Source: Diplonema papillatum (taxonomy: Eukaryota; Euglenozoa; Diplonemea; Diplonemida; Diplonemidae). Taken from it: a stretch of DNA of 64,000 bases. The stretch is from the NCBI GenBank assembly GCA_030068145.1, contig JAPJBO010000164.1, positions 1 through 64,000 on the forward strand, read 5' to 3'. Shown one piece after another: positions 1 through 64,000 of this stretch (positions are counted from its first letter, which is position 1; every line of letters begins with the position of its first letter). The notes below the pieces were generated by a model. The model searched no databases. It was not told where the DNA came from and saw only the letters and a program-made list of their open reading frames with translations. A program made the translations under genes and the position numbers.

Positions 1-2758
1 CGCATTAGTTGGCGGAGCGTTTGTAGGTGGCGCATTCGTCGGCGGAGCGTTCGTAGGTGGCGCATTCGTCGGCGGAGCGTTTGTGGGTGGCGCATTCGTC
101 GGCGGAGCGTTCGTAGGTGGCGCATTCGTCGGCGGAGCGTTTGTAGGTGGCGCATTCGTCGGCGGAGCGTTTGTAGGTGGCGCATTCGTCGGCGGAGCGT
201 TCGTGGGTGGCGCATTCGTCGGCGGAGCGTTTGTGGGTGGCGCATTCGTCGGCGGAGCGTTTGTGGGTGGCGCATTCGTCGGCGGAGCGTTAGTGGGTGG
301 CGCATTCGTCGGCGGAGCGTTTGTGGGTGGCGCATTCGTCGGCGGAGCGTTTGTAGGTGGCGCATTCGTCGGCGGAGCGTTTGTGGGTGGCGCATTCGTC
401 GGCGGAGCGTTAGTAGGTGGCGCATTCGTCGGCGGAGCATTTGTGGGTGGCGCATTCGTCGGCGGAGCGTTTGTAGGTGGCGCATTCGTCGGCGGAGCGT
501 TTGTAGGTGGCGCATTCGTCGGCGGAGCGTTTGTAGGTGGCGCATTCGTCGGCGGAGCGTTTGTAGGTGGCGCATTCGTCGGCGGAGCGTTTGTAGGTGG
601 CGCATTCGTCGGCGGAGCGTTTGTAGGTGGCGCATTCGTCGGCGGAGCGTTTGTAGGTGGCGCATTCGTCGGCGGAGCGTTTGTAGGTGGCGCATTCGTC
701 GGCGGAGCGTTTGTAGGTGGCGCATTCGTCGGCGGAGCGTTTGTAGGTGGCGCATTCGTCGGCGGAGCGTTTGTAGGTGGCGCATTCGTCGGCGGAGCGT
801 TTGTAGGTGGCGCATTCGTCGGCGGAGCGTTTGTAGGTGGCGCATTCGTCGGCGGAGCGTTTGTAGGTGGCGCATTCGTCGGCGGAGCGTTTGTAGGTGG
901 CGCATTCGTCGGCGGAGCGTTTGTAGGTGGCGCATTCGTCGGCGGAGCGTTTGTAGGTGGCGCATTCGTCGGCGGAGCGTTTGTAGGTGGCGCATTCGTC
1001 GGCGGAGCGTTTGTAGGTGGCGCATTCGTCGGCGGAGCGTTTGTAGGTGGCGCATTCGTCGGCGGAGCGTTTGTAGGTGGCGCATTCGTCGGCGGAGCGT
1101 TTGTAGGTGGCGCATTCGTCGGCGGAGCGTTTGTAGGTGGCGCATTCGTCGGCGGAGCATTTGTAGGTGGCGCATTCGTCGGCGGAGCGTTGTGGGTGGC
1201 GCATTCGTCGGCGGAGCGTTTGTAGGTGGCGCATTCGTCGGCGGAGCGTTAGTAGGTGGCGCATTCGTCGGCGGAGCGTTTGTAGGTGGCGCATTCGTCG
1301 GCGGAGCGTTTGTAGGTGGCGCATTCGTCGGCGGAGCGTTTGTAGGTGGCGCATTCGTCGGCGGAGCGTTTGTGGGTGGCGCATTCGTCGGCGGAGCGTT
1401 TGTAGGTGGCGCATTCGTCGGCGGAGCGTTTGTAGGTGGCGCATTCGTCGGCGGAGCGTTTGTAGGTGGCGCATTCGTCGGCGGAGCGTTTGTAGGTGGC
1501 GCATTCGTCGGCGGAGCGTTTGTAGGTGGCGCATTCGTCGGCGGAGCGTTTGTAGGTGGCGCATTCGTCGGCGGAGCGTTTGTAGGTGGCGCATTCGTCG
1601 GCGGAGCGTTTGTAGGTGGCGCATTCGTCGGCGGAGCGTTTGTAGGTGGCGCATTCGTCGGCGGAGCATTTGTAGGTGGCGCATTCGTCGGCGGAGCGTT
1701 TGTAGGTGGCGCATTCGTCGGCGGAGCGTTTGTAGGTGGCGCATTCGTCGGCGGAGCGTTAGTAGGTGGCGCATTCGTCGGCGGAGCGTTCGTAGGTGGC
1801 GCATTCGTCGGCGGAGCATTAGTAGGTGGCGCATTCGTCGGCGGTGCGTTTGTGGGTGGCGCATTCGTCGGCGGAGCGTTTGTGGGTGGCGCATTCGTCG
1901 GCGGAGCGTTCGTAGGTGGCGCATTCGTCGGCGGAGCGTTAGTAGGTGGCGCATTCGTCGGAGGAGCGTTTGTGGGTGGCGCATTCGTCGGCGGAGCGTT
2001 CGTAGGTGGCGCATTCGTCGGCGGAGCGTTTGTAGGTGGCGCATTCGTCGGCGGAGCGTTTGTAGGTGGCGCATTCGTCGGCGGAGCGTTCGTAGGTGGC
2101 GCATTCGTCGGCGGAGCGTTTGTAGGTGGCGCATTCGTCGGCGGAGCGTTTGTAGGTGGCGCATTCGTCGGCGGAGCGTTCGTAGGTGGCGCATTCGTCG
2201 GCGGAGCGTTTGTAGGTGGCGCATTCGTCGGCGGAGCGTTTGTAGGTGGCGCATTCGTCGGCGGAGCGTTCGTAGGTGGCGCATTCGTCGGCGGAGCGTT
2301 AGTAGGTGGCGCATTCGTCGGCGGAGCGTTTGTGGGTGGCGCATTCGTCGGCGGAGCGTTCGTAGGTGGCGCATTCGTCGGCGGAGCGTTCGTAGGTGGC
2401 GCATTCGTCGGCGGAGCGTTCGTAGGTGGCGCATTCGTCGGCGGAGCGTTTGTAGGTGGCGCATTCGTCGGCGGAGCGTTCGTAGGTGGCGCATTCGTCG
2501 GCGGAGCGTTTGTAGGTGGCGCATTCGTCGGCGGAGCGTTTGTAGGTGGCGCATTCGTCGGCGGAGCGTTTGTAGGTGGCGCATTCGTCGGCGGAGCGTT
2601 TGTAGGTGGCGCATTCGTCGGCGGAGCGTTCGTAGGTGGCGCATTCGTCGGCGGAGCGTTTGTAGGTGGCGCATTCGTCGGCGGAGCGTTTGTAGGTGGC
2701 GCATTCGTCGGCGGAGCATTTGTAGGTGGCGCATTCGTCGGCGGAGCGTTCGTAGGTG
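1..2758. repeat. 30-bp minisatellite, about 92 units, coding on minus strand
   Basis: Unit of the form GCATTCGTCGGCGGAGCGTT plus TGTAGGTGGC, repeated head to tail from the window edge. Variation is nearly confined to one spot (TTTGTA, TTCGTA, TTAGTA, TTTGTG), mostly third codon positions of the minus-strand PPTNAPPTNA frame. The block 480-1180 is almost invariant, which suggests recent homogenisation. The unit at about 1191 lacks one base. Long open frames in other readings across this array are side effects of a 30-bp period without stops. Confidence 0.97.
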
Positions 2759-3968
2759 GGGATTTCGTCGGTGGAGCGCTTGTAGGAGGCGAAAGCGTCG
2801 GCGGTGAAATGGTTGAAGGGGCACTAGTTGGTGGTGCAGGAGTAGAATCTAGAGGTGGCAGGGGGCAATAAGTGGGTTTTCCGGTTTCGCAGCAGTACGA
2901 AGGGTCTTTCAGGCCGGGAAGTGGATCGCACTTAGTTCTCGGATAGTTTGACTTGCACTGAGCGCAGCCCTGGTCCTGGCAGTGAAGGCAGTCGTAGATT
3001 GCATCGCACGAGACACACTCTGCCTTTTGGCTGTACTTGAAGTAGTTGTCCACACACTGATCGCACCCGTTCCCATGGCACGATTTGCATCGGGTCCTCG
3101 ACCACTCGTCACCACGCACGTTGGTCCAATCTGGGCTGACGAACGTTAAGATCGGATCACCTGATGAATCTACCTTTGACCCCCCATTGCAGGGAGCAAG
3201 AGTGCAGTACCCTGACGTGCACTTTACTTGGTTTGGTTCGCTGTTGCCGCACACGAAGCCGTAGGACGATCCAGGCTTCTGCAGCTTCTTGTAGTATACC
3301 TTGTCGACACACTGGCCGTGCCCATTGGTGTCGGGTGTGGGGTTCTCACACGCCTGGCAGTCCATGTCATCTGTGCAAGGCACCGGGTTGTACGTGTATT
3401 TACGGTCGTCGCAGCAGCTGTGGGTGCCCTTTTTGCTGCTGCACTCTTCGGCTCTTTCGTGTGGGCACAGGTCTTCGTCGTTATCGGAAGAGCAGCAGAC
3501 GACTCCAGCTTTCTTGCTGTCTTTTTTGCAGTCGGCCTGCAGTCCGTTCTTCCTAGATCCGACCAGGGATCCGCCTTGTACGACGTGCCCTCCGTTACAC
3601 GAAGTGAGAGTCCACATCAAATTATCTTCAACATCGCAACCGATGCCGACAGCCACGTTGTATCGTAACTCTGTCATGGTGCATAGTCGAGCTCCCTTCT
3701 TGGAGCACATCTGCGCAGCCTTGCTGTACGTGACCCCTTTGGAACCCGTCGCACATGAGTTCCTTGAGCCGACCCGGGCGCATGCACATATGTGTGTGTA
3801 ATCGTAGTGGTAATTTGTGTATTCAAAGCAGTCGTTTTTGAGAGCGGAGCACTTTTTCACGGGGCATGCCCCGGGGGGTGCCTTCGGAGGTGAACCGCCT
3901 GAACCGCCTCCCGCGCTCAATCCGAAGAAGGAGGCGGCGACGAAGACCGCCAAGCCCCGCACGATCAT
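1..3968 (-). CDS. Secreted cysteine-rich protein with giant Pro-Thr-Asn-Ala stalk (3' end beyond window)
   Basis: Read on the minus strand from ATG 3968. Residues 1-19 are a textbook signal peptide (MIVRG, then LAVFVAASFFGLSA). A Gly/Ser/Pro linker follows, then about 350 residues rich in Cys. The first part of these holds a block of the form GARLCTMTEL...GxGC...LMW...SC, a pattern I associate with secreted proteins of algae and other protists. Further on (about 2890-3080) are CxxC-type repeats like those of furin-like or variable surface proteins. From about 2830 the frame reads a Pro/Thr/Ser linker and then PPTNA repeats to the edge of the window, a likely O-glycosylated wall or surface stalk. 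The frame is open from 3968 to about 1191, where one repeat unit is 29 bp instead of 30 and the frame slips. Function unknown; a surface or matrix protein is an inference. The tail is either frameshifted or the slip is a sequence error. Confidence 0.75.
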   Translation of the reverse strand, partial: MIVRGLAVFVAASFFGLSAGGGSGGSPPKAPPGACPVKKCSALKNDCFEYTNYHYDYTHICACARVGSRNSCATGSKGVTYSKAAQMCSKKGARLCTMTELRYNVAVGIGCDVEDNLMWTLTSCNGGHVVQGGSLVGSRKNGLQADCKKDSKKAGVVCCSSDNDEDLCPHERAEECSSKKGTHSCCDDRKYTYNPVPCTDDMDCQACENPTPDTNGHGQCVDKVYYKKLQKPGSSYGFVCGNSEPNQVKCTSGYCTLAPCNGGSKVDSSGDPILTFVSPDWTNVRGDEWSRTRCKSCHGNGCDQCVDNYFKYSQKAECVSCDAIYDCLHCQDQGCAQCKSNYPRTKCDPLPGLKDPSYCCETGKPTYCPLPPLDSTPAPPTSAPSTISPPTLSPPTSAPPTKSPPTNAPPTNAPPTNAPPTNAPPTNAPPTNAPPTNAPPTNAPPTNAPPTNAPPTNAPPTNAPPTNAPPTNAPPTNAPPTNAPPTNAPPTNAPPTNAPPTNAPPTNAPPTNAPPTNAPPTNAPPTNAPPTNAPPTNAPPTNAPPTNAPPTNAPPTNAPPTNAPPTNAPPTNAPPTNAPPTNAPPTNAPPTNAPPTNAPPTNAPPTNAPPTNAPPTNAPPTNAPPTNAPPTNAPPTNAPPTNAPPTNAPPTNAPPTNAPPTNAPPTNAPPTNAPPTNAPPTNAPPTNAPPTNAPPTNAPPTNAPPTNAPPTNAPPTNAPPTNAPPTNAPPTNAPPTNAPPTNAPPTNAPPTNAPPTNAPPTNAPPTNAPPTNAPPTNAPPTNAPPTNAPPTNAPPTNAPPTNAPPTNAPPTNAPPTNAPPTNAPPTNAPPTNAPPTNAPPTNAPPTNAPPTNAPPTNAPPTNAPPTNAPPTNAPPTNAPPTNAPPTNAPPTNAPPTNAPPTNAPPTNAPPTNAPPTNAPPTNAPPTTLRRRMRHLQMLRRRMRHLQTLRRRMRHLQTLRRRMRHLQTLRRRMRHLQTLRRRMRHLQTLRRRMRHLQTLRRRMRHLQTLRRRMRHLQTLRRRMRHLQTLRRRMRHLQTLRRRMRHLQTLRRRMRHLQTLRRRMRHLQTLRRRMRHLQTLRRRMRHLQTLRRRMRHLQTLRRRMRHLQTLRRRMRHLQTLRRRMRHLQTLRRRMRHLQTLRRRMRHLQTLRRRMRHLQTLRRRMRHLQTLRRRMRHPQMLRRRMRHLLTLRRRMRHPQTLRRRMRHLQTLRRRMRHPQTLRRRMRHPLTLRRRMRHPQTLRRRMRHPQTLRRRMRHPRTLRRRMRHLQTLRRRMRHLQTLRRRMRHLRTLRRRMRHPQTLRRRMRHLRTLRRRMRHLQTLRQLM

Positions 3969-4081
3969 CGGGTTTGCTCGGTCGTAGACGTTTGCTGTTG
4001 TTGTTGGGGGGGGGAAGGATCGCGGGGGGGTCTTTCTTTCTGAGGTGCGGTGTATACCTATGCCGGCAGTCGTTTGGTTCG

Positions 4082-4180
4082 GATATAGGTGCCGCGTATG
4101 TGAAGAGATGCCCGGGTATACCGGGTATCATACCGGGAAACACATATGCACCGTACCACAGGTATCGGATACCCGTGGGA
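4082..4180. repeat. Degenerate GGTATACCGG palindromic repeat cluster
   Basis: Several copies of CCGGGTATACCGG and GGTATCGGATACCCGTGG. The same family recurs at 5672-5762 and 6150-6300. It lies about 110 bp upstream of the start of the cysteine-rich protein gene. Confidence 0.6.
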
Positions 4181-4441
4181 ATTGTCACGAACTCTCCTAG
4201 TCCTTTGCTTGGTTGGTCAGATTTCACCAAATGCTGAGGCACAAGACGCATGACAACAAAGGGAAAGTGTGAAGCCAATTCAACCTAACAACTAACGAAT
4301 TTGCGAACGGGATGAACGGGAGGAAGGAATGGTTTGGGCGTCTCAACGCCCACCAAGACGATCACCGGGGCAAGGGAGGGTGGGAAAATTGTTTTATCCT
4401 TTTATAACTAACTGCGGCCTGCTGATGATTTGTTATCAAGC

Positions 4442-4482
4442 AACTTTCAGTTCTAAAGAACTGAAAGTTTTCTTTTTTTTTG
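4442..4482 (+). other. Perfect 13-bp inverted repeat followed by a T run
   Basis: Arms AACTTTCAGTTCT (4442-4454) and AGAACTGAAAGTT (4457-4469) with a 2-nt loop, followed on the plus strand by an interrupted T tract to about 4481. It resembles a factor-independent terminator for plus-strand transcription, but in a eukaryote its role is unknown. It lies about 70 bp beyond the 3' end of the SL RNA gene. Confidence 0.5.
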
Positions 4483-4550
4483 GGACCCCTACCACTTGAA
4501 GAAGGACATCCTGAAGCAACATGTTGGGGCACATTTGCAACTATTTGAAT

Positions 4551-4672
4551 AAAAGAAAGGCCAGGCTCCTTCAAGAGGGACCTGGCCAAGCGGAAATACT
4601 AGCCATGAAGGCTGGTTGGATGTGTTAAAGTACCAATAAAGTACAGAAACTGTAGCTTTTAAATCGTTGGTT
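4551..4672 (-). ncRNA. SL RNA: Spliced leader (SL) RNA gene
   Basis: The minus strand from 4672 reads a 39-nt exon beginning AACCAACGATTTAAAAGC and ending ACAGTTTCTGTACTTTATTG at 4634. The kinetoplastid exon carries an almost identical 3' half, and the diplonemid SL as I remember it has the same AT-rich 5' part. The exon is followed at once by a 5' splice site (GTACTTTAAC). The intron part folds into a small hairpin (AGCC/GGCT) and a strong one with arms GGCCAGG and CCTGGCC (4587-4559). It ends in TTTCTTTT (4558-4551), a likely terminator. Predicted RNA about 115-120 nt. It would donate the capped leader to mRNAs by trans-splicing. No perfect Sm site was picked out; a U-containing stretch lies between the two hairpins. 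The U2 and 5S genes lie just upstream in the same orientation. Confidence 0.93.
4634..4672 (-). other. SL exon (39 nt) with GT donor at 4633-4632
   Basis: The 39-nt length and AA at the 5' end match the start of the hypermethylated cap-4 leader of kinetoplastids. The exon boundary is fixed by TATTG followed by GTAC. Confidence 0.88.
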
Positions 4673-4767
4673 AACCAAAATTTAAAGCAAAAGAAAGGGG
4701 GGGGGTCGGGCAGTGTCAGCGCTGCGAAAAAGTGACGACTTATCGGTCGAAGAAGGGCTGGGTTTGC

Positions 4768-4855
4768 GGAGAAGGAGAAGGAGAAGGAGAAGGAGAAGGA
4801 GAAGGAGAAGGAGAAGGAGAAGGAGAAGGAGAAGGAGAAGGAGAAGGAGGGAGGA
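4768..4855. repeat. GAGAAG hexanucleotide microsatellite
   Basis: About 13-14 units of GAGAAG lie just downstream of the U2 gene. The Arg-rich, Gly-Glu and Leu/Pro-Ser frames read from it in both orientations are artefacts of the repeat. Confidence 0.9.
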
Positions 4856-4877
4856 GGAAAGGGATGGTAAAAAAGAT

Positions 4878-5068
4878 GGGTGTGCCACTCCTGGATGTAG
4901 TGCAGCTCCAGGGCAACACGTGTGGCGGACTCTGAGTTGCCTCAGAGCTACCCGCCACCCCCGTGAAAAATTCACATAATATCTCAGCACACAAGTGTGC
5001 TGTATCAGATATTAAGCTGATAAGAACAGATACTACACTTGATCTTAGCCAAAAGGCCGAGAAGGTAT
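4878..5068 (-). ncRNA. U2: U2 spliceosomal snRNA
   Basis: The minus strand from 5068 begins ATACCTTCTCGGCC and runs through TTTTGGCTAAGATCAAGTG, the near-universal U2 5' domain. The branch-site recognition element GTAGTATCTG follows, then the stem IIa/IIc region (TTAATATCTGATACAGC). Next come a U-rich candidate Sm site (GAATTTTTCAC) and two 3' stem-loops. The last has arms CCTGG and CCAGG and ends GGCACACCC at 4878, like the human 3' end. Length 191 nt, in the normal range. A T6 run follows at 4874-4869. It serves both cis- and trans-splicing. The 5S gene lies 245 bp upstream and the SL gene about 205 bp downstream, same strand. Confidence 0.97.
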
Positions 5069-5313
5069 GCCCAGAATCAGGAGAAAGCAAAAGCAGGTTG
5101 TGGATGATCAAGCGCGGATGATGCATGCTGAAGACACGAAACAAGAAAAAGGGTGGGCCAGGGGGCATTGACCTGAACAGATCTTGATGCCGCAAACCCG
5201 CAAATCCAACCAAGGTCGAGTCGAGGGGGGGAAGCAAGGAAAGAAGGGTGTTTGATCAAATTGATGTTTGATGTTCCCTTTGGGGGGGTGCACAATTGGG
5301 GCGAGGGAAAAGA

Positions 5314-5431
5314 GAATACAACACCTGGGGTTCCCACGTGATCACTCACCGCAGTACTAGTCAGGCCTGCTGGTGCTTAACTTCCCAAATCAGGCGGGAT
5401 GGGGTGCTTTCACCAGAGTATGGTCGTATCC
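5314..5431 (-). rRNA. 5S rRNA: 5S ribosomal RNA
   Basis: The minus strand reads GGATACGACCATACTCTGG at the 5' end, GGGAAGTTAAGCACC in the box A region, AGTACTGCGGTGAGTGATC in the box C region, and GGTGTTGTATTC at the 3' end. The two ends pair as stem I (GGATAC with GTATTC). Length 118 nt. TCTTTTCC follows directly and would serve as a Pol III terminator. The linkage of 5S with SL RNA and U2 is a euglenozoan trait. Confidence 0.97.
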
Positions 5432-5440
5432 AATTGGAGG

Positions 5441-5540
5441 AAAAATGAAAACGCACCGTGCACAGGCTCTGTGCAACGTGGAGTGCGGACCTTGAAATGC
5501 AGTACAGAAACGTTTTTCGAGCATCCGGTGATTTTATTAT
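5441..5540 (-). ncRNA. Candidate small RNA upstream of 5S (unidentified)
   Basis: On the minus strand, 5487-5452 forms a stable hairpin (outer arms CGCAC/GTGCG, inner arms TGCACAG/CTGTGCA). It is followed by TTTTCATTTTT, like a Pol III end. Just 5' of it, at 5511-5501, lies GTTTCTGTACT, an 11-nt match to the SL exon. It sits 10 bp upstream of 5S in the same orientation. I found no U1, U4, U5 or U6 hallmarks. It could be another snRNA, an SL-like relic or chance. Confidence 0.3.
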
Positions 5541-5671
5541 CGTGGTGAACTCTACATACTTGGGGGCGTGATTGAGCTCCTCAGGCTCGAATCACTGAGC
5601 TGCACATTGTAAGCGGTTCGTCCGTTCGAGTCTTCGGCTTGGGACTGCTCGTCTGCGATGGGAAAGATCGG

Positions 5672-5762
5672 GGCATAAACCGGGTATCGGATACCCGTGG
5701 TACGGGGCATGTACCGGGTATACCCGGTACCCGTGGTACGGGGCATGTACCGGGTATTACGA
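5672..5762. repeat. GTACC palindromic repeat cluster
   Basis: Contains the perfect 20-bp palindrome GTACCGGGTATACCCGGTAC at 5711-5730, flanked by two copies of CCCGTGGTACGGGGCATGTA. The same arrangement occurs at 6150-6200. Confidence 0.8.
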
Positions 5763-6149
5763 TTCATCGTGGGAATGTTTCAGCGTAGCGCCCAAACAGC
5801 AGGTCATTGGGGTTTTAGCAACACAAAGTCTAAAATTCCCACCCACCCACATCCTGGTATTCGCTGTTTGCTATCCTATCAGTCCGCGGTATCCGCGAGG
5901 TCCAGGGGAGCTGGGTTCCCACCCTCCGTCCCCCGTGACTTCCTGGGCTAGCCTGTTCACTCACAAAATCAGTGGCTACCTCAGGGGGTTACCCCATCGT
6001 ACGTGAAACCCTGTTCCTTCTTCCCCTTTCTTTGTTGCAATGAGTGGATTTCAGAAGCATTCTGAGAAATGCAACGATCAAGTGAAGCGCACGCGAAGCG
6101 CAGTAGCGCAGTTCATGATGAACTCAGCAAGTGAAGCGCCAAGGCATTC

Positions 6150-6300
6150 TACCCGGTACCCGTGGTACGGGGCATGTACCGGGTATACCCGGTACCCGTG
6201 GTAGCATATACCGGGTCTAACGGCGGGTATGATTAGATGACAAATACCCGATATACCGCGGTACTTTTCCCGGTATAACGGGGATCATACCGGGATAGTA
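6150..6300. repeat. GTACC palindromic repeat cluster, second large copy
   Basis: The same 20-bp palindrome lies at 6176-6195 in the same flanking context as 5672-5762, followed by degenerate copies to about 6300. No gene is seen between 5540 and 7300. Confidence 0.8.
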
Positions 6301-6634
6301 GTAATTGGTATCATGCCAGGTACCACCCAAAAATCCCTCAATGGGGGCATTTCTCTGGCCGCCGGCGTGCTACTCTCGAGGTATCTGCAGGACACATTCT
6401 ATTGGGCAGGAATGGTGGTGGTGGCTAGACATGGTATTGGCCGAACGTCTCCCTGCTGAGGGATTGGCCAAGGAGGCAAAGCCTCCAGGATGCTTTCCAA
6501 CCGAAAATCCCATAGTTTGTCGAGGTTTTAATACAGAATATCTGTGGCGAAAACGAACACGCAAAATCGTGCCCCAAAGACTGTTGTCGATACGGATGAT
6601 TCTGCTCCCCTGCATGTGGACCAATAAATCAAAA

Positions 6635-7000
6635 TCCACATGTGGTACCTGTGGATCCACACGTGGGGGAACAAAATCCAAAAAAAGAATAAACGTGTGG
6701 AAATCCACACGTTCCACGGGGGAACAAAAATCCAAAAAAAGAATTAACGTGTGGAAATCCACACGTTCCACACGTGGAGCGTAAGCCCTGCCACAGAACC
6801 CGACCAGCCACGACCTGCTCATATTCCTGATAAACTGCAGTCTAGGCCCACTAGTGGTCAAGGCCGCACAGCCAGGTGTCGGCAAGTCCAGTAGCGACGC
6901 TATTTTTGTTTGCCGTCGCACATAAGGGGAAAGGTTTTTTCCCCCTCGAACGTTAAGCGCCCACACGTGGACCACACGTATTTCTCTGAGACCGAAAACG
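6635..7000. repeat. CACGTG-rich short repeats
   Basis: Direct repeats of AAATCCACACGTTCCAC and AAAAATCCAAAAAAAGAAT with CCACACGTGG palindromes (6640-6780), and a further ACACGTGGACCACACG at about 6962. No coding sequence is supported here. Confidence 0.6.
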
Positions 7001-7307
7001 CAGCGTAAGCCCTGTTCTATGGTTCCTGCTTCCACGGACTGTCATGCATTTGTCTTTGTGCTGCGCAAAGCGAAGGAGAACGTAGTTAACCTTACTTTCT
7101 AACTTGGGTGCTGAGACTGGACTACTTCGTTCCTCCCAAATGGCCGTGCCAACTTCGGAAGAAGCCTGGCGCTCGGAGTACTCGGCGAGGAAACGTGGTG
7201 GCAGAAGGGACAGAGCTAGAAGAAGTGTTAAACGAAGAAACTTACTTTAATGTTTAGACAGTGCAGCTGCCACCCATGCACAGACTTAACATTGGCAGAT
7301 CACTGAA

Positions 7308-7500
7308 TACTCGAGGGGCTGCCTTGTGTTTGTTTCGAGGGAGGCTAGAGGGATAGAACAACCACTACAAAGTGGGTCTGAACGCTTACACCCGGAACTA
7401 CTAATCCCAGATTTACTTGTGTTTCGCGTGGGCTACAGCATATTGACCCCCTTTGAGATCCCGCACCTGGCAGCCTCCTCAAGTGTTTTCTACAACGGGC
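7308..7500. repeat. Dispersed repeat R1, copy 1
   Basis: Starts ATACTCGAGGGGCTGCCTTG, then TTCGAGGGAGGCTAGAGGG, then ACAAAGTGGGTCTGAACGC. Other copies lie at 8738-8945, 45287-45700 (interrupted), 46748-46980, 47131-47218 and 54085-54290. A piece occurs in the truncated GH30 copies near 16260-16310 and 16870-16920. Confidence 0.75.
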
Positions 7501-7602
7501 CGGTACAACGAACGACTTGCGTAGTTTCGTTGTGAAGAAAACGCAACGCGTCTTCTTTTCCTCCCCGCCGTGTTGTGCGCGCCACGGTCTTCGTCTCGGG
7601 CA

Positions 7603-7788
7603 CTTTGTCCCGGGGGATTGCAAGAACGTGCTTGGAATGGGTATGTGCTCAACACCGCACTGGTCCCGTCTGCGCCGTGTTTCCGTCCTGTAAGCCACGG
7701 ACACATAAGGCGGACCATCATCAGCGCGGAACCTGAGTGTCTGCAGACAGGACTGCGGTGTGAGTCTGGTTTGTCCCGGGGGGGGGGG
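7603..7788. mobile_element. R4 repeat inserted in the EF-hand partial copy
   Basis: An about 165-bp segment (ATTGCAAGAACGTGCTTGG to TGTGAGTCTGG) interrupts sequence that is continuous at 8160-8180. TTTGTCCCGGGGG stands on both sides, as a target-site duplication would. R4 copies also occur at 28538-29150 and 59860-60035. Confidence 0.6.
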
Positions 7789-8061
7789 GGGCGTCTGAAT
7801 CTGCGGCGTCTTCGCAGGGCTTCGAGCAGGCGATCCTTGCTGTAAGTAGTGCGCAAGCTCTCCGGCCACTGCATGAGGTTGACACGACCGTCGTTCCGTC
7901 CGTGCCGATGGTAAGGCGCGAGGACTTCCCCTTCAGGAATTCGATCGAGAACCGAGTCAAGAAGTCTTGGATGCCTACGAACCCAGTGTTCTTCGGGTCA
8001 AGCACGTCTACCAGCGATTCCACTGGTGCAGGTGCCATATCTTTCTGACCTAACGCAGAGC
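7788..8061 (-). pseudogene. Truncated copy of the EF-hand gene (3' part)
   Basis: Close DNA match to 8174-8455 of the intact gene, covering EF-hand 2 (LVDVLDPKNTGFVGIQDF) and the following LTIGTDG segment. A 1-bp loss after GTDG shifts the frame. The part before the second EF-hand is lost. Together with the match at 7555-7615 versus 8115-8175 this is a tandem duplication of the 3' half of the gene. Confidence 0.8.
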
Positions 8062-8120
8062 AGTACAACAAAAGAAGTGCGTGGGTTCATTGCGAAGAAA
8101 CGCAACGCATCTCCTTTTCT

Positions 8121-8735
8121 TCACCGCCGTGTCGTGCGCACAACGGTCTTCGTCTCGGGCACTTTGCCCCGGGGGGGGCGTCCGAATCTGCGGCGTCTTC
8201 GCAGGGCTTCGAGCAGGCGGTCCTTGCTGTAAGTAGTGCGCAAGCTCTCCGGCCACTGCATGAGGTTGACACGACCGTCGTTTCCATCCGTGCCGATGGT
8301 AAGGCGCGAGGACTTCCCCTTCAGGAATTCGATCGCGAACCGGGTCAAGAAGTCTTGGATGCCTACGAATCCAGTGTTCTTCGGGTCAAGCACGTCTACC
8401 AGCGCCTCCACCTCCCTGGCGCTGGTACCGTATCTTTCGACCTTACGCAGAGCAGCTGCGAACTCCTCCGTGGTGAGCCAACCTTCCCGGTCAGGCGACC
8501 CATGCCTCCGCAGGCAGTCGCTCATCCTCCGGCACCTGGTGACAATGTACTCGTCCACCAACGCTTGCATGCACTCCGCGTCGCGGCTGATCGCGTAGGG
8601 AGGCCCCTCCGATACCTGCGGACACCTCCTGTGTGTGGTGGGGTTTTTTTTGCGTTGACAAAGGCATTTGTTGGCGCTAAGAAAAGAATTGGTGGTTGGC
8701 AGTGCTAGTCCCAGCGCCAGCGCGCACAAACCCAA
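8121..8735 (-). CDS. EF-hand protein
   Basis: 204-residue frame. EF-hand 1 has its loop at about residues 80-91 (S at 1, D at 3, E at 5, G at 6, L at 8, E at 12). EF-hand 2 has its loop at about 117-128 (D at 1, G at 6, V at 8, D at 12). Both are followed by Phe as usual, and the helices FAAALRKVE and FLTRFAIEFLK fit the fold. The loops lack some acidic ligands, so calcium binding may be weak. The first 30-40 residues are doubtful: the upstream part of the frame lies in sequence shared with a repeat (CAGCGCCAGCGCGCACAAAC, also at 9216), and ACACACAG just upstream of the conserved part could be a splice acceptor. The C-terminal 25 residues differ from the partial copy. Partner unknown; no signal peptide expected. 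Confidence 0.65.
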   Translation of the reverse strand: MGLCALALGLALPTTNSFLSANKCLCQRKKNPTTHRRCPQVSEGPPYAISRDAECMQALVDEYIVTRCRRMSDCLRRHGSPDREGWLTTEEFAAALRKVERYGTSAREVEALVDVLDPKNTGFVGIQDFLTRFAIEFLKGKSSRLTIGTDGNDGRVNLMQWPESLRTTYSKDRLLEALRRRRRFGRPPRGKVPETKTVVRTTRR

Positions 8736-8737
8736 AA

Positions 8738-8945
8738 TACTCGAGGGACTGCCTTGTGCTCATTTCGAAGGAGGCTAGAGGGGGAGAAAACAATACAACT
8801 ACAAAGTGGGTCTTTTTTGTTGAACGCTTACGCCCGCCACCAAACCCAGATTTACCTGTGCTTCGTGCCTCCTTTGATCTATCGCAACTGGCAGTCTCCT
8901 CAAGCATTTCCTCCAAAGCGGGTGCTTATACAAAAAGTATAGGGT
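8738..8945. repeat. Dispersed repeat R1, copy 2
   Basis: Near-complete copy from ATACTCGAGGGACTGCC to CTTATACAAAAAGTAT. It is directly followed by an R2 copy, as at 45.5-46.1 kb. Confidence 0.75.
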
Positions 8946-8952
8946 AGCGGGG

Positions 8953-9187
8953 CAAATACAATACAAACACAATCCGATGTGTTCTTCGCTTACACTACCG
9001 TGTGTTGTTTTCTCACTCAGGACTTTGACCTGTTGTGTTTGTGTGATTTGTCGTGTAGGGGTAGACCCCGCATGACCTCACGTCGGTTCAATACGTGGTT
9101 CGGTAGTTACAGCACTTGGGATCCCTTCGGTTCTTTGTCTGGCAGCTTTTGTCGAGCTTTTCCTTCCAAGCTGGCGCTTATGTAAAA
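8953..9187. repeat. Dispersed repeat R2, copy 1
   Basis: Runs from GGCAAATACAATACAAACAC through TGTTGTGTTTGTGTGATTTG to GCTGGCGCTTATGTAAAAG. Other copies lie at 13253-13425, 45908-46130 and 48515-48745. R1 followed by R2 may be one composite element. Confidence 0.75.
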
Positions 9188-9292
9188 GATTAGTCGTTGG
9201 CAGCATTTAGGGTCACAGCGCCAGCGCGCACAAACCCCAAAAGAAAGCGCGTTGCTGATAATAATTGTTCGACGCTTTTGCGGAACGTGTTT

Positions 9293-9365
9293 TTAGAGTT
9301 AAAGGTAGAATGAGAATCCGGGATTTTAGAGTCTCCGGGGTGACCTTCGTGCAAAATGGGTTCTT
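9293..9365. repeat. R6 motif, copy at 3' end of the 606-residue frame
   Basis: Contains GAATCCGGGATTTTAGAGTC and TCTCCGGGGTGACCTTCG. It matches copies at 25048, 26680, 30273 and 37412. Confidence 0.6.
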
Positions 9366-11146
9366 TTGAAGCTACTACGTATCAGGGGGGGGCGACATGA
9401 TTTGTCGAGCATTTCCTTCCAAGCTGGTGCTTTATGCAAAACAAGCGTCTGCTTTTCTTGGCTGAATACACGGAAGATGAGCTCATACTCGACACCTGCG
9501 GTCGATCGTTGCAGCGGCAAGGGCATGACGCCCGCGGTGCGGAAACGGCGCTTCCAGCCGGCGGGGGCGGTAGAAGGCGGCCGTTGGACGAATCTCCGAA
9601 GCTGTCGGCAACTTACCATCGCGTCGGGCCCAGTTGGCGGCAATATAGCGCCCGGCATGGGCAGGCTCTTCATAACGCTATGCCCGGCCTGCGTTTTTGC
9701 ATTGTCTGGCTCCTGGCACACGCGACTGTCCTCCAAGCACGCGTCATGACAGCTGGCTTCCCTTGGTGTCTGCGGTGTGTGGGAACGTCCCGTGGCCCCG
9801 GTTTGTCGTGCCGTGTTCGGGCCGTGGACACCTTCTCGGGGCATGAAGGAACGCTCTGTGGCCCCGTTCGTCTCGGTCTTGCTGCAGCCGTTGCTTCGTC
9901 GTGGCTGGTTTGGATCGCCTTTATCTTCTGGGGGCATGAACGAACTGGCCCCGTTCGTCTCAGTCTTGCAGCAGCCGCTGCTTCGTCGTGCCGGGTTGGG
10001 ATCGATAAATTCTTCTTGGGGCATGAAGGAACGCGCTGTGGCACCATATGTCCCAGCCTCGTGGCAGCTGTTGCTTCGTCGTGCGGGGTTTGGTGCGCCG
10101 TTGTCTTCTTGGGGTCCGAACGAACGCTCTGTGGCCCCATGCGTCTCGGCCTTGCGGCAACTGCTTCGTCGTGCCGGGTTTGAGCTGCGGCTATCTTCTC
10201 GAGGCGTGAACGACCGCTCTGTGGCCCCGCCTTCCTCTGAGGCGCAAGGGTCGAAATCTGGCGCCGCCGATTTCAGGCCGAAAGCCCGCGGAAAACCAGG
10301 TTTCGGCCTGGTCGATGGTCCCAGCGCCAACGGTGGTCTCGGATCGGCAGGAGACGTGCCGAAGGGTGGCTCTGCCACGTAGCGCGCAGCCACCCGGGTG
10401 GCAGGGTTGTGCTGTAGTATCGTACAAGGGGTGTGCATCTGTACACTTGGCGCATGGGGCAGTGCGTGCACGTGGGTGCAGGTGTTTGTGGTCTGCTTCC
10501 TGTCTGCATTTGTGGTCTGCCTGCTGTTTGCAGAAGGCGGCTCCGCAGCGTAGCGGGCAGCCGCCCGGCTGGTGGCAGGGGTCCTCTGCAGTATGGTACA
10601 CGGGGTGTGCGTCTGTAGTATACTTGGCGCATGGGGCAGTGCGCGCACGTGGGTGTAGGTGTCTGTGGTCTGCCTGCTGTCTGCATAAGGCGGCTCTGCA
10701 GCGTAGCGGGCAGCCACCCGGCTGGTGGCAGGGTTCTGCTGTAGTATGGTACACGGGTTGTGCGTCTGTATACTAGGCGCATGGGACAGTGCGTGCATGT
10801 GGGTGCAGGTGTTTGTGGTCTGCCTGCTGTCTGCATAAGGCGGCTCTGCAGCGTAGCGGGCAGCCGCCCGGCTGGTAGCAGGTTTGGCTGGCCGGCAGCG
10901 GCGCTGCCGCTGGCAGCCTGCGGCAGCTTCGGTGCACTGCGAGAGCAGAGCACTGAGGGCCAGGCGCTCGCGGTCGGTGCCCGCGACGGTTGTGTCGGCG
11001 ACGAGGGCGTCGCGCACGGCGGCCAACGGCGCACAGTCGCAGCCCGCGGGGCTGAGGCTTTGCATCAACCGGTGCACCCGCGGCCACTGCTGCGCCAGCG
11101 ACGCCTTCACAGCTCGCAGCGGCGGCGGGGCTGGCACCGGTGACAT
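9326..11146 (-). CDS. Unknown low-complexity protein with two internal repeat blocks
   Basis: A 606-residue open frame from ATG 11146. Residues about 1-85 are non-repetitive and mostly helical (WPRVHRLMQSLS, then ERLALSALLSQCTE). Residues 86-260 are four copies of an about 50-residue unit (AARYAAEPPYADSRQTT, then THVHALPHAPS, then PCTILQ) matching about 150-bp DNA repeats at 10380-10890. Residues 290-450 are five or six copies of an about 30-residue unit (GATERSFMPQED, then PNPARRSS). The last part lies in an R6 motif, so the true end may be earlier. No family recognised. The repeat blocks could be partly intronic. An R6 copy lies about 35 bp upstream of the ATG. Confidence 0.45.
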   Translation of the reverse strand: MSPVPAPPPLRAVKASLAQQWPRVHRLMQSLSPAGCDCAPLAAVRDALVADTTVAGTDRERLALSALLSQCTEAAAGCQRQRRCRPAKPATSRAAARYAAEPPYADSRQTTNTCTHMHALSHAPSIQTHNPCTILQQNPATSRVAARYAAEPPYADSRQTTDTYTHVRALPHAPSILQTHTPCTILQRTPATSRAAARYAAEPPSANSRQTTNADRKQTTNTCTHVHALPHAPSVQMHTPCTILQHNPATRVAARYVAEPPFGTSPADPRPPLALGPSTRPKPGFPRAFGLKSAAPDFDPCASEEGGATERSFTPREDSRSSNPARRSSCRKAETHGATERSFGPQEDNGAPNPARRSNSCHEAGTYGATARSFMPQEEFIDPNPARRSSGCCKTETNGASSFMPPEDKGDPNQPRRSNGCSKTETNGATERSFMPREGVHGPNTARQTGATGRSHTPQTPREASCHDACLEDSRVCQEPDNAKTQAGHSVMKSLPMPGAILPPTGPDAMVSCRQLRRFVQRPPSTAPAGWKRRFRTAGVMPLPLQRSTAGVEYELIFRVFSQEKQTLVLHKAPAWKEMLDKSCRPPLIRSSFKRTHFARRSPRRL

Positions 11147-11181
11147 CTTCTCCCGACGATACCACCCATGGGACCACCTTT

Positions 11182-11225
11182 TTTAGAGTGCAAGTTCGCT
11201 TCGGGATCTGGGGCTTAAAAGAGAG
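11182..11225. repeat. R6 motif upstream of the 606-residue frame
   Basis: Contains TTTTTAGAGTGCAAGTTCGC, TTCGGGATCTGGGGCTTAAA. It lies 36 bp 5' of the ATG at 11146, the same spacing as the R6 copy before the 240-residue gene at 26646. Confidence 0.55.
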
Positions 11226-12530
11226 TTTTTTAAGAGAGAAAGTTTGCATCCGAGACAATACACCCGTTGTCAGAATGTAAGATTTAACAAGAACCCGAGA
11301 CTGTGTACCCTCTTCAGAGTGTAAGGTCGCTTGACAATCAAAAAAAAAAGGCCCTAGTACTTAGACTTTCACATCCAGACCTAACCTGAGGACCAGACTT
11401 TTGAAGTCCCAGACTTCTGCAACCTCAAAGTGCGAGGTGCTTCCGTGCATGAATAATCGTTTTTGTGCATCCTTGTACTTGAGGGACGAGCTTCGATGTG
11501 CCCAACCGGTGTTGTGGACGAACCTTTCAAGACTCAAGGTATCAAGACCCTTGAGGGTCGGACTTCCGGACTTCCATTTTCGATCCCCAGACGTCTTCCT
11601 CCGCGGCCTCCCACTCGTCGGGGCCGCGGACATCCTGGATCGGGGACCAATGGCCTTGAACTCACAAGCCGTAGCACGAGCAATTTTTTTTTTTTTTCCC
11701 CCTGTTGACAACTTGTGTCAGACTAGCCCACCCGGGGGTGGTTGATTCCTTCAGGCAGGGTCTCCCCCGTCCAGAGTTTGCTTGGGTCCAAGGTGATGAT
11801 CGCCCTTCGGCTCTTTATTTCCTATTTCGCTCTCTTTGTTCTTTTCATTTGATTGATATGCGTCCTCCCTCACTCTTAGCGTCCTAACCGGTCCTTTTTT
11901 TTTATATGCCGAAACCAACTGGAAACGAAAGGAAAAGAAAAATCCCTCCCTCTGCCTGTCCCTCCCTCTCAATTATTTTTTGTTTGTGCGATTTAACCTA
12001 CAGTGTGTTCTGGTTAAACCGCTGCCAACGTTCTTTCTAGCTGTAACAAATACTGTCTCCAGGGAAGCAGAAATTGGTTGTCGCAAAAAAGGAGCGAATC
12101 GTTCACGTGTCGAGCAGACAGAGAACCTGCAATGGAACAACGGACGCATCAGGGAGAAGGGAGGACGGAGGGGAAACCTGGTTCAATGCTTAAGCAGAGC
12201 ACGCCTGTTCGTTTTGATTTTCGACCAGGGTTGTTGAATGAAGGGCGGAGGGAGTCGAATAATGGCAATTATTTGACAACGCGCCTGGTTGTCTAAAAAC
12301 CACTACCGCTATTCGATCCTGCTACTGTTCGGCTACCCGGAACTTTTTTAGTATTCGACAAATCGAATGATGACACAGGTGTTATTATTCGACCCACCCC
12401 CCCCTTTTAAAAGCTCACGCCCCCCGCGCCAAAGTCAGATTCGCCTGTGTTTTGTGGCGGGGTTTGCAGCACGTTTCCTCCTTTCGTTTAACGTTCGCAA
12501 ACCTGGCGGCCAACGCTAATAGATTCTGCT
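11226..12530. other. Intergenic, no gene recognised
   Basis: Holds a T15-type tract at about 11683, repeated GAGTGTAAG/CGAGAC phrases at 11180-11330, and one R3 repeat copy (11977-12091). Open frames are short and lack composition or family support. Confidence 0.5.
11977..12091. repeat. Dispersed repeat R3, copy 1
   Basis: TTTGTTTGTGCGATTT, then GGTTAAACCGCTGCCAACG, AGCTGTAACAA, and TCGCAAAAAAGG. The second copy, at 48743-48857, ends 2 bp from the stop codon of the GH18 gene. Confidence 0.7.
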
Positions 12531-12539
12531 AAGCGCGGT

Positions 12540-12770
12540 GCTTATTCAGAAACGCAGCGTTCGCCGAAGGCCATGTCAAAGCCCCCGTGATTTCGTACAA
12601 GTGCTGATGTGCGGCGATGATCATTGTCTTCGGTGTGTGCTGGGGATGGACACGTTTGCATTGGTCGCACCGGTCGACCGACAGACCACGAACTGACCCG
12701 GAAAGGCCGTTCGAACGGTATACTGTCGGCCACTGGGCACAACAAAGTCCCGTTCTGATACAACCCGACC
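12540..12770 (-). pseudogene. Strongly decayed GH30 C-terminal relic
   Basis: Across frames the minus strand reads YQNGTLLCPV, then ANVSIPST, then IIAAHQHLYEIT and SANAAF. These line up in order with YQNGTLSLRG, ANMSVTA, VIAVNQNPYEVT and PAAAATF of the intact GH30 gene. Several frameshifts are present. Confidence 0.65.
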
Positions 12771-12852
12771 GAGGGGGGCAGCAGGACACCTTGTCCAAGT
12801 GGGTAGCGTCACCTCCCCGATGCGAGCTGATTGCCGGAGTGGATGCGGGCAA

Positions 12853-13180
12853 CTGCACCTTTGTATCATCGACACCCTCTGGGTGCTTCCAGGCTACGCG
12901 CAGTGGGGGGTTTGAAACATGATGACTAATATCAAAAGCCCGCACCCACGCGGCGTTGACGGTGGCTCCTCTTTGTAAGGGCTGCCTTGATGGTACTTTG
13001 ATCAAACACACACTACAACTGCACCTTTGTATCATCGACACTCTGGGTGCTTCCAGGCTACGCGCAGTGGGGGGTTTGAAACATGATGATTAATATCAAA
13101 AGCACGCACCCACGCGGCGTTGACGGTGGCTCCTCTTTGTAAGGGCTGCCTTGATGTTACTTTGATCAAACACACACTAA
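12853..13180. repeat. Tandem duplication, two units of about 163 bp
   Basis: The block starting CTGCACCTTTGTATCATCGA recurs at about 13018 with over 95% identity by eye, including AAGGGCTGCCTTGATG and TTTGATCAAACACACAC. Noncoding by all appearances. Confidence 0.85.
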
Positions 13181-13252
13181 GATGAAACTGATACAACCGA
13201 TCAAGACCTTCGGTCCCCGGCGACAGAATGCAGCATTTGGAAGCAGGTGCAC

Positions 13253-13425
13253 TCAGGACTCTTGACCTGTTGTGTTTGTGTGTGATTTGTCGTGTAGGGG
13301 TAGACCCGCATGACCTCACGTCCGTTCAACACATGGTTCGGTAGTTACAGCACTTGGGATCCCTTCTGATCTTTGTCGGGCAGCATCGTCAAGCATTTCC
13401 TTTCAAGCTGGCGCTTATGTCAAAA
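13253..13425. repeat. Dispersed repeat R2, copy 2
   Basis: Matches 9010-9187 from the TGTTGTGTTTGTG phrase through GGATCCCTTCTG and GCTGGCGCTTATGTC; the 5' part is missing. Confidence 0.7.
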
Positions 13426-13841
13426 AAAGAAGACTTTCGGGAGCTTGCGCTTTGAGCGAAACTGTGCGGCAGGACAAACCACGCGGGCGGTGGAGATGGA
13501 GCGATGCGGCAACGGAACAGTCCGGGTAGCCGACCCCCCTTTCAAGTCAAAAAAAACGCCGCGGGAAAACGAGAAGTGTGCAAGAACACGGCAGGCAATG
13601 GGGTCTTTGTTCTCCTGTTTATATCACTTCCGGTGCGCTGTGGGCTGACAGCTGGATAGGCCGGACGGATGAGCAACGACGCCTCCCCCATAAATGCCGA
13701 GCAAAGTCTGCTACACGTGAGCCAAGCACGCTGCAAAGGCACGAGTTTAGGATACAGGTCAAGTGGCTACTGAGTTCCCGAATCAAAGCATCAAGGCGTG
13801 GTGTACCTTGGGGGTTGGCGCTTGCGCTGAACACGAGCCCG

Positions 13842-14056
13842 TGTAGAGGCGGGCAACCATAAGGCAGTGCGCACAGGACGTGCTGCTGTGGTGACATCGC
13901 CCGAACCACTTTTTGCCGATGCCGCTACCTTTCTTGTGTTGCCGACGCCTGTGTAGAGGCGGGCAACCATAAGGCAGTGCGCACAGGACGTGCTGCTGTG
14001 GTGGCATCGCCCGAACCACTTTTTGCCGATGCCCGCTACCTTTTTTTGTTACCGAC
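13842..14056. repeat. Tandem duplication, two units of about 108 bp
   Basis: GTGTAGAGGCGGGCAACCAT, then GTGCTGCTGTGGTG, then GAACCACTTTTTGCCGATGC occurs twice, the second copy running into the GH30 fragment that follows. Confidence 0.85.
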
Positions 14057-14413
14057 GCCTCCCCCTAGCACTGCCCCGTACGTGGCAGCGGCTGCGGGGG
14101 TTCCGGCGACGTCGACAGTCGAAGTGACCTCGTACAGGTTCTGGTTGGCGGCAATGACGACTGTGACGGACACGTTTGCGACGGTCTCCCTGGATACGGA
14201 GACGCGGACGGATCCCGGGGGGACGCTGAGGCTAAATACGGACATGACGCGCCCCCTGAGGGACAGGGTCCCGTTTTGGTACAACGGGCCGTAGGACCGC
14301 TTGACGTACCAGTACACGAACGCACTCATGCCGGCGCCCATGCCGTCGCTGATCGCGCGGCCGGTGGCGAGGGCCGCCTGCCACGTGGTCCCGTTGTTCA
14401 AGTACTCCGCCAA
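14036..14413 (-). pseudogene. GH30 C-terminal fragment
   Basis: 125-residue frame matching the end of the intact GH30 from just after the nucleophile (YLNNGTTWQAALATGRAIS) through the C-terminal beta domain. An internal deletion removes the TAYVTPAQD segment and the extreme C-terminus is replaced. No catalytic residue is retained. Confidence 0.85.
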
Positions 14414-14426
14414 TCAAGCAAGGGGG

Positions 14427-14800
14427 GACGTTCAGGCTGCATACAGACATGCCCACTGGGCAACAAAGCTCCGTATTCTGATTCATCCAGACAGCTGGCC
14501 CACAGCACAGTGATTCGTGCTACGTGATAGTTCCTACTCCCTCAACCGCTACTGAGCACGGACGTTCAGGCTGCATACAGACATGCCCACTGGGCAATAA
14601 AGCTTTCATCCAGACAGCTGGCCCACAGCACAGTGATTCTGCGACGTGATAGTTCCTACTCCCTCAACCGCTACTGAGCACGGACGTTCAGGCTGCATAC
14701 AGACATGCCCACTGGGCAACAAAGCTTTCGTCCAGACAGCTGGCATACAGTGAATCGTGCCGCGCGTGATAGTTCCTCACTCCTGCAACCGCTACTGAGC
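14427..14800. repeat. Three tandem units of about 125 bp
   Basis: Each unit begins GGACGTTCAGGCTGCATACA and contains CCAGACAGCTGGC and GATAGTTCCT. The first phrase resembles the GH30 coding segment at about 15100 (GACGCTGAGGCTGAATACAG), so the unit seems to derive from gene sequence. The third unit abuts the stop of the intact gene. Confidence 0.8.
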
Positions 14801-16000
14801 ACCAGCCGACGAAGCATTGGGCAAAAGCAGGGTCCACGTGCTGTACGCAGGCAGAGTCTGGGTGGTGCCGCCCGCGACATACTGCGACTCTCTCTCCAGC
14901 ACCGCCCCGTGCTCGGTCGCAGTGTGGAACGTGGCAGCAGCTGCGGGGGTTCCGGCGACGTCGACAGTCAAAGTGACCTCGTACGGGTTCTGGTTGACGG
15001 CAATTACGACTGTGTCTTGCGCGGGGGTGACGTACGCTGTGACCGACATGTTTGCGACGGTCTCTCCGGCTACGGAGACGCGGACGGATCCCGGGGGGAC
15101 GCTGAGGCTGAATACAGACATGACGCGCCCCCTGAGGGACAGGGTCCCGTTTTGATACAACGGGCCGTAGGACCGCTTGACGTACCAGTACACGAACGCA
15201 CTCATGCCGGCGCCCATGCAGTCGCTGATCGCGCGGCCGGTGGCGAGGGCCGCTTGCCAGGTCGTCTCGTTGTTCAAGTGCTCCGTCATCCACACGGGCT
15301 TCCCCTTCTCCACCGCCAACGGATACGGCTCAAGCCCGCCGCCGTAGATATGCCCTCCGACGAAGTCGAGATTCGCCGCCGCCGCGGCATCCTGCAGGAT
15401 AGGATCCGAGAGGCTGTGGTTGAAGTGGAAGGACTCGGGTGCGAACAGCCGGGTTCCGAGACCCCCCGCGAATTCCTTGACGAAGCGGAGCAGGTCTTGC
15501 GGGGTCCAGAAGCACGATTCGTAGGTCACGCCGATATCCGGCTCGTTCTGCACCGAAACGGCGTACACGTCGACCCCGTTGCTCTTCATGTACGCGACGA
15601 ATTTCTTCAAGTGCGCGGCATATGCCGCGTACGAATCCTGCCGCAGGTACCCACCCACTGTGTTGTTGTTCGTCTTCAGCGCTGCCGGTGGTGACCAGGG
15701 CGTCGCAATGATTTTGACGTGCGAGTAGTTCGCCGCGAGGGCCCGCGTCGTCGGCAGGTTGAGGCCGAACTCCGCCTCGTCGGGCGGCAGGCGGACGCGC
15801 AGAATGTTCAGCCCCGCGGTCTGCCCATACGGCGCGGCGCCGAAGGCCGTCTGGATGTCGGCAGCCGTCACGTCCGGCTGCCACGGCATGATGTTCGCGG
15901 CGCCGAACCCTTCGATGGTCTGAAACTTCTTACTCGGGTCGACCACCACGTCCCCCAGCGCTCCAGACACCACGGCACATGCAAACAGACAGGCCTTCAT
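14792..16000 (-). CDS. Secreted GH30 glycoside hydrolase (glucuronoxylanase-like)
   Basis: 402 residues from ATG 16000. An in-frame ATG lies 39 bp upstream, but 16000 puts a signal peptide first (MKACLFACAVVSGALG) and sits in the context AACAATGAAG. The mature protein starts DVVVDPSKKFQTIEGFGA, the typical GH30 beta-strand and start of the barrel. The acid/base is Glu153 in SVQNEPD, followed by YESCFW as in subfamily 8 xylanases. The nucleophile is Glu240 in WMTEHLN. A beta-sandwich follows from about residue 285. Length is normal for the two-domain family. It would cleave xylan or glucuronoxylan outside the cell or in a food vacuole; the substrate is inferred. Partial copies lie on both sides in the same orientation. 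GC-rich coding without introns suggests a laterally acquired gene. Confidence 0.93.
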   Translation of the reverse strand: MKACLFACAVVSGALGDVVVDPSKKFQTIEGFGAANIMPWQPDVTAADIQTAFGAAPYGQTAGLNILRVRLPPDEAEFGLNLPTTRALAANYSHVKIIATPWSPPAALKTNNNTVGGYLRQDSYAAYAAHLKKFVAYMKSNGVDVYAVSVQNEPDIGVTYESCFWTPQDLLRFVKEFAGGLGTRLFAPESFHFNHSLSDPILQDAAAAANLDFVGGHIYGGGLEPYPLAVEKGKPVWMTEHLNNETTWQAALATGRAISDCMGAGMSAFVYWYVKRSYGPLYQNGTLSLRGRVMSVFSLSVPPGSVRVSVAGETVANMSVTAYVTPAQDTVVIAVNQNPYEVTLTVDVAGTPAAAATFHTATEHGAVLERESQYVAGGTTQTLPAYSTWTLLLPNASSAGAQ

Positions 16001-16184
16001 TGTTCCTCCTTTCCCCTTTGTTTGTGCGGACGTGCGCAACCCCTGTTTGCTTCAGTGACTTAGCACAGCATGCTGCCATCCGATGCTTTTTGATATAGAG
16101 TATACAAGCTTGCTACCGTAAAAAGGTCGTGTGCTCGCTGCTGGGTGCAGAGTTCGAATCTTGAACCCGAATGGCCGTACTTGC

Positions 16185-16616
16185 TCACCTGGCGCAAACA
16201 CATCCGTCCTTCAGCGGGTGGCGGGAGAAGGTGGCACGGATTGATGCAAAATGGGCTTCCCTGTGCGTATTTCGAAGGAGGCGAGGGGGGGAGAAACAAT
16301 ATAGTGGTGACCAGGGCGTCGCAATGATTTTGACGTGCGAGTAGTACGCCGCGAGGGCCCGCGTCGTCGGCAGGTTGAGGCCGAACTCCGCCTCGTCGGG
16401 CGGCAGGCGGACGCGCAGAATGTTCAGCCCCGCGGTCTGCCCATACGGCGCGGCGCCGAAGGCCGTCTGGATGTCGGCAGCCGTCACGTCCGGCTGCCAC
16501 GGCATGATGTTCGCGGCGCCGAACCCTTCGATGGTCTGAAACTTCTTACTCGGGTCGACCACCACGTCCCCCAGCGCGCCAGACACCACGGCACATGCAA
16601 ACAGACAGGCCTTCAT
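16185..16616 (-). pseudogene. GH30 N-terminal fragment fused to repeat, copy 1
   Basis: Starts like the intact gene (ATG 16616, same signal peptide), runs identically to HVKIIATPWSP, and then switches to sequence from repeat R1 (reverse of the GAGGGGGGGAGAAACAATA phrase) until a stop at 16185. Catalytic residues are absent. Part of a 612-bp tandem duplication (about 16080-17303). Confidence 0.85.
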
Positions 16617-16796
16617 TGTTCCTCCTTTCCCCTTTGTGCGGACGTGTGCAACCCCTGTTTGCTTCAGTGACTTAGCACAGCATGCTGCCATCCGATGCTT
16701 TTTGATATAGAGTATACAAGCTTGCTACCGTAAAAAGGCCGTGTGCTCGCTGCTGGGTGCAGAGTTCGAATCTTGAACCCGAATGGCCGTACTTGC

Positions 16797-17219
16797 TCAC
16801 CTGGCGCAAACACATCCGTCCTTCAGCGGGTGGCGGGAGAAGGTGGCACGGATTGATGCAAAATGGGCTGTCTTGTGCGTATTTCGAAGGAGGCGAGGGG
16901 GGGAGAAACAATATAGTGTTGACCAGGGCGTCGCGATGATTTTGACGTGCGAGTAGTACGCCGCGAGGGCCCGCGTCGTCGGCAGGTTGAGGCCGAACTC
17001 CGCCTCGTCGGGCGGCAGGCGGACGCGCAGAATGTTCAGTCTGCCCATACGGCGCGGCGCCGAAGGCCGTCTGGATGTCGGCAGCCGTCACGTCCGGCTG
17101 CCACGGCATGATGTTCGCGGCGCCGTACCCTTCGATGGTCTGAAACTTCTTACTCGGGTCGACCACCACGTCCCCAGCTCGCCAGACACCAAGGCACATG
17201 CAAACAGACAGGCCTTCAT
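16797..17219 (-). pseudogene. GH30 N-terminal fragment, copy 2, frameshifted
   Basis: Second 612-bp unit. One base is lost just after the signal peptide (TCCCCAGC against TCCCCCAGC) and the segment around 17040 is shortened. The same TPWS-to-repeat junction as in copy 1. Confidence 0.85.
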
Positions 17220-17317
17220 TGTTCCTCTTTTCCCCTTTGTTTGTGCGGACGTGTGCAACCCCTGTTTGCTTGAGTGATTTAGCACAGCATGCTGCCATCC
17301 GATGCTTTTTGATATAG

Positions 17318-19065
17318 ATTAAATTCTTCCTTCGATGCGGTTGCCTTCTGAGCCGTCGTCGCCGCTCCGACGTCCGAATTTAACTCTTGTTTAATAGCCT
17401 CTACCAAGCATACCTCGGCTACATTTCACAACTGTGCCTCGGTTGTGTTCCTTAACTGGATTGCTGGCGCGATGGGATGAGCTGCCCGGCGAAAATATGG
17501 CCGCCATGGCGGCTGCAGTTGCGGGCCTAGCCGGCGCGACCGCAAGCAGACGGCTGCGTGCGCAACCACCGTTGCCAGCTCGACCGGCGTGTGAGCACGG
17601 GCTTGCGCTGCCGTGGGCCCGATCGCGCTCTCCACGCGGTACCATGGGATTGTCCCTTCGCCGGACAGCTCTAGCAAACCAGGGAACACAAACCTGCACA
17701 CTGAAAGTACGTACGAACGCACCACCGTGAGTAGCCAGGCACTCTGAACACAGCTAGAGTGCTGCGCTCTTCGACTTGTACACATGTACCGCCGCCGGGC
17801 AATAAAACTTGACCGCGTAGGTCCAGGCGCGGGTCACGGGGAGCCTTCTCGCCGCACCTTCGAATCAGCGCCGCATCCGCCCAGTCGCCCTGTGACGACC
17901 TCATTCCGACCCCCAAGAGGGTGCAGCACCTGCCCACTCTTCCAGTGGGTCCCATACCGGTTACCGTACAGTCCAGCCCAGCCCAGCCTACTCAGGGTGT
18001 CCAGCACCTCTGGCCTCAGTCCCGCGGAGGACGCCGTAGTACTCGGTGTGATTTGGGGAAAAGGGCGCAGCAACTCGGCGCCTCGCCAGCGCCATTCTCT
18101 TCAGCAATGAGAAGACCTTACCGGGCAGTACCTGATACGAGCCGGGTGTCATTGCAAAAGGCACCATGAAGGCGATCGGCGCGGAGACTTTGGCACGGGG
18201 ATTTGTCCTCCACGACCAGCGGGCGCTGAGAAAGGAGGCTCCCGACGCAGTGTAGAAAGAGCCTCCGAATCAGGAGCTTTCGTGCAGCACCGCGTGCTCC
18301 GCCGCGCCGCAGTTGCTCGAGGACCGCACAGATCCTGCAGCATGCAGTCGATCATTACCGAGGATATTGGCCCAGCAAAGGTGGAATGAGGCTCGTCTGG
18401 CACTGCATCAAGGGGAAGGGGAACGGTACAAGGGGGTCTGTCTCGAAAGGATAGACCTAGTTCCCCCCTTTGCTGCCGAATGCCCCAGACAATGACGGCT
18501 CCGGGGGCACAGGCAGCCGCCAAAAACCCTCCAGGCGGCGAACAGAGGTCGGATATGGCTCACCCCCGTTCTCGCCGCATACTCCGCTGTACTGGAGCTG
18601 TAGACGGCCTTCGTCCTCGCGGTTGTATTCGGGGACCCGATGTGGTCCCGTGCGCGCTCCGGAGCGTGTGCTCTGAGCGCACTCAGCGTACGGCGCTGTG
18701 CCGTCACCTTTCCTTTCGCTGGTCTCCCCCGGGACGTCCCCACGATCTCCCGGGTCTCTCGCGAAGCCTCCCACCCCCCGGAGAAGCGTTGAAGGCGAAG
18801 GTACACGTAAACCTTGAAGGGGGGGACCGGGCGATAGCTATAGGGAAGATTCCTGAGCGACAGGACCGGGAGCCCTGCAGCGACACTGTCAGCTCTTCCA
18901 TTCTTCATCAAAGAACTCACCTTTCACGAAGGAGAGCTGCCTGATACTCCTAGACATCCTCTTTCCTTCCATTTCCTGGGTGGGTGGGTGGGAAAATCGG
19001 AGGAAGGTGCTTGGTAGATCTCGCTCCTGCCGGCGCTTGCGCGAAATTAGCTGAATTAAACGCCC
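17318..19065. mobile_element. Tandem mobile element, unit 1 (1.75 kb)
   Basis: Starts ATTAAATTCTTCCTTCGATG and ends GCTGAATTAAACGCCC. It shares a 340-bp head (17318-17656) and a tail of about 70 bp (18996-19065) with unit 2, while the interiors differ. The head contains GCCGCCATGGCGG, a strong start context opening an about 50-residue Ala/Arg-rich frame in both units. No transposase or reverse transcriptase is recognisable. Confidence 0.75.
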
Positions 19066-22000
19066 ATTAAATTCTTCCTTCGGTGCGGTTGCCTTCTGAG
19101 CCGTCGTCGCCGCTCCGACGTCCGAATTTAACTCTTGTTTAATAGCCTCTACCAAGCATACCTCGGCTACATTTCACAACTGTGCCTCGGTTGTGTTCCT
19201 TAACTGGATTGCTGGCGCGATGGGATGAGCTGCCCGGCGAAAATATGGCCGCCATGGCGGCTGCAGTTGCGGGCCTAGCCGGCGCGACCGCAAGCAGACG
19301 GCTGCGTGCGCAACCACCGTTGCCAGCTCGACCGGCGTGTGAGCACGGGCTTGCGCTGCCGTGGGCCCGATCGCGCTCTCCACGCGGTACCATGGGATTG
19401 TCCCAATGGCTTCTATCCCAATGGTCCCTAGCCAGCAGACCGAGTAGGGAGGAACAGCAGACTGGAATGCATCTCCCTCTTTCCTACGCAGAGGCCACAC
19501 GCGGAAACGCTGCCGACAAGTCGTTTCTTCCCGACCAGGTGAGCCACTTTCTTCTCAGCCACACCTTGTTCGAGGACGCGCTCCCACGGTTTACAGAAGC
19601 CAACTTCTGACCACCTGAGCTCCAAATGCGAGAGCAAGATGCCACCAATTGCAGAGCGTTCTGGCACTTGCTAAGGGACTACAGGCATCAACGGTCCTGG
19701 GATGCAGCCCGTGAGCTGCAGTGCCTTGCTGGCACCCTAGAGCGTCAGCCTCTATAAACCAGGAGTCGGTGTCGACGAAAAAACTGTGGCTGACCATCTT
19801 CCTCCCACACACAGCCAACATGGCTCGTCGAGGAAATACGAGACACTCACATAGCGCCCACGTAGCGTTTATTGTGTTGAGCATCCGCATTCAAATGTGT
19901 TCATGAGAGTCAGCGACGACAAGAAAACTGGCCGCGGCATACGAAACTTCATCTCGTGCTCAGACGCACCATGCAACTACTTCGCAGCGTCATTTCCATC
20001 GTTTACCCAGCGCGAGCGAGGCCAGAAGGGACATTCCTAAATGCGGAAGGACTTCGGAAAAATCGTTGTGCTTGCAGAGCGTGTGACAGGAGCCACAAGC
20101 TGCCTCGTCCTCGACTCCGCTCGAATCAAGCTCCCAAGCACCTAAGTACATGGATCGGTAGACTGACCCCTGCCGAAATGCATGTTGACATCCACAGGAC
20201 GATCGCCTTCTAGTTGCTTACAGAAAGCGCCCTAACTATTTGGGCAAGCATCCTACCTGACAGCGCAGCCACGTGGAGCGCCTTCCCAGCACCGACCTTT
20301 GGAGGGACTGCCGGGCCGCCTCGACCGGGGTCCTTGCACAATACACGACCGCACAGTACAACGAGTCATCCATCTGCGCCATCTCTGTTGCCACGGCCTC
20401 GCCTCCGGGGCATACTCCTTATCAACTTGCAGCTATCACGTCATGAACATCTGCAGGGGAGGAACGCACACACAAGCCGGCCCACCCTCCGAACGTCATT
20501 ACGCACCCGATGCCACGCAGCGCAGACACCTCTTTCACTTCGTAACTGCCGCCGCCGTGATGCTCGCCCACTTTTGACTGCCGAGACTCGGTCCGAGTCC
20601 TCAAGGAGTACGGGCTCGGGGTCCTTTTGCTATCGGACAGCGACACCAGCCCTGCCTTTCCAAACAAAAAGAAGAAGCTGCGCAATTTCAGACGCTTCCC
20701 CAGTTCTTACTACACCTGTGAAACAGTAGGAGGCCCACTATAGTCGCGGAAGACAGTCTCTGGGCGCACGGCCCTCTTCCGGAGTAATCTCCGGGACAGG
20801 GCACAGCCCTCTTCCGGGAGGAGTCACGGCGACAGCCTCTGGGCAGGGCGCGAGACCCTCTTGGGAAGTCGCCGGTCGCCGGGTCCGGATCCGCGACTTC
20901 AACGTCGTCCATTGCCGTCTCGAATATGCGGAGCTCTTCTTCAAGCCGTGAAACGATCCTCCTTTTGCCGACCTGCATTTACTTCACGCGCCGATTCGCA
21001 TCGAGTAGGGCCGCATCATCTCTGTCGACTCTTCCGCGTCCACCTGAGATCGACGGTGCTCTGCAGCTCTTCCTGGTCGCCTTGTAACTGAGATCGGCAT
21101 CCAGCCTACCAACCTGTCTTTCAAGCGGGCTTCCACTCTGCGCTGCGTTGTTCTTCAAGTCGATGATCAATTGCGCAGAGGTTGATTCTGCTTCTTGGCT
21201 GTCAGCTTTGCGACGTCGACAGGGCGCACGGCCCTCTTCCGGAGGAGTCACGGAGACAACCTCTGGGAAGGGCGCAAGGCCCTCTTCCGGAGAAGCCACA
21301 TGGACAGTCTCTGGGAAGGGCGCACGGCCCTCTTCCGGAGAAGCCACATGGGCAGTCTCTGGGACAGGGCGCACGGCCCTCTTCCGGAGGAGTCACGGAG
21401 ACAGCCTCTGGGAAGGGCGCAAGGCCCTCTTCCGGAGAAGCCACATGGACAGTCTCTGGGAAGGGCGCACGGCCCTCTTCCGGAGAAGCCACATGGACAG
21501 TCTCTGGGAAGGGCGCACGGCCCTCTTCCGGAGAAGCCACATGGGCAGTCTCTGGGACAGGGCGCACGGCCCTCTTCCGGAGGAGTCACGGAGACAGCCT
21601 CTGGGAAGGGCGCAAGGCCCTCTTCCGGAGAAGCCACATGGACAGTCTCTGGGAAGGGCGCACGGCCCTCTTCCGGAGAAGCCACATGGGCAGTCTCTGG
21701 GACAGGGCGCACGGCCCTCTTCCGGAGGAGTCACGGAGACAGCCTCTGGGAAGGGCGCAAGGCCCTCTTCCGGAGAAGCCACATGGACAGTCTCTGGGAC
21801 AGGGCGCACGGCCCTCTTCCGGAGGAGTCACGGAGACAGCCTCTGGGAAGGGCGCAAGGCCCTCTTCCGGAGAAGCCACATGGACAGTCTCTGGGACAGG
21901 GCGCACGGCCCTCTTCCGGAGGAGTCACGGAGACAGCCTCTGGGAAGGGCGCAAGGCCCTCTTCCGGAGAAGCCACATGGACAGTCTCTGGGAAGGGCGC

Positions 22001-24057
22001 ACGGCCCTCTTCCGGAGAAGCCACATGGGCAGTCTCTGGGACAGGGCGCACGGCCCTCTTCCGGAGGAGTCACGGAGACAACCTCTGGGAAGGGCGCAAG
22101 GCCCTCTTCCGGAGAAGCCACATGGACAGTCTCTGGGAAGGGCGCACGGCCCTCTTCCGGAGGAGTCACGGAGACAGCCTCTGGGAAGGGCGCAAGGCCC
22201 TCTTCCGGAGAAGCCACATGGACAGTCTCTGGGAAGGGCGCACGGCCCTCTTCCGGAGAAGCCACATGGGCAGTCTCTGGGACAGGGCGCACGGCCCTCT
22301 TCCGGAGGAGTCACGGAGACAGCCTCTGGGAAGGGCGCAAGGCCCTCTTCCGGAGAAGCCACATGGACAGTCTCTGGGAAGGGCGCACGGCCCTCTTCCG
22401 GAGGAGTCACGGAGACAGCCTCTGGGAAGGGCGCAAGGCCCTCTTCCGGAGAAGCCACATGGACAGTCTCTGGGAAGGGCGCACGGCCCTCTTCCGGAGG
22501 AGTCACGGAGACAGTCTCTGGGAAGGGCGCAAGGCCCTCTTCCGGAGAAGCCACATGGACAGTCTCTGGGAAGGGCGCACGGCCCTCTTCCGGAGAAGCC
22601 ACATGGGCAGTCTCTGGGACAGGGCGCACGGCCCTCTTCCGGAGGAGTCACGGAGACAGCCTCTGGGAAGGGCGCAAGGCCCTCTTCCGGAGAAGCCACA
22701 TGGACAGTCTCTGGGAAGGGCGCACGGCCCTCTTCCGGAGGAGTCACGGAGACAGCCTCTGGGAAGGGCGCAAGGCCCTCTTCCGGAGAAGCCACATGGA
22801 CAGTCTCTGGGAAGGGCGCACGGCCCTCTTCCGGAGAAGCCTCTGGGAAGGGCGCACGGCCCTCTTCCGGAGCAGTCTCTGGGACAGGGCGCACGGCGCA
22901 CGGCCCTCTTCCGGAGGAGTCACGGAGACAGCCTCTGGGAAGGGCGCAAGGCCCTCTTCCGGAGAAGCCACATGGACAGTCTCTGGGAAGGGCGCACGGC
23001 CCTCTTCCGGAGGAGTCACGGAGACAACCTCTGGGAAGGGCGCAAGGCCCTCTTCCGGAGAAGCCACATGGACAGTCTCTGGGAAGGGCGCACGGCCCTC
23101 TTCCGGAGGAGTCACGGAGACAACCTCTGGGAAGGGCGCAAGGCCCTCTTCCGGAGAAGCCACATGGACAGTCTCTGGGAAGGGCGCACGGCCCTCTTCC
23201 GGAGGAGTCACGGAGACAGCCTCTGGGAAGGGCGCAAGGCCCTCTTCCGGAGAAGCCACATGGACAGTCTCTGGGAAGGGCGCACGGCCCTCTTCCGGAG
23301 GAGTCACGGAGACAGCCTCTGGGAAGGGCGCAAGGCCCTCTTCCGGAGAAGCCACATGGACAGTCTCTGGGAAGGGCGCACGGCCCTCTTCCGGAGAAGT
23401 CACGGGACAGCCTCTGGGAGGGCGCACGGCCCTCTTCCGGACACTCTCTGGGAAGGGCGCACGGCCCTCTTCCGGAGAAGCCACATGGGCAGTCTCTGGG
23501 ACAGGGCGCACGGCCCTCTTCCGGAGGAGTCACGGAGACAGCCTCTGGGAAGGGCGCAAGGCCCTCTTCCGGAGAAGCCACATGGACAGTCTCTGGGACA
23601 GGGCGCACGGCCCTCTCACTGATTTTCCGAGGGAACCTGCGAGGCTTGACGAATCTACATACAGGGGGTCGGTTCGGATTTCTTCATTCCTTTCCTCTCA
23701 TTGAACGAAACCCGCTACTGCAATGCACGGCAGCAATGCCGGACCGCATTGTCCAACTGCAATGCAGACCTTGAAGAGCTCATGGCCCTCTTCAGGAGAA
23801 GTCGCTGAGGACGTTCTCTGGGACAGCAAGAACTTCGTTGCAAAACAGCATAGTCCTCCCTCGAGAACGTGTCGCCGGACGCCGACACCATACTGCCGCC
23901 ACCTGCAACCAAGGACTTGCCGCGCCCGTACTCGCTTTTCGGTTCAAGTCAGTTTCGGGAAGCGACAGTCACGAGATACCAAACAAAATCGGAGGAAGGT
24001 GCTTGGTAGATCTCGCTCCTGCCGGCGCTTGCGCGAAATTAGCTGAATTAAACGCCC
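19066..24057. mobile_element. Tandem mobile element, unit 2 (5.0 kb)
   Basis: Same head (19066-19404) and tail (23990-24057, AAAATCGGAGGAAGGTGC to AATTAAACGCCC) as unit 1. The interior carries a 48-bp satellite. The flanks GATATAG (to 17317) and AGTATACAAGC (from 24058) join exactly into the uninterrupted sequence seen at 16090-16110 and 16700-16720. The pair therefore inserted there without an evident target-site duplication. Confidence 0.75.
21222..23615. repeat. 48/49-bp satellite, about 49 units
   Basis: Unit: GGGCGCACGGCCCTCTTCCG, GAGAAGCCACATGGACAGTC, TCTGGGAA. Variants alternate (GGAGTCACGGAGACAGCC; CGCAAGG for CGCACGG). Units with GGGACAGG instead of GGGAAGG are 49 bp, so no single frame persists. 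Diverged units occur outside the array at 20750-20870 and 23776-23825, probably the ancestral sequence. Confidence 0.95.
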
Positions 24058-24440
24058 AGTATACAAGCTTGCTGCCGTAAAAAAAAGGCCGTGTGCTCGC
24101 TGCTGGGTGCAGAGTTCGAATCTTAAACGCGAATGGCCGTACTTGCTCACCTGATTGTCAAGTTTGCATTGAAACGGAAATTTGGCGAACAGGTGGATAC
24201 GCTTCCGGCGAAACGAATCTGGCGAACTGATCGCCAGCGGATCTGTATGAGCACCACTTGTAGCGAATATTTGAGGAGGCTGCCAGTTGCGAAGTCTCAA
24301 AAGGAGGTTAGTGTGCTGCAGCCCACCACCCGAACCGCAGATGTGCGGTCATTCGGGTTCAAGATCCGAACTCTGCATCCAGCAGCGAGCACACGACCTT
24401 TTTGGGGAGCGGGGAAAGGAAGAAGTCGTTGGAGGAACGA

Positions 24441-24717
24441 ATGAAGGCCTGTCTGTTTGCAGCTGCCTTCGGCGCCGCGCCGTATGGGCAGACCGCGGGG
24501 CTGAACATTCTGCGCGTCCGCCTGCCGCCCGACGAGGCGGAGTTCGGCCTCAACCTGCCGACGACGCGGGCCCTCGCGGCGTACTACTCGCACGTCAAAA
24601 TCATCGCGACGCCCTGGTCGCCACTACATTGTTTCTCCCCCCCTCGCATCCTTCGAATACGCACCGGGAAGCCCATTTTGCATCAATCCGTGCCACCTTC
24701 TCCCGCCACCCGCTGAA
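24441..24717 (+). pseudogene. GH30 N-terminal fragment, inverted copy
   Basis: ATG 24441 opens the same signal-peptide start, then a deletion joins it to AFGAAPYGQTAGLNILRVR and on to TPWSP. There the same repeat fusion begins as in the copies at 16.2 and 16.8 kb. It is the only GH30 piece on the plus strand and marks an inversion breakpoint near 24154. Confidence 0.85.
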
Positions 24718-24749
24718 GGACGGATGTGTTTGCGCCAGGTCGCCAATTT

Positions 24750-25270
24750 TCGTTTCGGAGACATGCCAAGCAGAGTCTGGCCACCTCTTTGCTTTCTTCC
24801 ATCGGTTCCCTTTCCTTGTCGACAGCTTCCTATTTACCAATCCGTAAGTGATTCTGGACTGAGTGGTGCCATGGGTGGCTGGGGGGGCACGCGCCTTTGC
24901 CGACTGCTGAATGAAAGCGAAGGCGGAAAGAGCGCCCTGTTCCTTCGATAGCCATCTGAGCCAGAAGGAAAGCCTTGGAAAAGGCGTTTTCTGAACTTCG
25001 GGTGAAGGAATAGTTGAGTCGGCACTCTTGACAAACTTACAATTTGTACAGTGAAACTTTGCTTGAAACTCCGGGGGTTTAAAGTCTTCGGGTGACCAAG
25101 GCATGGCAATATGGGAAGATATCCTTTATGCTGTACGCCTATCATATCCCCTGGAACTGCCATCGCATTGCCCCGCCGCAAAGTGGTAGTCACTTGTGCA
25201 GACGATTGCCGCGTGTGAAGGCTACGAAGGCGCAGGCATAGCGGGATTTGGTAGTTGATCACACACATAG
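24750..25270. other. Intergenic, contains an R6 motif
   Basis: An R6 copy at 25048-25110 (AACTCCGGGGGTTTAAAGTC, TTCGGGTGACC). Otherwise no gene is recognised. Confidence 0.5.
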
Positions 25271-25274
25271 AATT

Positions 25275-25475
25275 CCCAACCTGAACATGAACCAGCTGAC
25301 AGCACTTCTATGTCTATGCGGCGAACAACTTCAAGTTGGCGTCGGAAGGCCCCCCGACGACGTTCTTGGGTAAGTCGTGCACTTTCCCGCTGCTCTGCAG
25401 CAGCGCCTCGTTCCGCTGGCCGGACACACGGTACGAGGACGCAGCCGACGACTCGAAAACGCTGGCATAGCGTGA
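25275..25475 (-). pseudogene. C-terminal fragment of the 240-residue gene, distal copy
   Basis: DNA match to 25970-26100, including GCAAGTCGTGCACTTTCCCG in near-identical form. Followed by a conserved tail with GAATTCCCAACCTGAAC. Confidence 0.8.
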
Positions 25476-25499
25476 ATTGGTGGTTGATCACGCGCATAG

Positions 25500-25870
25500 A
25501 ATTCCAACCTGAAAACGAACCCCAGCTGACAGCACGTCTATGCCGGGATCACATTATTCTTGCACCTGCTCATCCTGCCGAACAGCTTCAAGTTGGCGTC
25601 GGAAGGCCCCCCCGACGACGTTCTTGGGTAAATCATGCACTTTCACACTGCTCTGCAGCGCCTCGTTCCGGTGGCCCGACACACAGTACAAGGATGCAGC
25701 CGACGACTCGAACGTGAAAACAATCTTTCTCCAAATAAGCCGGTTCACGCCTATCCTATCCCCACGAACTGCCGTCGCATTGTCCACAGTAATGGCAGTC
25801 ACCTGAGTGGCCAGTGCAGGCCATTGCCACGTGTGAAGGCTTCGAAGACGCATAGCGTTATTTGGTGGTT
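25500..25870 (-). pseudogene. C-terminal fragment of the 240-residue gene, proximal copy
   Basis: Matches 25924-26110 with substitutions and a 3-bp loss in the CTGCAGCAGCGCC segment. The tail GAATTCCCAGCCTGAAC separates the copies, so the unit is the gene end plus its 3' flank. Confidence 0.8.
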
Positions 25871-25923
25871 TATCACACACATAGAATTCCCAGCCTGAAC
25901 ATGAACCACAGCTGACAGCACGT

Positions 25924-26646
25924 CTATGCGGGGATCACATTATTCTTGCACCTGCTCATCCTGCCGAACAGCTTCAAGTTGGCGTCGGAAGGCCCCCCGA
26001 CGACGTTCTTGGGCAAGTCGTGCACTTTCCCGCTGCTCTGCAGCAGCGCCTCGTTCCGCTGGCCGGACACACGGTACGAGGACGCAGCCGACGACTCGAA
26101 CGTGGAGACCGTCGCTGTGTTGGCTGTAGACCCGAGGCTGCGCGTCATCTGCAGCCCGGCCAGCGGGAACTTCGGCAGCCACGACACGATGTCGTGGTCG
26201 CGGCCGTCGGCGGTGGCGACGCCCGCCGGCAGCTTCGGAGCCGCCTCCGGCTTCCCGCGCGCACTGCCCGAGTTGTACGTCAGGTTGTAGCTGGACGCCA
26301 AGCGGACCGCGTCGGGTTGGTGCGCGGCGTGGCCGGGGGCGACGTGCCAGGGCGCGTTGCTGCCGGGAGGCCGGACTGCCTTCTGCGCCTTGTACGCCGT
26401 CCGGGCGCTGTGGCGGTCGATGTTCTTCGGGTGCAGCAGGGGCTGCAGGCTGCTGGCGCGGCTGGAGGCGACGGACTCCATGCAAACCTGGCTCTGCATC
26501 TTCTCGTGGCGGCGAATCCGCTCAGGGAGTGTGCCTTTCGGGTTCACGTAGTCCGTGTGCTGCTGCGACTTCATCGCTTTCGGATCGTGGCATGTACCGA
26601 ACACTGCGACGGTGTGCGAGCTGTGGTCTTTTCGTGTTGCCCCCAT
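25924..26646 (-). CDS. Conserved-looking basic protein of unknown function, 240 residues
   Basis: ATG 26646 (context ACACAATGGGGGC) is preferred to an upstream ATG at 26700 because the intervening codons lie in an R6 motif. The protein is basic and poor in hydrophobic segments, with no signal peptide. It contains YVNPKGTLPERIRRHEKMQ, RHSARTAYKAQKAVRPPGS, SSYNLTYNSGSARG, DHDIVSWLPKFPLAG and KVHDLPKNVVGG. The short Tyr/Pro-spaced motifs remind me of axonemal microtubule-associated proteins; this is only an impression. The last 45 residues exist in two further tandem copies downstream. The C-terminal tail CKNNVIPA is not shared by all copies, so the end may be altered. Confidence 0.6.
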   Translation of the reverse strand: MGATRKDHSSHTVAVFGTCHDPKAMKSQQHTDYVNPKGTLPERIRRHEKMQSQVCMESVASSRASSLQPLLHPKNIDRHSARTAYKAQKAVRPPGSNAPWHVAPGHAAHQPDAVRLASSYNLTYNSGSARGKPEAAPKLPAGVATADGRDHDIVSWLPKFPLAGLQMTRSLGSTANTATVSTFESSAASSYRVSGQRNEALLQSSGKVHDLPKNVVGGPSDANLKLFGRMSRCKNNVIPA

Positions 26647-26679
26647 TGTGTTACACCCCCCCTGATGGCACCTGTTTAA

Positions 26680-26765
26680 CTTTTTAGGGTGCAAGGTCAC
26701 GTAGGGATCGGGGGTTGAGTCTCCGGGTTACCAGTGTCGTAAAGGTTCCTTTAAGGTATCGTATG
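26680..26765. repeat. R6 motif upstream of the 240-residue gene
   Basis: TTTTTAGGGTGCAAGGTCAC, then GTTGAGTCTCCGGGTTACC, then GTAAAGGTTCCTTTAAGGTA. It ends 34 bp 5' of the ATG. Confidence 0.6.
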
Positions 26766-26769
26766 TTAG

Positions 26770-27580
26770 TGTGCATATCTTTTCTGCTGTAGTGGCAGTA
26801 CGTGTACTTGTGCGTGTGTCTTTGTTGCCGATTGCCGACTACTCGACTTATTTTAGCGCGCGCTCTTTTTTCCTATGTGTCTTGCCATTTCCATGGTTCT
26901 TGCGACCGACACCGACTTCACGTTCGCGAGGAAAGCGATCTCGGGCCTTTTTAGTACTAATAATCTTGCGGGTTGCCGTTCAATGTATTGTGCTAGGCTT
27001 AATATAAGACGTAGGCAGCGTGTTTTGGTGGTTGATCAGAACTCCTTACCAGAAATTCGCACAGGGTAAATACAAGGGGAAAACGATCAACCGGCACACA
27101 CACAAACGAAACGAAGGGCCTGTCTTTTTCACTCCCAGAGAGAGCAACAGGAAGCTTGTGTGTACGTGTGCTAGAACCCGTGGCTCGAAGTGGGTAACGG
27201 TAAGTATGGCCCACCATGAGTTTCCGACACGCTGCTGTCGGGTCCTGTGACTCCCTGCGGTGGCCTGCAAGTACACGGCGAGGTCCAGCTGCAGAAGCTG
27301 AAGTTGAAGAGGTGTACCCGAGTCGCACAAGGGTGAGCCGGTCCATCCCCTCTTGATAGACCGTGATAGACCGAAAAATACAGCACCGGGCAATTCGATG
27401 CAGCTCTAGGGACTAGGGATGGACCTGATAGACCGTGGTGGACCGTGATTCACTGTGATAAACAGCGGCAGGCACTTCGATGCGGTTTCAAGAGATAGGG
27501 ACGGACCGGCTCAAAGGGGCGCACACCGATCCTGCAGTTTGTCTTCGGACACTGCGCCCTGGCGGGTAACGATGAACGGA
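26770..27580. other. Intergenic, no gene recognised
   Basis: Contains a few short direct repeats (GATAGACCGTG at 27354-27450) and nothing else that I can support. Confidence 0.5.
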
Positions 27581-27582
27581 GC

Positions 27583-27895
27583 AAGGCAGCAGCAGCAGCA
27601 AGGCAGCCGCGGCAAGGCAGCAACACAGCAAGGCAGCAGCAGCAAGGCGGCAGCAGCAGCAGGACACCAGCGTCAAGGCGCAGCATCAGCAAGATAGCAG
27701 CAGCAAGGCAGCAGCAGCAGCAAGGCAGCAGCAGCAGCAAGGCAGCCGCGGCAAGGCAGCAACACAGCAAGGCAGCAGCAGAAGCAAGGCAGCAGCAGCA
27801 AGGCAGCAGCAGCAAGGCGGCAGCAGCAGCAGGACACCAGCGTCAAGGCAGCATCAGCAAGATAGCAGCAGCAAGGCAGCAGCAACAAGCTGGCG
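27583..27895. repeat. GCA-rich minisatellite
   Basis: Units of AGCAGCAGCAAGGC in higher-order blocks; the 27590-27700 block recurs at about 27725-27880. Poly-Ala, poly-Leu and Ser/Lys frames here are repeat artefacts. Confidence 0.9.
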
Positions 27896-28019
27896 AAAAA
27901 CGGTGTCTCCACAGCGCAGGTGGAAAAACAACCACCAATGACGGTTGCAACGGCAAGGGCGCGCTACCGCGAGCACACCTGGGAAAGCGTGCACGCGTCA
28001 GCGATGAAGAACGGGTGGG

Positions 28020-28120
28020 CAACAACCAAAGCGGGTGTAGGTCCACACCTGCAAAGCGGGTGTGTCACCCGCTTTCTTAACTCCCGCGTTAACTCCGGCT
28101 TCTGAGGCTGGAGTCCGCGC
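28020..28120. repeat. R5 palindromic element, partial copy
   Basis: AAGCGGGTGTGTCACCCGCTTT hairpin region followed by GGCTTCTGAGGCTGGAGTCC, as in other R5 copies. Confidence 0.6.
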
Positions 28121-28537
28121 CGTGTAGTATGGTCGCAGGTTGGGCTTGCACATGGCAGTCCCTTGTGCCGAGCGGCCTTTGAGACTCAGCAACTGGCAGC
28201 CGCTGCGAGTCCTTCGTACAATTATCCAACAAAAGCAAAAACAACCCAGGAATAGGACAGCGCAAAACGGCGGATAGGACCATGACTGGTGTGTAGTACT
28301 TGGACGATCAACAACAAACAAACGAGAAAAGAACGGCTTTTGTTGCGTGCTGAAAAGGGTAGGTGAGCACTTCCGATTTGCGGGAACACGTTTGATAATG
28401 GTTGCTTGCCGTAGTGCAACGGGTTGTTTGGAGAGCTAAGAACAAGTCTTATGACGACCACTGGACACGGCTGCCACTCGGTGTCGGCATGCTGGTTCGC
28501 AGGATTAGTGCACAACCTGAAGAAGAGCTACTACACA

Positions 28538-29150
28538 GGGGGATTGCAAGAACGTGCTTGGAATGGATATGTGCTCAACACCACACTGGTCCCGTCTGCG
28601 CCGTGTTTCGGTCCTTTAAGCCACGGACCATAAGGCGGACCATCATCAGCGCGGAACCTGAGTGTCTGCAGACAGGGCAGCGGTGTGAGTCTGGTTTGTC
28701 AGGCGGCTGTTCGCAGCTCGTCACAGCCAGGACCACCCGTACTACACAGGGGGGGGATGCTAGAACGTGCTTGGAATGGTAATGTGCCCAACCTGCACCG
28801 TGTTCGGTCCTTTAAGCCACGGATACACACTCAGGCGATCCACCAACATCGCGGAACTGCAGATATGCAGCCAACGTGGTTCGAATGGACGTGTGTTCAA
28901 CCCCGCACCGTGTCCTATCTGCACCGTGTTCGGTCCTTTAAGCCACGGATACACACTCAGGCGATCCACCAACATCGCGGTGCTTGCGTGTCTGCAGACA
29001 TGCAGCCATCGTTGTTCGAATGGACGTGTGTTCAACACCGCACCCTGCACCGTGATTCGGTCCTTTTAGCCACAGATCTACTTGGTGGACCACCATCAGC
29101 GCGGAGAGTGTCGGCGGACTGCAATGCGAGTTTGGTTGTCCCTGCACAGG
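28538..29150. repeat. Tandem cluster of repeat R4
   Basis: At least four R4-related units start near 28538, 28750, 28870 and 28990, with GCCACGGATACACACTCAGG and CAACACCGCAC phrases. The first is flanked by ACTACACAGGGGG on both sides, as a target-site duplication would be. Confidence 0.7.
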
Positions 29151-29463
29151 GAGAGGGGGTCGGTTCGAAGTCGAGAACAGCCCGTTGATTAAAGGACGAC
29201 TTCCGCCCGAAACGAGGCATGGATTCCGGCGTGAATACGTGTGATACATGCCGAAAGACGCTCTCCGCGCGTTGCTCTGTACAGTCGTCGTGGCGTCCCG
29301 CTCGATTGGTTCGCCAAGGCCACAGGGAACTCAAAGTGTGTTCGTCTTTCACTTCTGCACAACTGCCGAGACCGGTGAAGCTCACGCAGACCATCGCAGC
29401 TCTCTTTGCATTCTAACATCAAACCGCCGTTCGCAGCTGTCGAGTCACAGGCTGTTAGGTGGC

Positions 29464-29770
29464 TCAATGGCTCACCGTGTGTTGCTCTGTACAGTCGTCG
29501 TGGCACCCTGCTCGAGCTTGATGTTCGCCAACAACAAAGCGTTTGCCCACAGGTGGTTGTCGTGTATGGACCCTGCGGCACCAGACTTGACGAGGATCCC
29601 GTGCTGCTTCGAATGGTGGATTCGGTTGTGCGATACGACCGGGCACGCGCCCGCCATGCCTACGTTGCTGAACGCGTTGTCGTAGATGTCGTTGTCCGTC
29701 ACAGTGCCGCCCGCGTTGTCGGCCACGCACACGCCGCACTTGCCCGACCCGTGAATCCGGTTTTCACAGG
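29464..29770 (-). pseudogene. Extra copy of the last exon of the beta-helix gene
   Basis: About 310-bp tandem duplicate of 29772-30085: same rungs (SGKCGVCVADNAGG, HNRIHHSKQHGILV), with small indels in the AYSNVGIMAG and NALANIK segments. A third, shorter relic of the very end lies at 29270-29310. Confidence 0.8.
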
Positions 29771-29790
29771 CTGATAGGTGGCTTAATGGC

Positions 29791-31322
29791 TCACCGTGTG
29801 TTGCTCTGTACAGTCGTCGTGGCGCCCTGCTCGAGCTTGATGTTGGCCAACGCGTTTGCCCACAGGTTGTTGTCGTGTATGGACCCTGCGGCACCAGACT
29901 TGACGAGGATCCCGTGCTGCTTCGAATGGTGGATTCGGTTGTGCGATACGACCGGGCACGCGCCCGCCATGATGCCTACGTTGCTGTACGCGTTGTCGTA
30001 GATGTCGTTGTCCGTCACAGTGCCGCCCGCGTTGTCGGCCACGCACACGCCGCACTTGCCCGACCCGTGAATCCGGTTGGAACGAACCACAGGCGCCGCT
30101 TCGGCCGACACGTCTATGTTGGAGTAGCGGTTGTTGAAGATGTCGTTGTCCACCAGCTCGCCTAACGCCCCGTTTCGGAACCAAACCCCGTTTTGATGCG
30201 AGTCTCGCACGATGCAACGGGTGACCACGGGACGTGCTGCCCTCTCGACGACGATGTTTGGCTGCCTGCGTTCTTGGAGTTAAAGTTCGCTTGAAATTCC
30301 GGGGGTTTTAGGGTCTCCGTGTGACCGTTGTTAAATGGGTTCTCGTAGAGCAACAAAGGGCTATACGGTTGCGGGTTGTATATTTGGTGGTACACTTTCG
30401 TCATGGGCTATGGCTAGCCATGTCCGGGACTGGTTGTGACCGACACCAAGTACATTAAGCAGGGCCAGGCATGCCTGTTGTCGTACACCTCGCAGTCGAC
30501 GATGGTCGGGGCGGTCTCCGCCTTGCACGAGATTCCGTGCTGCTTGCTGCCGTGCACGCGGCACTTTTTGATGAGCGGCGCACCGCGGGCGACGACGACG
30601 CAGCTCAGGTTGACGCTCGTCACGTCGCAGGCCTCGAGCGCGCACTCACCTGATTCAGCGTCGAACCGCACCGCGCTGCAGTGCGGCGACCGCGAGACGA
30701 TCGTCACGTTCTGCACGGCGGCCGCCGCTTTGAACACGATCGTGCACATGTCCTCAGCGTGATCCAACACAACCGCCGCAGCGTCCGAGCCCATTAGCGT
30801 GATCCCCGGAGCTTCGAGGGTGAGAGGGGTGGAGTACGTGCCCGGGCGAATCACTATGACGTCGCCGGCTGCCGCAACCGCCATCGCGGCTGGGATCGTG
30901 CGGAAGTTCGCTGCCCCGTGCGGGTCCACAACGAGCACTTTGCCCCGCATCAGGCGGTCGAGGTGGATGGAGTGCTGCTCGACCGTAGCGAGCAGTTGAT
31001 CCACGTCTGCAGGGGGTGCCGGGGGGGTCGGCTCGCAGGCCGGGTCCCTGCTGCCCTGCTTGTCCTCGGCCGCAGCAGCTACGCCGCCGCCGCCGCCGGC
31101 GCCCCACGCGGCCATCTTGGCTTCGACCGCCAGGACGTGCTCGCCCAGCTTGTGCAGCTTGTCGCTGAGCTTCGCCTGCTCCTTCGCGACGCGGGCGGTC
31201 TCCGCAGCCTGGTCGTGGAGCGCCTTCATGACCAGGTCCATGGCGGTGTTGATCCGGTCGCCGGTCGAAGGCGCGAACTCGCCGCCGATCCGTTCCCGGA
31301 ACGCGGCCAGTTCGTCGGCCAT
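29791..31322 (-). CDS. FBXO11-like right-handed beta-helix protein with coiled-coil head (two exons)
   Basis: Exon 1 from ATG 31322: residues about 25-70 are a heptad-like helix (ALHDQAAETARVAKEQAKLSD in part), then a Gly/Ala/Pro linker. From residue 129 comes a pectinesterase/CASH-type start (VVDPHGAANFRTIPAAM, then GDVIVIRPGTYS) and beta-helix rungs. The frame breaks after CEVYDNR. The rungs resume in exon 2 with PNIVVERAARPVVTRC and continue through SNRIHGSGKCGV, DNDIYDNAYSNV and HNRIHHSKQHGILV to the stop at 29791. The rungs resemble the FBXO11 helix domain, but no F-box was seen. No signal peptide, so intracellular; a ligand- or protein-binding role is inferred. The first and last exons are duplicated outward on both sides. 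Confidence 0.8.
30266..30474 (-). other. Probable GC-AG intron of the beta-helix gene
   Basis: Removing 209 nt between AACAG/GCATGC and CGCAG/GCAGCC joins the rungs in frame (DNR-QP-NIVVE). The intron holds an R6 motif (30273-30345). The exact borders are inferred; other donors nearby are possible. Confidence 0.5.
30273..30345. repeat. R6 motif inside the beta-helix intron
   Basis: GGAGTTAAAGTTCGCTTG, then TTCCGGGGGTTTTAGGGTC, then TCCGTGTGACC. Confidence 0.65.
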
Positions 31323-31539
31323 CTTTCCCCCCCCCTCGGTTTCGATGTGCCGCCCACACTGATGCTCACTTAGGTTGCGGTTAGAGTCTCTGGTGGACCA
31401 TTGAGCTTGAGTGTCAGATACGTTCGCACACTTTAACCTCAGCTAGACGAGGTTGTGACTAATGATCGAATGTTTTAAAAGGTAGAGGTTGATTCTGTGC
31501 TGTTGGAGGTGTGCCTTCGGACAGTAGCCAGATGAAGCC

Positions 31540-31782
31540 TCAGTCGTGGCACCGCAAACTGTCCGGTGCGGCCATCTTGGCTTCGACCGCCAGGACGTGC
31601 TCGCCCAGCTTGTGCAGCTTGTCGCTGAGCTTCGCCTGCTCCTTCGCGACGCTGGCGGTCTCCGCAGCCTGGTCGTGGAGCGCCTTCATGACCAGGTCCA
31701 TGGCGGTGTTGATCCGGTCGCCGGTCGAAGGCGCGAACTCGCCGCCGATCCGTTCCCCAAACGCGGCCAGTTCGTCGGCCAT
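31540..31782 (-). pseudogene. Extra copy of the first exon of the beta-helix gene
   Basis: ATG 31782 and the first 71 residues match the intact gene with a few changes (RERIGG to GERIGG; ARVAKEQ to ASVAKEQ), then diverge after EAKMAA. The 5' flank (GATGTGCCGCCC) is copied too. Confidence 0.85.
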
Positions 31783-31937
31783 CCTTTTGCCCGAGTTTTG
31801 ATGTGCCGCCCGTGGGGTTAGTGTCTTTTGAGGTTCGAAGGTCCGGTGCGGGTCGTGGTAGATACATTCGCACATGAAACATCGGCCAACCAAGGTTGTT
31901 ACTCTGAAGGCTTTAAAGATGGATGTTTGTCCGAGCC

Positions 31938-32062
31938 TCAGTCGTGAGTTCGTCGGCCATCTTTTCCCCCGCGGTTGTTTCGACGTGCCGCCGACACTGA
32001 TGCCTTACGTGGGGTTAGCGTTTTTGGGTTTAAAGATCCGGCGCGGGGTTGTGGAGCCCGCG
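31938..32062 (-). pseudogene. Third copy of the beta-helix gene start (leader plus five codons)
   Basis: GAGTTCGTCGGCCAT reads MADEL on the minus strand, followed upstream by the same leader (TTTCGACGTGCCGCC) and an R6-like phrase (GGTTTAAAGATCCGGCGC). Confidence 0.75.
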
Positions 32063-32069
32063 TAGATTG

Positions 32070-32690
32070 CCATAATGAGCTGTCTCCAGACCCAGTGTTA
32101 ACACCCTGCAAGGCAAAAGGGGGGACCAAAGCTTGGACGACAGAGACGCGTCCTCGCATATACCCTCCTCCCCCCCCCCCCCACCCGTTTCTTTGAAGCT
32201 AGCCGAAAGGGAAAACACCGGCCGGCTCTCGCCTCACGTGGAGCTAGCGAAACAAAAAAAAACGAGTATACCTTCCGTCCCGGGACCGAGCGCCCGTGAA
32301 AATCGCCGGTTGGCACGGGTTGCGGAGGGATGATATAGGATACACGCGGACACCCGCCGACAGTAATAGTTTACTACAAGGAATGACAATACGTGAACAC
32401 GACCACCCCGAACCGACTCCACAATTCGGGGGGGGGGGGGGGGGGGGGGGGCGAGGCAGTGGGGTCTATGACCGTAGCAATCCGGCAGCACTCCTGAAGT
32501 ATTAACCCGAACCAACAGGGTCAACAGTCACGCCTTCTTCATTCTCTTAACAACGACGTGCAGACCCCTGGCCAGGCGGTATGAATCAAGACGCCACTTG
32601 CTGAGCAGAATGACCACCCACTTTTCGAGACCGTCCAGCTTCTGAGGCTGGACACCACCGAGCAGTACTACTGGCCGTGTGGGCCACACG
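32070..32690. other. Intergenic with long homopolymer G run
   Basis: A G21 run at 32430-32450 and a C12 run at about 32170. No gene is recognised. Such runs are likely assembly weak points. Confidence 0.5.
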
Positions 32691-33755
32691 GTGGAACCCG
32701 ACCTCCGAAGCCGAGTTAAAGAGAGCGTGCCCGAGTCACACCCGCAAAGCGGGTGTGCTGCAACCCAAACGCGTGTAATACACACCCGACAAGCGAGTGT
32801 GACAACGCGCGTTTTAACCCCAGCCCTGGCTCCATCTTTGGCTCCAGCTTTGGCTCCAGCTTTGGCTCCAGCTTTGGCTCCAGCTTTGGCTCCAGCTTTG
32901 GCTCCAGCGTTGGCTCCAGCTTTGGCTCCAGCTTTAGCTCCAGCTTTAGCTCCAGCTTTAGCTCCAGCTGCTCCAGCTTTGGCTCCAGCTTTGGCTCCAG
33001 CTTTGGCTCCAGCTTTGGCTCCAGCTTTAGCTCCAGCTTTAGCTCCAGCTTTGGCTCCAGCTTTGGCTCCAGCTTTGGCTCCAGCTTTAGCTCCAGCTTT
33101 AGCTCCAGCTTTAGCTCCAGCTTTAGCTCCAGCTTTAGCTCCAGCTTTAGCTCCAGCTTTAGCTCCAGCTTTAGCTCCAGCTTTAGCTCCAGCTTTAGCT
33201 CCAGCTTTAGCTCCAGCTTTAGCTCCAGCTTTAGCTCCAGCTTTAGCTCCAGCTTTAGCTCCAGCTTTAGCTCCAGCTTTAGCTCCAGCTTTAGCTCCAG
33301 CTTTAGCTCCAGCTTTAGCTCCAGCTTTAGCTCCAGCTTTAGCTCCAGCTTTAGCTCCAGCTTTAGCTCCAGCTTTAGCTCCAGCTTTAGCTCCAGCTTT
33401 AGCTCCAGCTTTAGCTCCAGCTTTAGCTCCAGCTTTAGCTCCAGCTTTAGCTCCAGCTTTAGCTCCAGCTTTAGCTCCAGCTTTAGCTCCAGCTTTAGCT
33501 CCAGCTTTAGCTCCAGCTTTAGCTCCAGCTTTAGCTCCAGCTTTAGCTCCAGCTTTAGCTCCAGCTTTAGCTCCAGCTTTAGCTCCAGCTTTAGCTCCAG
33601 CTTTAGCTCCAGCTTTAGCTCCAGCTTTAGCTCCAGCTTTAGCTCCAGCTTTAGCTCCAGCTTTAGCTCCAGCTTTAGCTCCAGCTTTAGCTCCAGCTTT
33701 AGCTCCAGCTTTAGCTCCAGCTTTAGCTCCAGCTTCTGAGGCTGGACTCCCACCC
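32690..33755. mobile_element. R5 palindromic element expanded by an internal minisatellite
   Basis: The left part (CTCCGAAGCCGAGTTAAAG, then ACACCCGCAAAGCGGGTGT, then AACGCGTGTAA) aligns with the short R5 copy at 35645-35700, and the right end TTCTGAGGCTGGACTCC with 35779-35795. The 12-bp array lies between them. Confidence 0.7.
32815..33735. repeat. 12-bp minisatellite TTTAGCTCCAGC, about 76 units
   Basis: The left third mixes TTTGGCTCCAGC with TTTAGCTCCAGC; the right two thirds are pure TTTAGCTCCAGC. One unit is short (AGCTGCTCC). Because the period is a multiple of three, every frame stays open on both strands (Ala-Pro, Phe-Gly-Ser-Ser, Lys-Ala-Gly, Leu-Glu); none looks like a gene. Confidence 0.97.
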
Positions 33756-33759
33756 CCGG

Positions 33760-35640
33760 TGGGTTCTTTTAACAGCAAGAGCCCACCCCAGGGGGTGATT
33801 GGTTTTTCTAGGTAGGGTCCCTACCGTTCGAGTTGCATGGTTTTTTTTCAATGATGGCGGGTGGGGGGGTTCATTTAATTGTTTGAACCCGGGTTTCCCC
33901 TTGCACGATGCACTTGTAACTGAGCCTTCTTTGTGAGTGCACAAGAGGAACGACAAGTTAATGGACTACTAACTGGGCGTTCTTGGTGAATCCATGGAAT
34001 GACAAATAAATAGACACATACCCATAGCACTTCGTCATGTGATGTACAAGTGCGTCGTGGGGGATGCCGCTACGTCGTCAAGCTCACAAAAAAAAAATTC
34101 CAGCTCACGATAAGGTTTTCCGTATTTTCCGCATCACAAAACACACGAAAGCTCACGTTTCCCGTTTCACGAAACTCACAAAGTTTTGTGTTCGGTGCTT
34201 TTCCGTGGCACCGAAATTCACGATAAAGTGACTCTCCGGCTGTTTTTCGTGCAGCTTGCGTGCACCCTTCAGGGACGTATCAGAAAAGACCTGAAGGCGG
34301 GCCACTTTGGTAGGTCTTTGAGCGACAGTTTGAGAAGAAAATGTGCTGGAGCCCACACGAAACACAGGAAAAAAGCTGGGTTTAGTGCCGGGTTTAAGCG
34401 TTCAACAAAAAAAGACCAACTTTGGAGTTGCGTTGTTTTCTAGCTCCCCCCCTTCACTAAATCCGCGGTTTAAAACCCTGGCCTCAGTGGTGCAAACACC
34501 ACGCGCTCTTCAAACCCAAGAAACCTTCCCCCCCGCGCTACTCGAAATCTGGGGAAAGGTGTTTTTTTCTTTCTTTTCCTGGGAAGATTTTCCTTGTTGC
34601 TGGGAGAGGGGTTTTCTGTTTCTGCGTGGGCTCACGTCTAGTTTTGGAGAGGGCTTCTAGACTGTTTCTTGTATTGTGTGCTTCTGTTTTTTTTTTTTTT
34701 GTTTTTAGCCACATACAAGTTGATACAACGTGTGAGGAAACTGAACCGCCTCTGATCATGATCATTTGCCAATTTGGCACCTGAAACCACGTCCAGGAGT
34801 TGGGCTCAGGCGGTCAAACCTACTCTCGCGGTGTACGGGTTTTCAATGCATTAAACAAGAAAGACCCATTCCGAGTTGTCTTGTTTCTCCCCTCCTCTAG
34901 GCACTGGACGGCCCCTCCAAACACTTCTTTGTGTCTCTCTCGCGCTCTCCAAAACCAAAAAGCGTGTCGCATTGAGTGACCCTCCCAGAGAGAAAAGTAT
35001 AGTCGAAACCGATACAAAAGTGAGCACGAAGCAGACTGCAAATTGAGGTGGGGGCGCACAGCGGCACAGCGTCCTGAAGCCATCACCTGTCTTTGTGCCC
35101 GCAGGATTGCCCAGATGTAGAACGCTGCGCGAGCAGGCGGCCATCGGTGAAACCAATCCCCTCACCAAGTGACCACAGGCCGTCGAAATTTAGCCGAACT
35201 CAGGCTGTTTTGGCGGGCCTTTTTCAACGTTCCCCCATCCGTGCCAAAATTGACTGACTCAAAGTGCAGGTTCGTGGCCAGAAGTGAAGCAAGAAGATCA
35301 ATGGAGATCATGCGGCCTTTTCCATTCGCGACGAGCGAGCGTGAAGCCATGGCTATTTTCAGCCACTCAGGACAGTTCCAGGACAGTGGGCTGAGCCTGC
35401 AGATGGCCATGACGCATCGAACCAGGGGGCGGTTCGGGACCCCAATACTCCACATATTTGAGATCTTGTGCGCGCTCGGGCTGTCATGTACATCACGGCT
35501 CCATGGAAAACGCTCTCAAAACCCGTTTGTTGGTGTACATCTGGGCCGAAATGCCCAGGATTTGGTGTGGTAGGTTCGAGAGCGGAAAGAGTGCCGAAAA
35601 AGAAGGGGTTCGGGGGGGGTTGAAATTTGACCCACACACG
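33760..35640. other. Intergenic, no gene recognised
   Basis: Short direct repeats of a CTCACGxTTTCCC type at 34085-34220, a T14-type tract at about 34686, otherwise nothing supported. Confidence 0.5.
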
Positions 35641-35644
35641 GTGG

Positions 35645-35795
35645 GACGTCCAACCTCAGAAGCTGGAGTTAAAGACGGTGTGTTCGAGGCACACCCAAGA
35701 AATGGGCGCGCTACAGCCAAGACGCGTGTAAATGCACACACGAAGAGCGGGTGTGACACCCGCTTTTTAACACCAGCTTCTGAGGGCTGGACTCC
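35645..35795. mobile_element. R5 palindromic element, compact copy
   Basis: About 150 bp with imperfect terminal inverted repeats (CCAACCTCAGAAGCTGGAG and CCAGCTTCTGAGGGCTGG) and an internal palindrome AGCGGGTGTGACACCCGCT. It serves as the short reference form for the family. Confidence 0.7.
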
Positions 35796-35877
35796 ATCGT
35801 ACGTATCAAAGGTCAGGTATTAACTCCGTATCGACATGCGGTTGATTGCATCTGGGCACTGGTTGCACGGGAGAGGG

Positions 35878-37167
35878 TCATGTCGACGCCGTGTCGACGT
35901 TGCAGAACAACGAGCGCACTTTCGATTGCGACAAGCGGCTGCCTTCGGCGACGACGAGTTCGCCGAAGCGGAGGGACGGCGTAACGGCCCGGGCGTTCAT
36001 GCCGGCCTCGACTTGGTGCTGCTGCCAGTAGATGCGCTCCGCCTCCGCGTACGCGTCGCCCAGCGTGCCGTCCCGCGCGATGGTGTTCGAGAGGCAGCTC
36101 ATGAACGTCGTCGTGAAGGTCGCGCCCAGCGAGTACTGCTGCTCCTTCGACGTGGCCATTTGGAACACGGGCCACTCGTTCACGGACAGGTACCGAAGGT
36201 ACGCCGGGTCGGTCAGCCACTTGCAGTGCCCTCCGGACGTGCAGAACTGGTACAACATCACGAACTTCGTCCCGGCGGCGCAAGGGGCGGCGATCGAGCT
36301 GACGACCTGCTGCCAGTACAGGCAAGTCAGTGGGGACACAACCGACAGGTCCTTGACATCCGTCACAGCCGCGCACCGCATGTCCCTTCCTGCGGTGGTC
36401 ACGGCGCCGTACTTGGCGGCGTCCGTCGACCGGAAAGGCATGAGCATGAACCACTCGCGCGTCTTCAGCGACGAGTGCTCGTGGTCGTACTCCTTCCCGG
36501 CGTCGTGCGGAGACCCGCAGACGTCGCACACCCGGTCCGCCACGTTGATCCTCAGCGGCCGCTTGCCGTCGAAGCAGGTGAGCGCCTGCTCGCCCTTCTC
36601 CTTCTCCTTCTCGTCCGCGCCTTCTTCGCAAACCTCGTCCCCGACAGCCACGGGGTGGTGCCCGCCGTGCGAGGTGAGCCACACGAAGCAGCTGGAGACC
36701 CCCGACTTCGGGAGGACCCGGTCCGTCTCTCTCGCCGGTTCGCCGGACAAGATGGACAGGACGGTCTCAGGCGTCAGGCGTTCGAAGTCGTAGTCGGGGC
36801 CCCCGTTGGCCAGGAGCGCGGAGCACGCCGCCAGGACGCCCTCCCGCCGGTCCCGGTACAGCTTCTTCTGCTCGGCCAGCCGCTCCGGGGTTTCGACCCG
36901 CGTGTGCTTCTTGCAGAACTCCAGGTGCTCCGGCTCGCACGGCGGGTGCCCCAGCGCCTCGGCCCGCTCGAGCCACTCGACGACCATGCGCACGCCCGCG
37001 ACCACGATGATCCTGTCCTTCCCCAGGGTCTGGACCAGGTTGTCGTACACGAGCCCGAGCGTCTGCAAAAAGCTCACCTGCTGCCCGGGATCCGTCCACG
37101 GCCTCTTCTCGTGCCCGTACACTTCCCCCGGCGTCCCTCCGACGACGAGCAACGCCCAAGCACTCAT
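35878..37167 (-). CDS. Legumain-like (peptidase family C13) protein, copy A
   Basis: 429 residues from ATG 37167. It starts SAWALLVVGG, as in legumain (WAVLVAGS), then has RIIVVAG at 52-58. LTPETVLSILSGEP (131-144) is followed by CFVWLTSHGGHHPV with candidate catalytic His167. KFVMLYQFCTSGG has candidate Cys309, matching the HG and (A/F)C-x-SG blocks of C13. WPVFQMATS and SLGATFTTTFMSCL match the strand and helix after the Cys. About 140 residues separate His and Cys against about 40 in legumain; the insert carries CxxC and His/Asp-rich stretches (RVCDVCGSPHD, YDHEHSS), perhaps a metal site. No signal peptide, unlike lysosomal legumains. Activity is likely but not shown. An R6 motif lies about 245 bp upstream. 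Confidence 0.75.
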   Translation of the reverse strand: MSAWALLVVGGTPGEVYGHEKRPWTDPGQQVSFLQTLGLVYDNLVQTLGKDRIIVVAGVRMVVEWLERAEALGHPPCEPEHLEFCKKHTRVETPERLAEQKKLYRDRREGVLAACSALLANGGPDYDFERLTPETVLSILSGEPARETDRVLPKSGVSSCFVWLTSHGGHHPVAVGDEVCEEGADEKEKEKGEQALTCFDGKRPLRINVADRVCDVCGSPHDAGKEYDHEHSSLKTREWFMLMPFRSTDAAKYGAVTTAGRDMRCAAVTDVKDLSVVSPLTCLYWQQVVSSIAAPCAAGTKFVMLYQFCTSGGHCKWLTDPAYLRYLSVNEWPVFQMATSKEQQYSLGATFTTTFMSCLSNTIARDGTLGDAYAEAERIYWQQHQVEAGMNARAVTPSLRFGELVVAEGSRLSQSKVRSLFCNVDTAST

Positions 37168-37411
37168 TGTATGTTATCAATTACGTTGTAGTTGACTGGT
37201 TGGAGCAGCGAGCAGCCGACGTACCCACGAAAGCAGCTGGCGAGCGGAGGGGAAAAAGAAGGGGGGGGGGGGTTGGGAGGTAGAGTGTGTGTGTGGGTGC
37301 TTCACGGTGCGTTTATTACAACATGCCGCAGACCTTCGGTGCTGGGAGAGAGGTGTCGGAGTGGTCGCCTCCTTTTGTTCGTTTTCCCCCTTCTTCCCTG
37401 AAAGATATTCG

Positions 37412-37500
37412 GCGTGTTTTAAAGTGTGAAGTTCGCTTAGAGATCCGAGGTTTTACAGTCTCCTGGTGACCCTTCGTAAAAAGGTTCCGTCAAGGTATCG
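37412..37500. repeat. R6 motif upstream of C13 copy A
   Basis: GAAGTTCGCTTAGAGATCCG, AGGTTTTACAGTCTCCTGG, then TGACCCTTCGTAAAAAGG. It is one of the two most complete copies. Nothing else is recognised between 37170 and 38060. Confidence 0.65.
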
Positions 37501-38061
37501 GTAGGTTTTAGAATGAAGGTCAGCTTGCGAATCAAGGGGTGACCGTCGTCGAGTCCTGCTTTAGGGTCGCATTAGGGTTTGCCGACTCCCGCAATCGGCA
37601 AAGACTTGTCCGGTCTTACTTCCGTCCATCCGGCCGCACTGCGGCTCTCGGACACTGTATGCTCCTCCTGTGACACCTGCCTGAAATAGATTATGCTCAA
37701 GCAATTCACCCATAGTAGTTGGCCGCGTACTGGTATCGCAAAGACCGGCGTGTAGGATTGCGGCGTCCACGCTGTGAGGTCGTTAGCGTGGATGAAGCGT
37801 GGGTGAGTGCAGATCGTGGTTGTATTCGACAGAGAACACTGAAAGCCGAGCGGAGACGGTTTCCGCGTACAACCGCAAACGGACAAACCGGCTAGTCAAA
37901 GGGTTGTAAGGTTTGGTTTAAGACGTGAAGAGCAAGAATCGGACGCCCTTCGTCCCATGTCGAAACGTCATATTCGTCCCAAAAACGGTAAAAGAACCCC
38001 GTAGAAGGAACTTCGCTAACGCGTACTCATCGAGAGAAAGCGGCGCCCAGGGGGCCTACTA

Positions 38062-39226
38062 GAACCTTTCAGATCTTGCATTGCAAGACCCCTATTTTTA
38101 GGTCGAACCTTTCAGATCTTGCATTGCAAGACCCCTATTTTTAGGTCGAACCTTTCAGATCTTGCATTGCAAGACCCCTATTTTTAGGTCGAACCTTTCA
38201 GATCTTGCATTGCAAGACCCCTATTTTTAGGTCGAACCTTTCAGATCTTGCATTGCAAGACCCCTATTTTTAGGTCGAACCTTTCAGATCTTGCATTGCA
38301 AGACCCCTATTTTTAGGTCGAACCTTTCAGATCTTGCATTGCAAGACCCCTATTTTTAGGTCGAACCTTTCAGATCTTGCATTGCAAGACCCCTATTTTT
38401 AGGTCGAACCTTTCAGATCTTGCATTGCAAGACCCCTATTTTTAGGTCGAACCTTTCAGATCTTGCATTGCAAGACCCCTATTTTTAGGTCGAACCTTTC
38501 AGATCTTGCATTGCAAGACCCCTATTTTTAGGTCGAACCTTTCAGATCTTGCATTGCAAGACCCCTATTTTTAGGTCGAACCTTTCAGATCTTGCATTGC
38601 AAGACCCCTATTTTTAGGTCGAACCTTTCAGATCTTGCATTGCAAGACCCCTATTTTTAGGTCGAACCTTTCAGATCTTGCATTGCAAGACCCCTATTTT
38701 TAGGTCGAACCTTTCAGATCTTGCATTGCAAGACCCCTATTTTTAGGTCGAACCTTTCAGATCTTGCATTGCAAGACCCCTATTTTTAGGTCGAACCTTT
38801 CAGATCTTGCATTGCAAGACCCCTATTTTTAGGTCGAACCTTTCAGATCTTGCATTGCAAGACCCCTATTTTTAGGTCGAACCTTTCAGATCTTGCATTG
38901 CAAGACCCCTATTTTTAGGTCGAACCTTTCAGATCTTGCATTGCAAGACCCCTATTTTTAGGTCGAACCTTTCAGATCTTGCATTGCAAGACCCCTATTT
39001 TTAGGTCGAACCTTTCAGATCTTGCATTGCAAGACCCCTATTTTTAGGTCGAACCTTTCAGATCTTGCATTGCAAGACCCCTATTTTTAGGTCGAACCTT
39101 TCAGATCTTGCATTGCAAGACCCCTATTTTTAGGTCGAACCTTTCAGATCTTGCATTGCAAGACCCCTATTTTTAGGTCGAACCTTTCAGATCTTGCAGT
39201 GCAAGACCCCTATTTTTATGTCGAAC
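38062..39226. repeat. 43-bp satellite, about 27 near-identical units
   Basis: Unit: GAACCTTTCAGATCTTGCAT, TGCAAGACCCCTATTTTTAG, GTC. It contains the odd palindrome TCTTGCATTGCAAGA. Only the last unit differs (GCAGTGC, TATGTC). It has no long open frame, unlike the other arrays, and separates the two C13 genes. Confidence 0.97.
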
Positions 39227-39290
39227 CCCCTTCTAAAAGCCCGATATGAAGGAGAAGGAGACTGCCCGCTCCAGAACAGGGCCGCAGCCA

Positions 39291-39903
39291 CAGTGCCGTC
39301 CTCCCTGACGGTTTGATCAAGCCCGCAGGAAGGCAAGCGTGAAGTCAGTCCCCGAGTAAGCTTTCGGCCGTCTTAGCAGCTTGTCTCGCTATGCAGCTGC
39401 AAGAAACCAGCGGGACCACGTACCTACAGGCGAGAGGCCTGCAGCTCGTTGCAGAACAACGTCCTCGCCTTGACGCCGCCCAGACCGCCTGCTTCCGCAG
39501 CCACCACTTCCCCAAACCGCAGGGCGGGGTCTTCCGCACGAGCGTTCATATCCGCCTCGAGCTGGTGCTCTTCCCAGTACAGCCGCTCCGCCGCTCTGTA
39601 CGCGTCTGCCAGCGTGCCGTCCTCTCGGATGGTTCGGTCCAGCCCGCGCAGGAACGCAAGCGTGAAGCCAGCACCCAGCGAGTCCTGCCCGGCGCGCGCG
39701 GACGCCATCCCGTAGACGGGCCACGGCCCTTCGGCGAAGTAGTGCCGCGCCGGCGGGTCGCCCAGCCACAGCAGGTGCCCCCCGGACGCGCAGAACTAGT
39801 GCAGGAACACCAGCCGCCGCCCGCCGGCGCACGAGGGCGCGACCGCGGCGACTACCTGCTGCCAGTACACGCACGCCAGCGGGTCGAACCCGGCGGCGGG
39901 TCT
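39291..39903 (-). pseudogene. C13 C-terminal fragment with premature stop
   Basis: Tandem duplicate (period 575 bp) of the last 160 codons of C13 copy B. A CAG-to-TAG change at 39797-39799 puts a stop just before the catalytic FCASGG block. A still shorter relic of the gene end lies at 39291-39360. Confidence 0.85.
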
Positions 39904-39998
39904 GCGCAGGAAGGCGTGAAGTCAGCCCCAGCTCCGGCCGTCTCAGCAGCTTGTGTCGTTATGCAGCTGCAAGGAAACAGCGGGATGTGACCACGTAC

Positions 39999-41276
39999 CT
40001 ACAGGCGAGAGGCCTGCAGCTCGTTGCAGAACAACGTCCTCGCCTTGACGGCACCCAGACCGCCTGCTTCCGCAGCCACCACTTCCCCAAACCGCAGGGC
40101 GGGGTCTTCCGCACGAGCGTTCATGTCCGCCTCGAGCTGGTGCTCTTCCCAGTACAGCCGCTCCGCCGCTCTGTACGCGTCTGCCAGCGTGCCGTCCTCT
40201 CGGATGGTTCGGTCCAGCCCGCGCAGGAACGCAAGCGTGAAGCCAGCACCCAGCGAGTCCTGCCCGGCGCGCGCGGACGCCATCCCGTAGACGGGCCACG
40301 GCCCTTCGGCGAAGTAGTGCCGCGCCGGCGGGTCGCCCAGCCACAGCAGGTGCCCCCCGGACGCGCAGAACTGGTGCAGGAACACCAGCCGCCGCCCGCC
40401 GGCGCACGAGGGCGCGACCGCGGCGACCACCTGCTGCCAGTACACGCACGCCAGCGGGTCGAACCCGGCGGCGCCTGGCGGTGGGCCCGCCGACGGATCG
40501 CCGGACAAGTGGCGCGACGTCACCGGGCCGTAGGCGGCGCGGCTCGCGGAAGGGAAGGGCATCGAGAAAAAGAACTCGTCCGTCCGCAGCGACGGGGCAG
40601 CCTCCGCCGCCGGGCTGCGGGGACAGGGTTCGTTATCCTGGCAAAGCTGCACTGGTTTGTGCGCACTTCCTTCAACCCTGTTTTCTGCATCTAACGGGAG
40701 TGAGGATCGCACCCCCGCCGCCGCCGCTGCCGCCCCGCCGTGCACGGGGTGGTGTCCGCCGTGGGAAGTGGTCCAGACGAAGCAGCTGGCGACGCCCGTT
40801 GCGGGGAGGACCTTCCCCCCGGGCCGCGCCGGGCGGCCGGACAGGACGCCCAGGACGGTCTCCGGGGTCACGCTGCCCCGGTCGTAGTCGGCGCCGCCGT
40901 GGGCCAGCAGCTGCCGGCAAGCCTTGCCGACGGATCGCAGCCGTTCGCCGTACTTCGCCCGCAGCTCGTCTGCCTTTTCCGGCGTCGTCGCGCGGACGGA
41001 AGCCCGGCAGGCGGCCGCGTGCTCCGGCGCGCAAGGAGGGTGGCCCAGCGCCTCGGCCGAGCGCAGCCAGTCGAGCGTCGAGGAGAGCCCGGCGACGACT
41101 ATTATCCGGTCCTTCCCCACCTTCTCGAGCATGCTGTCGTACACTGCCCCGAGGGTCTCGAGGAAGCCGACCTGCCCCCCCGGGTCTGCCCACGGGCGGC
41201 CCGCGTGCCCGCGCACCTCATCCGGAAGACCCCCTACTATCAGCACTGCCCATGCCGTGCCGTTCCGCTTCATCAT
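39999..41276 (-). CDS. Legumain-like (peptidase family C13) protein, copy B
   Basis: 425 residues from ATG 41276 (a second Met follows directly). Paralogue of copy A, with the same block order: AWAVLIVGG, RIIVVAG, SVTPETVLGVLSGRP, CFVWTTSHGGHHPV (candidate His172), VFLHQFCASGGH (candidate Cys304), WPVYGMAS. The His-Cys insert is shortened and partly replaced by about 32 residues (VRSSLPLDAENR to NEPCPR). These come from a short repeat also found at 41328-41432 (GGGGACAGGGTT, TTTGTGCGCACTTCCTTCAA), so a noncoding repeat has been taken into the frame, or is an in-frame intron. Cysteines remain there (LCQDNEPC). No signal peptide. Confidence 0.75.
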   Translation of the reverse strand: MMKRNGTAWAVLIVGGLPDEVRGHAGRPWADPGGQVGFLETLGAVYDSMLEKVGKDRIIVVAGLSSTLDWLRSAEALGHPPCAPEHAAACRASVRATTPEKADELRAKYGERLRSVGKACRQLLAHGGADYDRGSVTPETVLGVLSGRPARPGGKVLPATGVASCFVWTTSHGGHHPVHGGAAAAAAGVRSSLPLDAENRVEGSAHKPVQLCQDNEPCPRSPAAEAAPSLRTDEFFFSMPFPSASRAAYGPVTSRHLSGDPSAGPPPGAAGFDPLACVYWQQVVAAVAPSCAGGRRLVFLHQFCASGGHLLWLGDPPARHYFAEGPWPVYGMASARAGQDSLGAGFTLAFLRGLDRTIREDGTLADAYRAAERLYWEEHQLEADMNARAEDPALRFGEVVAAEAGGLGAVKARTLFCNELQASRL

Positions 41277-41327
41277 AACTACTTAATGGTGTGTGCGTAT
41301 GCGTGTACGGGTGTGTGTGGGGGGCTA

Positions 41328-41432
41328 CGGGGACAGGGTTCCCTGGGAAGGCCTGTCGTATGGATTAGTTTGTGCGCACTTCCTTCAAACCTGTATTATT
41401 TTTCATCTCACAGGGGTGAGGATAGTACGCTG
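41328..41432. repeat. Short repeat also found inside C13 copy B
   Basis: Matches 40618-40712: GGGGACAGGGTT, TTTGTGCGCACTTCCTTCAA, CCTGT, GGGTGAGGAT. It lies just 5' of the gene. Confidence 0.7.
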
Positions 41433-42354
41433 CCATCGATCGGGTTTCGTTCTTGAAAGAATTTCTTCAAATTGCATTTGCAATGCGCTAAAAGAACAGG
41501 GGCAGGGCTTTCGTCCCTTCCAGATTGGCTTTCAGGGTTTAAGTTAGGGCAGACCCCGGCCTCAAGTCCCGGTGGTCACGGGTGTCCTGAAAGACCCCTG
41601 TGTTTCTAAAAAAAGGGGCGGCCCCAGCAGCCCAAAACCAGAAACCTACCACTCGGGTGGTCCTAAAATGCTCGGGAAATTCAAAATAACTGGTCGGATG
41701 CTCGTTTAGACTGAAACAATGGCTGCAGAATGCAAAAACAAGACAGAATCACCTCCCTGCACCACTCGAGTGCGCCTCTCCTTGAGGGCCGCGATGCCAG
41801 CGAAAGGGTACGCCTCTCCACCTCGTTAATGAACTCGGACAACCAGCCAGGCAGTCCCTATTGATCCCGCGGAACGAGGCCTTAGACGAAACTCAAAAGC
41901 GAACCGCTAAGAACTTCGTTTTGATTATTCCTTCTCGGGTTACTGGGGGGGGGGGGGGGTCGAATACAAGAGGTACCCCTTGCAATCGCCGTGCCGATCC
42001 TGCAATTTTCCCGAAAAAGAAATAGAAACAAGTACCGCAAACCCGGAACCCGCGGGCACCCCCTTCTTCTTGGAAGACGCACGCAATTTGTGGCCCCAGG
42101 GTCTATTTTTCACGGTACTCTTCATCGGAGGTGAACGCGATCGGAAAAGCGTCCAAAAAGGTCTGTTATGCGGACCAGGAAAAAATCCAACCTTTTCCCA
42201 GATTTCCAAAATGCCTCTTCTATTCAAGGTACCTCCTGTATTCGACCCCAAGAGACCAACATAAACAAAGGATCGAGAGAATGCTCCATCACTCACGGCG
42301 AACGCCTGCACCAGGTCCCGGGCTCAAGCATCCTGTCATTATCCCAGGGCCTCG

Positions 42355-42480
42355 GCTCCGCGTAGCCAGTCGAGCGTCGAGGAGACTCCGGCGACGGCTA
42401 TTCGGTCCTTCCCCACCTTCTCCATAATGCTGTCGCACACTGCCCCGAGGGTCATGGGGACCCAACACACCCGGCGGGCA
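42355..42480 (-). pseudogene. C13 internal fragment, copy 1
   Basis: About 120 bp matching 41060-41165 of copy B (AGCCAGTCGAGCGTCGAGGA, then CGGTCCTTCCCCACCTTCTC), i.e. the RIIVVAG region, with frameshifts. Confidence 0.8.
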
Positions 42481-42714
42481 CCCGCAGTACCGTATCAGGG
42501 CATTCTCGAAGGGAAAGCGAAGACAACCCAAAAAGCGTAATGGGTGCGAGCAGGTGTCAGTTCTTGCGCCCCATAACCCGCCCCGAAGAAGAGCGTTGGC
42601 GTTCGTTTCCCAACCGAGAGGACGGCACGTAGTGCTACGAGGACATCGGTGTGTGTCTATGTGGTGGGACAACCACAATACTCGTGGATGTGTACACACC
42701 ACCACCATCCACTA

Positions 42715-42840
42715 TCGAGCGTCGAGGAGACTCCGGCGACGGCTATTCGGTCCTTCCCCACCTTCTCCATAATGCTGTCGCACACTGCCCCGAGGGTCAT
42801 GGGGACCCAACACACCCGGCGGGCACCCGCAGTATCGTAT
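42715..42840 (-). pseudogene. C13 internal fragment, copy 2
   Basis: Repeats the fragment at 42380-42480 together with about 130 bp of flank (GGGTGCGAGCAGGTGTCAGT at 42542 and 42887). A tandem duplication with a period of about 345 bp. Confidence 0.8.
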
Positions 42841-42959
42841 CAGGGCATTCTCGAAGGGAAAGCGAAGACAACCCAAAAAGCGTAATGGGTGCGAGCAGGT
42901 GTCAGTTCTTGCGCCCCATAACCCGCCCCGAAGAAGAGCGTTGGCGTTCGTTTCTCCAG

Positions 42960-44810
42960 CCGAGAGGACGGCAACAGGGAGCGAGCGGACAAGAAGAAGG
43001 GGAGGAAAAAAAACCAAGGTCGTTTTTTTTTTTTTTTAAGGACAGCTCTTGAAGAATAGGCACAAGCTTTCTTGGCAGCTGGTGGGTGGGGCTGCTCGCT
43101 CCGACGACTCCCCATCAACGTCACAAACAAACCGACAGCTCGAGGAACAGTTGACGCTGTTCTTCGCGCGGGGAGTTCCTGCACTAGCACGCGTTCGTTG
43201 GCTTCGGGTTTCTCACCCGTGACCACCGGGGACCACCCGTGTCGGTTGCAACTGTTTGCTGGAAGCTCGCGGGCGAGCGGTACACAACATTCTCCTGGCA
43301 TCACAAAAAAAAAAAAAAAAAAGCTTCCGGGTTCGTTGGCTAAGAAAAGAAAGAGAGAAAATAAGGAACAGGCGCGATGTTTGTTTGTACTGTACCATTA
43401 TTGTACGTTTAAAAAAAAACGAAAGACAGAAACACGAAAAGCCCTCGGTAAGAGGGCGATGGGAGGGACAATTTCTTTGGGGGTTTCTTTTTTTTTTTTT
43501 TGGGAGGGAGCTGACGTTGTTGTTTTCTTCCGCTTGGCACTCTTCTTTGTTTTCCCGCCCCAAGCGAAACACCTATTTTCTCTATGGTCGATGATTCACT
43601 GATTTTCCTTCCGTCCACGGCGCCTCCTTCCCCCCAACTCCTGTTTTATGCGCAATGCCCATTGCTTCCCTAATCTCCGGTTGACCGTTGGGGCGGTGAG
43701 GCGAGAAAAAAGCAGTTGCAGTGATCCTTTGGCGCTAGCCATGTCGGCTTGCACTAACACCAGATCATTGTTTGGAATGTGAGGTTGGAGGTTTTGTGCA
43801 TCCGCTCAGACACATCCCCATTATCACATAACTGGTAGCGGTGGTCATTCGCCTTCCGAAAGAAAGACAGGTTTCACAGCTTCTTCCTAGACATTACGCA
43901 CGGGAGAGAGAAGGGGCAGAGCAACCGTTGCGATTCCTTTCCTTTGGAGTTTCTTTTTCTGGTCCCATCCAGCACCAGTACCCATCGTCTTCGTTCTTTT
44001 TCCTTTTCTGTTTTGCGGATATTTGCAGAGCGAATGTTCACTGGGCACACCGCCAGCCCAGGATCCCAAACGCCTACAGCTGAGCTTTTATGCACACAAC
44101 CGAAATGGCTTTTGCCCAAGCTTGCCCAGCTTGTCCAAAGCGGTCCTGGTACAAGTGCCTTCTTCTTGCTACCAAACATGAAAACGCTCGTGGAAATGCA
44201 AGTGAGGACGCCACGGCTTGCGGTGACGAGCTTCGCGTTTCCTGCGACATTCCATGCTCGGTGTAAAACGGGGAAGGGGGAAACTCTTAGTTCATCACAC
44301 ATTTTGTTTGTGTGCGTATGTGTTGTCACTTGTTTTGATAATTTCCGGTAAGCTGCCAACGGCCGCTTTTTGATAGTGACCACCGCGGGTTTTACCATAA
44401 AAAGAGAACGGGCTGGAAGGAAACAAGGCCTTGGACGGTTTGGACAAGCCTTGACAGACTGCCAGGACCGGTTGCGTCAATGAAAGTCACTGCTCGACGA
44501 CTGTCGTTGATTAGAGTTTGCGATTCGGACAACGGCCTTTTTTTCTGTTCGTCTACGAGGGCGGCGGGCGGCATCTAAACACGAAAAGAAACCGATACGG
44601 GAGAGCGGAGACGGGGGTGGTGCAAGACCGGGCTGGGCATAATTCTGCGCTCATCACCGCACCGGTCCTGTCTGAGCAAACAGCTTCAAAGGGCGCCTTG
44701 TGGTCCGGTATAAGTTCGTTAGACCAATGTCTGTGTCCCATGCATGCAGATGCTAGCATCAAGTCTTCTTCAAGACAAGTGTGAGAGACGAAAAGAAACG
44801 TACAAGACTC
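42960..44810. other. Intergenic, no gene recognised
   Basis: Long T and A runs (about 43022, 43303, 43487) and no supported coding sequence. Confidence 0.45.
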
Positions 44811-44817
44811 CGTGCAC

Positions 44818-44925
44818 ACGGTGGAGTCCAGCCTCAAAAACTGGAGTTACAAAAGCGGGTGTCACACCCGCCGTTCGGGTGCGTTTACACGCGTTTTTGG
44901 ATGCAACATCGCTGTTAGTGCTAGT
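44818..44925. repeat. R5 palindromic element, partial copy
   Basis: GGTGGAGTCCAGCCTCAAAA, CTGGAGTTACAAAAGCGGG, TGTCACACCCGCC, GTTTACACGCGTTTTTGG. The right terminal repeat is missing. Confidence 0.65.
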
Positions 44926-45286
44926 AGGGAATGTGCCCACGGTGGACTCCACTGCATTCTTCTTTTTCCACCCGGTGCTGTGCGCACCCATGGGTTTCCG
45001 CCGGGCTTTGATGTTGGACGGTTGTCCGCTGTGTGGGACGCTCGTCGGGGCCCGGCCGTGCCCCGCTGAGCGTTGAGGGACACGCCCTCAACGCTGTTGT
45101 TGTGACGCGTCCGCTGGCGGGTTGCCCCGCAATGGACTCATCTCCACGCATCACGAGCAGAGGGAGGGTCGGGTGTTGCTGATCGACGCACCCTTCGTTT
45201 GCGTTGCGTCGCGTCTCGCCGTATTCGGGTTCGCCTGTGAACGCAGGCCATGGGGGGTAGTTCAAGTTTAAGTGCGAGTCCGGAAG

Positions 45287-46130
45287 AAATACTCGAGGGG
45301 CTGCCTTGTGCTTCCCTCGAAGGAGGCTAAGAGGGGGAGGAATAGTTGAGTTGCAGCTCTTGACAAAGATAGATGGAAAAAAGAAGGTGTTTTTATTATT
45401 CGCTTTTTCTCACGAACGGGGGGGTCGGTCCTGCTTTTGGCTTTGTAGGTTCTCCCGACTCCCCAATTCGTGGTCAGCACAAACTCAAGAGGTCTATTCA
45501 ACTATTCCCTGCAGTATTGGCATACTTTCAAAAACAATACAACTACAAAGTGGGTCATTTTTTGTTGAACGCTTACGCCCCGCCACTGAACCCAGATTCA
45601 CCTGTGGTTCGTGTGGGCTACAGCACATTTACCTCCTTTGATCTTTTGCAGCTGGCAGCCTCCTCAAGTATTTCCTACAAAGCAGGTGCGTATACAAGAA
45701 CAGTTTCCTTACAAACAAACGAGTGGGAACAATCTTTTTCGTTGTCAATGCTTAGAGCACGCCGCACACAGCTCGCATCCGTGGCTGATGCCAGAATCAG
45801 GTCTTTTTAGACAAAAAAAAAGAGAGAAAGAGAGAGAGATAGAGGAGAAGAAATACTCGACGTAGCTGCTTCGACTCCGAATGGAAGGAAGGAAATATAG
45901 AGGTAAGGGGCAAATACAATGCAAACACAATCTGATTTGTTCTTCGCTTACACCACCGTGCGTTGTTTTCTCACTCAGGACTTTGACTTGTTGTGTTTGT
46001 GTGATTTGTCGTGTAGGGGTAGACCCACGTCCGTTCAACACGTGGTAGTTACAGCACTTGGGATCCCTTTTGTTCTTTGTCGCGCAGCATCGTCGAGCAT
46101 TTCCTTTCCAGCTGGCGCTTATGTAAAATT
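45287..46130. repeat. R1-R2 composite repeat, interrupted
   Basis: R1 start at 45287-45345, an about 190-bp segment also found at 48036-48305 (GAATAGTTGAGTTGCAGCTC), the R1 remainder (45533-45700), a (GA)n run at about 45820-45850, and R2 (45908-46130). Confidence 0.65.
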
Positions 46131-46747
46131 AAAAGGGAGTGCAAAAACGACTCCCGTGAGCAAAGGAATGAAGCCACGAGGGGGAACCCTGGAGGGAGAG
46201 GCCGCCTCTGGTTTCTTTCTTTTTTTTTCTTTCGTTTTCCTTTCACGCAGGGGGGGAGTAGCTTGGCCCACGTAACGGAAAAGCCTGCCAAATAATAATA
46301 ATGCTGCACACTCGAACACCACTTCCTCGTTCTCATCGACTTCGATTTGTACGTGGTGACCGTGACATGTTCGTCGAGTTCGTCGCGCGTCTGCAGGAGT
46401 GTTTCGACTTCGGGCAGTGTTGAGTGCTGTCCTCGCAAGGCAGTCCAGTGGAAGAAACCCCGATTCGATAGAAGGGCTGACCCTTGAGACGCATCGGTGT
46501 GGAGTCCAGATGTCCGGGGTGGCCACGGCGGTGACGTGCGCGCGCAGTTGTCCTTCTTGGGTTAGGCGCCTCGTGATGTTCGAACGCATCCGCATTTGGA
46601 GCTCGTCAGCGGGTCTTTTGGATGGAAGTGGATGGGAGCAGGGTGAGGAAAATACGGTGCAATTGAATGCACTCACGCTCACCATAAGGCGCGGGAACAT
46701 TTGCGAAAGCTGCACTGACAAACGGTATCAACTGATCAACACTGCAA

Positions 46748-47370
46748 AAATACTCGAGGGACTGCCTTGTGCTCATTTCGAAGGAGGCTAGAGGGGGAGG
46801 AAACAATACAACTACAAAGTGGGTCTTTTTCTGTTGAACGCTTACGCCTGCCACTGAACCCAGATTTACCTGTGTTTCGTGTGGGCTACAGCGCACTTAC
46901 CTCCTTTGATCTTTCGCAACCGGCAGTCTCCTCAAGCATTTCCTACAAAGCAGGAGCTTATAGTAGCCTTATACAAAAATAATACAGAAAAGGCTCACGT
47001 TCCTCGCATTACACCACCTACTCTGGGGGAGAAACGTTAGAACATCGTTTAGGCAGAACATTGCCTGCGTCCACGTGCAGCTTTAGAAATGTTCCCTTCT
47101 GGAATTAAAAAAAAAAGAAATCACAACCCAGTCTGACCTCCTTTGATCTTTCGCAACCGGCAGTCTCCTCAAGCATTTCCTACAAAGCAGGAGCTTATAG
47201 TAGCCTTATACAAAAATAATACAGAAAAGGCTCACGTTCCTCGCATTACACCACCTACTCTGGGGGAGAAACGTTAGAACATCGTTTAGGCAGAACATTG
47301 CCTCCACGTGCAGCTTTAGAAATGTTCCCTTCTGGAATTAAAAAAAAAAGAAATCACAACCCAGTCTAGG
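46748..47370. repeat. R1 copy plus about 231-bp tandem duplication
   Basis: R1 from AAATACTCGAGGGACTGCC. Its end and downstream flank (CCTCCTTTGATCTTTCGCAA to ATCACAACCCAGTCT) occur twice, at 46899-47129 and 47131-47368. Confidence 0.8.
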
Positions 47371-47589
47371 AACTGAGACCTCCTTCTCAGCAAACTCGGG
47401 TTTTCGTTCAGACGGCCTCGACGTCATTGGCAGTGGGTTAGGTCTGCGATGAAACGAAGATTGTGCTGTTGAATGACTGGGTTCATGTTGTGTCAGAGGC
47501 CGATACCTTCACGTTTCCGACCGAGGTTGGAGGCAGAAAGTGCACGACCCACTTGTTATGAAGTGCCACGTGTTTTAAACGTGTGATCA

Positions 47590-47755
47590 CGTGCACACAG
47601 TTAACCCCATGGTATGCCACATGTGCACACAGTTAACCCCATGGTATGCCACATATGCACACAGTTAACCCCATGGTATGCCACATGTGCACACAGTTAA
47701 CCCCATGGTATGCCACATGTGCACACAGTTAACCCCATGGTATGCCACATGTGGT
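47590..47755. repeat. 32-bp satellite, five units
   Basis: Unit TGCACACAGTTAACCCCATG GTATGCCACATG, with CATATG in one unit. Confidence 0.9.
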
Positions 47756-48035
47756 CGTACAGGTGAAAACCTCGTGTGAACATATTGCTTTGCCACACGT
47801 GAACGCAACATGCGAACTCGCTTGGAATTTTCATAACAAGAGTGTCGTGCACGGGGAAGGCGCGTGGGGTAAAACTGAGCAGACAGGTAAAACAGCTTGA
47901 TGGACGCCTGTGCTCTTAGCGTGTGCCGAGGAAACCCCTCTCTGGGGGATGCGGGGCTTCCTGCGACCCCGCGCTTTTTTTCGTTGGCTTCGTTTAACTT
48001 TTCTTTTGCATGCGCAACCCTTGTTGTTCCGAGGG

Positions 48036-48857
48036 AATAGTTGAGTTGCAGCTCTTGACAAAGATAGAGAGAGAGAGAGAGAGAGAGAAACGAGTTAGAG
48101 TGCAGGGACCATCTCTCCGGGGAGTTTCCGGTCTCCTCACTTCACAGATAGATGGAAGAAGAAGGTGTTTTTATTCTTCGCTTTTCTCACGAACGGGGGG
48201 GTCGGTCCTGATTTTGGCTTTGTAGGTTCTCCCGACCCCAATGAGTGGTTAGCACAAACTCAAGAGGTCTAGTCAACTATTCCCTGCAGTATTGGCATAC
48301 TTTCAAATTAAGAAATGTTCCCTGTGGCAAAAATAGAAAGACAGCGCCGGGTATGGTTAGACTTGCTGCAAGAATTCGGTATGGGTGTGCCCCAATTCTT
48401 TTGGTCTCTTTCTCATACCATGGGCGGAGGACCTGGGTATGGGCCTGTTGGATGACGCGCAAAATACTCGCCGCAGCTGCTTTGACTCCGAATGGAAGGG
48501 AGGAAATATAGAGGTAGATACAATACAAACACAATCTGATTTGTTCTTCGCTTGCACCACCGTGTGTTGTTCTCACACTCAGGACTTTGACCTGTTGTGT
48601 TTGTGTGATTTGTCGTGTTGGGGTAGACCCGCATGACCTCACGTCCGTTCAACGCGTGGTTCGATAGTTGCAGCACTTGGGGTCCCTTCTGTTCTTTGTC
48701 AGGCAGCATCGTCGAGCATTTCCTTTGAAGCTGGCGCTTTTTTGTTTGTGCGATTTGACCTGTACGCGTCAAGGTTAAACCGCTGCCAACGTTCCTTTTT
48801 AGCTGTAACAAGTATGCTCACTAAGGAGGTGGTTACTGGTTATCGCAAAAAAAGGTT
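48036..48857. repeat. Nested dispersed repeats R1-like, R2 and R3
   Basis: Segment shared with 45340-45530 (48036-48305), R2 (48515-48745) and R3 (48743-48857). R3 ends just before the GH18 stop, so the 3' UTR of that gene is made of repeat. Confidence 0.65.
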
Positions 48858-48859
48858 GT

Positions 48860-50142
48860 TTAGCAGCCGTTGTGGCCGGACAGGTACGTGGCCATGGGGG
48901 AAGACCACGACCCGGTTGTGTCGTGGACGGCGACCCAGAAGCCGGCGCCACCGTTGCACGAGTGCGCGGTGGCGACGTCCTTCATGACTTGGACGGCGGT
49001 CGAGGACCCGATGTTCGAGCCCGTGCCCGAGCAGTCGGAGATGCAGAACCCGAAGACAATTTTTCGGGCGTCGCCGGAAAACATGTCGGTAACGATCTTG
49101 TCGTAGTGGTCCTCCGCCGACGGGTTTCCGCCCGTGAACCCGTTAACGTTCGGCTTCGTGATCCCGTTGTAGTACTGCACCATGATGAAGTCGAGCGACG
49201 ACGCGACGTCCTTCAACACCGTGTAGTACGCCTTCCCCGGCACCATGTCGGCGTCCATCGGCGCGTGGCTGATCTCCTTGCTCGGCATCGCCGTCTTCAA
49301 CCCCTTCGTCACCTCCTTCAAGAAGTACTGCGCCTGCGTCCCCTTCGCAAACGTGCTGCCCCCTTGGTTGTTCTCGTAGTAGTACTCGTAGTCGATGTCG
49401 ACGCCGTCGAACCCGTACGAGTCGACGATATCCGTCAGCTGCGTCACGACGGACGCCTCCTTCCCGAAGCAGTACTCCCAGCACTTGTTCACGCCGTCCC
49501 AAGACCCGCCCATGCCGGCTCCTCCGAACGACAGGATCACCTTCTTCCCGGCTGCCTGCCATGTCGAGATCTTGGTCTTGTCCGCGGAGTTCCCGCAGAT
49601 CGGTGGGTCGGAGATCGTGCATTGGGTGTTGCAGATGTTTCCGGACTCGCTCCATGTGTACGTCACCGCGAAGGCGATCATCAAGTGCGTGTAGTGTGAC
49701 ACTTGCGCGGTGGTGGGGCACGTCTGCCAGTTGCCCACGTAGGCGACGAGCCTGTCGTCGCTGCCTGTCGAAGGAGTGGACGGCGGCGACGGTGGAGGGG
49801 TTGACGACGGCGGAGACCCGCCGCCCCCGCACCACGCGCCTTGGAACGAGGAGCACGAGCTTTCGCCGCCCGCCGGCGTGAAGCAGGGAACCGCCCACGT
49901 CGAGACATAGCACGTCTCGCCGCCCGAGCACGTGGAGCATCCGCTGGAGGGGACGGGCGCCGGCGGGGGCGGGGGTGGAGGCGTGGCCGGCGTGCTGCCG
50001 CTGCACCACGAGCCGCCGAAGGCGGAGCAGCCGGTCTGCCCGCCCTCCGGGGTGAAGCAGGGCACCGTCCAAGTCGGGACGTGGCAAGTCTCGCCGGACG
50101 CGCACGCCGAGCAGCCGGAGCTGGTGGGCGGCGGCACCGGCA

Positions 50143-50173
<31 letters not shown>

Positions 50174-50347
50174 GGCCGCGCCGCACCAGGCGCCGCCGAA
50201 CGACGTGCAGCCGGTCTGCCCGTTCGCCGGCGTGAAGCACGGCACCGCCCACGTCGAGACGTAGCACGTTTCGCTCCCGCAGCTCGAGCACTGCGCGTCG
50301 ACGAGCGCGCAGCCGGCGAGCATCGCCATCACCGAAAAGTGCCTCAT
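48860..50347 (-). CDS. Secreted GH18 chitinase with three six-cysteine modules
   Basis: 495 residues from ATG 50347. The signal peptide MRHFSVMAMLAGCALVDA is followed by three modules of the pattern CxxC-x(4)-C (GETCYVSTW)-PCF-GC-WC (about residues 19-55, 78-116 and 130-170), joined by Pro-rich linkers. The GH18 barrel runs from about residue 200 (DDRLVAYVGNW) to the end. KVILSFGGAG is the strand-3 block and FDGVDIDYEYYYE the DxxDxDxE active site with the acid Glu. MVQYYNG is the strand-6 block. It would hydrolyse chitin-type polymers outside the cell or in the food vacuole. The modules probably bind carbohydrate (inference). CACAG/GATTC at 50396 is a candidate SL acceptor giving a 49-nt leader. 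Truncated copies of the 5' end lie upstream. Confidence 0.95.
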
Positions 50348-50521
50348 TTTGTCGGTTCTTTTATTTTTTGGTGGGGTCTCAAGTCAACAGAATCCTGTGT
50401 TTTGTGTGTGTTTTCTGGTGGAATTCGCTCGAGTCAGTTGTCTGCGGGGGCGTTCTTTTGAAAAAGAACTTTATTTTGTTGATACCGATACACTGCCTCT
50501 CGTGCATGATCGATGATAGCA

Positions 50522-50923
50522 TCAAGTCTGCTTGAAGAAGGTGTTATATGGAAAAAGGGATGCAAAAATAGGGGGTGAAGGCGTGGCCGGCGTGCCGCCG
50601 CCGCTGCACCACGAGCCGCCGACGGCGGTGCAGCCGCCCTCCGGGGTGAAGCAGGGCACCGTCCAAGTCGGGACGTGGCAAGTCTCGCCGGACGCGCACG
50701 CCGAGCAGCCGGAGCTGGTGGGCGGCGGCACCGGCGGCGGCGGCGGCGGGGCCGCGCCGCACCAGGCGCCGCCGAACGACGTGCAGCCGGTCTGCCCGTT
50801 CGCCGGCGTGAAGCACGGCACCGCCCACGTCGAGACGTAGCACGTTTCGCTCCCGCAGCTCGAGCACTGCGCGTCGACGAGCGCGCAGCCGGCGAGCATC
50901 GCCATCGCCGAAAAGTGCCTCAT
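50522..50923 (-). pseudogene. GH18 N-terminal fragment
   Basis: 133-residue frame: the same signal peptide and first two modules as the intact gene, then unrelated sequence and a stop. A 9-bp loss removes QTG in module 2. The upstream flank (TTTGTCGGTTCTTTT, then GAATTCGCTCGAGTCAGTTG) is copied too. It might still be secreted as a free two-module protein. Confidence 0.8.
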
Positions 50924-51169
50924 TTTGTCGGTTCTTTTTTTTTTTGGTGGGGTCTCCTTTCTTTCAAGTCAAAAGAATCCTGTGTGTGCTGTGTGTTTTT
51001 TTTTGGTGGAATTCGCTCGAGTCAGTTGTCTGCGACCGGCGTTCTTTTGAAACGAATTTAAATTGTTGATACCGTCACACTGCCTCTCGTGCATGAGCAT
51101 CAAGTCTTCTTGAAGAAGATGTTGTATAGAAAAGGGATGCAAAAATAGGGGTTGGGTTGGGGGTGAAGG

Positions 51170-51312
51170 CGTGACCGGCGTTGCACCACGAGCCGCCGAA
51201 GGCGGAGCAGCCGGTCTGCCCGCCCTCCGGGGTGAAGCAGGGCACCGTCCAAGTCGGGACGTGGCAAGTCTCACCGGATGCGCACGCCGAGCAGCCGGAG
51301 CTGGTGGGTCAT
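51170..51312 (-). pseudogene. GH18 single-module relic
   Basis: Only module 2 (GETCHVPTW region) remains, between copies of the same flanking sequence. It is the outermost of three nested 5' truncations. Confidence 0.75.
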
Positions 51313-51459
51313 TTTGTCGGTTATTTTCTTGTTTCGGTAGTTTTTCCTTTCCTTTCAAGTCCAGAAAATCCTGTGTTCTGTGTGTTCACTGCACGCAGTC
51401 AGTTGCCTGAGGGGGCCTGCGAGGGCGTTCTCCTACACTCTTTCGAGTTTTAAGGATCC

Positions 51460-53430
51460 GTGTTTTGTGTCTACGGCCGACAAGTCAAGGCGGGTTGGGG
51501 TTCATTCCTTGGGTGCGGGTATGGCTGGTACCTGTTAGTACGTCTTTTGGGTGGTCTTTGCAGCTGTGGTTTCTATGTCGTTGCTCACAACTTTTGTACG
51601 TGGCCCTGGGTCCCCCACGCGCGGACATGGTGGACTGCTGAATGGATTCTTTGTTTCGCGCACCTCGCAGAGCTTGTTCAGCCTGCTCCGGATGGAGGTC
51701 CGGCGCCGGACCCGAACAGGACGGGGATGGTGTCCAACGCGTCCGTGCAAGCGCGCAAGCGCCTCAGCACGGGAGTGCGCGAAAGCAATCGTGGCCGGAT
51801 CGGTCTTCGTCGATTAAGCCGGTTCCTCTCAGCAGGGCCCAGTACAGCGCTGTGTACACTGTCTCCGGATTGGGCTACCCTGTTGGAGGCAGACGTTCGA
51901 CAGCTTCTAGCTCCGGTAAGCGTGCCACACTCCTGGAACGCATGTTGAAATGTTCGCGGGCGAAGCTGAGAATGTTCACTGCCGACGGCATCACAAAACT
52001 GCCCTCCACGCTTCATTTTCAACTGGACGGCGAAGCTCATTTTGAACCGGCGGCGAAGTGGTCCACTTTTCTATATTCTGCGGCCTACGCGGCGGCAGGG
52101 CAGAGGGCGTAGATTAGCGTCAAGTTCCCCAGATGACCCGTGGCCACAGACTGCTGCCTGACCATTTCTACGCTGTAGTTTGTGACTTCCACCTCAGCGG
52201 TGACATCGCCTCGACGTTGTTCGTGCCCGAGCATTTTATGACGCTTCTCAAGCCGTCTACACCTGAGGTATACCAGTGGCATTTTGTGCTTCCGATGATG
52301 ATCGTCAGTTCGTCATTTTCTTGCCGGAACTCTTGTAACATTCGTTCTGTGAGCTTCAGTATGCGAATGCCACTACCAATGTTTTGTTGCCAAACCCCGG
52401 AACGAAATGCGCAGAAGAAATGTGAAAACGGGGTTTTGCCTAGAGGTTCTTCGTGTTATTTTGCAAATGCTTTGAGCTATCTTTGTGTCTGTGCTTTCAG
52501 GCGTCTTCTTAACCATGGTTAAGTGCGCAAATGGTGTCAGCCGAAGCTGGTAAAGCTTCGGCGCCGCCCACGTTATGTTTGTTTAGCATTGAGTTCTTTT
52601 AAGTACATGAACCACATGGATTAGCATGCACTTTGAACTTGGAATGCAGATACCACAGGAGGTAAGCTTGCATTGTTTAGCATTGAGTTGTTTTGAGTAC
52701 ATGAACCGGCGGCTGCCAAACATCCCGTGATTCAGCTTTTGCTCTTGAACACCTAAACGACAAAAAAGGGAAGCAAACGCGACAAGGGGCTTTTTCCTCC
52801 CTGGTCCTTCCCACGCCCACCTGGAGGATCCGGGGGAAGGCTGTCGTGGCGGCGAATGACCCCAGTGTTTTCCCCGCTGGTTTGAAGTCCATGCCCTTGG
52901 CCATGTAACGACGGTAACGCTGCGATACCAATACAGGGTGCCAGAGCACACCGTGTAAATACTGTGTTTCCGATGATCCCGTATGGGCATACAGATGAGC
53001 GTACAGACTGGTGTCTTACGACCGATATTATGTTTAGAGTGAAAGTCTGGAAGTTCGCTTGAGAATCCGCTAAAAAACACTTTCCCCCCGTTTCGTGGAC
53101 TCTCCAACTCACGCAGAACGTTTTCTGAATGTATTCGGGGAGGCCCCCAGCAGTTGGCCCATCCAGAGTACTTACAGGACCAGTATTTTGGATCTTTTCG
53201 TATAAAAGCACCGGGTATTCACTTGAGGTCATGCGCAGTTGTGTTGTGTTCCTTCGCTGGTTCGTTGAAAGAAAGTGAAGAGGAGGGAGGCAAGGGTGAC
53301 CTTCACAAGAGAATCAACTCCCGAAGACCACCCCTTTATTCTTTGGCTGAAAGGTCTGCTTGAAACACCGGGTTTTTGAGTGAGAAAAAGCTTGCTTGAA
53401 ACACCGGGTCATAGCTAACAGGTCGTTTCT
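51460..53430. other. Intergenic, no gene recognised
   Basis: Open frames up to 170 codons exist on both strands but none shows a domain or consistent composition. A weak R6 copy lies at 53030-53065 (GTTCGCTTGAGAATCCG). A block containing TTTAGCATTGAGTT recurs at 52585 and 52677. Confidence 0.4.
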
Positions 53431-53437
53431 AACTACA

Positions 53438-53730
53438 CGGTGGAGCCCAGCATTAGAGCTGGAGATAAAGAGGAGAGAGAGAGAGAGCGAGAGACGAGTT
53501 AGAGTGCAGGGACCATCTCTCCGGGGGTTTCTGGTCTCCTCACACTCTCTTCGGACTGCCACGGCGGGCGCAAGTCGCTCCGGAAGCGCACTGCAACGGT
53601 GGGTGACGGCACCCGACCCACACCCCCTAAAGCGCAGAGTGCAGCGTCCATAACCTAACGTGTGGAAATTTGTAGCGGGTCTCACACCTTCTTAACTCTA
53701 GTTTAGCTCCAGCATCTGGGACTTCACCGT
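53438..53730. repeat. R5-related element with diverged ends
   Basis: GGTGGAGCCCAGCATTAGAG, CTGGAGATAAAGAGG on the left and TTTAGCTCCAGCATCTGGGAC on the right enclose about 250 bp, part of which (GAGTTAGAGTGCAGGGACCA) also occurs at 48092. Confidence 0.5.
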
Positions 53731-54084
53731 ATATGATTCGCAGGGGATCGTGACGTCCTTCATTTCGCGGAGGGTCTTCTTTTAGAACTTTCTTCTTGTG
53801 CAGGATTGTGCGATCGCAATTCCTGAGAGTGCTTGTGCGCGTGCAACCACAGAGCAATTGGCGAAATCATTGCGTTCAACGAGGAGAAGCCGTACATTGC
53901 CACCTATAATACGAGCGCAACAACATCCTTGCTCTGAGACTTGGCACGGAGGCCGAATCCTTGATTGAGAATTGACACAAATACGCTCTTCTTGTGCTTC
54001 GAATTGCGCTCGCCCACAGCACCCAGGGGCGCCGCCAACCCCGACCTAATAGTATTTGTATTGCATGTCGTAAGCACGGGGGGG

Positions 54085-54290
54085 GAACGAAAATACTCGG
54101 AGAGGATGCCCCGCGTGTGCTTCTTCCGAGAGCACGAGCCGATGACTCCGTTTTGTTGTGCGCTTGCGCCCGGCTCAACCCAGATGCACCTGTGTTATGT
54201 GCGGGCTGCGTCACACTTCTCTCCTTTGAGATTTTGCTACGGGCGGCCTTCTTCGAGTATTTTCTGCAAAGCAGGTGCTTGCTGCCGTTC
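54085..54290. repeat. Dispersed repeat R1, diverged copy
   Basis: AAATACTCGGAGAGGATGCC, then GGCTCAACCCAGATGCACCTGTG, then TTTGAGATTTTGC and GCAAAGCAGGTGCTTG follow the R1 order with about 25-30% differences by eye. Confidence 0.55.
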
Positions 54291-54844
54291 TACTTCGAGA
54301 GGAAGTCTCGGAAGTAGACCGGAGCAATCTTTACAAACAAACGAGTGGCTCAAGGCTGCCGCCTGGGCGGCGTCCTCGAGGATTTCCTACAAAAGCAGCC
54401 GCCTGTTCAAAAAATGAAGAACAAATCGAAATCAACCGAGGGCGCAAAGTAGTCGCTGGGGGTTTGGCTCCAGACATAATCAGGTAGTACCGAGGGTACA
54501 AGCATGAGAAAACACTCGACGGACTGCCTTGTGCTCCGAAGTGGTGCCGGCAATTACTACTACCTAGATTTTCAGCAAATGTGATTAGGTAGGCACTTGC
54601 TGTTTGTCCAAGCACGACTACATTGCGAAGGAGGAAGGAAAGGAGCGAGGGCGGTAGATGGAAAGGAAGGAAGGTGGCGAAACAAAGTGCAAGTGAATGC
54701 AATCGTGCCTGCGCGGATTTCGTGCGCCTCTCGTGCATGTTTGATGCACGGAAGCTTGCAAAAAGACGGTGGGTTGTTGTTGTAATTTCCAAGACGCGAG
54801 CAAGGGGGTTTACGCCTGGTTCGATGCGGGAGAACAAAATCTAG

Positions 54845-54885
54845 GGGGATAACACCAACTATTAAACAGACTGCGTGTTATCCCC
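54845..54885. repeat. 11-bp inverted repeat
   Basis: GGGGATAACAC (54845-54855) and GTGTTATCCCC (54875-54885). Role unknown. Confidence 0.6.
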
Positions 54886-55074
54886 GTTCTAATATTCTCC
54901 TCCTTGGTGTGCGTCTTGTGCTGCGAATAGCTCCAGTCTCAGTGCCGCTGCGCAGAAGGGTAAGTAGAAAACGAACCAACTGGCAATGATCCAAGCAAGA
55001 GCGTGAGTGGTTGTGTGAGGGAGAGAGAGGCCCTGTACCACAGTATATCATTTTTTCTTTCCGTCGGGTTCATA

Positions 55075-55190
55075 ATATTATGAACCTTCTAAGACTGGCG
55101 TCGTATACGACTAATATTAACCTTTTAAGACGAGCGTCTTATACGACTAATCGTAATCTTCCAAGAGTAGCGTCTTACATCCCAAATTTG
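55075..55190. repeat. About 36-bp repeat, three units
   Basis: AACCTTCTAAGACTGGCGTC, GTATACGACTAAT recurs with changes (AACCTTTTAAGACGAGCGTC; AATCTTCCAAGAGTAGCGTC), just downstream of the second chitinase. Confidence 0.7.
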
Positions 55191-55263
55191 TCGAGGAACC
55201 CTACCCGGGGGCGCGGGGCGGCGAGGTTCGGGTGCCGCTTGCCCGCCGCGCTCCGCAGTCCGT

Positions 55264-57096
55264 TCAGCAGCCGTTGTGGCCGGACAGGTAGCTCGCCATG
55301 GGCGCAGACCACGAGCCGGAGACGTCGTGGAGGGCGACCCAGAAGCCGGCGCCGCCGTTGCAGCGGTGGCTGCGCGCCAAGTCAGTCATGACTTGCACTG
55401 CGGCTGCGGAGCCGATGTTCGAGCCTGTGCCCGAGCAGTCGGAGATGCAGAACCCGAAGACAACTTTTTTCGCGTCCCCCGTGAAGAGGTAGCTGACGAC
55501 GTTGTCGTAGTGGTACTTCGCTGCCTCGAACCCGCCCGTGTTCGGCCTCGTGATCCCGTTGTAGTACTGCACCATGATGAAGTCGAGCGACGACGCGACG
55601 TCCTTCAAAACGCTGAAGTACGCCTTCCCCGGCACCATGTCGGCGTCCATCGGCGCGTGGCTGATCTCCTTGCTCGGCATCGCCGCCTTCAACCCCTTCG
55701 TCACCTCCTTCAAGAAGTACTGCGCCTGCGCTCCCTTCGAAAAAGAGCTGCCCCCTTGGTTGTTCTCGTAGTAGTACTCGTAGTCGATGTCGACGCCGTC
55801 GAACCCGTACAAGTCGACAATACCCTTCAGCTGCGACACGACGGACGCCTCCTTCCCGAAGCAGAACTCCCAGCACTTGTTCACGCCGTCCCAAGACCCG
55901 CCCATGCCGGCTCCTCCGAACGACAGGAGCACCTTCTTCCCGGCTGCCTGCCATGCCCTGATCTTCGATTTGTCAGCTGTGTTTTCGCAGATCATGGGGT
56001 TTGAGATCGTGCATTGCGTGTTGCAGATGTTTCCGGATGCGCTCCATGTGTACGTCACCGCGAAGGCGACCATCAAATGCGTGTAGTGTGACACTTGCGC
56101 GGTGGTGGGGCACGTCTGCCAGTTGCCCACGTACGCAACGAGTCTGTCGTCGTGTCCCGAAGAAGGAGAAGGCGCCGACGGAGGAAGCGGGGAAACTGGC
56201 GGCGAAGGAGGAGACGGCGCCGAGCCTCCGCCGCACCAGGCACCGCCCATCGCGATGCAAAAGCTTCGCCCGCCGGCCGGTGTGAAGCAGGGCACAGTCC
56301 ACGTCGACACGTAGCAAGTCTCGCTCGACATGCACACGGGGCACCCAGAGCTGGCCGGCGGCGGGACAGGTGCCGGGAGCGAGGGAGGTGGTGCTCCTCC
56401 ACCACCACCACCACCACCACACCAAGTACCCTTGTACGCAGAGCACGAGCTCTGCCCGCCGGCCGGCGAAAAGCAGGGCACAGTCCACGTCGACACGTAG
56501 CAAGTCTCACTCGGCATGCACACAGAGCACCCGGAGTTGGCTGGCGGCGGGACAGGTGCCGGGGGCGGGGGGGGCTGTGCTCCACCCCCACTGCACCAAG
56601 TGCCCTTGTACGCAGAGCACGAGCTCTGCCCGCCGGCCGGCGAGAAACAGGGCACAGTCCAGGTGGACACGTGGCAAGTCTCCCCCGACGTGCACGCGGA
56701 GCAGCCGGAACTGCTGGGCGGCGGCGGGACAGGCGCGGGGGGAGTCGGAGGCTGTGCTCCGCCGCCGCCGCACCAAGTGCCCTTGTACGCAGAGCAAGAG
56801 CTCTGCCCGCCGGCCGGTGAGAAGCAGGGCGCACTCCAAGTCGACACGTGGCAAGTTTCACCCGACGAGCACGCGGAACAGCCGGAACTGGGTACAGGGG
56901 CCGGGGGAGGCGGTGCCCCACCACCACTGCACCAAGTACCTTTGTACGCAGAGCAGCTGCTCTGCCCGCCGGCCGGTGAAAAGCACGGTTCGGCCCAGGT
57001 GGAGACGTAGCACGTCTCGCCCGAAGTGCATCTCGAGCACTGCGCATCAACGAGGACGCCAGCAGCGAGCAACGCCACGGCGGAAAGGAGGTGCAT
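55264..57096 (-). CDS. Secreted GH18 chitinase with five six-cysteine modules
   Basis: 610 residues from ATG 57096. An ATG 30 bp upstream is in frame, but 57096 gives the signal peptide MHLLSAVALLAAGVLVDA and aligns with the paralogue. Five modules of the same six-Cys pattern (GETCYVSTW, PCFSPAGGQSSC, YKGTWC) occupy about residues 19-320 between Pro/Ala linkers. The GH18 barrel follows from about 325: LVAYVGNW, KVLLSFGGAG, active site FDGVDIDYEYYYE, MVQYYNG. The barrel is over 85% identical by eye to that at 48860-50347, so it is a recent paralogue. The module number and linkers differ, and modules 1-4 are more alike among themselves than to those of the paralogue, as expected from repeat turnover. 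Confidence 0.95.
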   Translation of the reverse strand: MHLLSAVALLAAGVLVDAQCSRCTSGETCYVSTWAEPCFSPAGGQSSCSAYKGTWCSGGGAPPPPAPVPSSGCSACSSGETCHVSTWSAPCFSPAGGQSSCSAYKGTWCGGGGAQPPTPPAPVPPPPSSSGCSACTSGETCHVSTWTVPCFSPAGGQSSCSAYKGTWCSGGGAQPPPPPAPVPPPANSGCSVCMPSETCYVSTWTVPCFSPAGGQSSCSAYKGTWCGGGGGGGGAPPPSLPAPVPPPASSGCPVCMSSETCYVSTWTVPCFTPAGGRSFCIAMGGAWCGGGSAPSPPSPPVSPLPPSAPSPSSGHDDRLVAYVGNWQTCPTTAQVSHYTHLMVAFAVTYTWSASGNICNTQCTISNPMICENTADKSKIRAWQAAGKKVLLSFGGAGMGGSWDGVNKCWEFCFGKEASVVSQLKGIVDLYGFDGVDIDYEYYYENNQGGSSFSKGAQAQYFLKEVTKGLKAAMPSKEISHAPMDADMVPGKAYFSVLKDVASSLDFIMVQYYNGITRPNTGGFEAAKYHYDNVVSYLFTGDAKKVVFGFCISDCSGTGSNIGSAAAVQVMTDLARSHRCNGGAGFWVALHDVSGSWSAPMASYLSGHNGC

Positions 57097-57359
57097 GGTT
57101 TCTGCCGTCTTTCTTCTTTCTTGCAATGGGTCACACTGGATTTGTGTTGAAAGGTTAAGCTGGTCATTTCGACGCGTGCTAGACTAGAGATGATAAAGCG
57201 GGCGGGCCCACAGCCAATGCAGTAGCGCCGTTGGAATACATTTTCCTTCTCAGTGGCGGGCTCGCAACCAGTACACTAGCGCACAGGCGTTCCCATACCG
57301 TCCAAAACAAGGAAATGGAAACGTTTCCGCCGTTTATTTTCTGGGGTAGTTCCCTTCGA

Positions 57360-57600
57360 GCCATCAAAACAAATTTAATTCCCTAACAGCCAGCAAAAAC
57401 AATTTTATTTCCCTTCGAGCCAGCAAAACAAATTTAATTCCCTAACAGCCAGCAAAACAATTTTAATTCCCTAACAGCCAGCAAAAACAAATTTAATTCC
57501 CTAACAGCCAGCAAAAACAATTGCATTCCCTTACAGCCAGCAAAACAAATTTAATTCCCTTATAGCCAGCAGCAAAACAAATTTAATTCCCTTATAGCAC
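57360..57600. repeat. About 28-bp AT-rich satellite, eight units
   Basis: Unit AGCCAGCAAAACAAATTTAA TTCCCTAAC with small length changes. Confidence 0.9.
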
Positions 57601-58358
57601 TTGACCAGAACAGTCCACCAGCCTGGACAGCTTGACCACACCAGTCCCACCACTGGACGCCTGGACAGGATGACCAGTTCTACCAGCCAACATTGGTTGC
57701 CCACAGAGCAGGACCTGTCCTGCTGTAGGAAGGAGTGGGGGCGAAATGACAAGATTGTTAAAAGTCACACGAATCACAGGAGGTAGTAACATGATTCATG
57801 GCATTAAGTTTGAAAGTACGAATCACAGGACGTGGAACATGATTCGTAGGACCGCTGAGCACAAAGTTACCTAGTTTCAAAACACCGCAACGGAGCAGGC
57901 GCCCGGCAGGCATTAGGCTCGGTCAGGACTGATCCCTCACACCGAAGTGATCACGGGTTGCACCGCAGAGGCTTGGGTATGGAGGGGGTTAGAGGGTGCC
58001 GCTCGTTTCGGGTGATGTGTCGTTCCGTTGTGAAACCTTGTGTGGTTTTAATTCGGCACGCGGCGCGCTGCTACTACAACAACCGGGCCGCAGAAACTGC
58101 GGCGCAGACGAGCAGCAAAGCGGCCCTCGTCGCAGGTGGCACAGACCGAGGAAGTCCGTGAGGCAGGGAGTGAAGACGAGGTGATGCAAGACGAAGGGGA
58201 AGCGCGAAGCGACCAGCCCGGACGGACCAACAAGACGCAAGACCAGGCGACCAAGAGAAGGAGGGGGACGCGACCCAGAGACCCGGGCTAAGTAGCCTGG
58301 AACTAGTGTGATGGACCTTTCTTCGGAGGGGCTCACGCACTCAAAGATCGACTTATAC

Positions 58359-59304
58359 CACTCATTCCACGAAAAAGTGTCACAGATTTCGGCTTTTTTC
58401 GGACTTCTGCCGTGCCAAATTTCCATCTGCAGGTCCAAAAATGGTCGGTTTCGAGGTTTTGAGGACACGTTTGAATCCGTTGAGGACAGGGCTTTCCGAA
58501 TATTTGGTCGGATAAAAATTTTGACCGACCCCCCCCCCCGGAAATGGAGGTCGGCACCCGAAAGAATGGGGTCCTGGAGATCGGTTTTTTTTCTCTCTGC
58601 ATCCAGGAGGGGGTCAGATTTTGATCGCTGGGCTAGCTGGCAGCTTGCCCATAATCGCGCATCCCAGAACTACTCGAAAACCAAAAGATTTCCCAAAAAG
58701 ACCTCGAAAATAATTTCCAGACGGCTGCTTTTCACACCGAAAAATCGCAAAAAAAAAAGTCGGACCGGGGGAATCGAACCACGGCCTACAGGGGCCCAGG
58801 AGGGTGCGGTAACCGTTAGGCTATGTTGCCAAACCTCGGGCCAAAATTCGCTTTTAGCGCCTGCTCAGTTGGAATTCTTATCGGAAAGTGCGAGATCGTC
58901 ATTTACTCGTTTCCAGTGTCCCAGGACGGTATTTCTGCTCTCTCAGAGCTTATTTCGCCCGGTTTGCGAAGAACTCAAAATGAGTCCAAAATTCTCACTC
59001 GGTAGTGAACAAAAAATTTCTCCGCCGTTTTTTTAGCCCATGGTCCAGAGGTTACCACACCCACACAGGGGTTTGGGGGTCGGTGGTTCGATTCCCGCCG
59101 GAAATCGTTTTTTTGGGTTTTTGAAACAGCCCCAAAACCGACCTTTTGTCCATCTGCACGCCAGATTTTGGTCGCCACGCGAGCTGATTGCTTGCCCATA
59201 ATCGCCAGGGATAGCTCTTTCCATCCCAAAAAATCCAAAATTTTGACCCAAAACGGACTGCTTTTCAGACGGAAAATCTGTGACACTTTTTCGTGGAATG
59301 AGTG
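58359..59304. mobile_element. Fold-back element with 31-bp perfect inverted ends and tRNA-like boxes
   Basis: Ends CACTCATTCCACGAAAAAGT... at 58359-58389 and its reverse complement at 59274-59304. Inside are two box B-like sites (GGTTCGATTCC): on the minus strand at about 58768-58779, followed by T10, and on the plus strand at about 59083-59094, followed by T7. Each has a box A-like TAGCC upstream. The acceptor and anticodon stems do not form, so these are not functional tRNAs. Confidence 0.65.
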
Positions 59305-59307
59305 ATA

Positions 59308-59700
59308 CGCAGAAACTGCGGCTGTTTTGGTCGAAATCGGTGATTTGCGTTCAAGTCGCAAATCTGGCCCGCGGAATCATTTGTCCAGACTGCTTGCGCT
59401 CTATGATTTCAATCCCCCCGCACTGCGCGAGGGGCTAAGAATCTAAGGGGAAATAACAAAACGAATTGCAGCAGGGCGACGGAACTACGGTTATCCATGT
59501 TTGTGATTCGTGACTAATGCGACCGACACGGTTTTTATTCGGTACGCGGAGCGCTGCTACTGGAACAAGGTTTCAGAAACTGGCTGTTGTAATCGAAATC
59601 GGTGGTTTGCGGACACGGGTTCGAGTCGCAAATCCGGCCCACCCGCACTGCGCGAGAGGCTAATACTCTAAGGGAAAGGTAAGAAACGAATTGACAGCTA
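59308..59700. repeat. About 240-bp direct repeat, two copies
   Basis: AGAAACTGCGGCTGTTTTGG, TCGAAATCGGTGATTTGCG, CGCACTGCGCGAGGGGCTAA at 59310-59480 recurs at 59573-59700. A piece also lies at 58085-58105. Confidence 0.7.
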
Positions 59701-59859
59701 GCAGGGCGGCGGAAGATCCGGAAGAAGAAGCAGAAGAAGAGGAAGAAAAAGTTCGCTCCGGGGCAAGAGCGTAGAGCGTGTTGACCGCACAGGTAACTCC
59801 CTCCCTACCGGTGCTGGAGAACGCCGTGTGCTTTATTTGTTTGCGCGGGGGGGGTGGGG

Positions 59860-60035
59860 TTTGCAAGAAGGATGTGTGCTCAACACCGCACTGGTCCCAT
59901 CTGCGCCGTGTTTCGTCCTTTAAGCCACGGACGCAGAAGGCGGAACCGGAGTGTCTGCAGACGGCAGCGGTGTGAGTCTGGTTTGTCAGGAGGCTGTTCG
60001 TAGCTCGTCACAGCCAGGACCACCCGTGCTGGGGG
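59860..60035. repeat. Dispersed repeat R4, distal copy
   Basis: Shares CTCAACACCGCACTGGTCCC and CAGCTCGTCACAGCCAGGACCACCCGT-type phrases with 28570-28740. Confidence 0.7.
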
Positions 60036-60237
60036 ATGGCCGTTGTTATTCAGTGTGGGGGGTGGGGGTCAAAATGGGGTTCTCTAAACGCTTCCGACGG
60101 TCTTTTTGACCAGGCACCGGTAGGGTAGCAAACGGACGACGGAAGGCGGACCGACAATCTCTAGGCAGCGGCAGTGACGCGCAGGCAGGGGCCCGCCGCC
60201 GCACGCAATATTCGACACACGAGCACCGGCGCAAAAA

Positions 60238-61110
60238 GGTGGACTGCACGGCGGACGCCAGCCTCAGAAGTTGGAGCTAAAGCTGGAGGTAAAAAAAAAC
60301 GGGTATGTTACACCCGCTTCTCGGGTGCGACTGCGGCACACACTCTTCAATTCCAGCTTCTGAGGCTGGACTCCACCGTGTGTTCGACACGAGCGCCGGC
60401 GCAACAGGTGTACTGCACAGTGGACTCCAGCCTCAGAAGTTGGAGCTAAAGCTGGAGGTAAAAAAAAACGGGTATGTTACACCCGCTTCTCGGGTGCGAC
60501 TGCGGCACACACTCTTCAATTCCAGCTTCTGAGGCTGGACTCCACCGTGTATTCGACACGAGCGCCGGCGCAACAGGTGTACTGCACAGTGGACTCCAGC
60601 CTCAGAAGTTGGAGCTAAAACTGGAGGTAATATAAGCGGGTGGATTTACACGCGTTTTGGCTGTAGCACGCCCGCTTTTCGGGTGCGACTGCGGCACACC
60701 CTCTCCAATTCCAGCTTTTGAGGCTGAACTCCGTGGATTCGACGCGAGCGCCGGCACAAAGCGGTGTACTGCACGGTGGACTCCAGCCTCAGAAGTTGGA
60801 GCTAAAACTGGAGGTAATAAAAGCAGGTGGATTTACACGCGTTTTGGCTGTAGCACGCCCGCTTTTCGGGTGCGACTGCAGCACACCCTCTTCAATTCCA
60901 GCTTCTGAGGCTGAACTCCGTGGCTTCGACGCGCCGGCACAAAGCGGTGTACTGCACGGTGGACTCCAGCCTCAGAAGTTGGAGCTAAAACTGGAGGTAA
61001 TAAAAGCGGGTGGATCTACACGCGTTTTGGCTGTAGCACGCCCGCTTTTCGGGTGCGACTGCGGCACACCCTCTCCAACTCCAGCTTCTGAGGCTGAACT
61101 CCACCGCGCA
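60238..61110. repeat. Tandem array of five R5 palindromic elements (169-187 bp period)
   Basis: Units begin at about 60250, 60421, 60590, 60777 and 60960 with TGGACTCCAGCCTCAGAAGT and close with the reverse complement type TTCCAGCTTCTGAGGCTG. Spacers of about 45 bp (GACACGAGCGCCGGCGCAAC) separate them. Inner sequence changes from AAAACGGGTATGTTACACCC in units 1-2 to GTGGATTTACACGCGTTTTGG in units 3-5. Confidence 0.9.
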
Positions 61111-64000
61111 TCCGACACGAGCGCCGGCGGGAAAAAGTGTAATGGTCGGCGCAAGCATCGCACGAGCCGAGGTTGCTCCCGTAAAAGGAATGTACTCTTC
61201 CATTTAGGGCGCGTTGTGTTTTTCGGAGCCGGAACAGATTTGGGGAGGGGTATTCTTTCGACCCGGACGGAGCTTTGATAGGGATGAAGGGGAACTTCGG
61301 GGTGCTTTTTCTAAAAGAGGGGTAGTGTGGCAGTCGGTGCCTGAAGTGCCGTAGAGACAGCAGGCGCAGAGGGGCAAGGCCTTGCTTTGATCGTCTTCCT
61401 TTTTTACTCGCAGGTCGGGGAATTGGATCCAGGAACTACAACGAATACAACGAAAGGGACTCATGCAGACAAGAACGGAGCAAGACCCACCCGAATATGC
61501 GGGAAACGGGCGGATGAGAGACGGCGCTCGATGATGTGCCGGACTGTAAAGACGAAGAGCACGATGACGGGCCTCAGAAAAAGTTTTCACGGAAGGAATG
61601 TGGGAGGTAAATACCCTCTAAAATTCGCCCTACCACCAAAGAGTGGGTGCTTCGTCCAACTGAGTCCTATAGACTCGTGGCAGAGTCGGTCAGATCAACA
61701 GAACTTGAACACGAAGACCTCGAAAGGTTTGCTTCCTTGTTTCGCTAGCCACATTACATTGAGCCATGAGCGGCACATAGGACAGTCGTGAGAGGAACAA
61801 CGCATGCGCTTGCACACTGAGCATTCGGACACCGTTCTTCTCACACACCTTTTAGGAGACCCATTCCTTGACCGTTCGCCGGGATCCACTACGACCACTC
61901 GAGAAGTGGAATGTCCTTCCATCTTTTCGGGGCGTTGGTTGTAGCCCTTTGCGATTATGTCAACATGTGAGGGGGCCTTTGAAGCGTGGACGATGCCTCT
62001 CGCGCTGCGACCCAACTGCCCCCGGCTCCTGTCGTCCTGAGGGAAGCTTCCACGGCGATTCTGCGACATGTGAGCACAACCCGCAGGCCGTAACAACCAG
62101 CACAACAAGAAACGTGTGGGAACGCCCCCCCTCCAATGGTCGGGGCGAAGCCACACGAGGTTTGTGCACCTTCTTCCAGAGCTCCTTGGTCATCGCCCGC
62201 CCCTGACCCCCCGCAATGCATTGAAAAGTGCGCCCTTTCGAATGAAGCAAGCGAGGACCCCCTTCCGACCAATTTCTCGTAGCAAACGCCTTGGTACGAC
62301 AGGGTTAGTTGATGTTCATGGTGTTTTCGAAAGTGTGAATGCTTCTCGAAGTGACCGCGTCGGTGCACTCTGTGTGTCGCCTCATTGGTTCCAACCGTCC
62401 ATTCTAGCTTCCGAAAAAGGCGTGCAAATCCCGGTACAGGACTGGGGCGGGAAGTCGGAACTGGCACCTTTTTTTTCGTTGGGTTCGTTTCACTTTTTTC
62501 GTGTGCATCCGGGTACCAGGGAAAGTTTGCTACACGGGAGCCAATTTCACGTGTTCGGCGGTACTGCAGAGCCACGGGCCTACGGGTCAAGTGGACTACC
62601 GATTTCCCAAACTAAAGCATCAAGGCGTGGCGCTCCTTGGGGCTTGGGGGGAAAAGCTTAGTTTAGGGGGGGGAGCTTGGCGCTCGCGCTGAACACAAGC
62701 TCGTCGAGACGGTCAGCCACAGGGCAGAGCGGACGGGGTTGTAGCACTGTGCTGCCTCCGACTCAAGCTTTGCAAGCTGTGGGACCGTCACGTTCCTGGA
62801 CCCCGGAGCGGCCTTTTTCTTTTTCATTCTTCTTCTTCTTCGTGCGCACCCCATGTTCCGGAAACGCGCCCTCCAGTTCGAAATGTACTGTTTCTTCAAA
62901 AAACGGCTGCGCCGCACGCGCGCTTGAATGTGCAAGAAGCGGGGCTTGGTCGTCCGGTGAGTCGGAAGAGAGGTGACGCAGTGAAGGAAGAAAGGAGAGT
63001 GAGGTTAACACCGTGGTACCGGTTTGGAGGCGCGCGAGCCAACGCTGGTGGTATGGTACTACGTACCTACACATACGCATGCGTAGCGGTGTATGAGTAC
63101 CTACATACCGTAATTGGAATACTGTTGAACTGGACTAAAGCTGGAACACTTAAATGACAGACCGGGTAAACCCTGAGACACCCCCAAGGTAGTCAGGACA
63201 GTGGTGGGTCCTGCAGCCTATTCTAGGACAGCGGCACCTAGGGGTCGAGCTGTGTATTGAGCACCCCAAGGCGCGGGCAAGCGTCAGCGGTATTCTGCAA
63301 AGTACGCAAACCCCCATAAAGAAATCTGACGAACCGGGTAAAACCTGGGACACACAGAACCATTTTTGGGGGCGTCCCGGTTCAACCTTTACCCAATTAC
63401 GGTACCCTATGGATACCCTGTAGAGTGTAGGGTATAGCGGTAGTATGCGGAGTATGTGGTGTACCACATCCTCAGAGGTGCACCTGTGGATACCACCACG
63501 AGCTCGGTATCTTGACAACCTTCGTAAACTTCCAGTGCAACAGTTGTTGTCTTGTCATCACTTGCGCTATGCAAAGAGCGTCTTGGAGGGAGGCACTACT
63601 AGCGGTAGCTGGAGATAGGCGTGAGCCTACCGGACTGAGGAAAGGGGATGCATTGACTGGCTCGGCTCGGACGCCAGGGGGCAAGTGTGCGCGTGGGCGA
63701 GTGATAGATGGCGCGCGCGCTACTCGGCAAGTTGCAGCGACGCCAAAAAAAAAAAGAACATGTCCGGAGTTGGGGCATGCGCTGTAAACGGAGTAGCGGA
63801 CGACTAGCGTCAACGGATCAGCAATGATAAAAATGATACGGCAAACGAGTCTTGTTCCTCGCGCGTACAGGGTGTACACCTCTCTGCGGGGAGGGGCTCC
63901 TAGCTGCATTTTTTCGTTGGCTACGTTGAACTTTCCATGTGCAACCGTTCTTTCGGAAATGTCCCCTTCAGTGGCAAGTGTGATACTGAGAAAACGAAAA
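61110..64000. other. Intergenic, no gene firmly recognised
   Basis: A minus-strand frame ending at 61695 has a Cys-rich tail (CSVCKRMRC, CPMC) but no supporting domain. Direct repeats with GACCGGGTAAACCCTGAGAC lie at about 63160 and 63330. Otherwise nothing supported. Confidence 0.4.

Follow-up and report, generated by a model that had tools for sequence, protein, structure and literature searches.

The SL RNA, U2 snRNA and 5S rRNA genes found together on the minus strand of a 64,000-nucleotide stretch of Diplonema papillatum DNA (contig C164; this stretch is referred to as the window) are probably one stray copy of the published SL-5S-U2 repeat of this organism, originating from a sub-type of the repeat that carries a piece of an inserted element. 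The cluster as such is already known from D. papillatum (PMC10161547), so that finding it here changes little. About 20 splicing-RNA cassettes appear to have been amplified along with the element piece, which is relevant to the homogenisation and scattering of such arrays.

In order to identify the genes, the whole window was scanned with the Rfam covariance models at the gathering threshold. Exactly two families were matched, both on the minus strand: U2 (RF00004; 158.5 bits at a gathering threshold of 46, E-value 5.8e-33, model positions 1-192 of 192, window positions 5068-4875) and 5S (RF00001; 99.6 bits at a gathering threshold of 38, E-value 1.5e-20, model positions 1-120 of 120, window positions 5431-5313). 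The covariance-model check proposed in the preliminary description was thus positive for U2 and 5S, both full-length and above gathering, and negative for the SL segment. With E-values of up to 10 in the region 3500-7000, no family was obtained either for the SL segment or for the stretch upstream of 5S that had been described as a fourth structured unit. Since Rfam holds curated families only, we did not count the miss on SL as a refutation. The predicted SL RNA gene is identified by its 39-nt exon, letter-for-letter the published sequence 'Euglenozoa 14' (PMC3795323), and by its structure of 39 nt of exon and 75 nt of intron part, in agreement with the published SL gene of D. papillatum (PMC10161547). 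The exon is directly followed by a GT at 4633 (minus strand). The euglenozoan lineage read from the sequence beforehand was correct. The order along the minus strand is 5S, U2 and SL RNA (4672-4559), and the features of the region are as follows.

4443-4472, minus strand: left element end, 30 bp, GAAAACTTTCAGTTCTTTAGAACTGAAAGT, then broken off; its outer junction has one exact match in the genome
4473-4489, minus strand: GGGGTCCC plus A-run, the join between element piece and SL unit
4548-4558, minus strand: T-rich stretch TTTCTTTTATT directly after SL
4559-4633, minus strand: 75-nt intron part of the putative SL RNA, belonging to class 1 (see below), with two hairpins
4634-4672, minus strand: SL exon, 39 nt
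4673-4874, minus strand: U2-SL spacer with a GGAGAA microsatellite at 4768-4849
4875-5068, minus strand: U2 snRNA gene, complete, with T6 (4874-4869) directly downstream
5069-5312, minus strand: 5S-U2 spacer, 244 bp
5313-5431, minus strand: 5S rRNA gene, complete, with T4 at 5311-5308, starting one base past the Rfam end of 5S
5432-5532, minus strand: spacer of the repeat unit, located upstream of 5S (the 'fourth unit'), not supported as a gene
5533-5672, minus strand: right end of the recombinase element, with CACGATAATAAA as its end, broken off at 5672; 99.3% match to the element of locus L006 (window 5537-5672 to element positions 1252-1387)

The total span of the three genes is 873 bp. Their identities, completeness and common strand, as well as their location within 900 bp with a T-run at each, therefore stand as first described. 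ARAGORN, run with the bacterial code, detected no tRNA in the window.

The occurrence of the cluster in the genome was determined by exact pattern matching in the assembly, whose 2910 contigs total 271,365,524 bases, the genome size of D. papillatum being reported as about 280 Mb (PMC10161547). The SL pattern covered 37 letters of the 39-nt exon and 7 of the intron. We obtained 192 matches for SL, 129 for U2, 144 for 5S and 86 for the core of the 'fourth unit'. The reversed patterns for SL, U2 and 5S, used as controls, gave 0 matches, which excludes chance for the gene patterns. The totals differ from the published copy numbers, to which other criteria were applied: 163 copies of U2, most of which alternate with 5S and SL, with up to 27 alternations in succession, and 110 copies of SL at 90% identity or more (PMC10161547). 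Further copies of the whole cluster form tandem arrays of alternating SL, 5S and U2 genes: the loci fetched from contigs C1335 and C2003 show the succession ...SL-5S-U2-SL..., and their units are spaced by 1199-1240 bp, apart from a single step of 1342 bp.

In the genome paper, this tandem SL RNA-5S-U2 unit is described as exceptional and as seemingly absent from other diplonemids (PMC10161547). Thus, the preliminary description was correct in considering the linkage of SL with 5S as known in Euglenozoa (PMC7859406, PMC10161547) and incorrect in taking the presence of U2 in the unit for undescribed. In the SL-5S repeats of other Euglenozoa, including Euglena, the two genes are linked alike in one repeat, but no U2 is named in the unit where this linkage is described; a link between SL and 5S could not be established in the prokinetoplastid A. 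spiralis (PMC7859406). For Euglena gracilis, a contig with both U1 and U2 has been reported, and a tandem arrangement is stated for U1, U2 and U5 (PMC10679874). A scan of viral contigs with a 22-base SL piece, performed with regard to other diplonemids, gave 0 matches.

The SL RNA genes of D. papillatum fall into three classes, identical in the exon and distinct in the intron, represented by the window copy (4559-4672) and by the loci L035 (C1804), L036 (C372), L037 (C240) and L038 (C1879). Exact 30-mers across the exon-intron border matched the genome 98 times for class 1, to which the window copy belongs, 56 times for class 2 and 46 times for class 3; the sum of 200 compared to the 192 SL matches is due to the fewer exon letters required by the 30-mers. 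For the intron parts of all three classes, a small hairpin is predicted together with a long one at the 3' end, the z-scores of the folds being -2.78 (class 1), -3.41 and -3.74. In the consensus of the three sequences, based on a sequence alignment, 2 of 30 pairs were changed on both sides and the covariation term was unfavourable (+2.45), so that structural conservation of the SL RNA rests on the single folds. By eye, the would-be Sm-site stretch differs among the three classes. The main text of the genome paper describes one SL gene (PMC10161547). Sharing one exon and differing in the intron, the three classes would permit a direct test of SL intron requirements.

Class 3 is found, among others, in 684-bp steps on contigs C1729, C1879 and C1956, where the matches listed include no exact U2 on the contig and no exact 5S between the class-3 copies. 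Likewise, for 5S on contigs C27, C148, C211, C253 and C835, no exact SL or U2 on the same contig was among the matches listed. Since class-3 SL repeats and some 5S genes stand without their partners, the linkage of SL, 5S and U2 is not obligatory. Most likely, the three-gene linkage reflects homogenisation of the arrays rather than coupled regulation.

The preliminary description had also placed a fourth structured unit ahead of the three genes. The stretch in question (5432-5532) belongs to the repeat unit, as its 86 exact core matches indicate, ends in a T-run and has an 11-nt word in common with the SL exon, which 21 of 20000 letter shuffles reach. Its predicted fold, with a z-score of -0.78, is matched by 39 of 200 shuffles, and Rfam assigned no family to it. 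The main argument against a fourth gene is its loss in divergent units, because the main arrays keep the stretch 95-98% alike: it is reduced to its ends in L035 and L037, 69% identical in the first copy of L036 and in L038, and matched over 35 nt only in the second copy of L036, whereas the five 5S genes of the same four loci are 99.2-100% identical and their three U2 genes 100%. We therefore rejected a fourth RNA gene and read the stretch as spacer; a four-gene unit with an additional small RNA upstream of 5S is extremely improbable. The 11-nt word itself (GTTTCTGTACT) was by eye absent upstream of 5S at the four divergent loci.

A sub-type of the repeat was found on three contigs, with unit steps of 2495 bp on C728 and of 2483-2495 bp in the parts fetched from C2126 and C2331. 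These units contain about 1.4 kb with a 290-aa open reading frame (ORF) between SL and 5S and lack about 167 bp after SL. At least 159 matches to this ORF were detected in the genome, among which 20 are full-length and 100% identical (8 on C2126, 7 on C2331 and 5 on C728); the same contigs carry 19 class-1 SL matches (7, 7 and 5, respectively). The main text of the genome paper makes no mention of a 2495-bp element-bearing sub-type (PMC10161547). A tandem motif of 2.5 kb is reported there, with an ORF of 283 aa and about eight units per array in 13 arrays (PMC10161547), compared to the 290-aa ORF in 20 copies on three contigs found here.

The window copy resembles this sub-type. Positions 4443-5672 are 98.7% identical to a unit of C728 and share with it the deletion after SL and both element junctions. 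Compared to the published unit (PMC10161547), the window copy has the same three genes and the same SL RNA of 39 plus 75 nt, but it is single, lacks the stretch of about 167 bp and carries ends of the element piece. At its SL end it retains 30 bp of the element and at its 5S end about 136 bp; it then passes into dispersed repeats, for which 55 and 62 matches were obtained, the window included. Among the best candidates scored, both flanks occurred together on C164 only, and an empty insertion site was not found among the flank candidates scored. At least one other fragment is broken as well: on the side fetched, the copy on C66 ends in the 5S-U2 spacer. On C210, judged from positions only, U2, 5S and a piece of the ORF lie close together. 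In addition, we observed two SL exons, one per array type, that are interrupted after exon nucleotide 33 (L002:9540 to L003:1190 on C1335, and L029:1-1045 on C2126). Both insertions begin alike and contain short repeats as well as a GGTTCGATCC stretch resembling a tRNA.

As to the nature of the inserted element, the 290-aa ORF of the arrays gave no match in Pfam or NCBIfam and a weak match to Cre (best E-value 0.00086); a longer relative matched Cre with an E-value of 2.4e-5 in phmmer and no recombinase family in Pfam. In two fuller copies of the element, L015 and L023, gag-like, reverse transcriptase (RT)-like and recombinase-like ORFs follow each other in a row, with the gag-like label given by position only and the RT assignment based on RVT_1 matches below gathering (E-values 0.0021 for L023 and 0.028 for L015). 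Tyrosine recombinases are characterised by a catalytic Arg, an HxxR motif and a Tyr. The recombinase-like ORFs of L015 and L023 contain HSFRRG and a later Tyr, both of which the array ORF lacks. Dispersed copies carry the same element ends, GAAAACTTTC and CGATAATAAA; these are joined end to end in 6 of the 10 non-array loci displayed (L015, L016, L027, L028, L032 and L034) and not in the other four (L017-L020). The left element end follows an A-run of at least 4 in L017-L020 and likewise in the SL unit. Based on these sequence features, we assign the inserted element, albeit weakly, to the DIRS/TATE-like tyrosine-recombinase retroelements. A Crypton-like DNA element was considered for the 290-aa ORF and dropped, because RT-like and gag-like ORFs adjoin the recombinase-like one in L015 and L023. 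The ORF row of these two copies, the direct repeats and the tandem copies resemble VIPER/TATE and other tyrosine-recombinase retrotransposons (PMC6681497), whereas the piece in the SL arrays holds only a truncated recombinase-like ORF and the RT match of L015 and L023 stays below the cut-off. Recombinase elements also occur in tandem by themselves: positions 2135-7541 of L027 (C1438) consist of 1295-bp units of the element alone, with their ends joined.

The order of events that we infer from these units is as follows. A short piece of a DIRS/TATE-like retroelement would have inserted in the A-run between SL and 5S of a single unit, and the unit enlarged to 2495 bp would then have been amplified in tandem, giving rise to the arrays on C728, C2126 and C2331. 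Subsequently, one unit would have been torn from its array, leaving the element ends ragged, and come to lie between the dispersed repeats of the window. Each of the intact genes could still be transcribed alone, U2 and SL from upstream elements and 5S from within; 5S rRNA genes use an internal polymerase III promoter. The transcripts would each end at the T-run and might serve the ribosomes, the spliceosome and trans-splicing.

Two points on the element speak against a stray unit of the sub-type: the assignment of the recombinase is weak, with no Pfam or NCBIfam match, and the break on the SL side lies exactly at the palindrome end of the element, which could mean a recombinase-linked event and not random breakage. 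In a rival reading, the cassette would be cargo of the recombinase element: circles of SL, 5S, U2 and element would leave the 2495-bp arrays, and a recombinase encoded at another place in the genome would insert them again. We consider this unlikely. Element ends are still attached on both sides of the window copy, the genome contains longer recombinase-like ORFs in which HSFRRG is followed by a Tyr, and the end-to-end junctions of the element may be circle-like or tandem, but plain tandem repeats explain these junctions equally well. Moreover, both ends of the window copy lie within the element, the C66 copy terminates in the 5S-U2 spacer at the end that was fetched, the array ORF is devoid of the HSFRRG/Tyr part and the SL-side outer junction has a single exact-pattern match in the genome.

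Another objection to a stray unit is misassembly, i.e. a chimaeric contig in which an array unit was fused to unrelated repeats. The copy is located 4.5 kb into the contig and next to a satellite of 2.8 kb, and the genome paper warns that repeats of this kind may be artificially duplicated or collapsed (PMC10161547). The sequence continues past both outer junctions and C66 is another broken fragment, neither of which is a strong argument, and we regard such an artefact as improbable. Very unlikely is the more far-reaching notion that a tyrosine-recombinase retroelement carries the SL RNA, U2 and 5S genes about together and thereby spreads a gene set for trans-splicing, cis-splicing and ribosomal RNA.

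Besides the stray copy of the SL-5S-U2 repeat, the window contains several other repeats. The satellite at the contig start (positions 1-2804) has a 30-bp unit in 93.5 copies at 97%, and a 43-bp repeat is present at 38062-39227 in 27 copies at 99%. At 21221-23616, an array of a 48-bp repeat comes with three long, overlapping ORFs (688, 819 and 824 aa), each in a different frame of the same strand.
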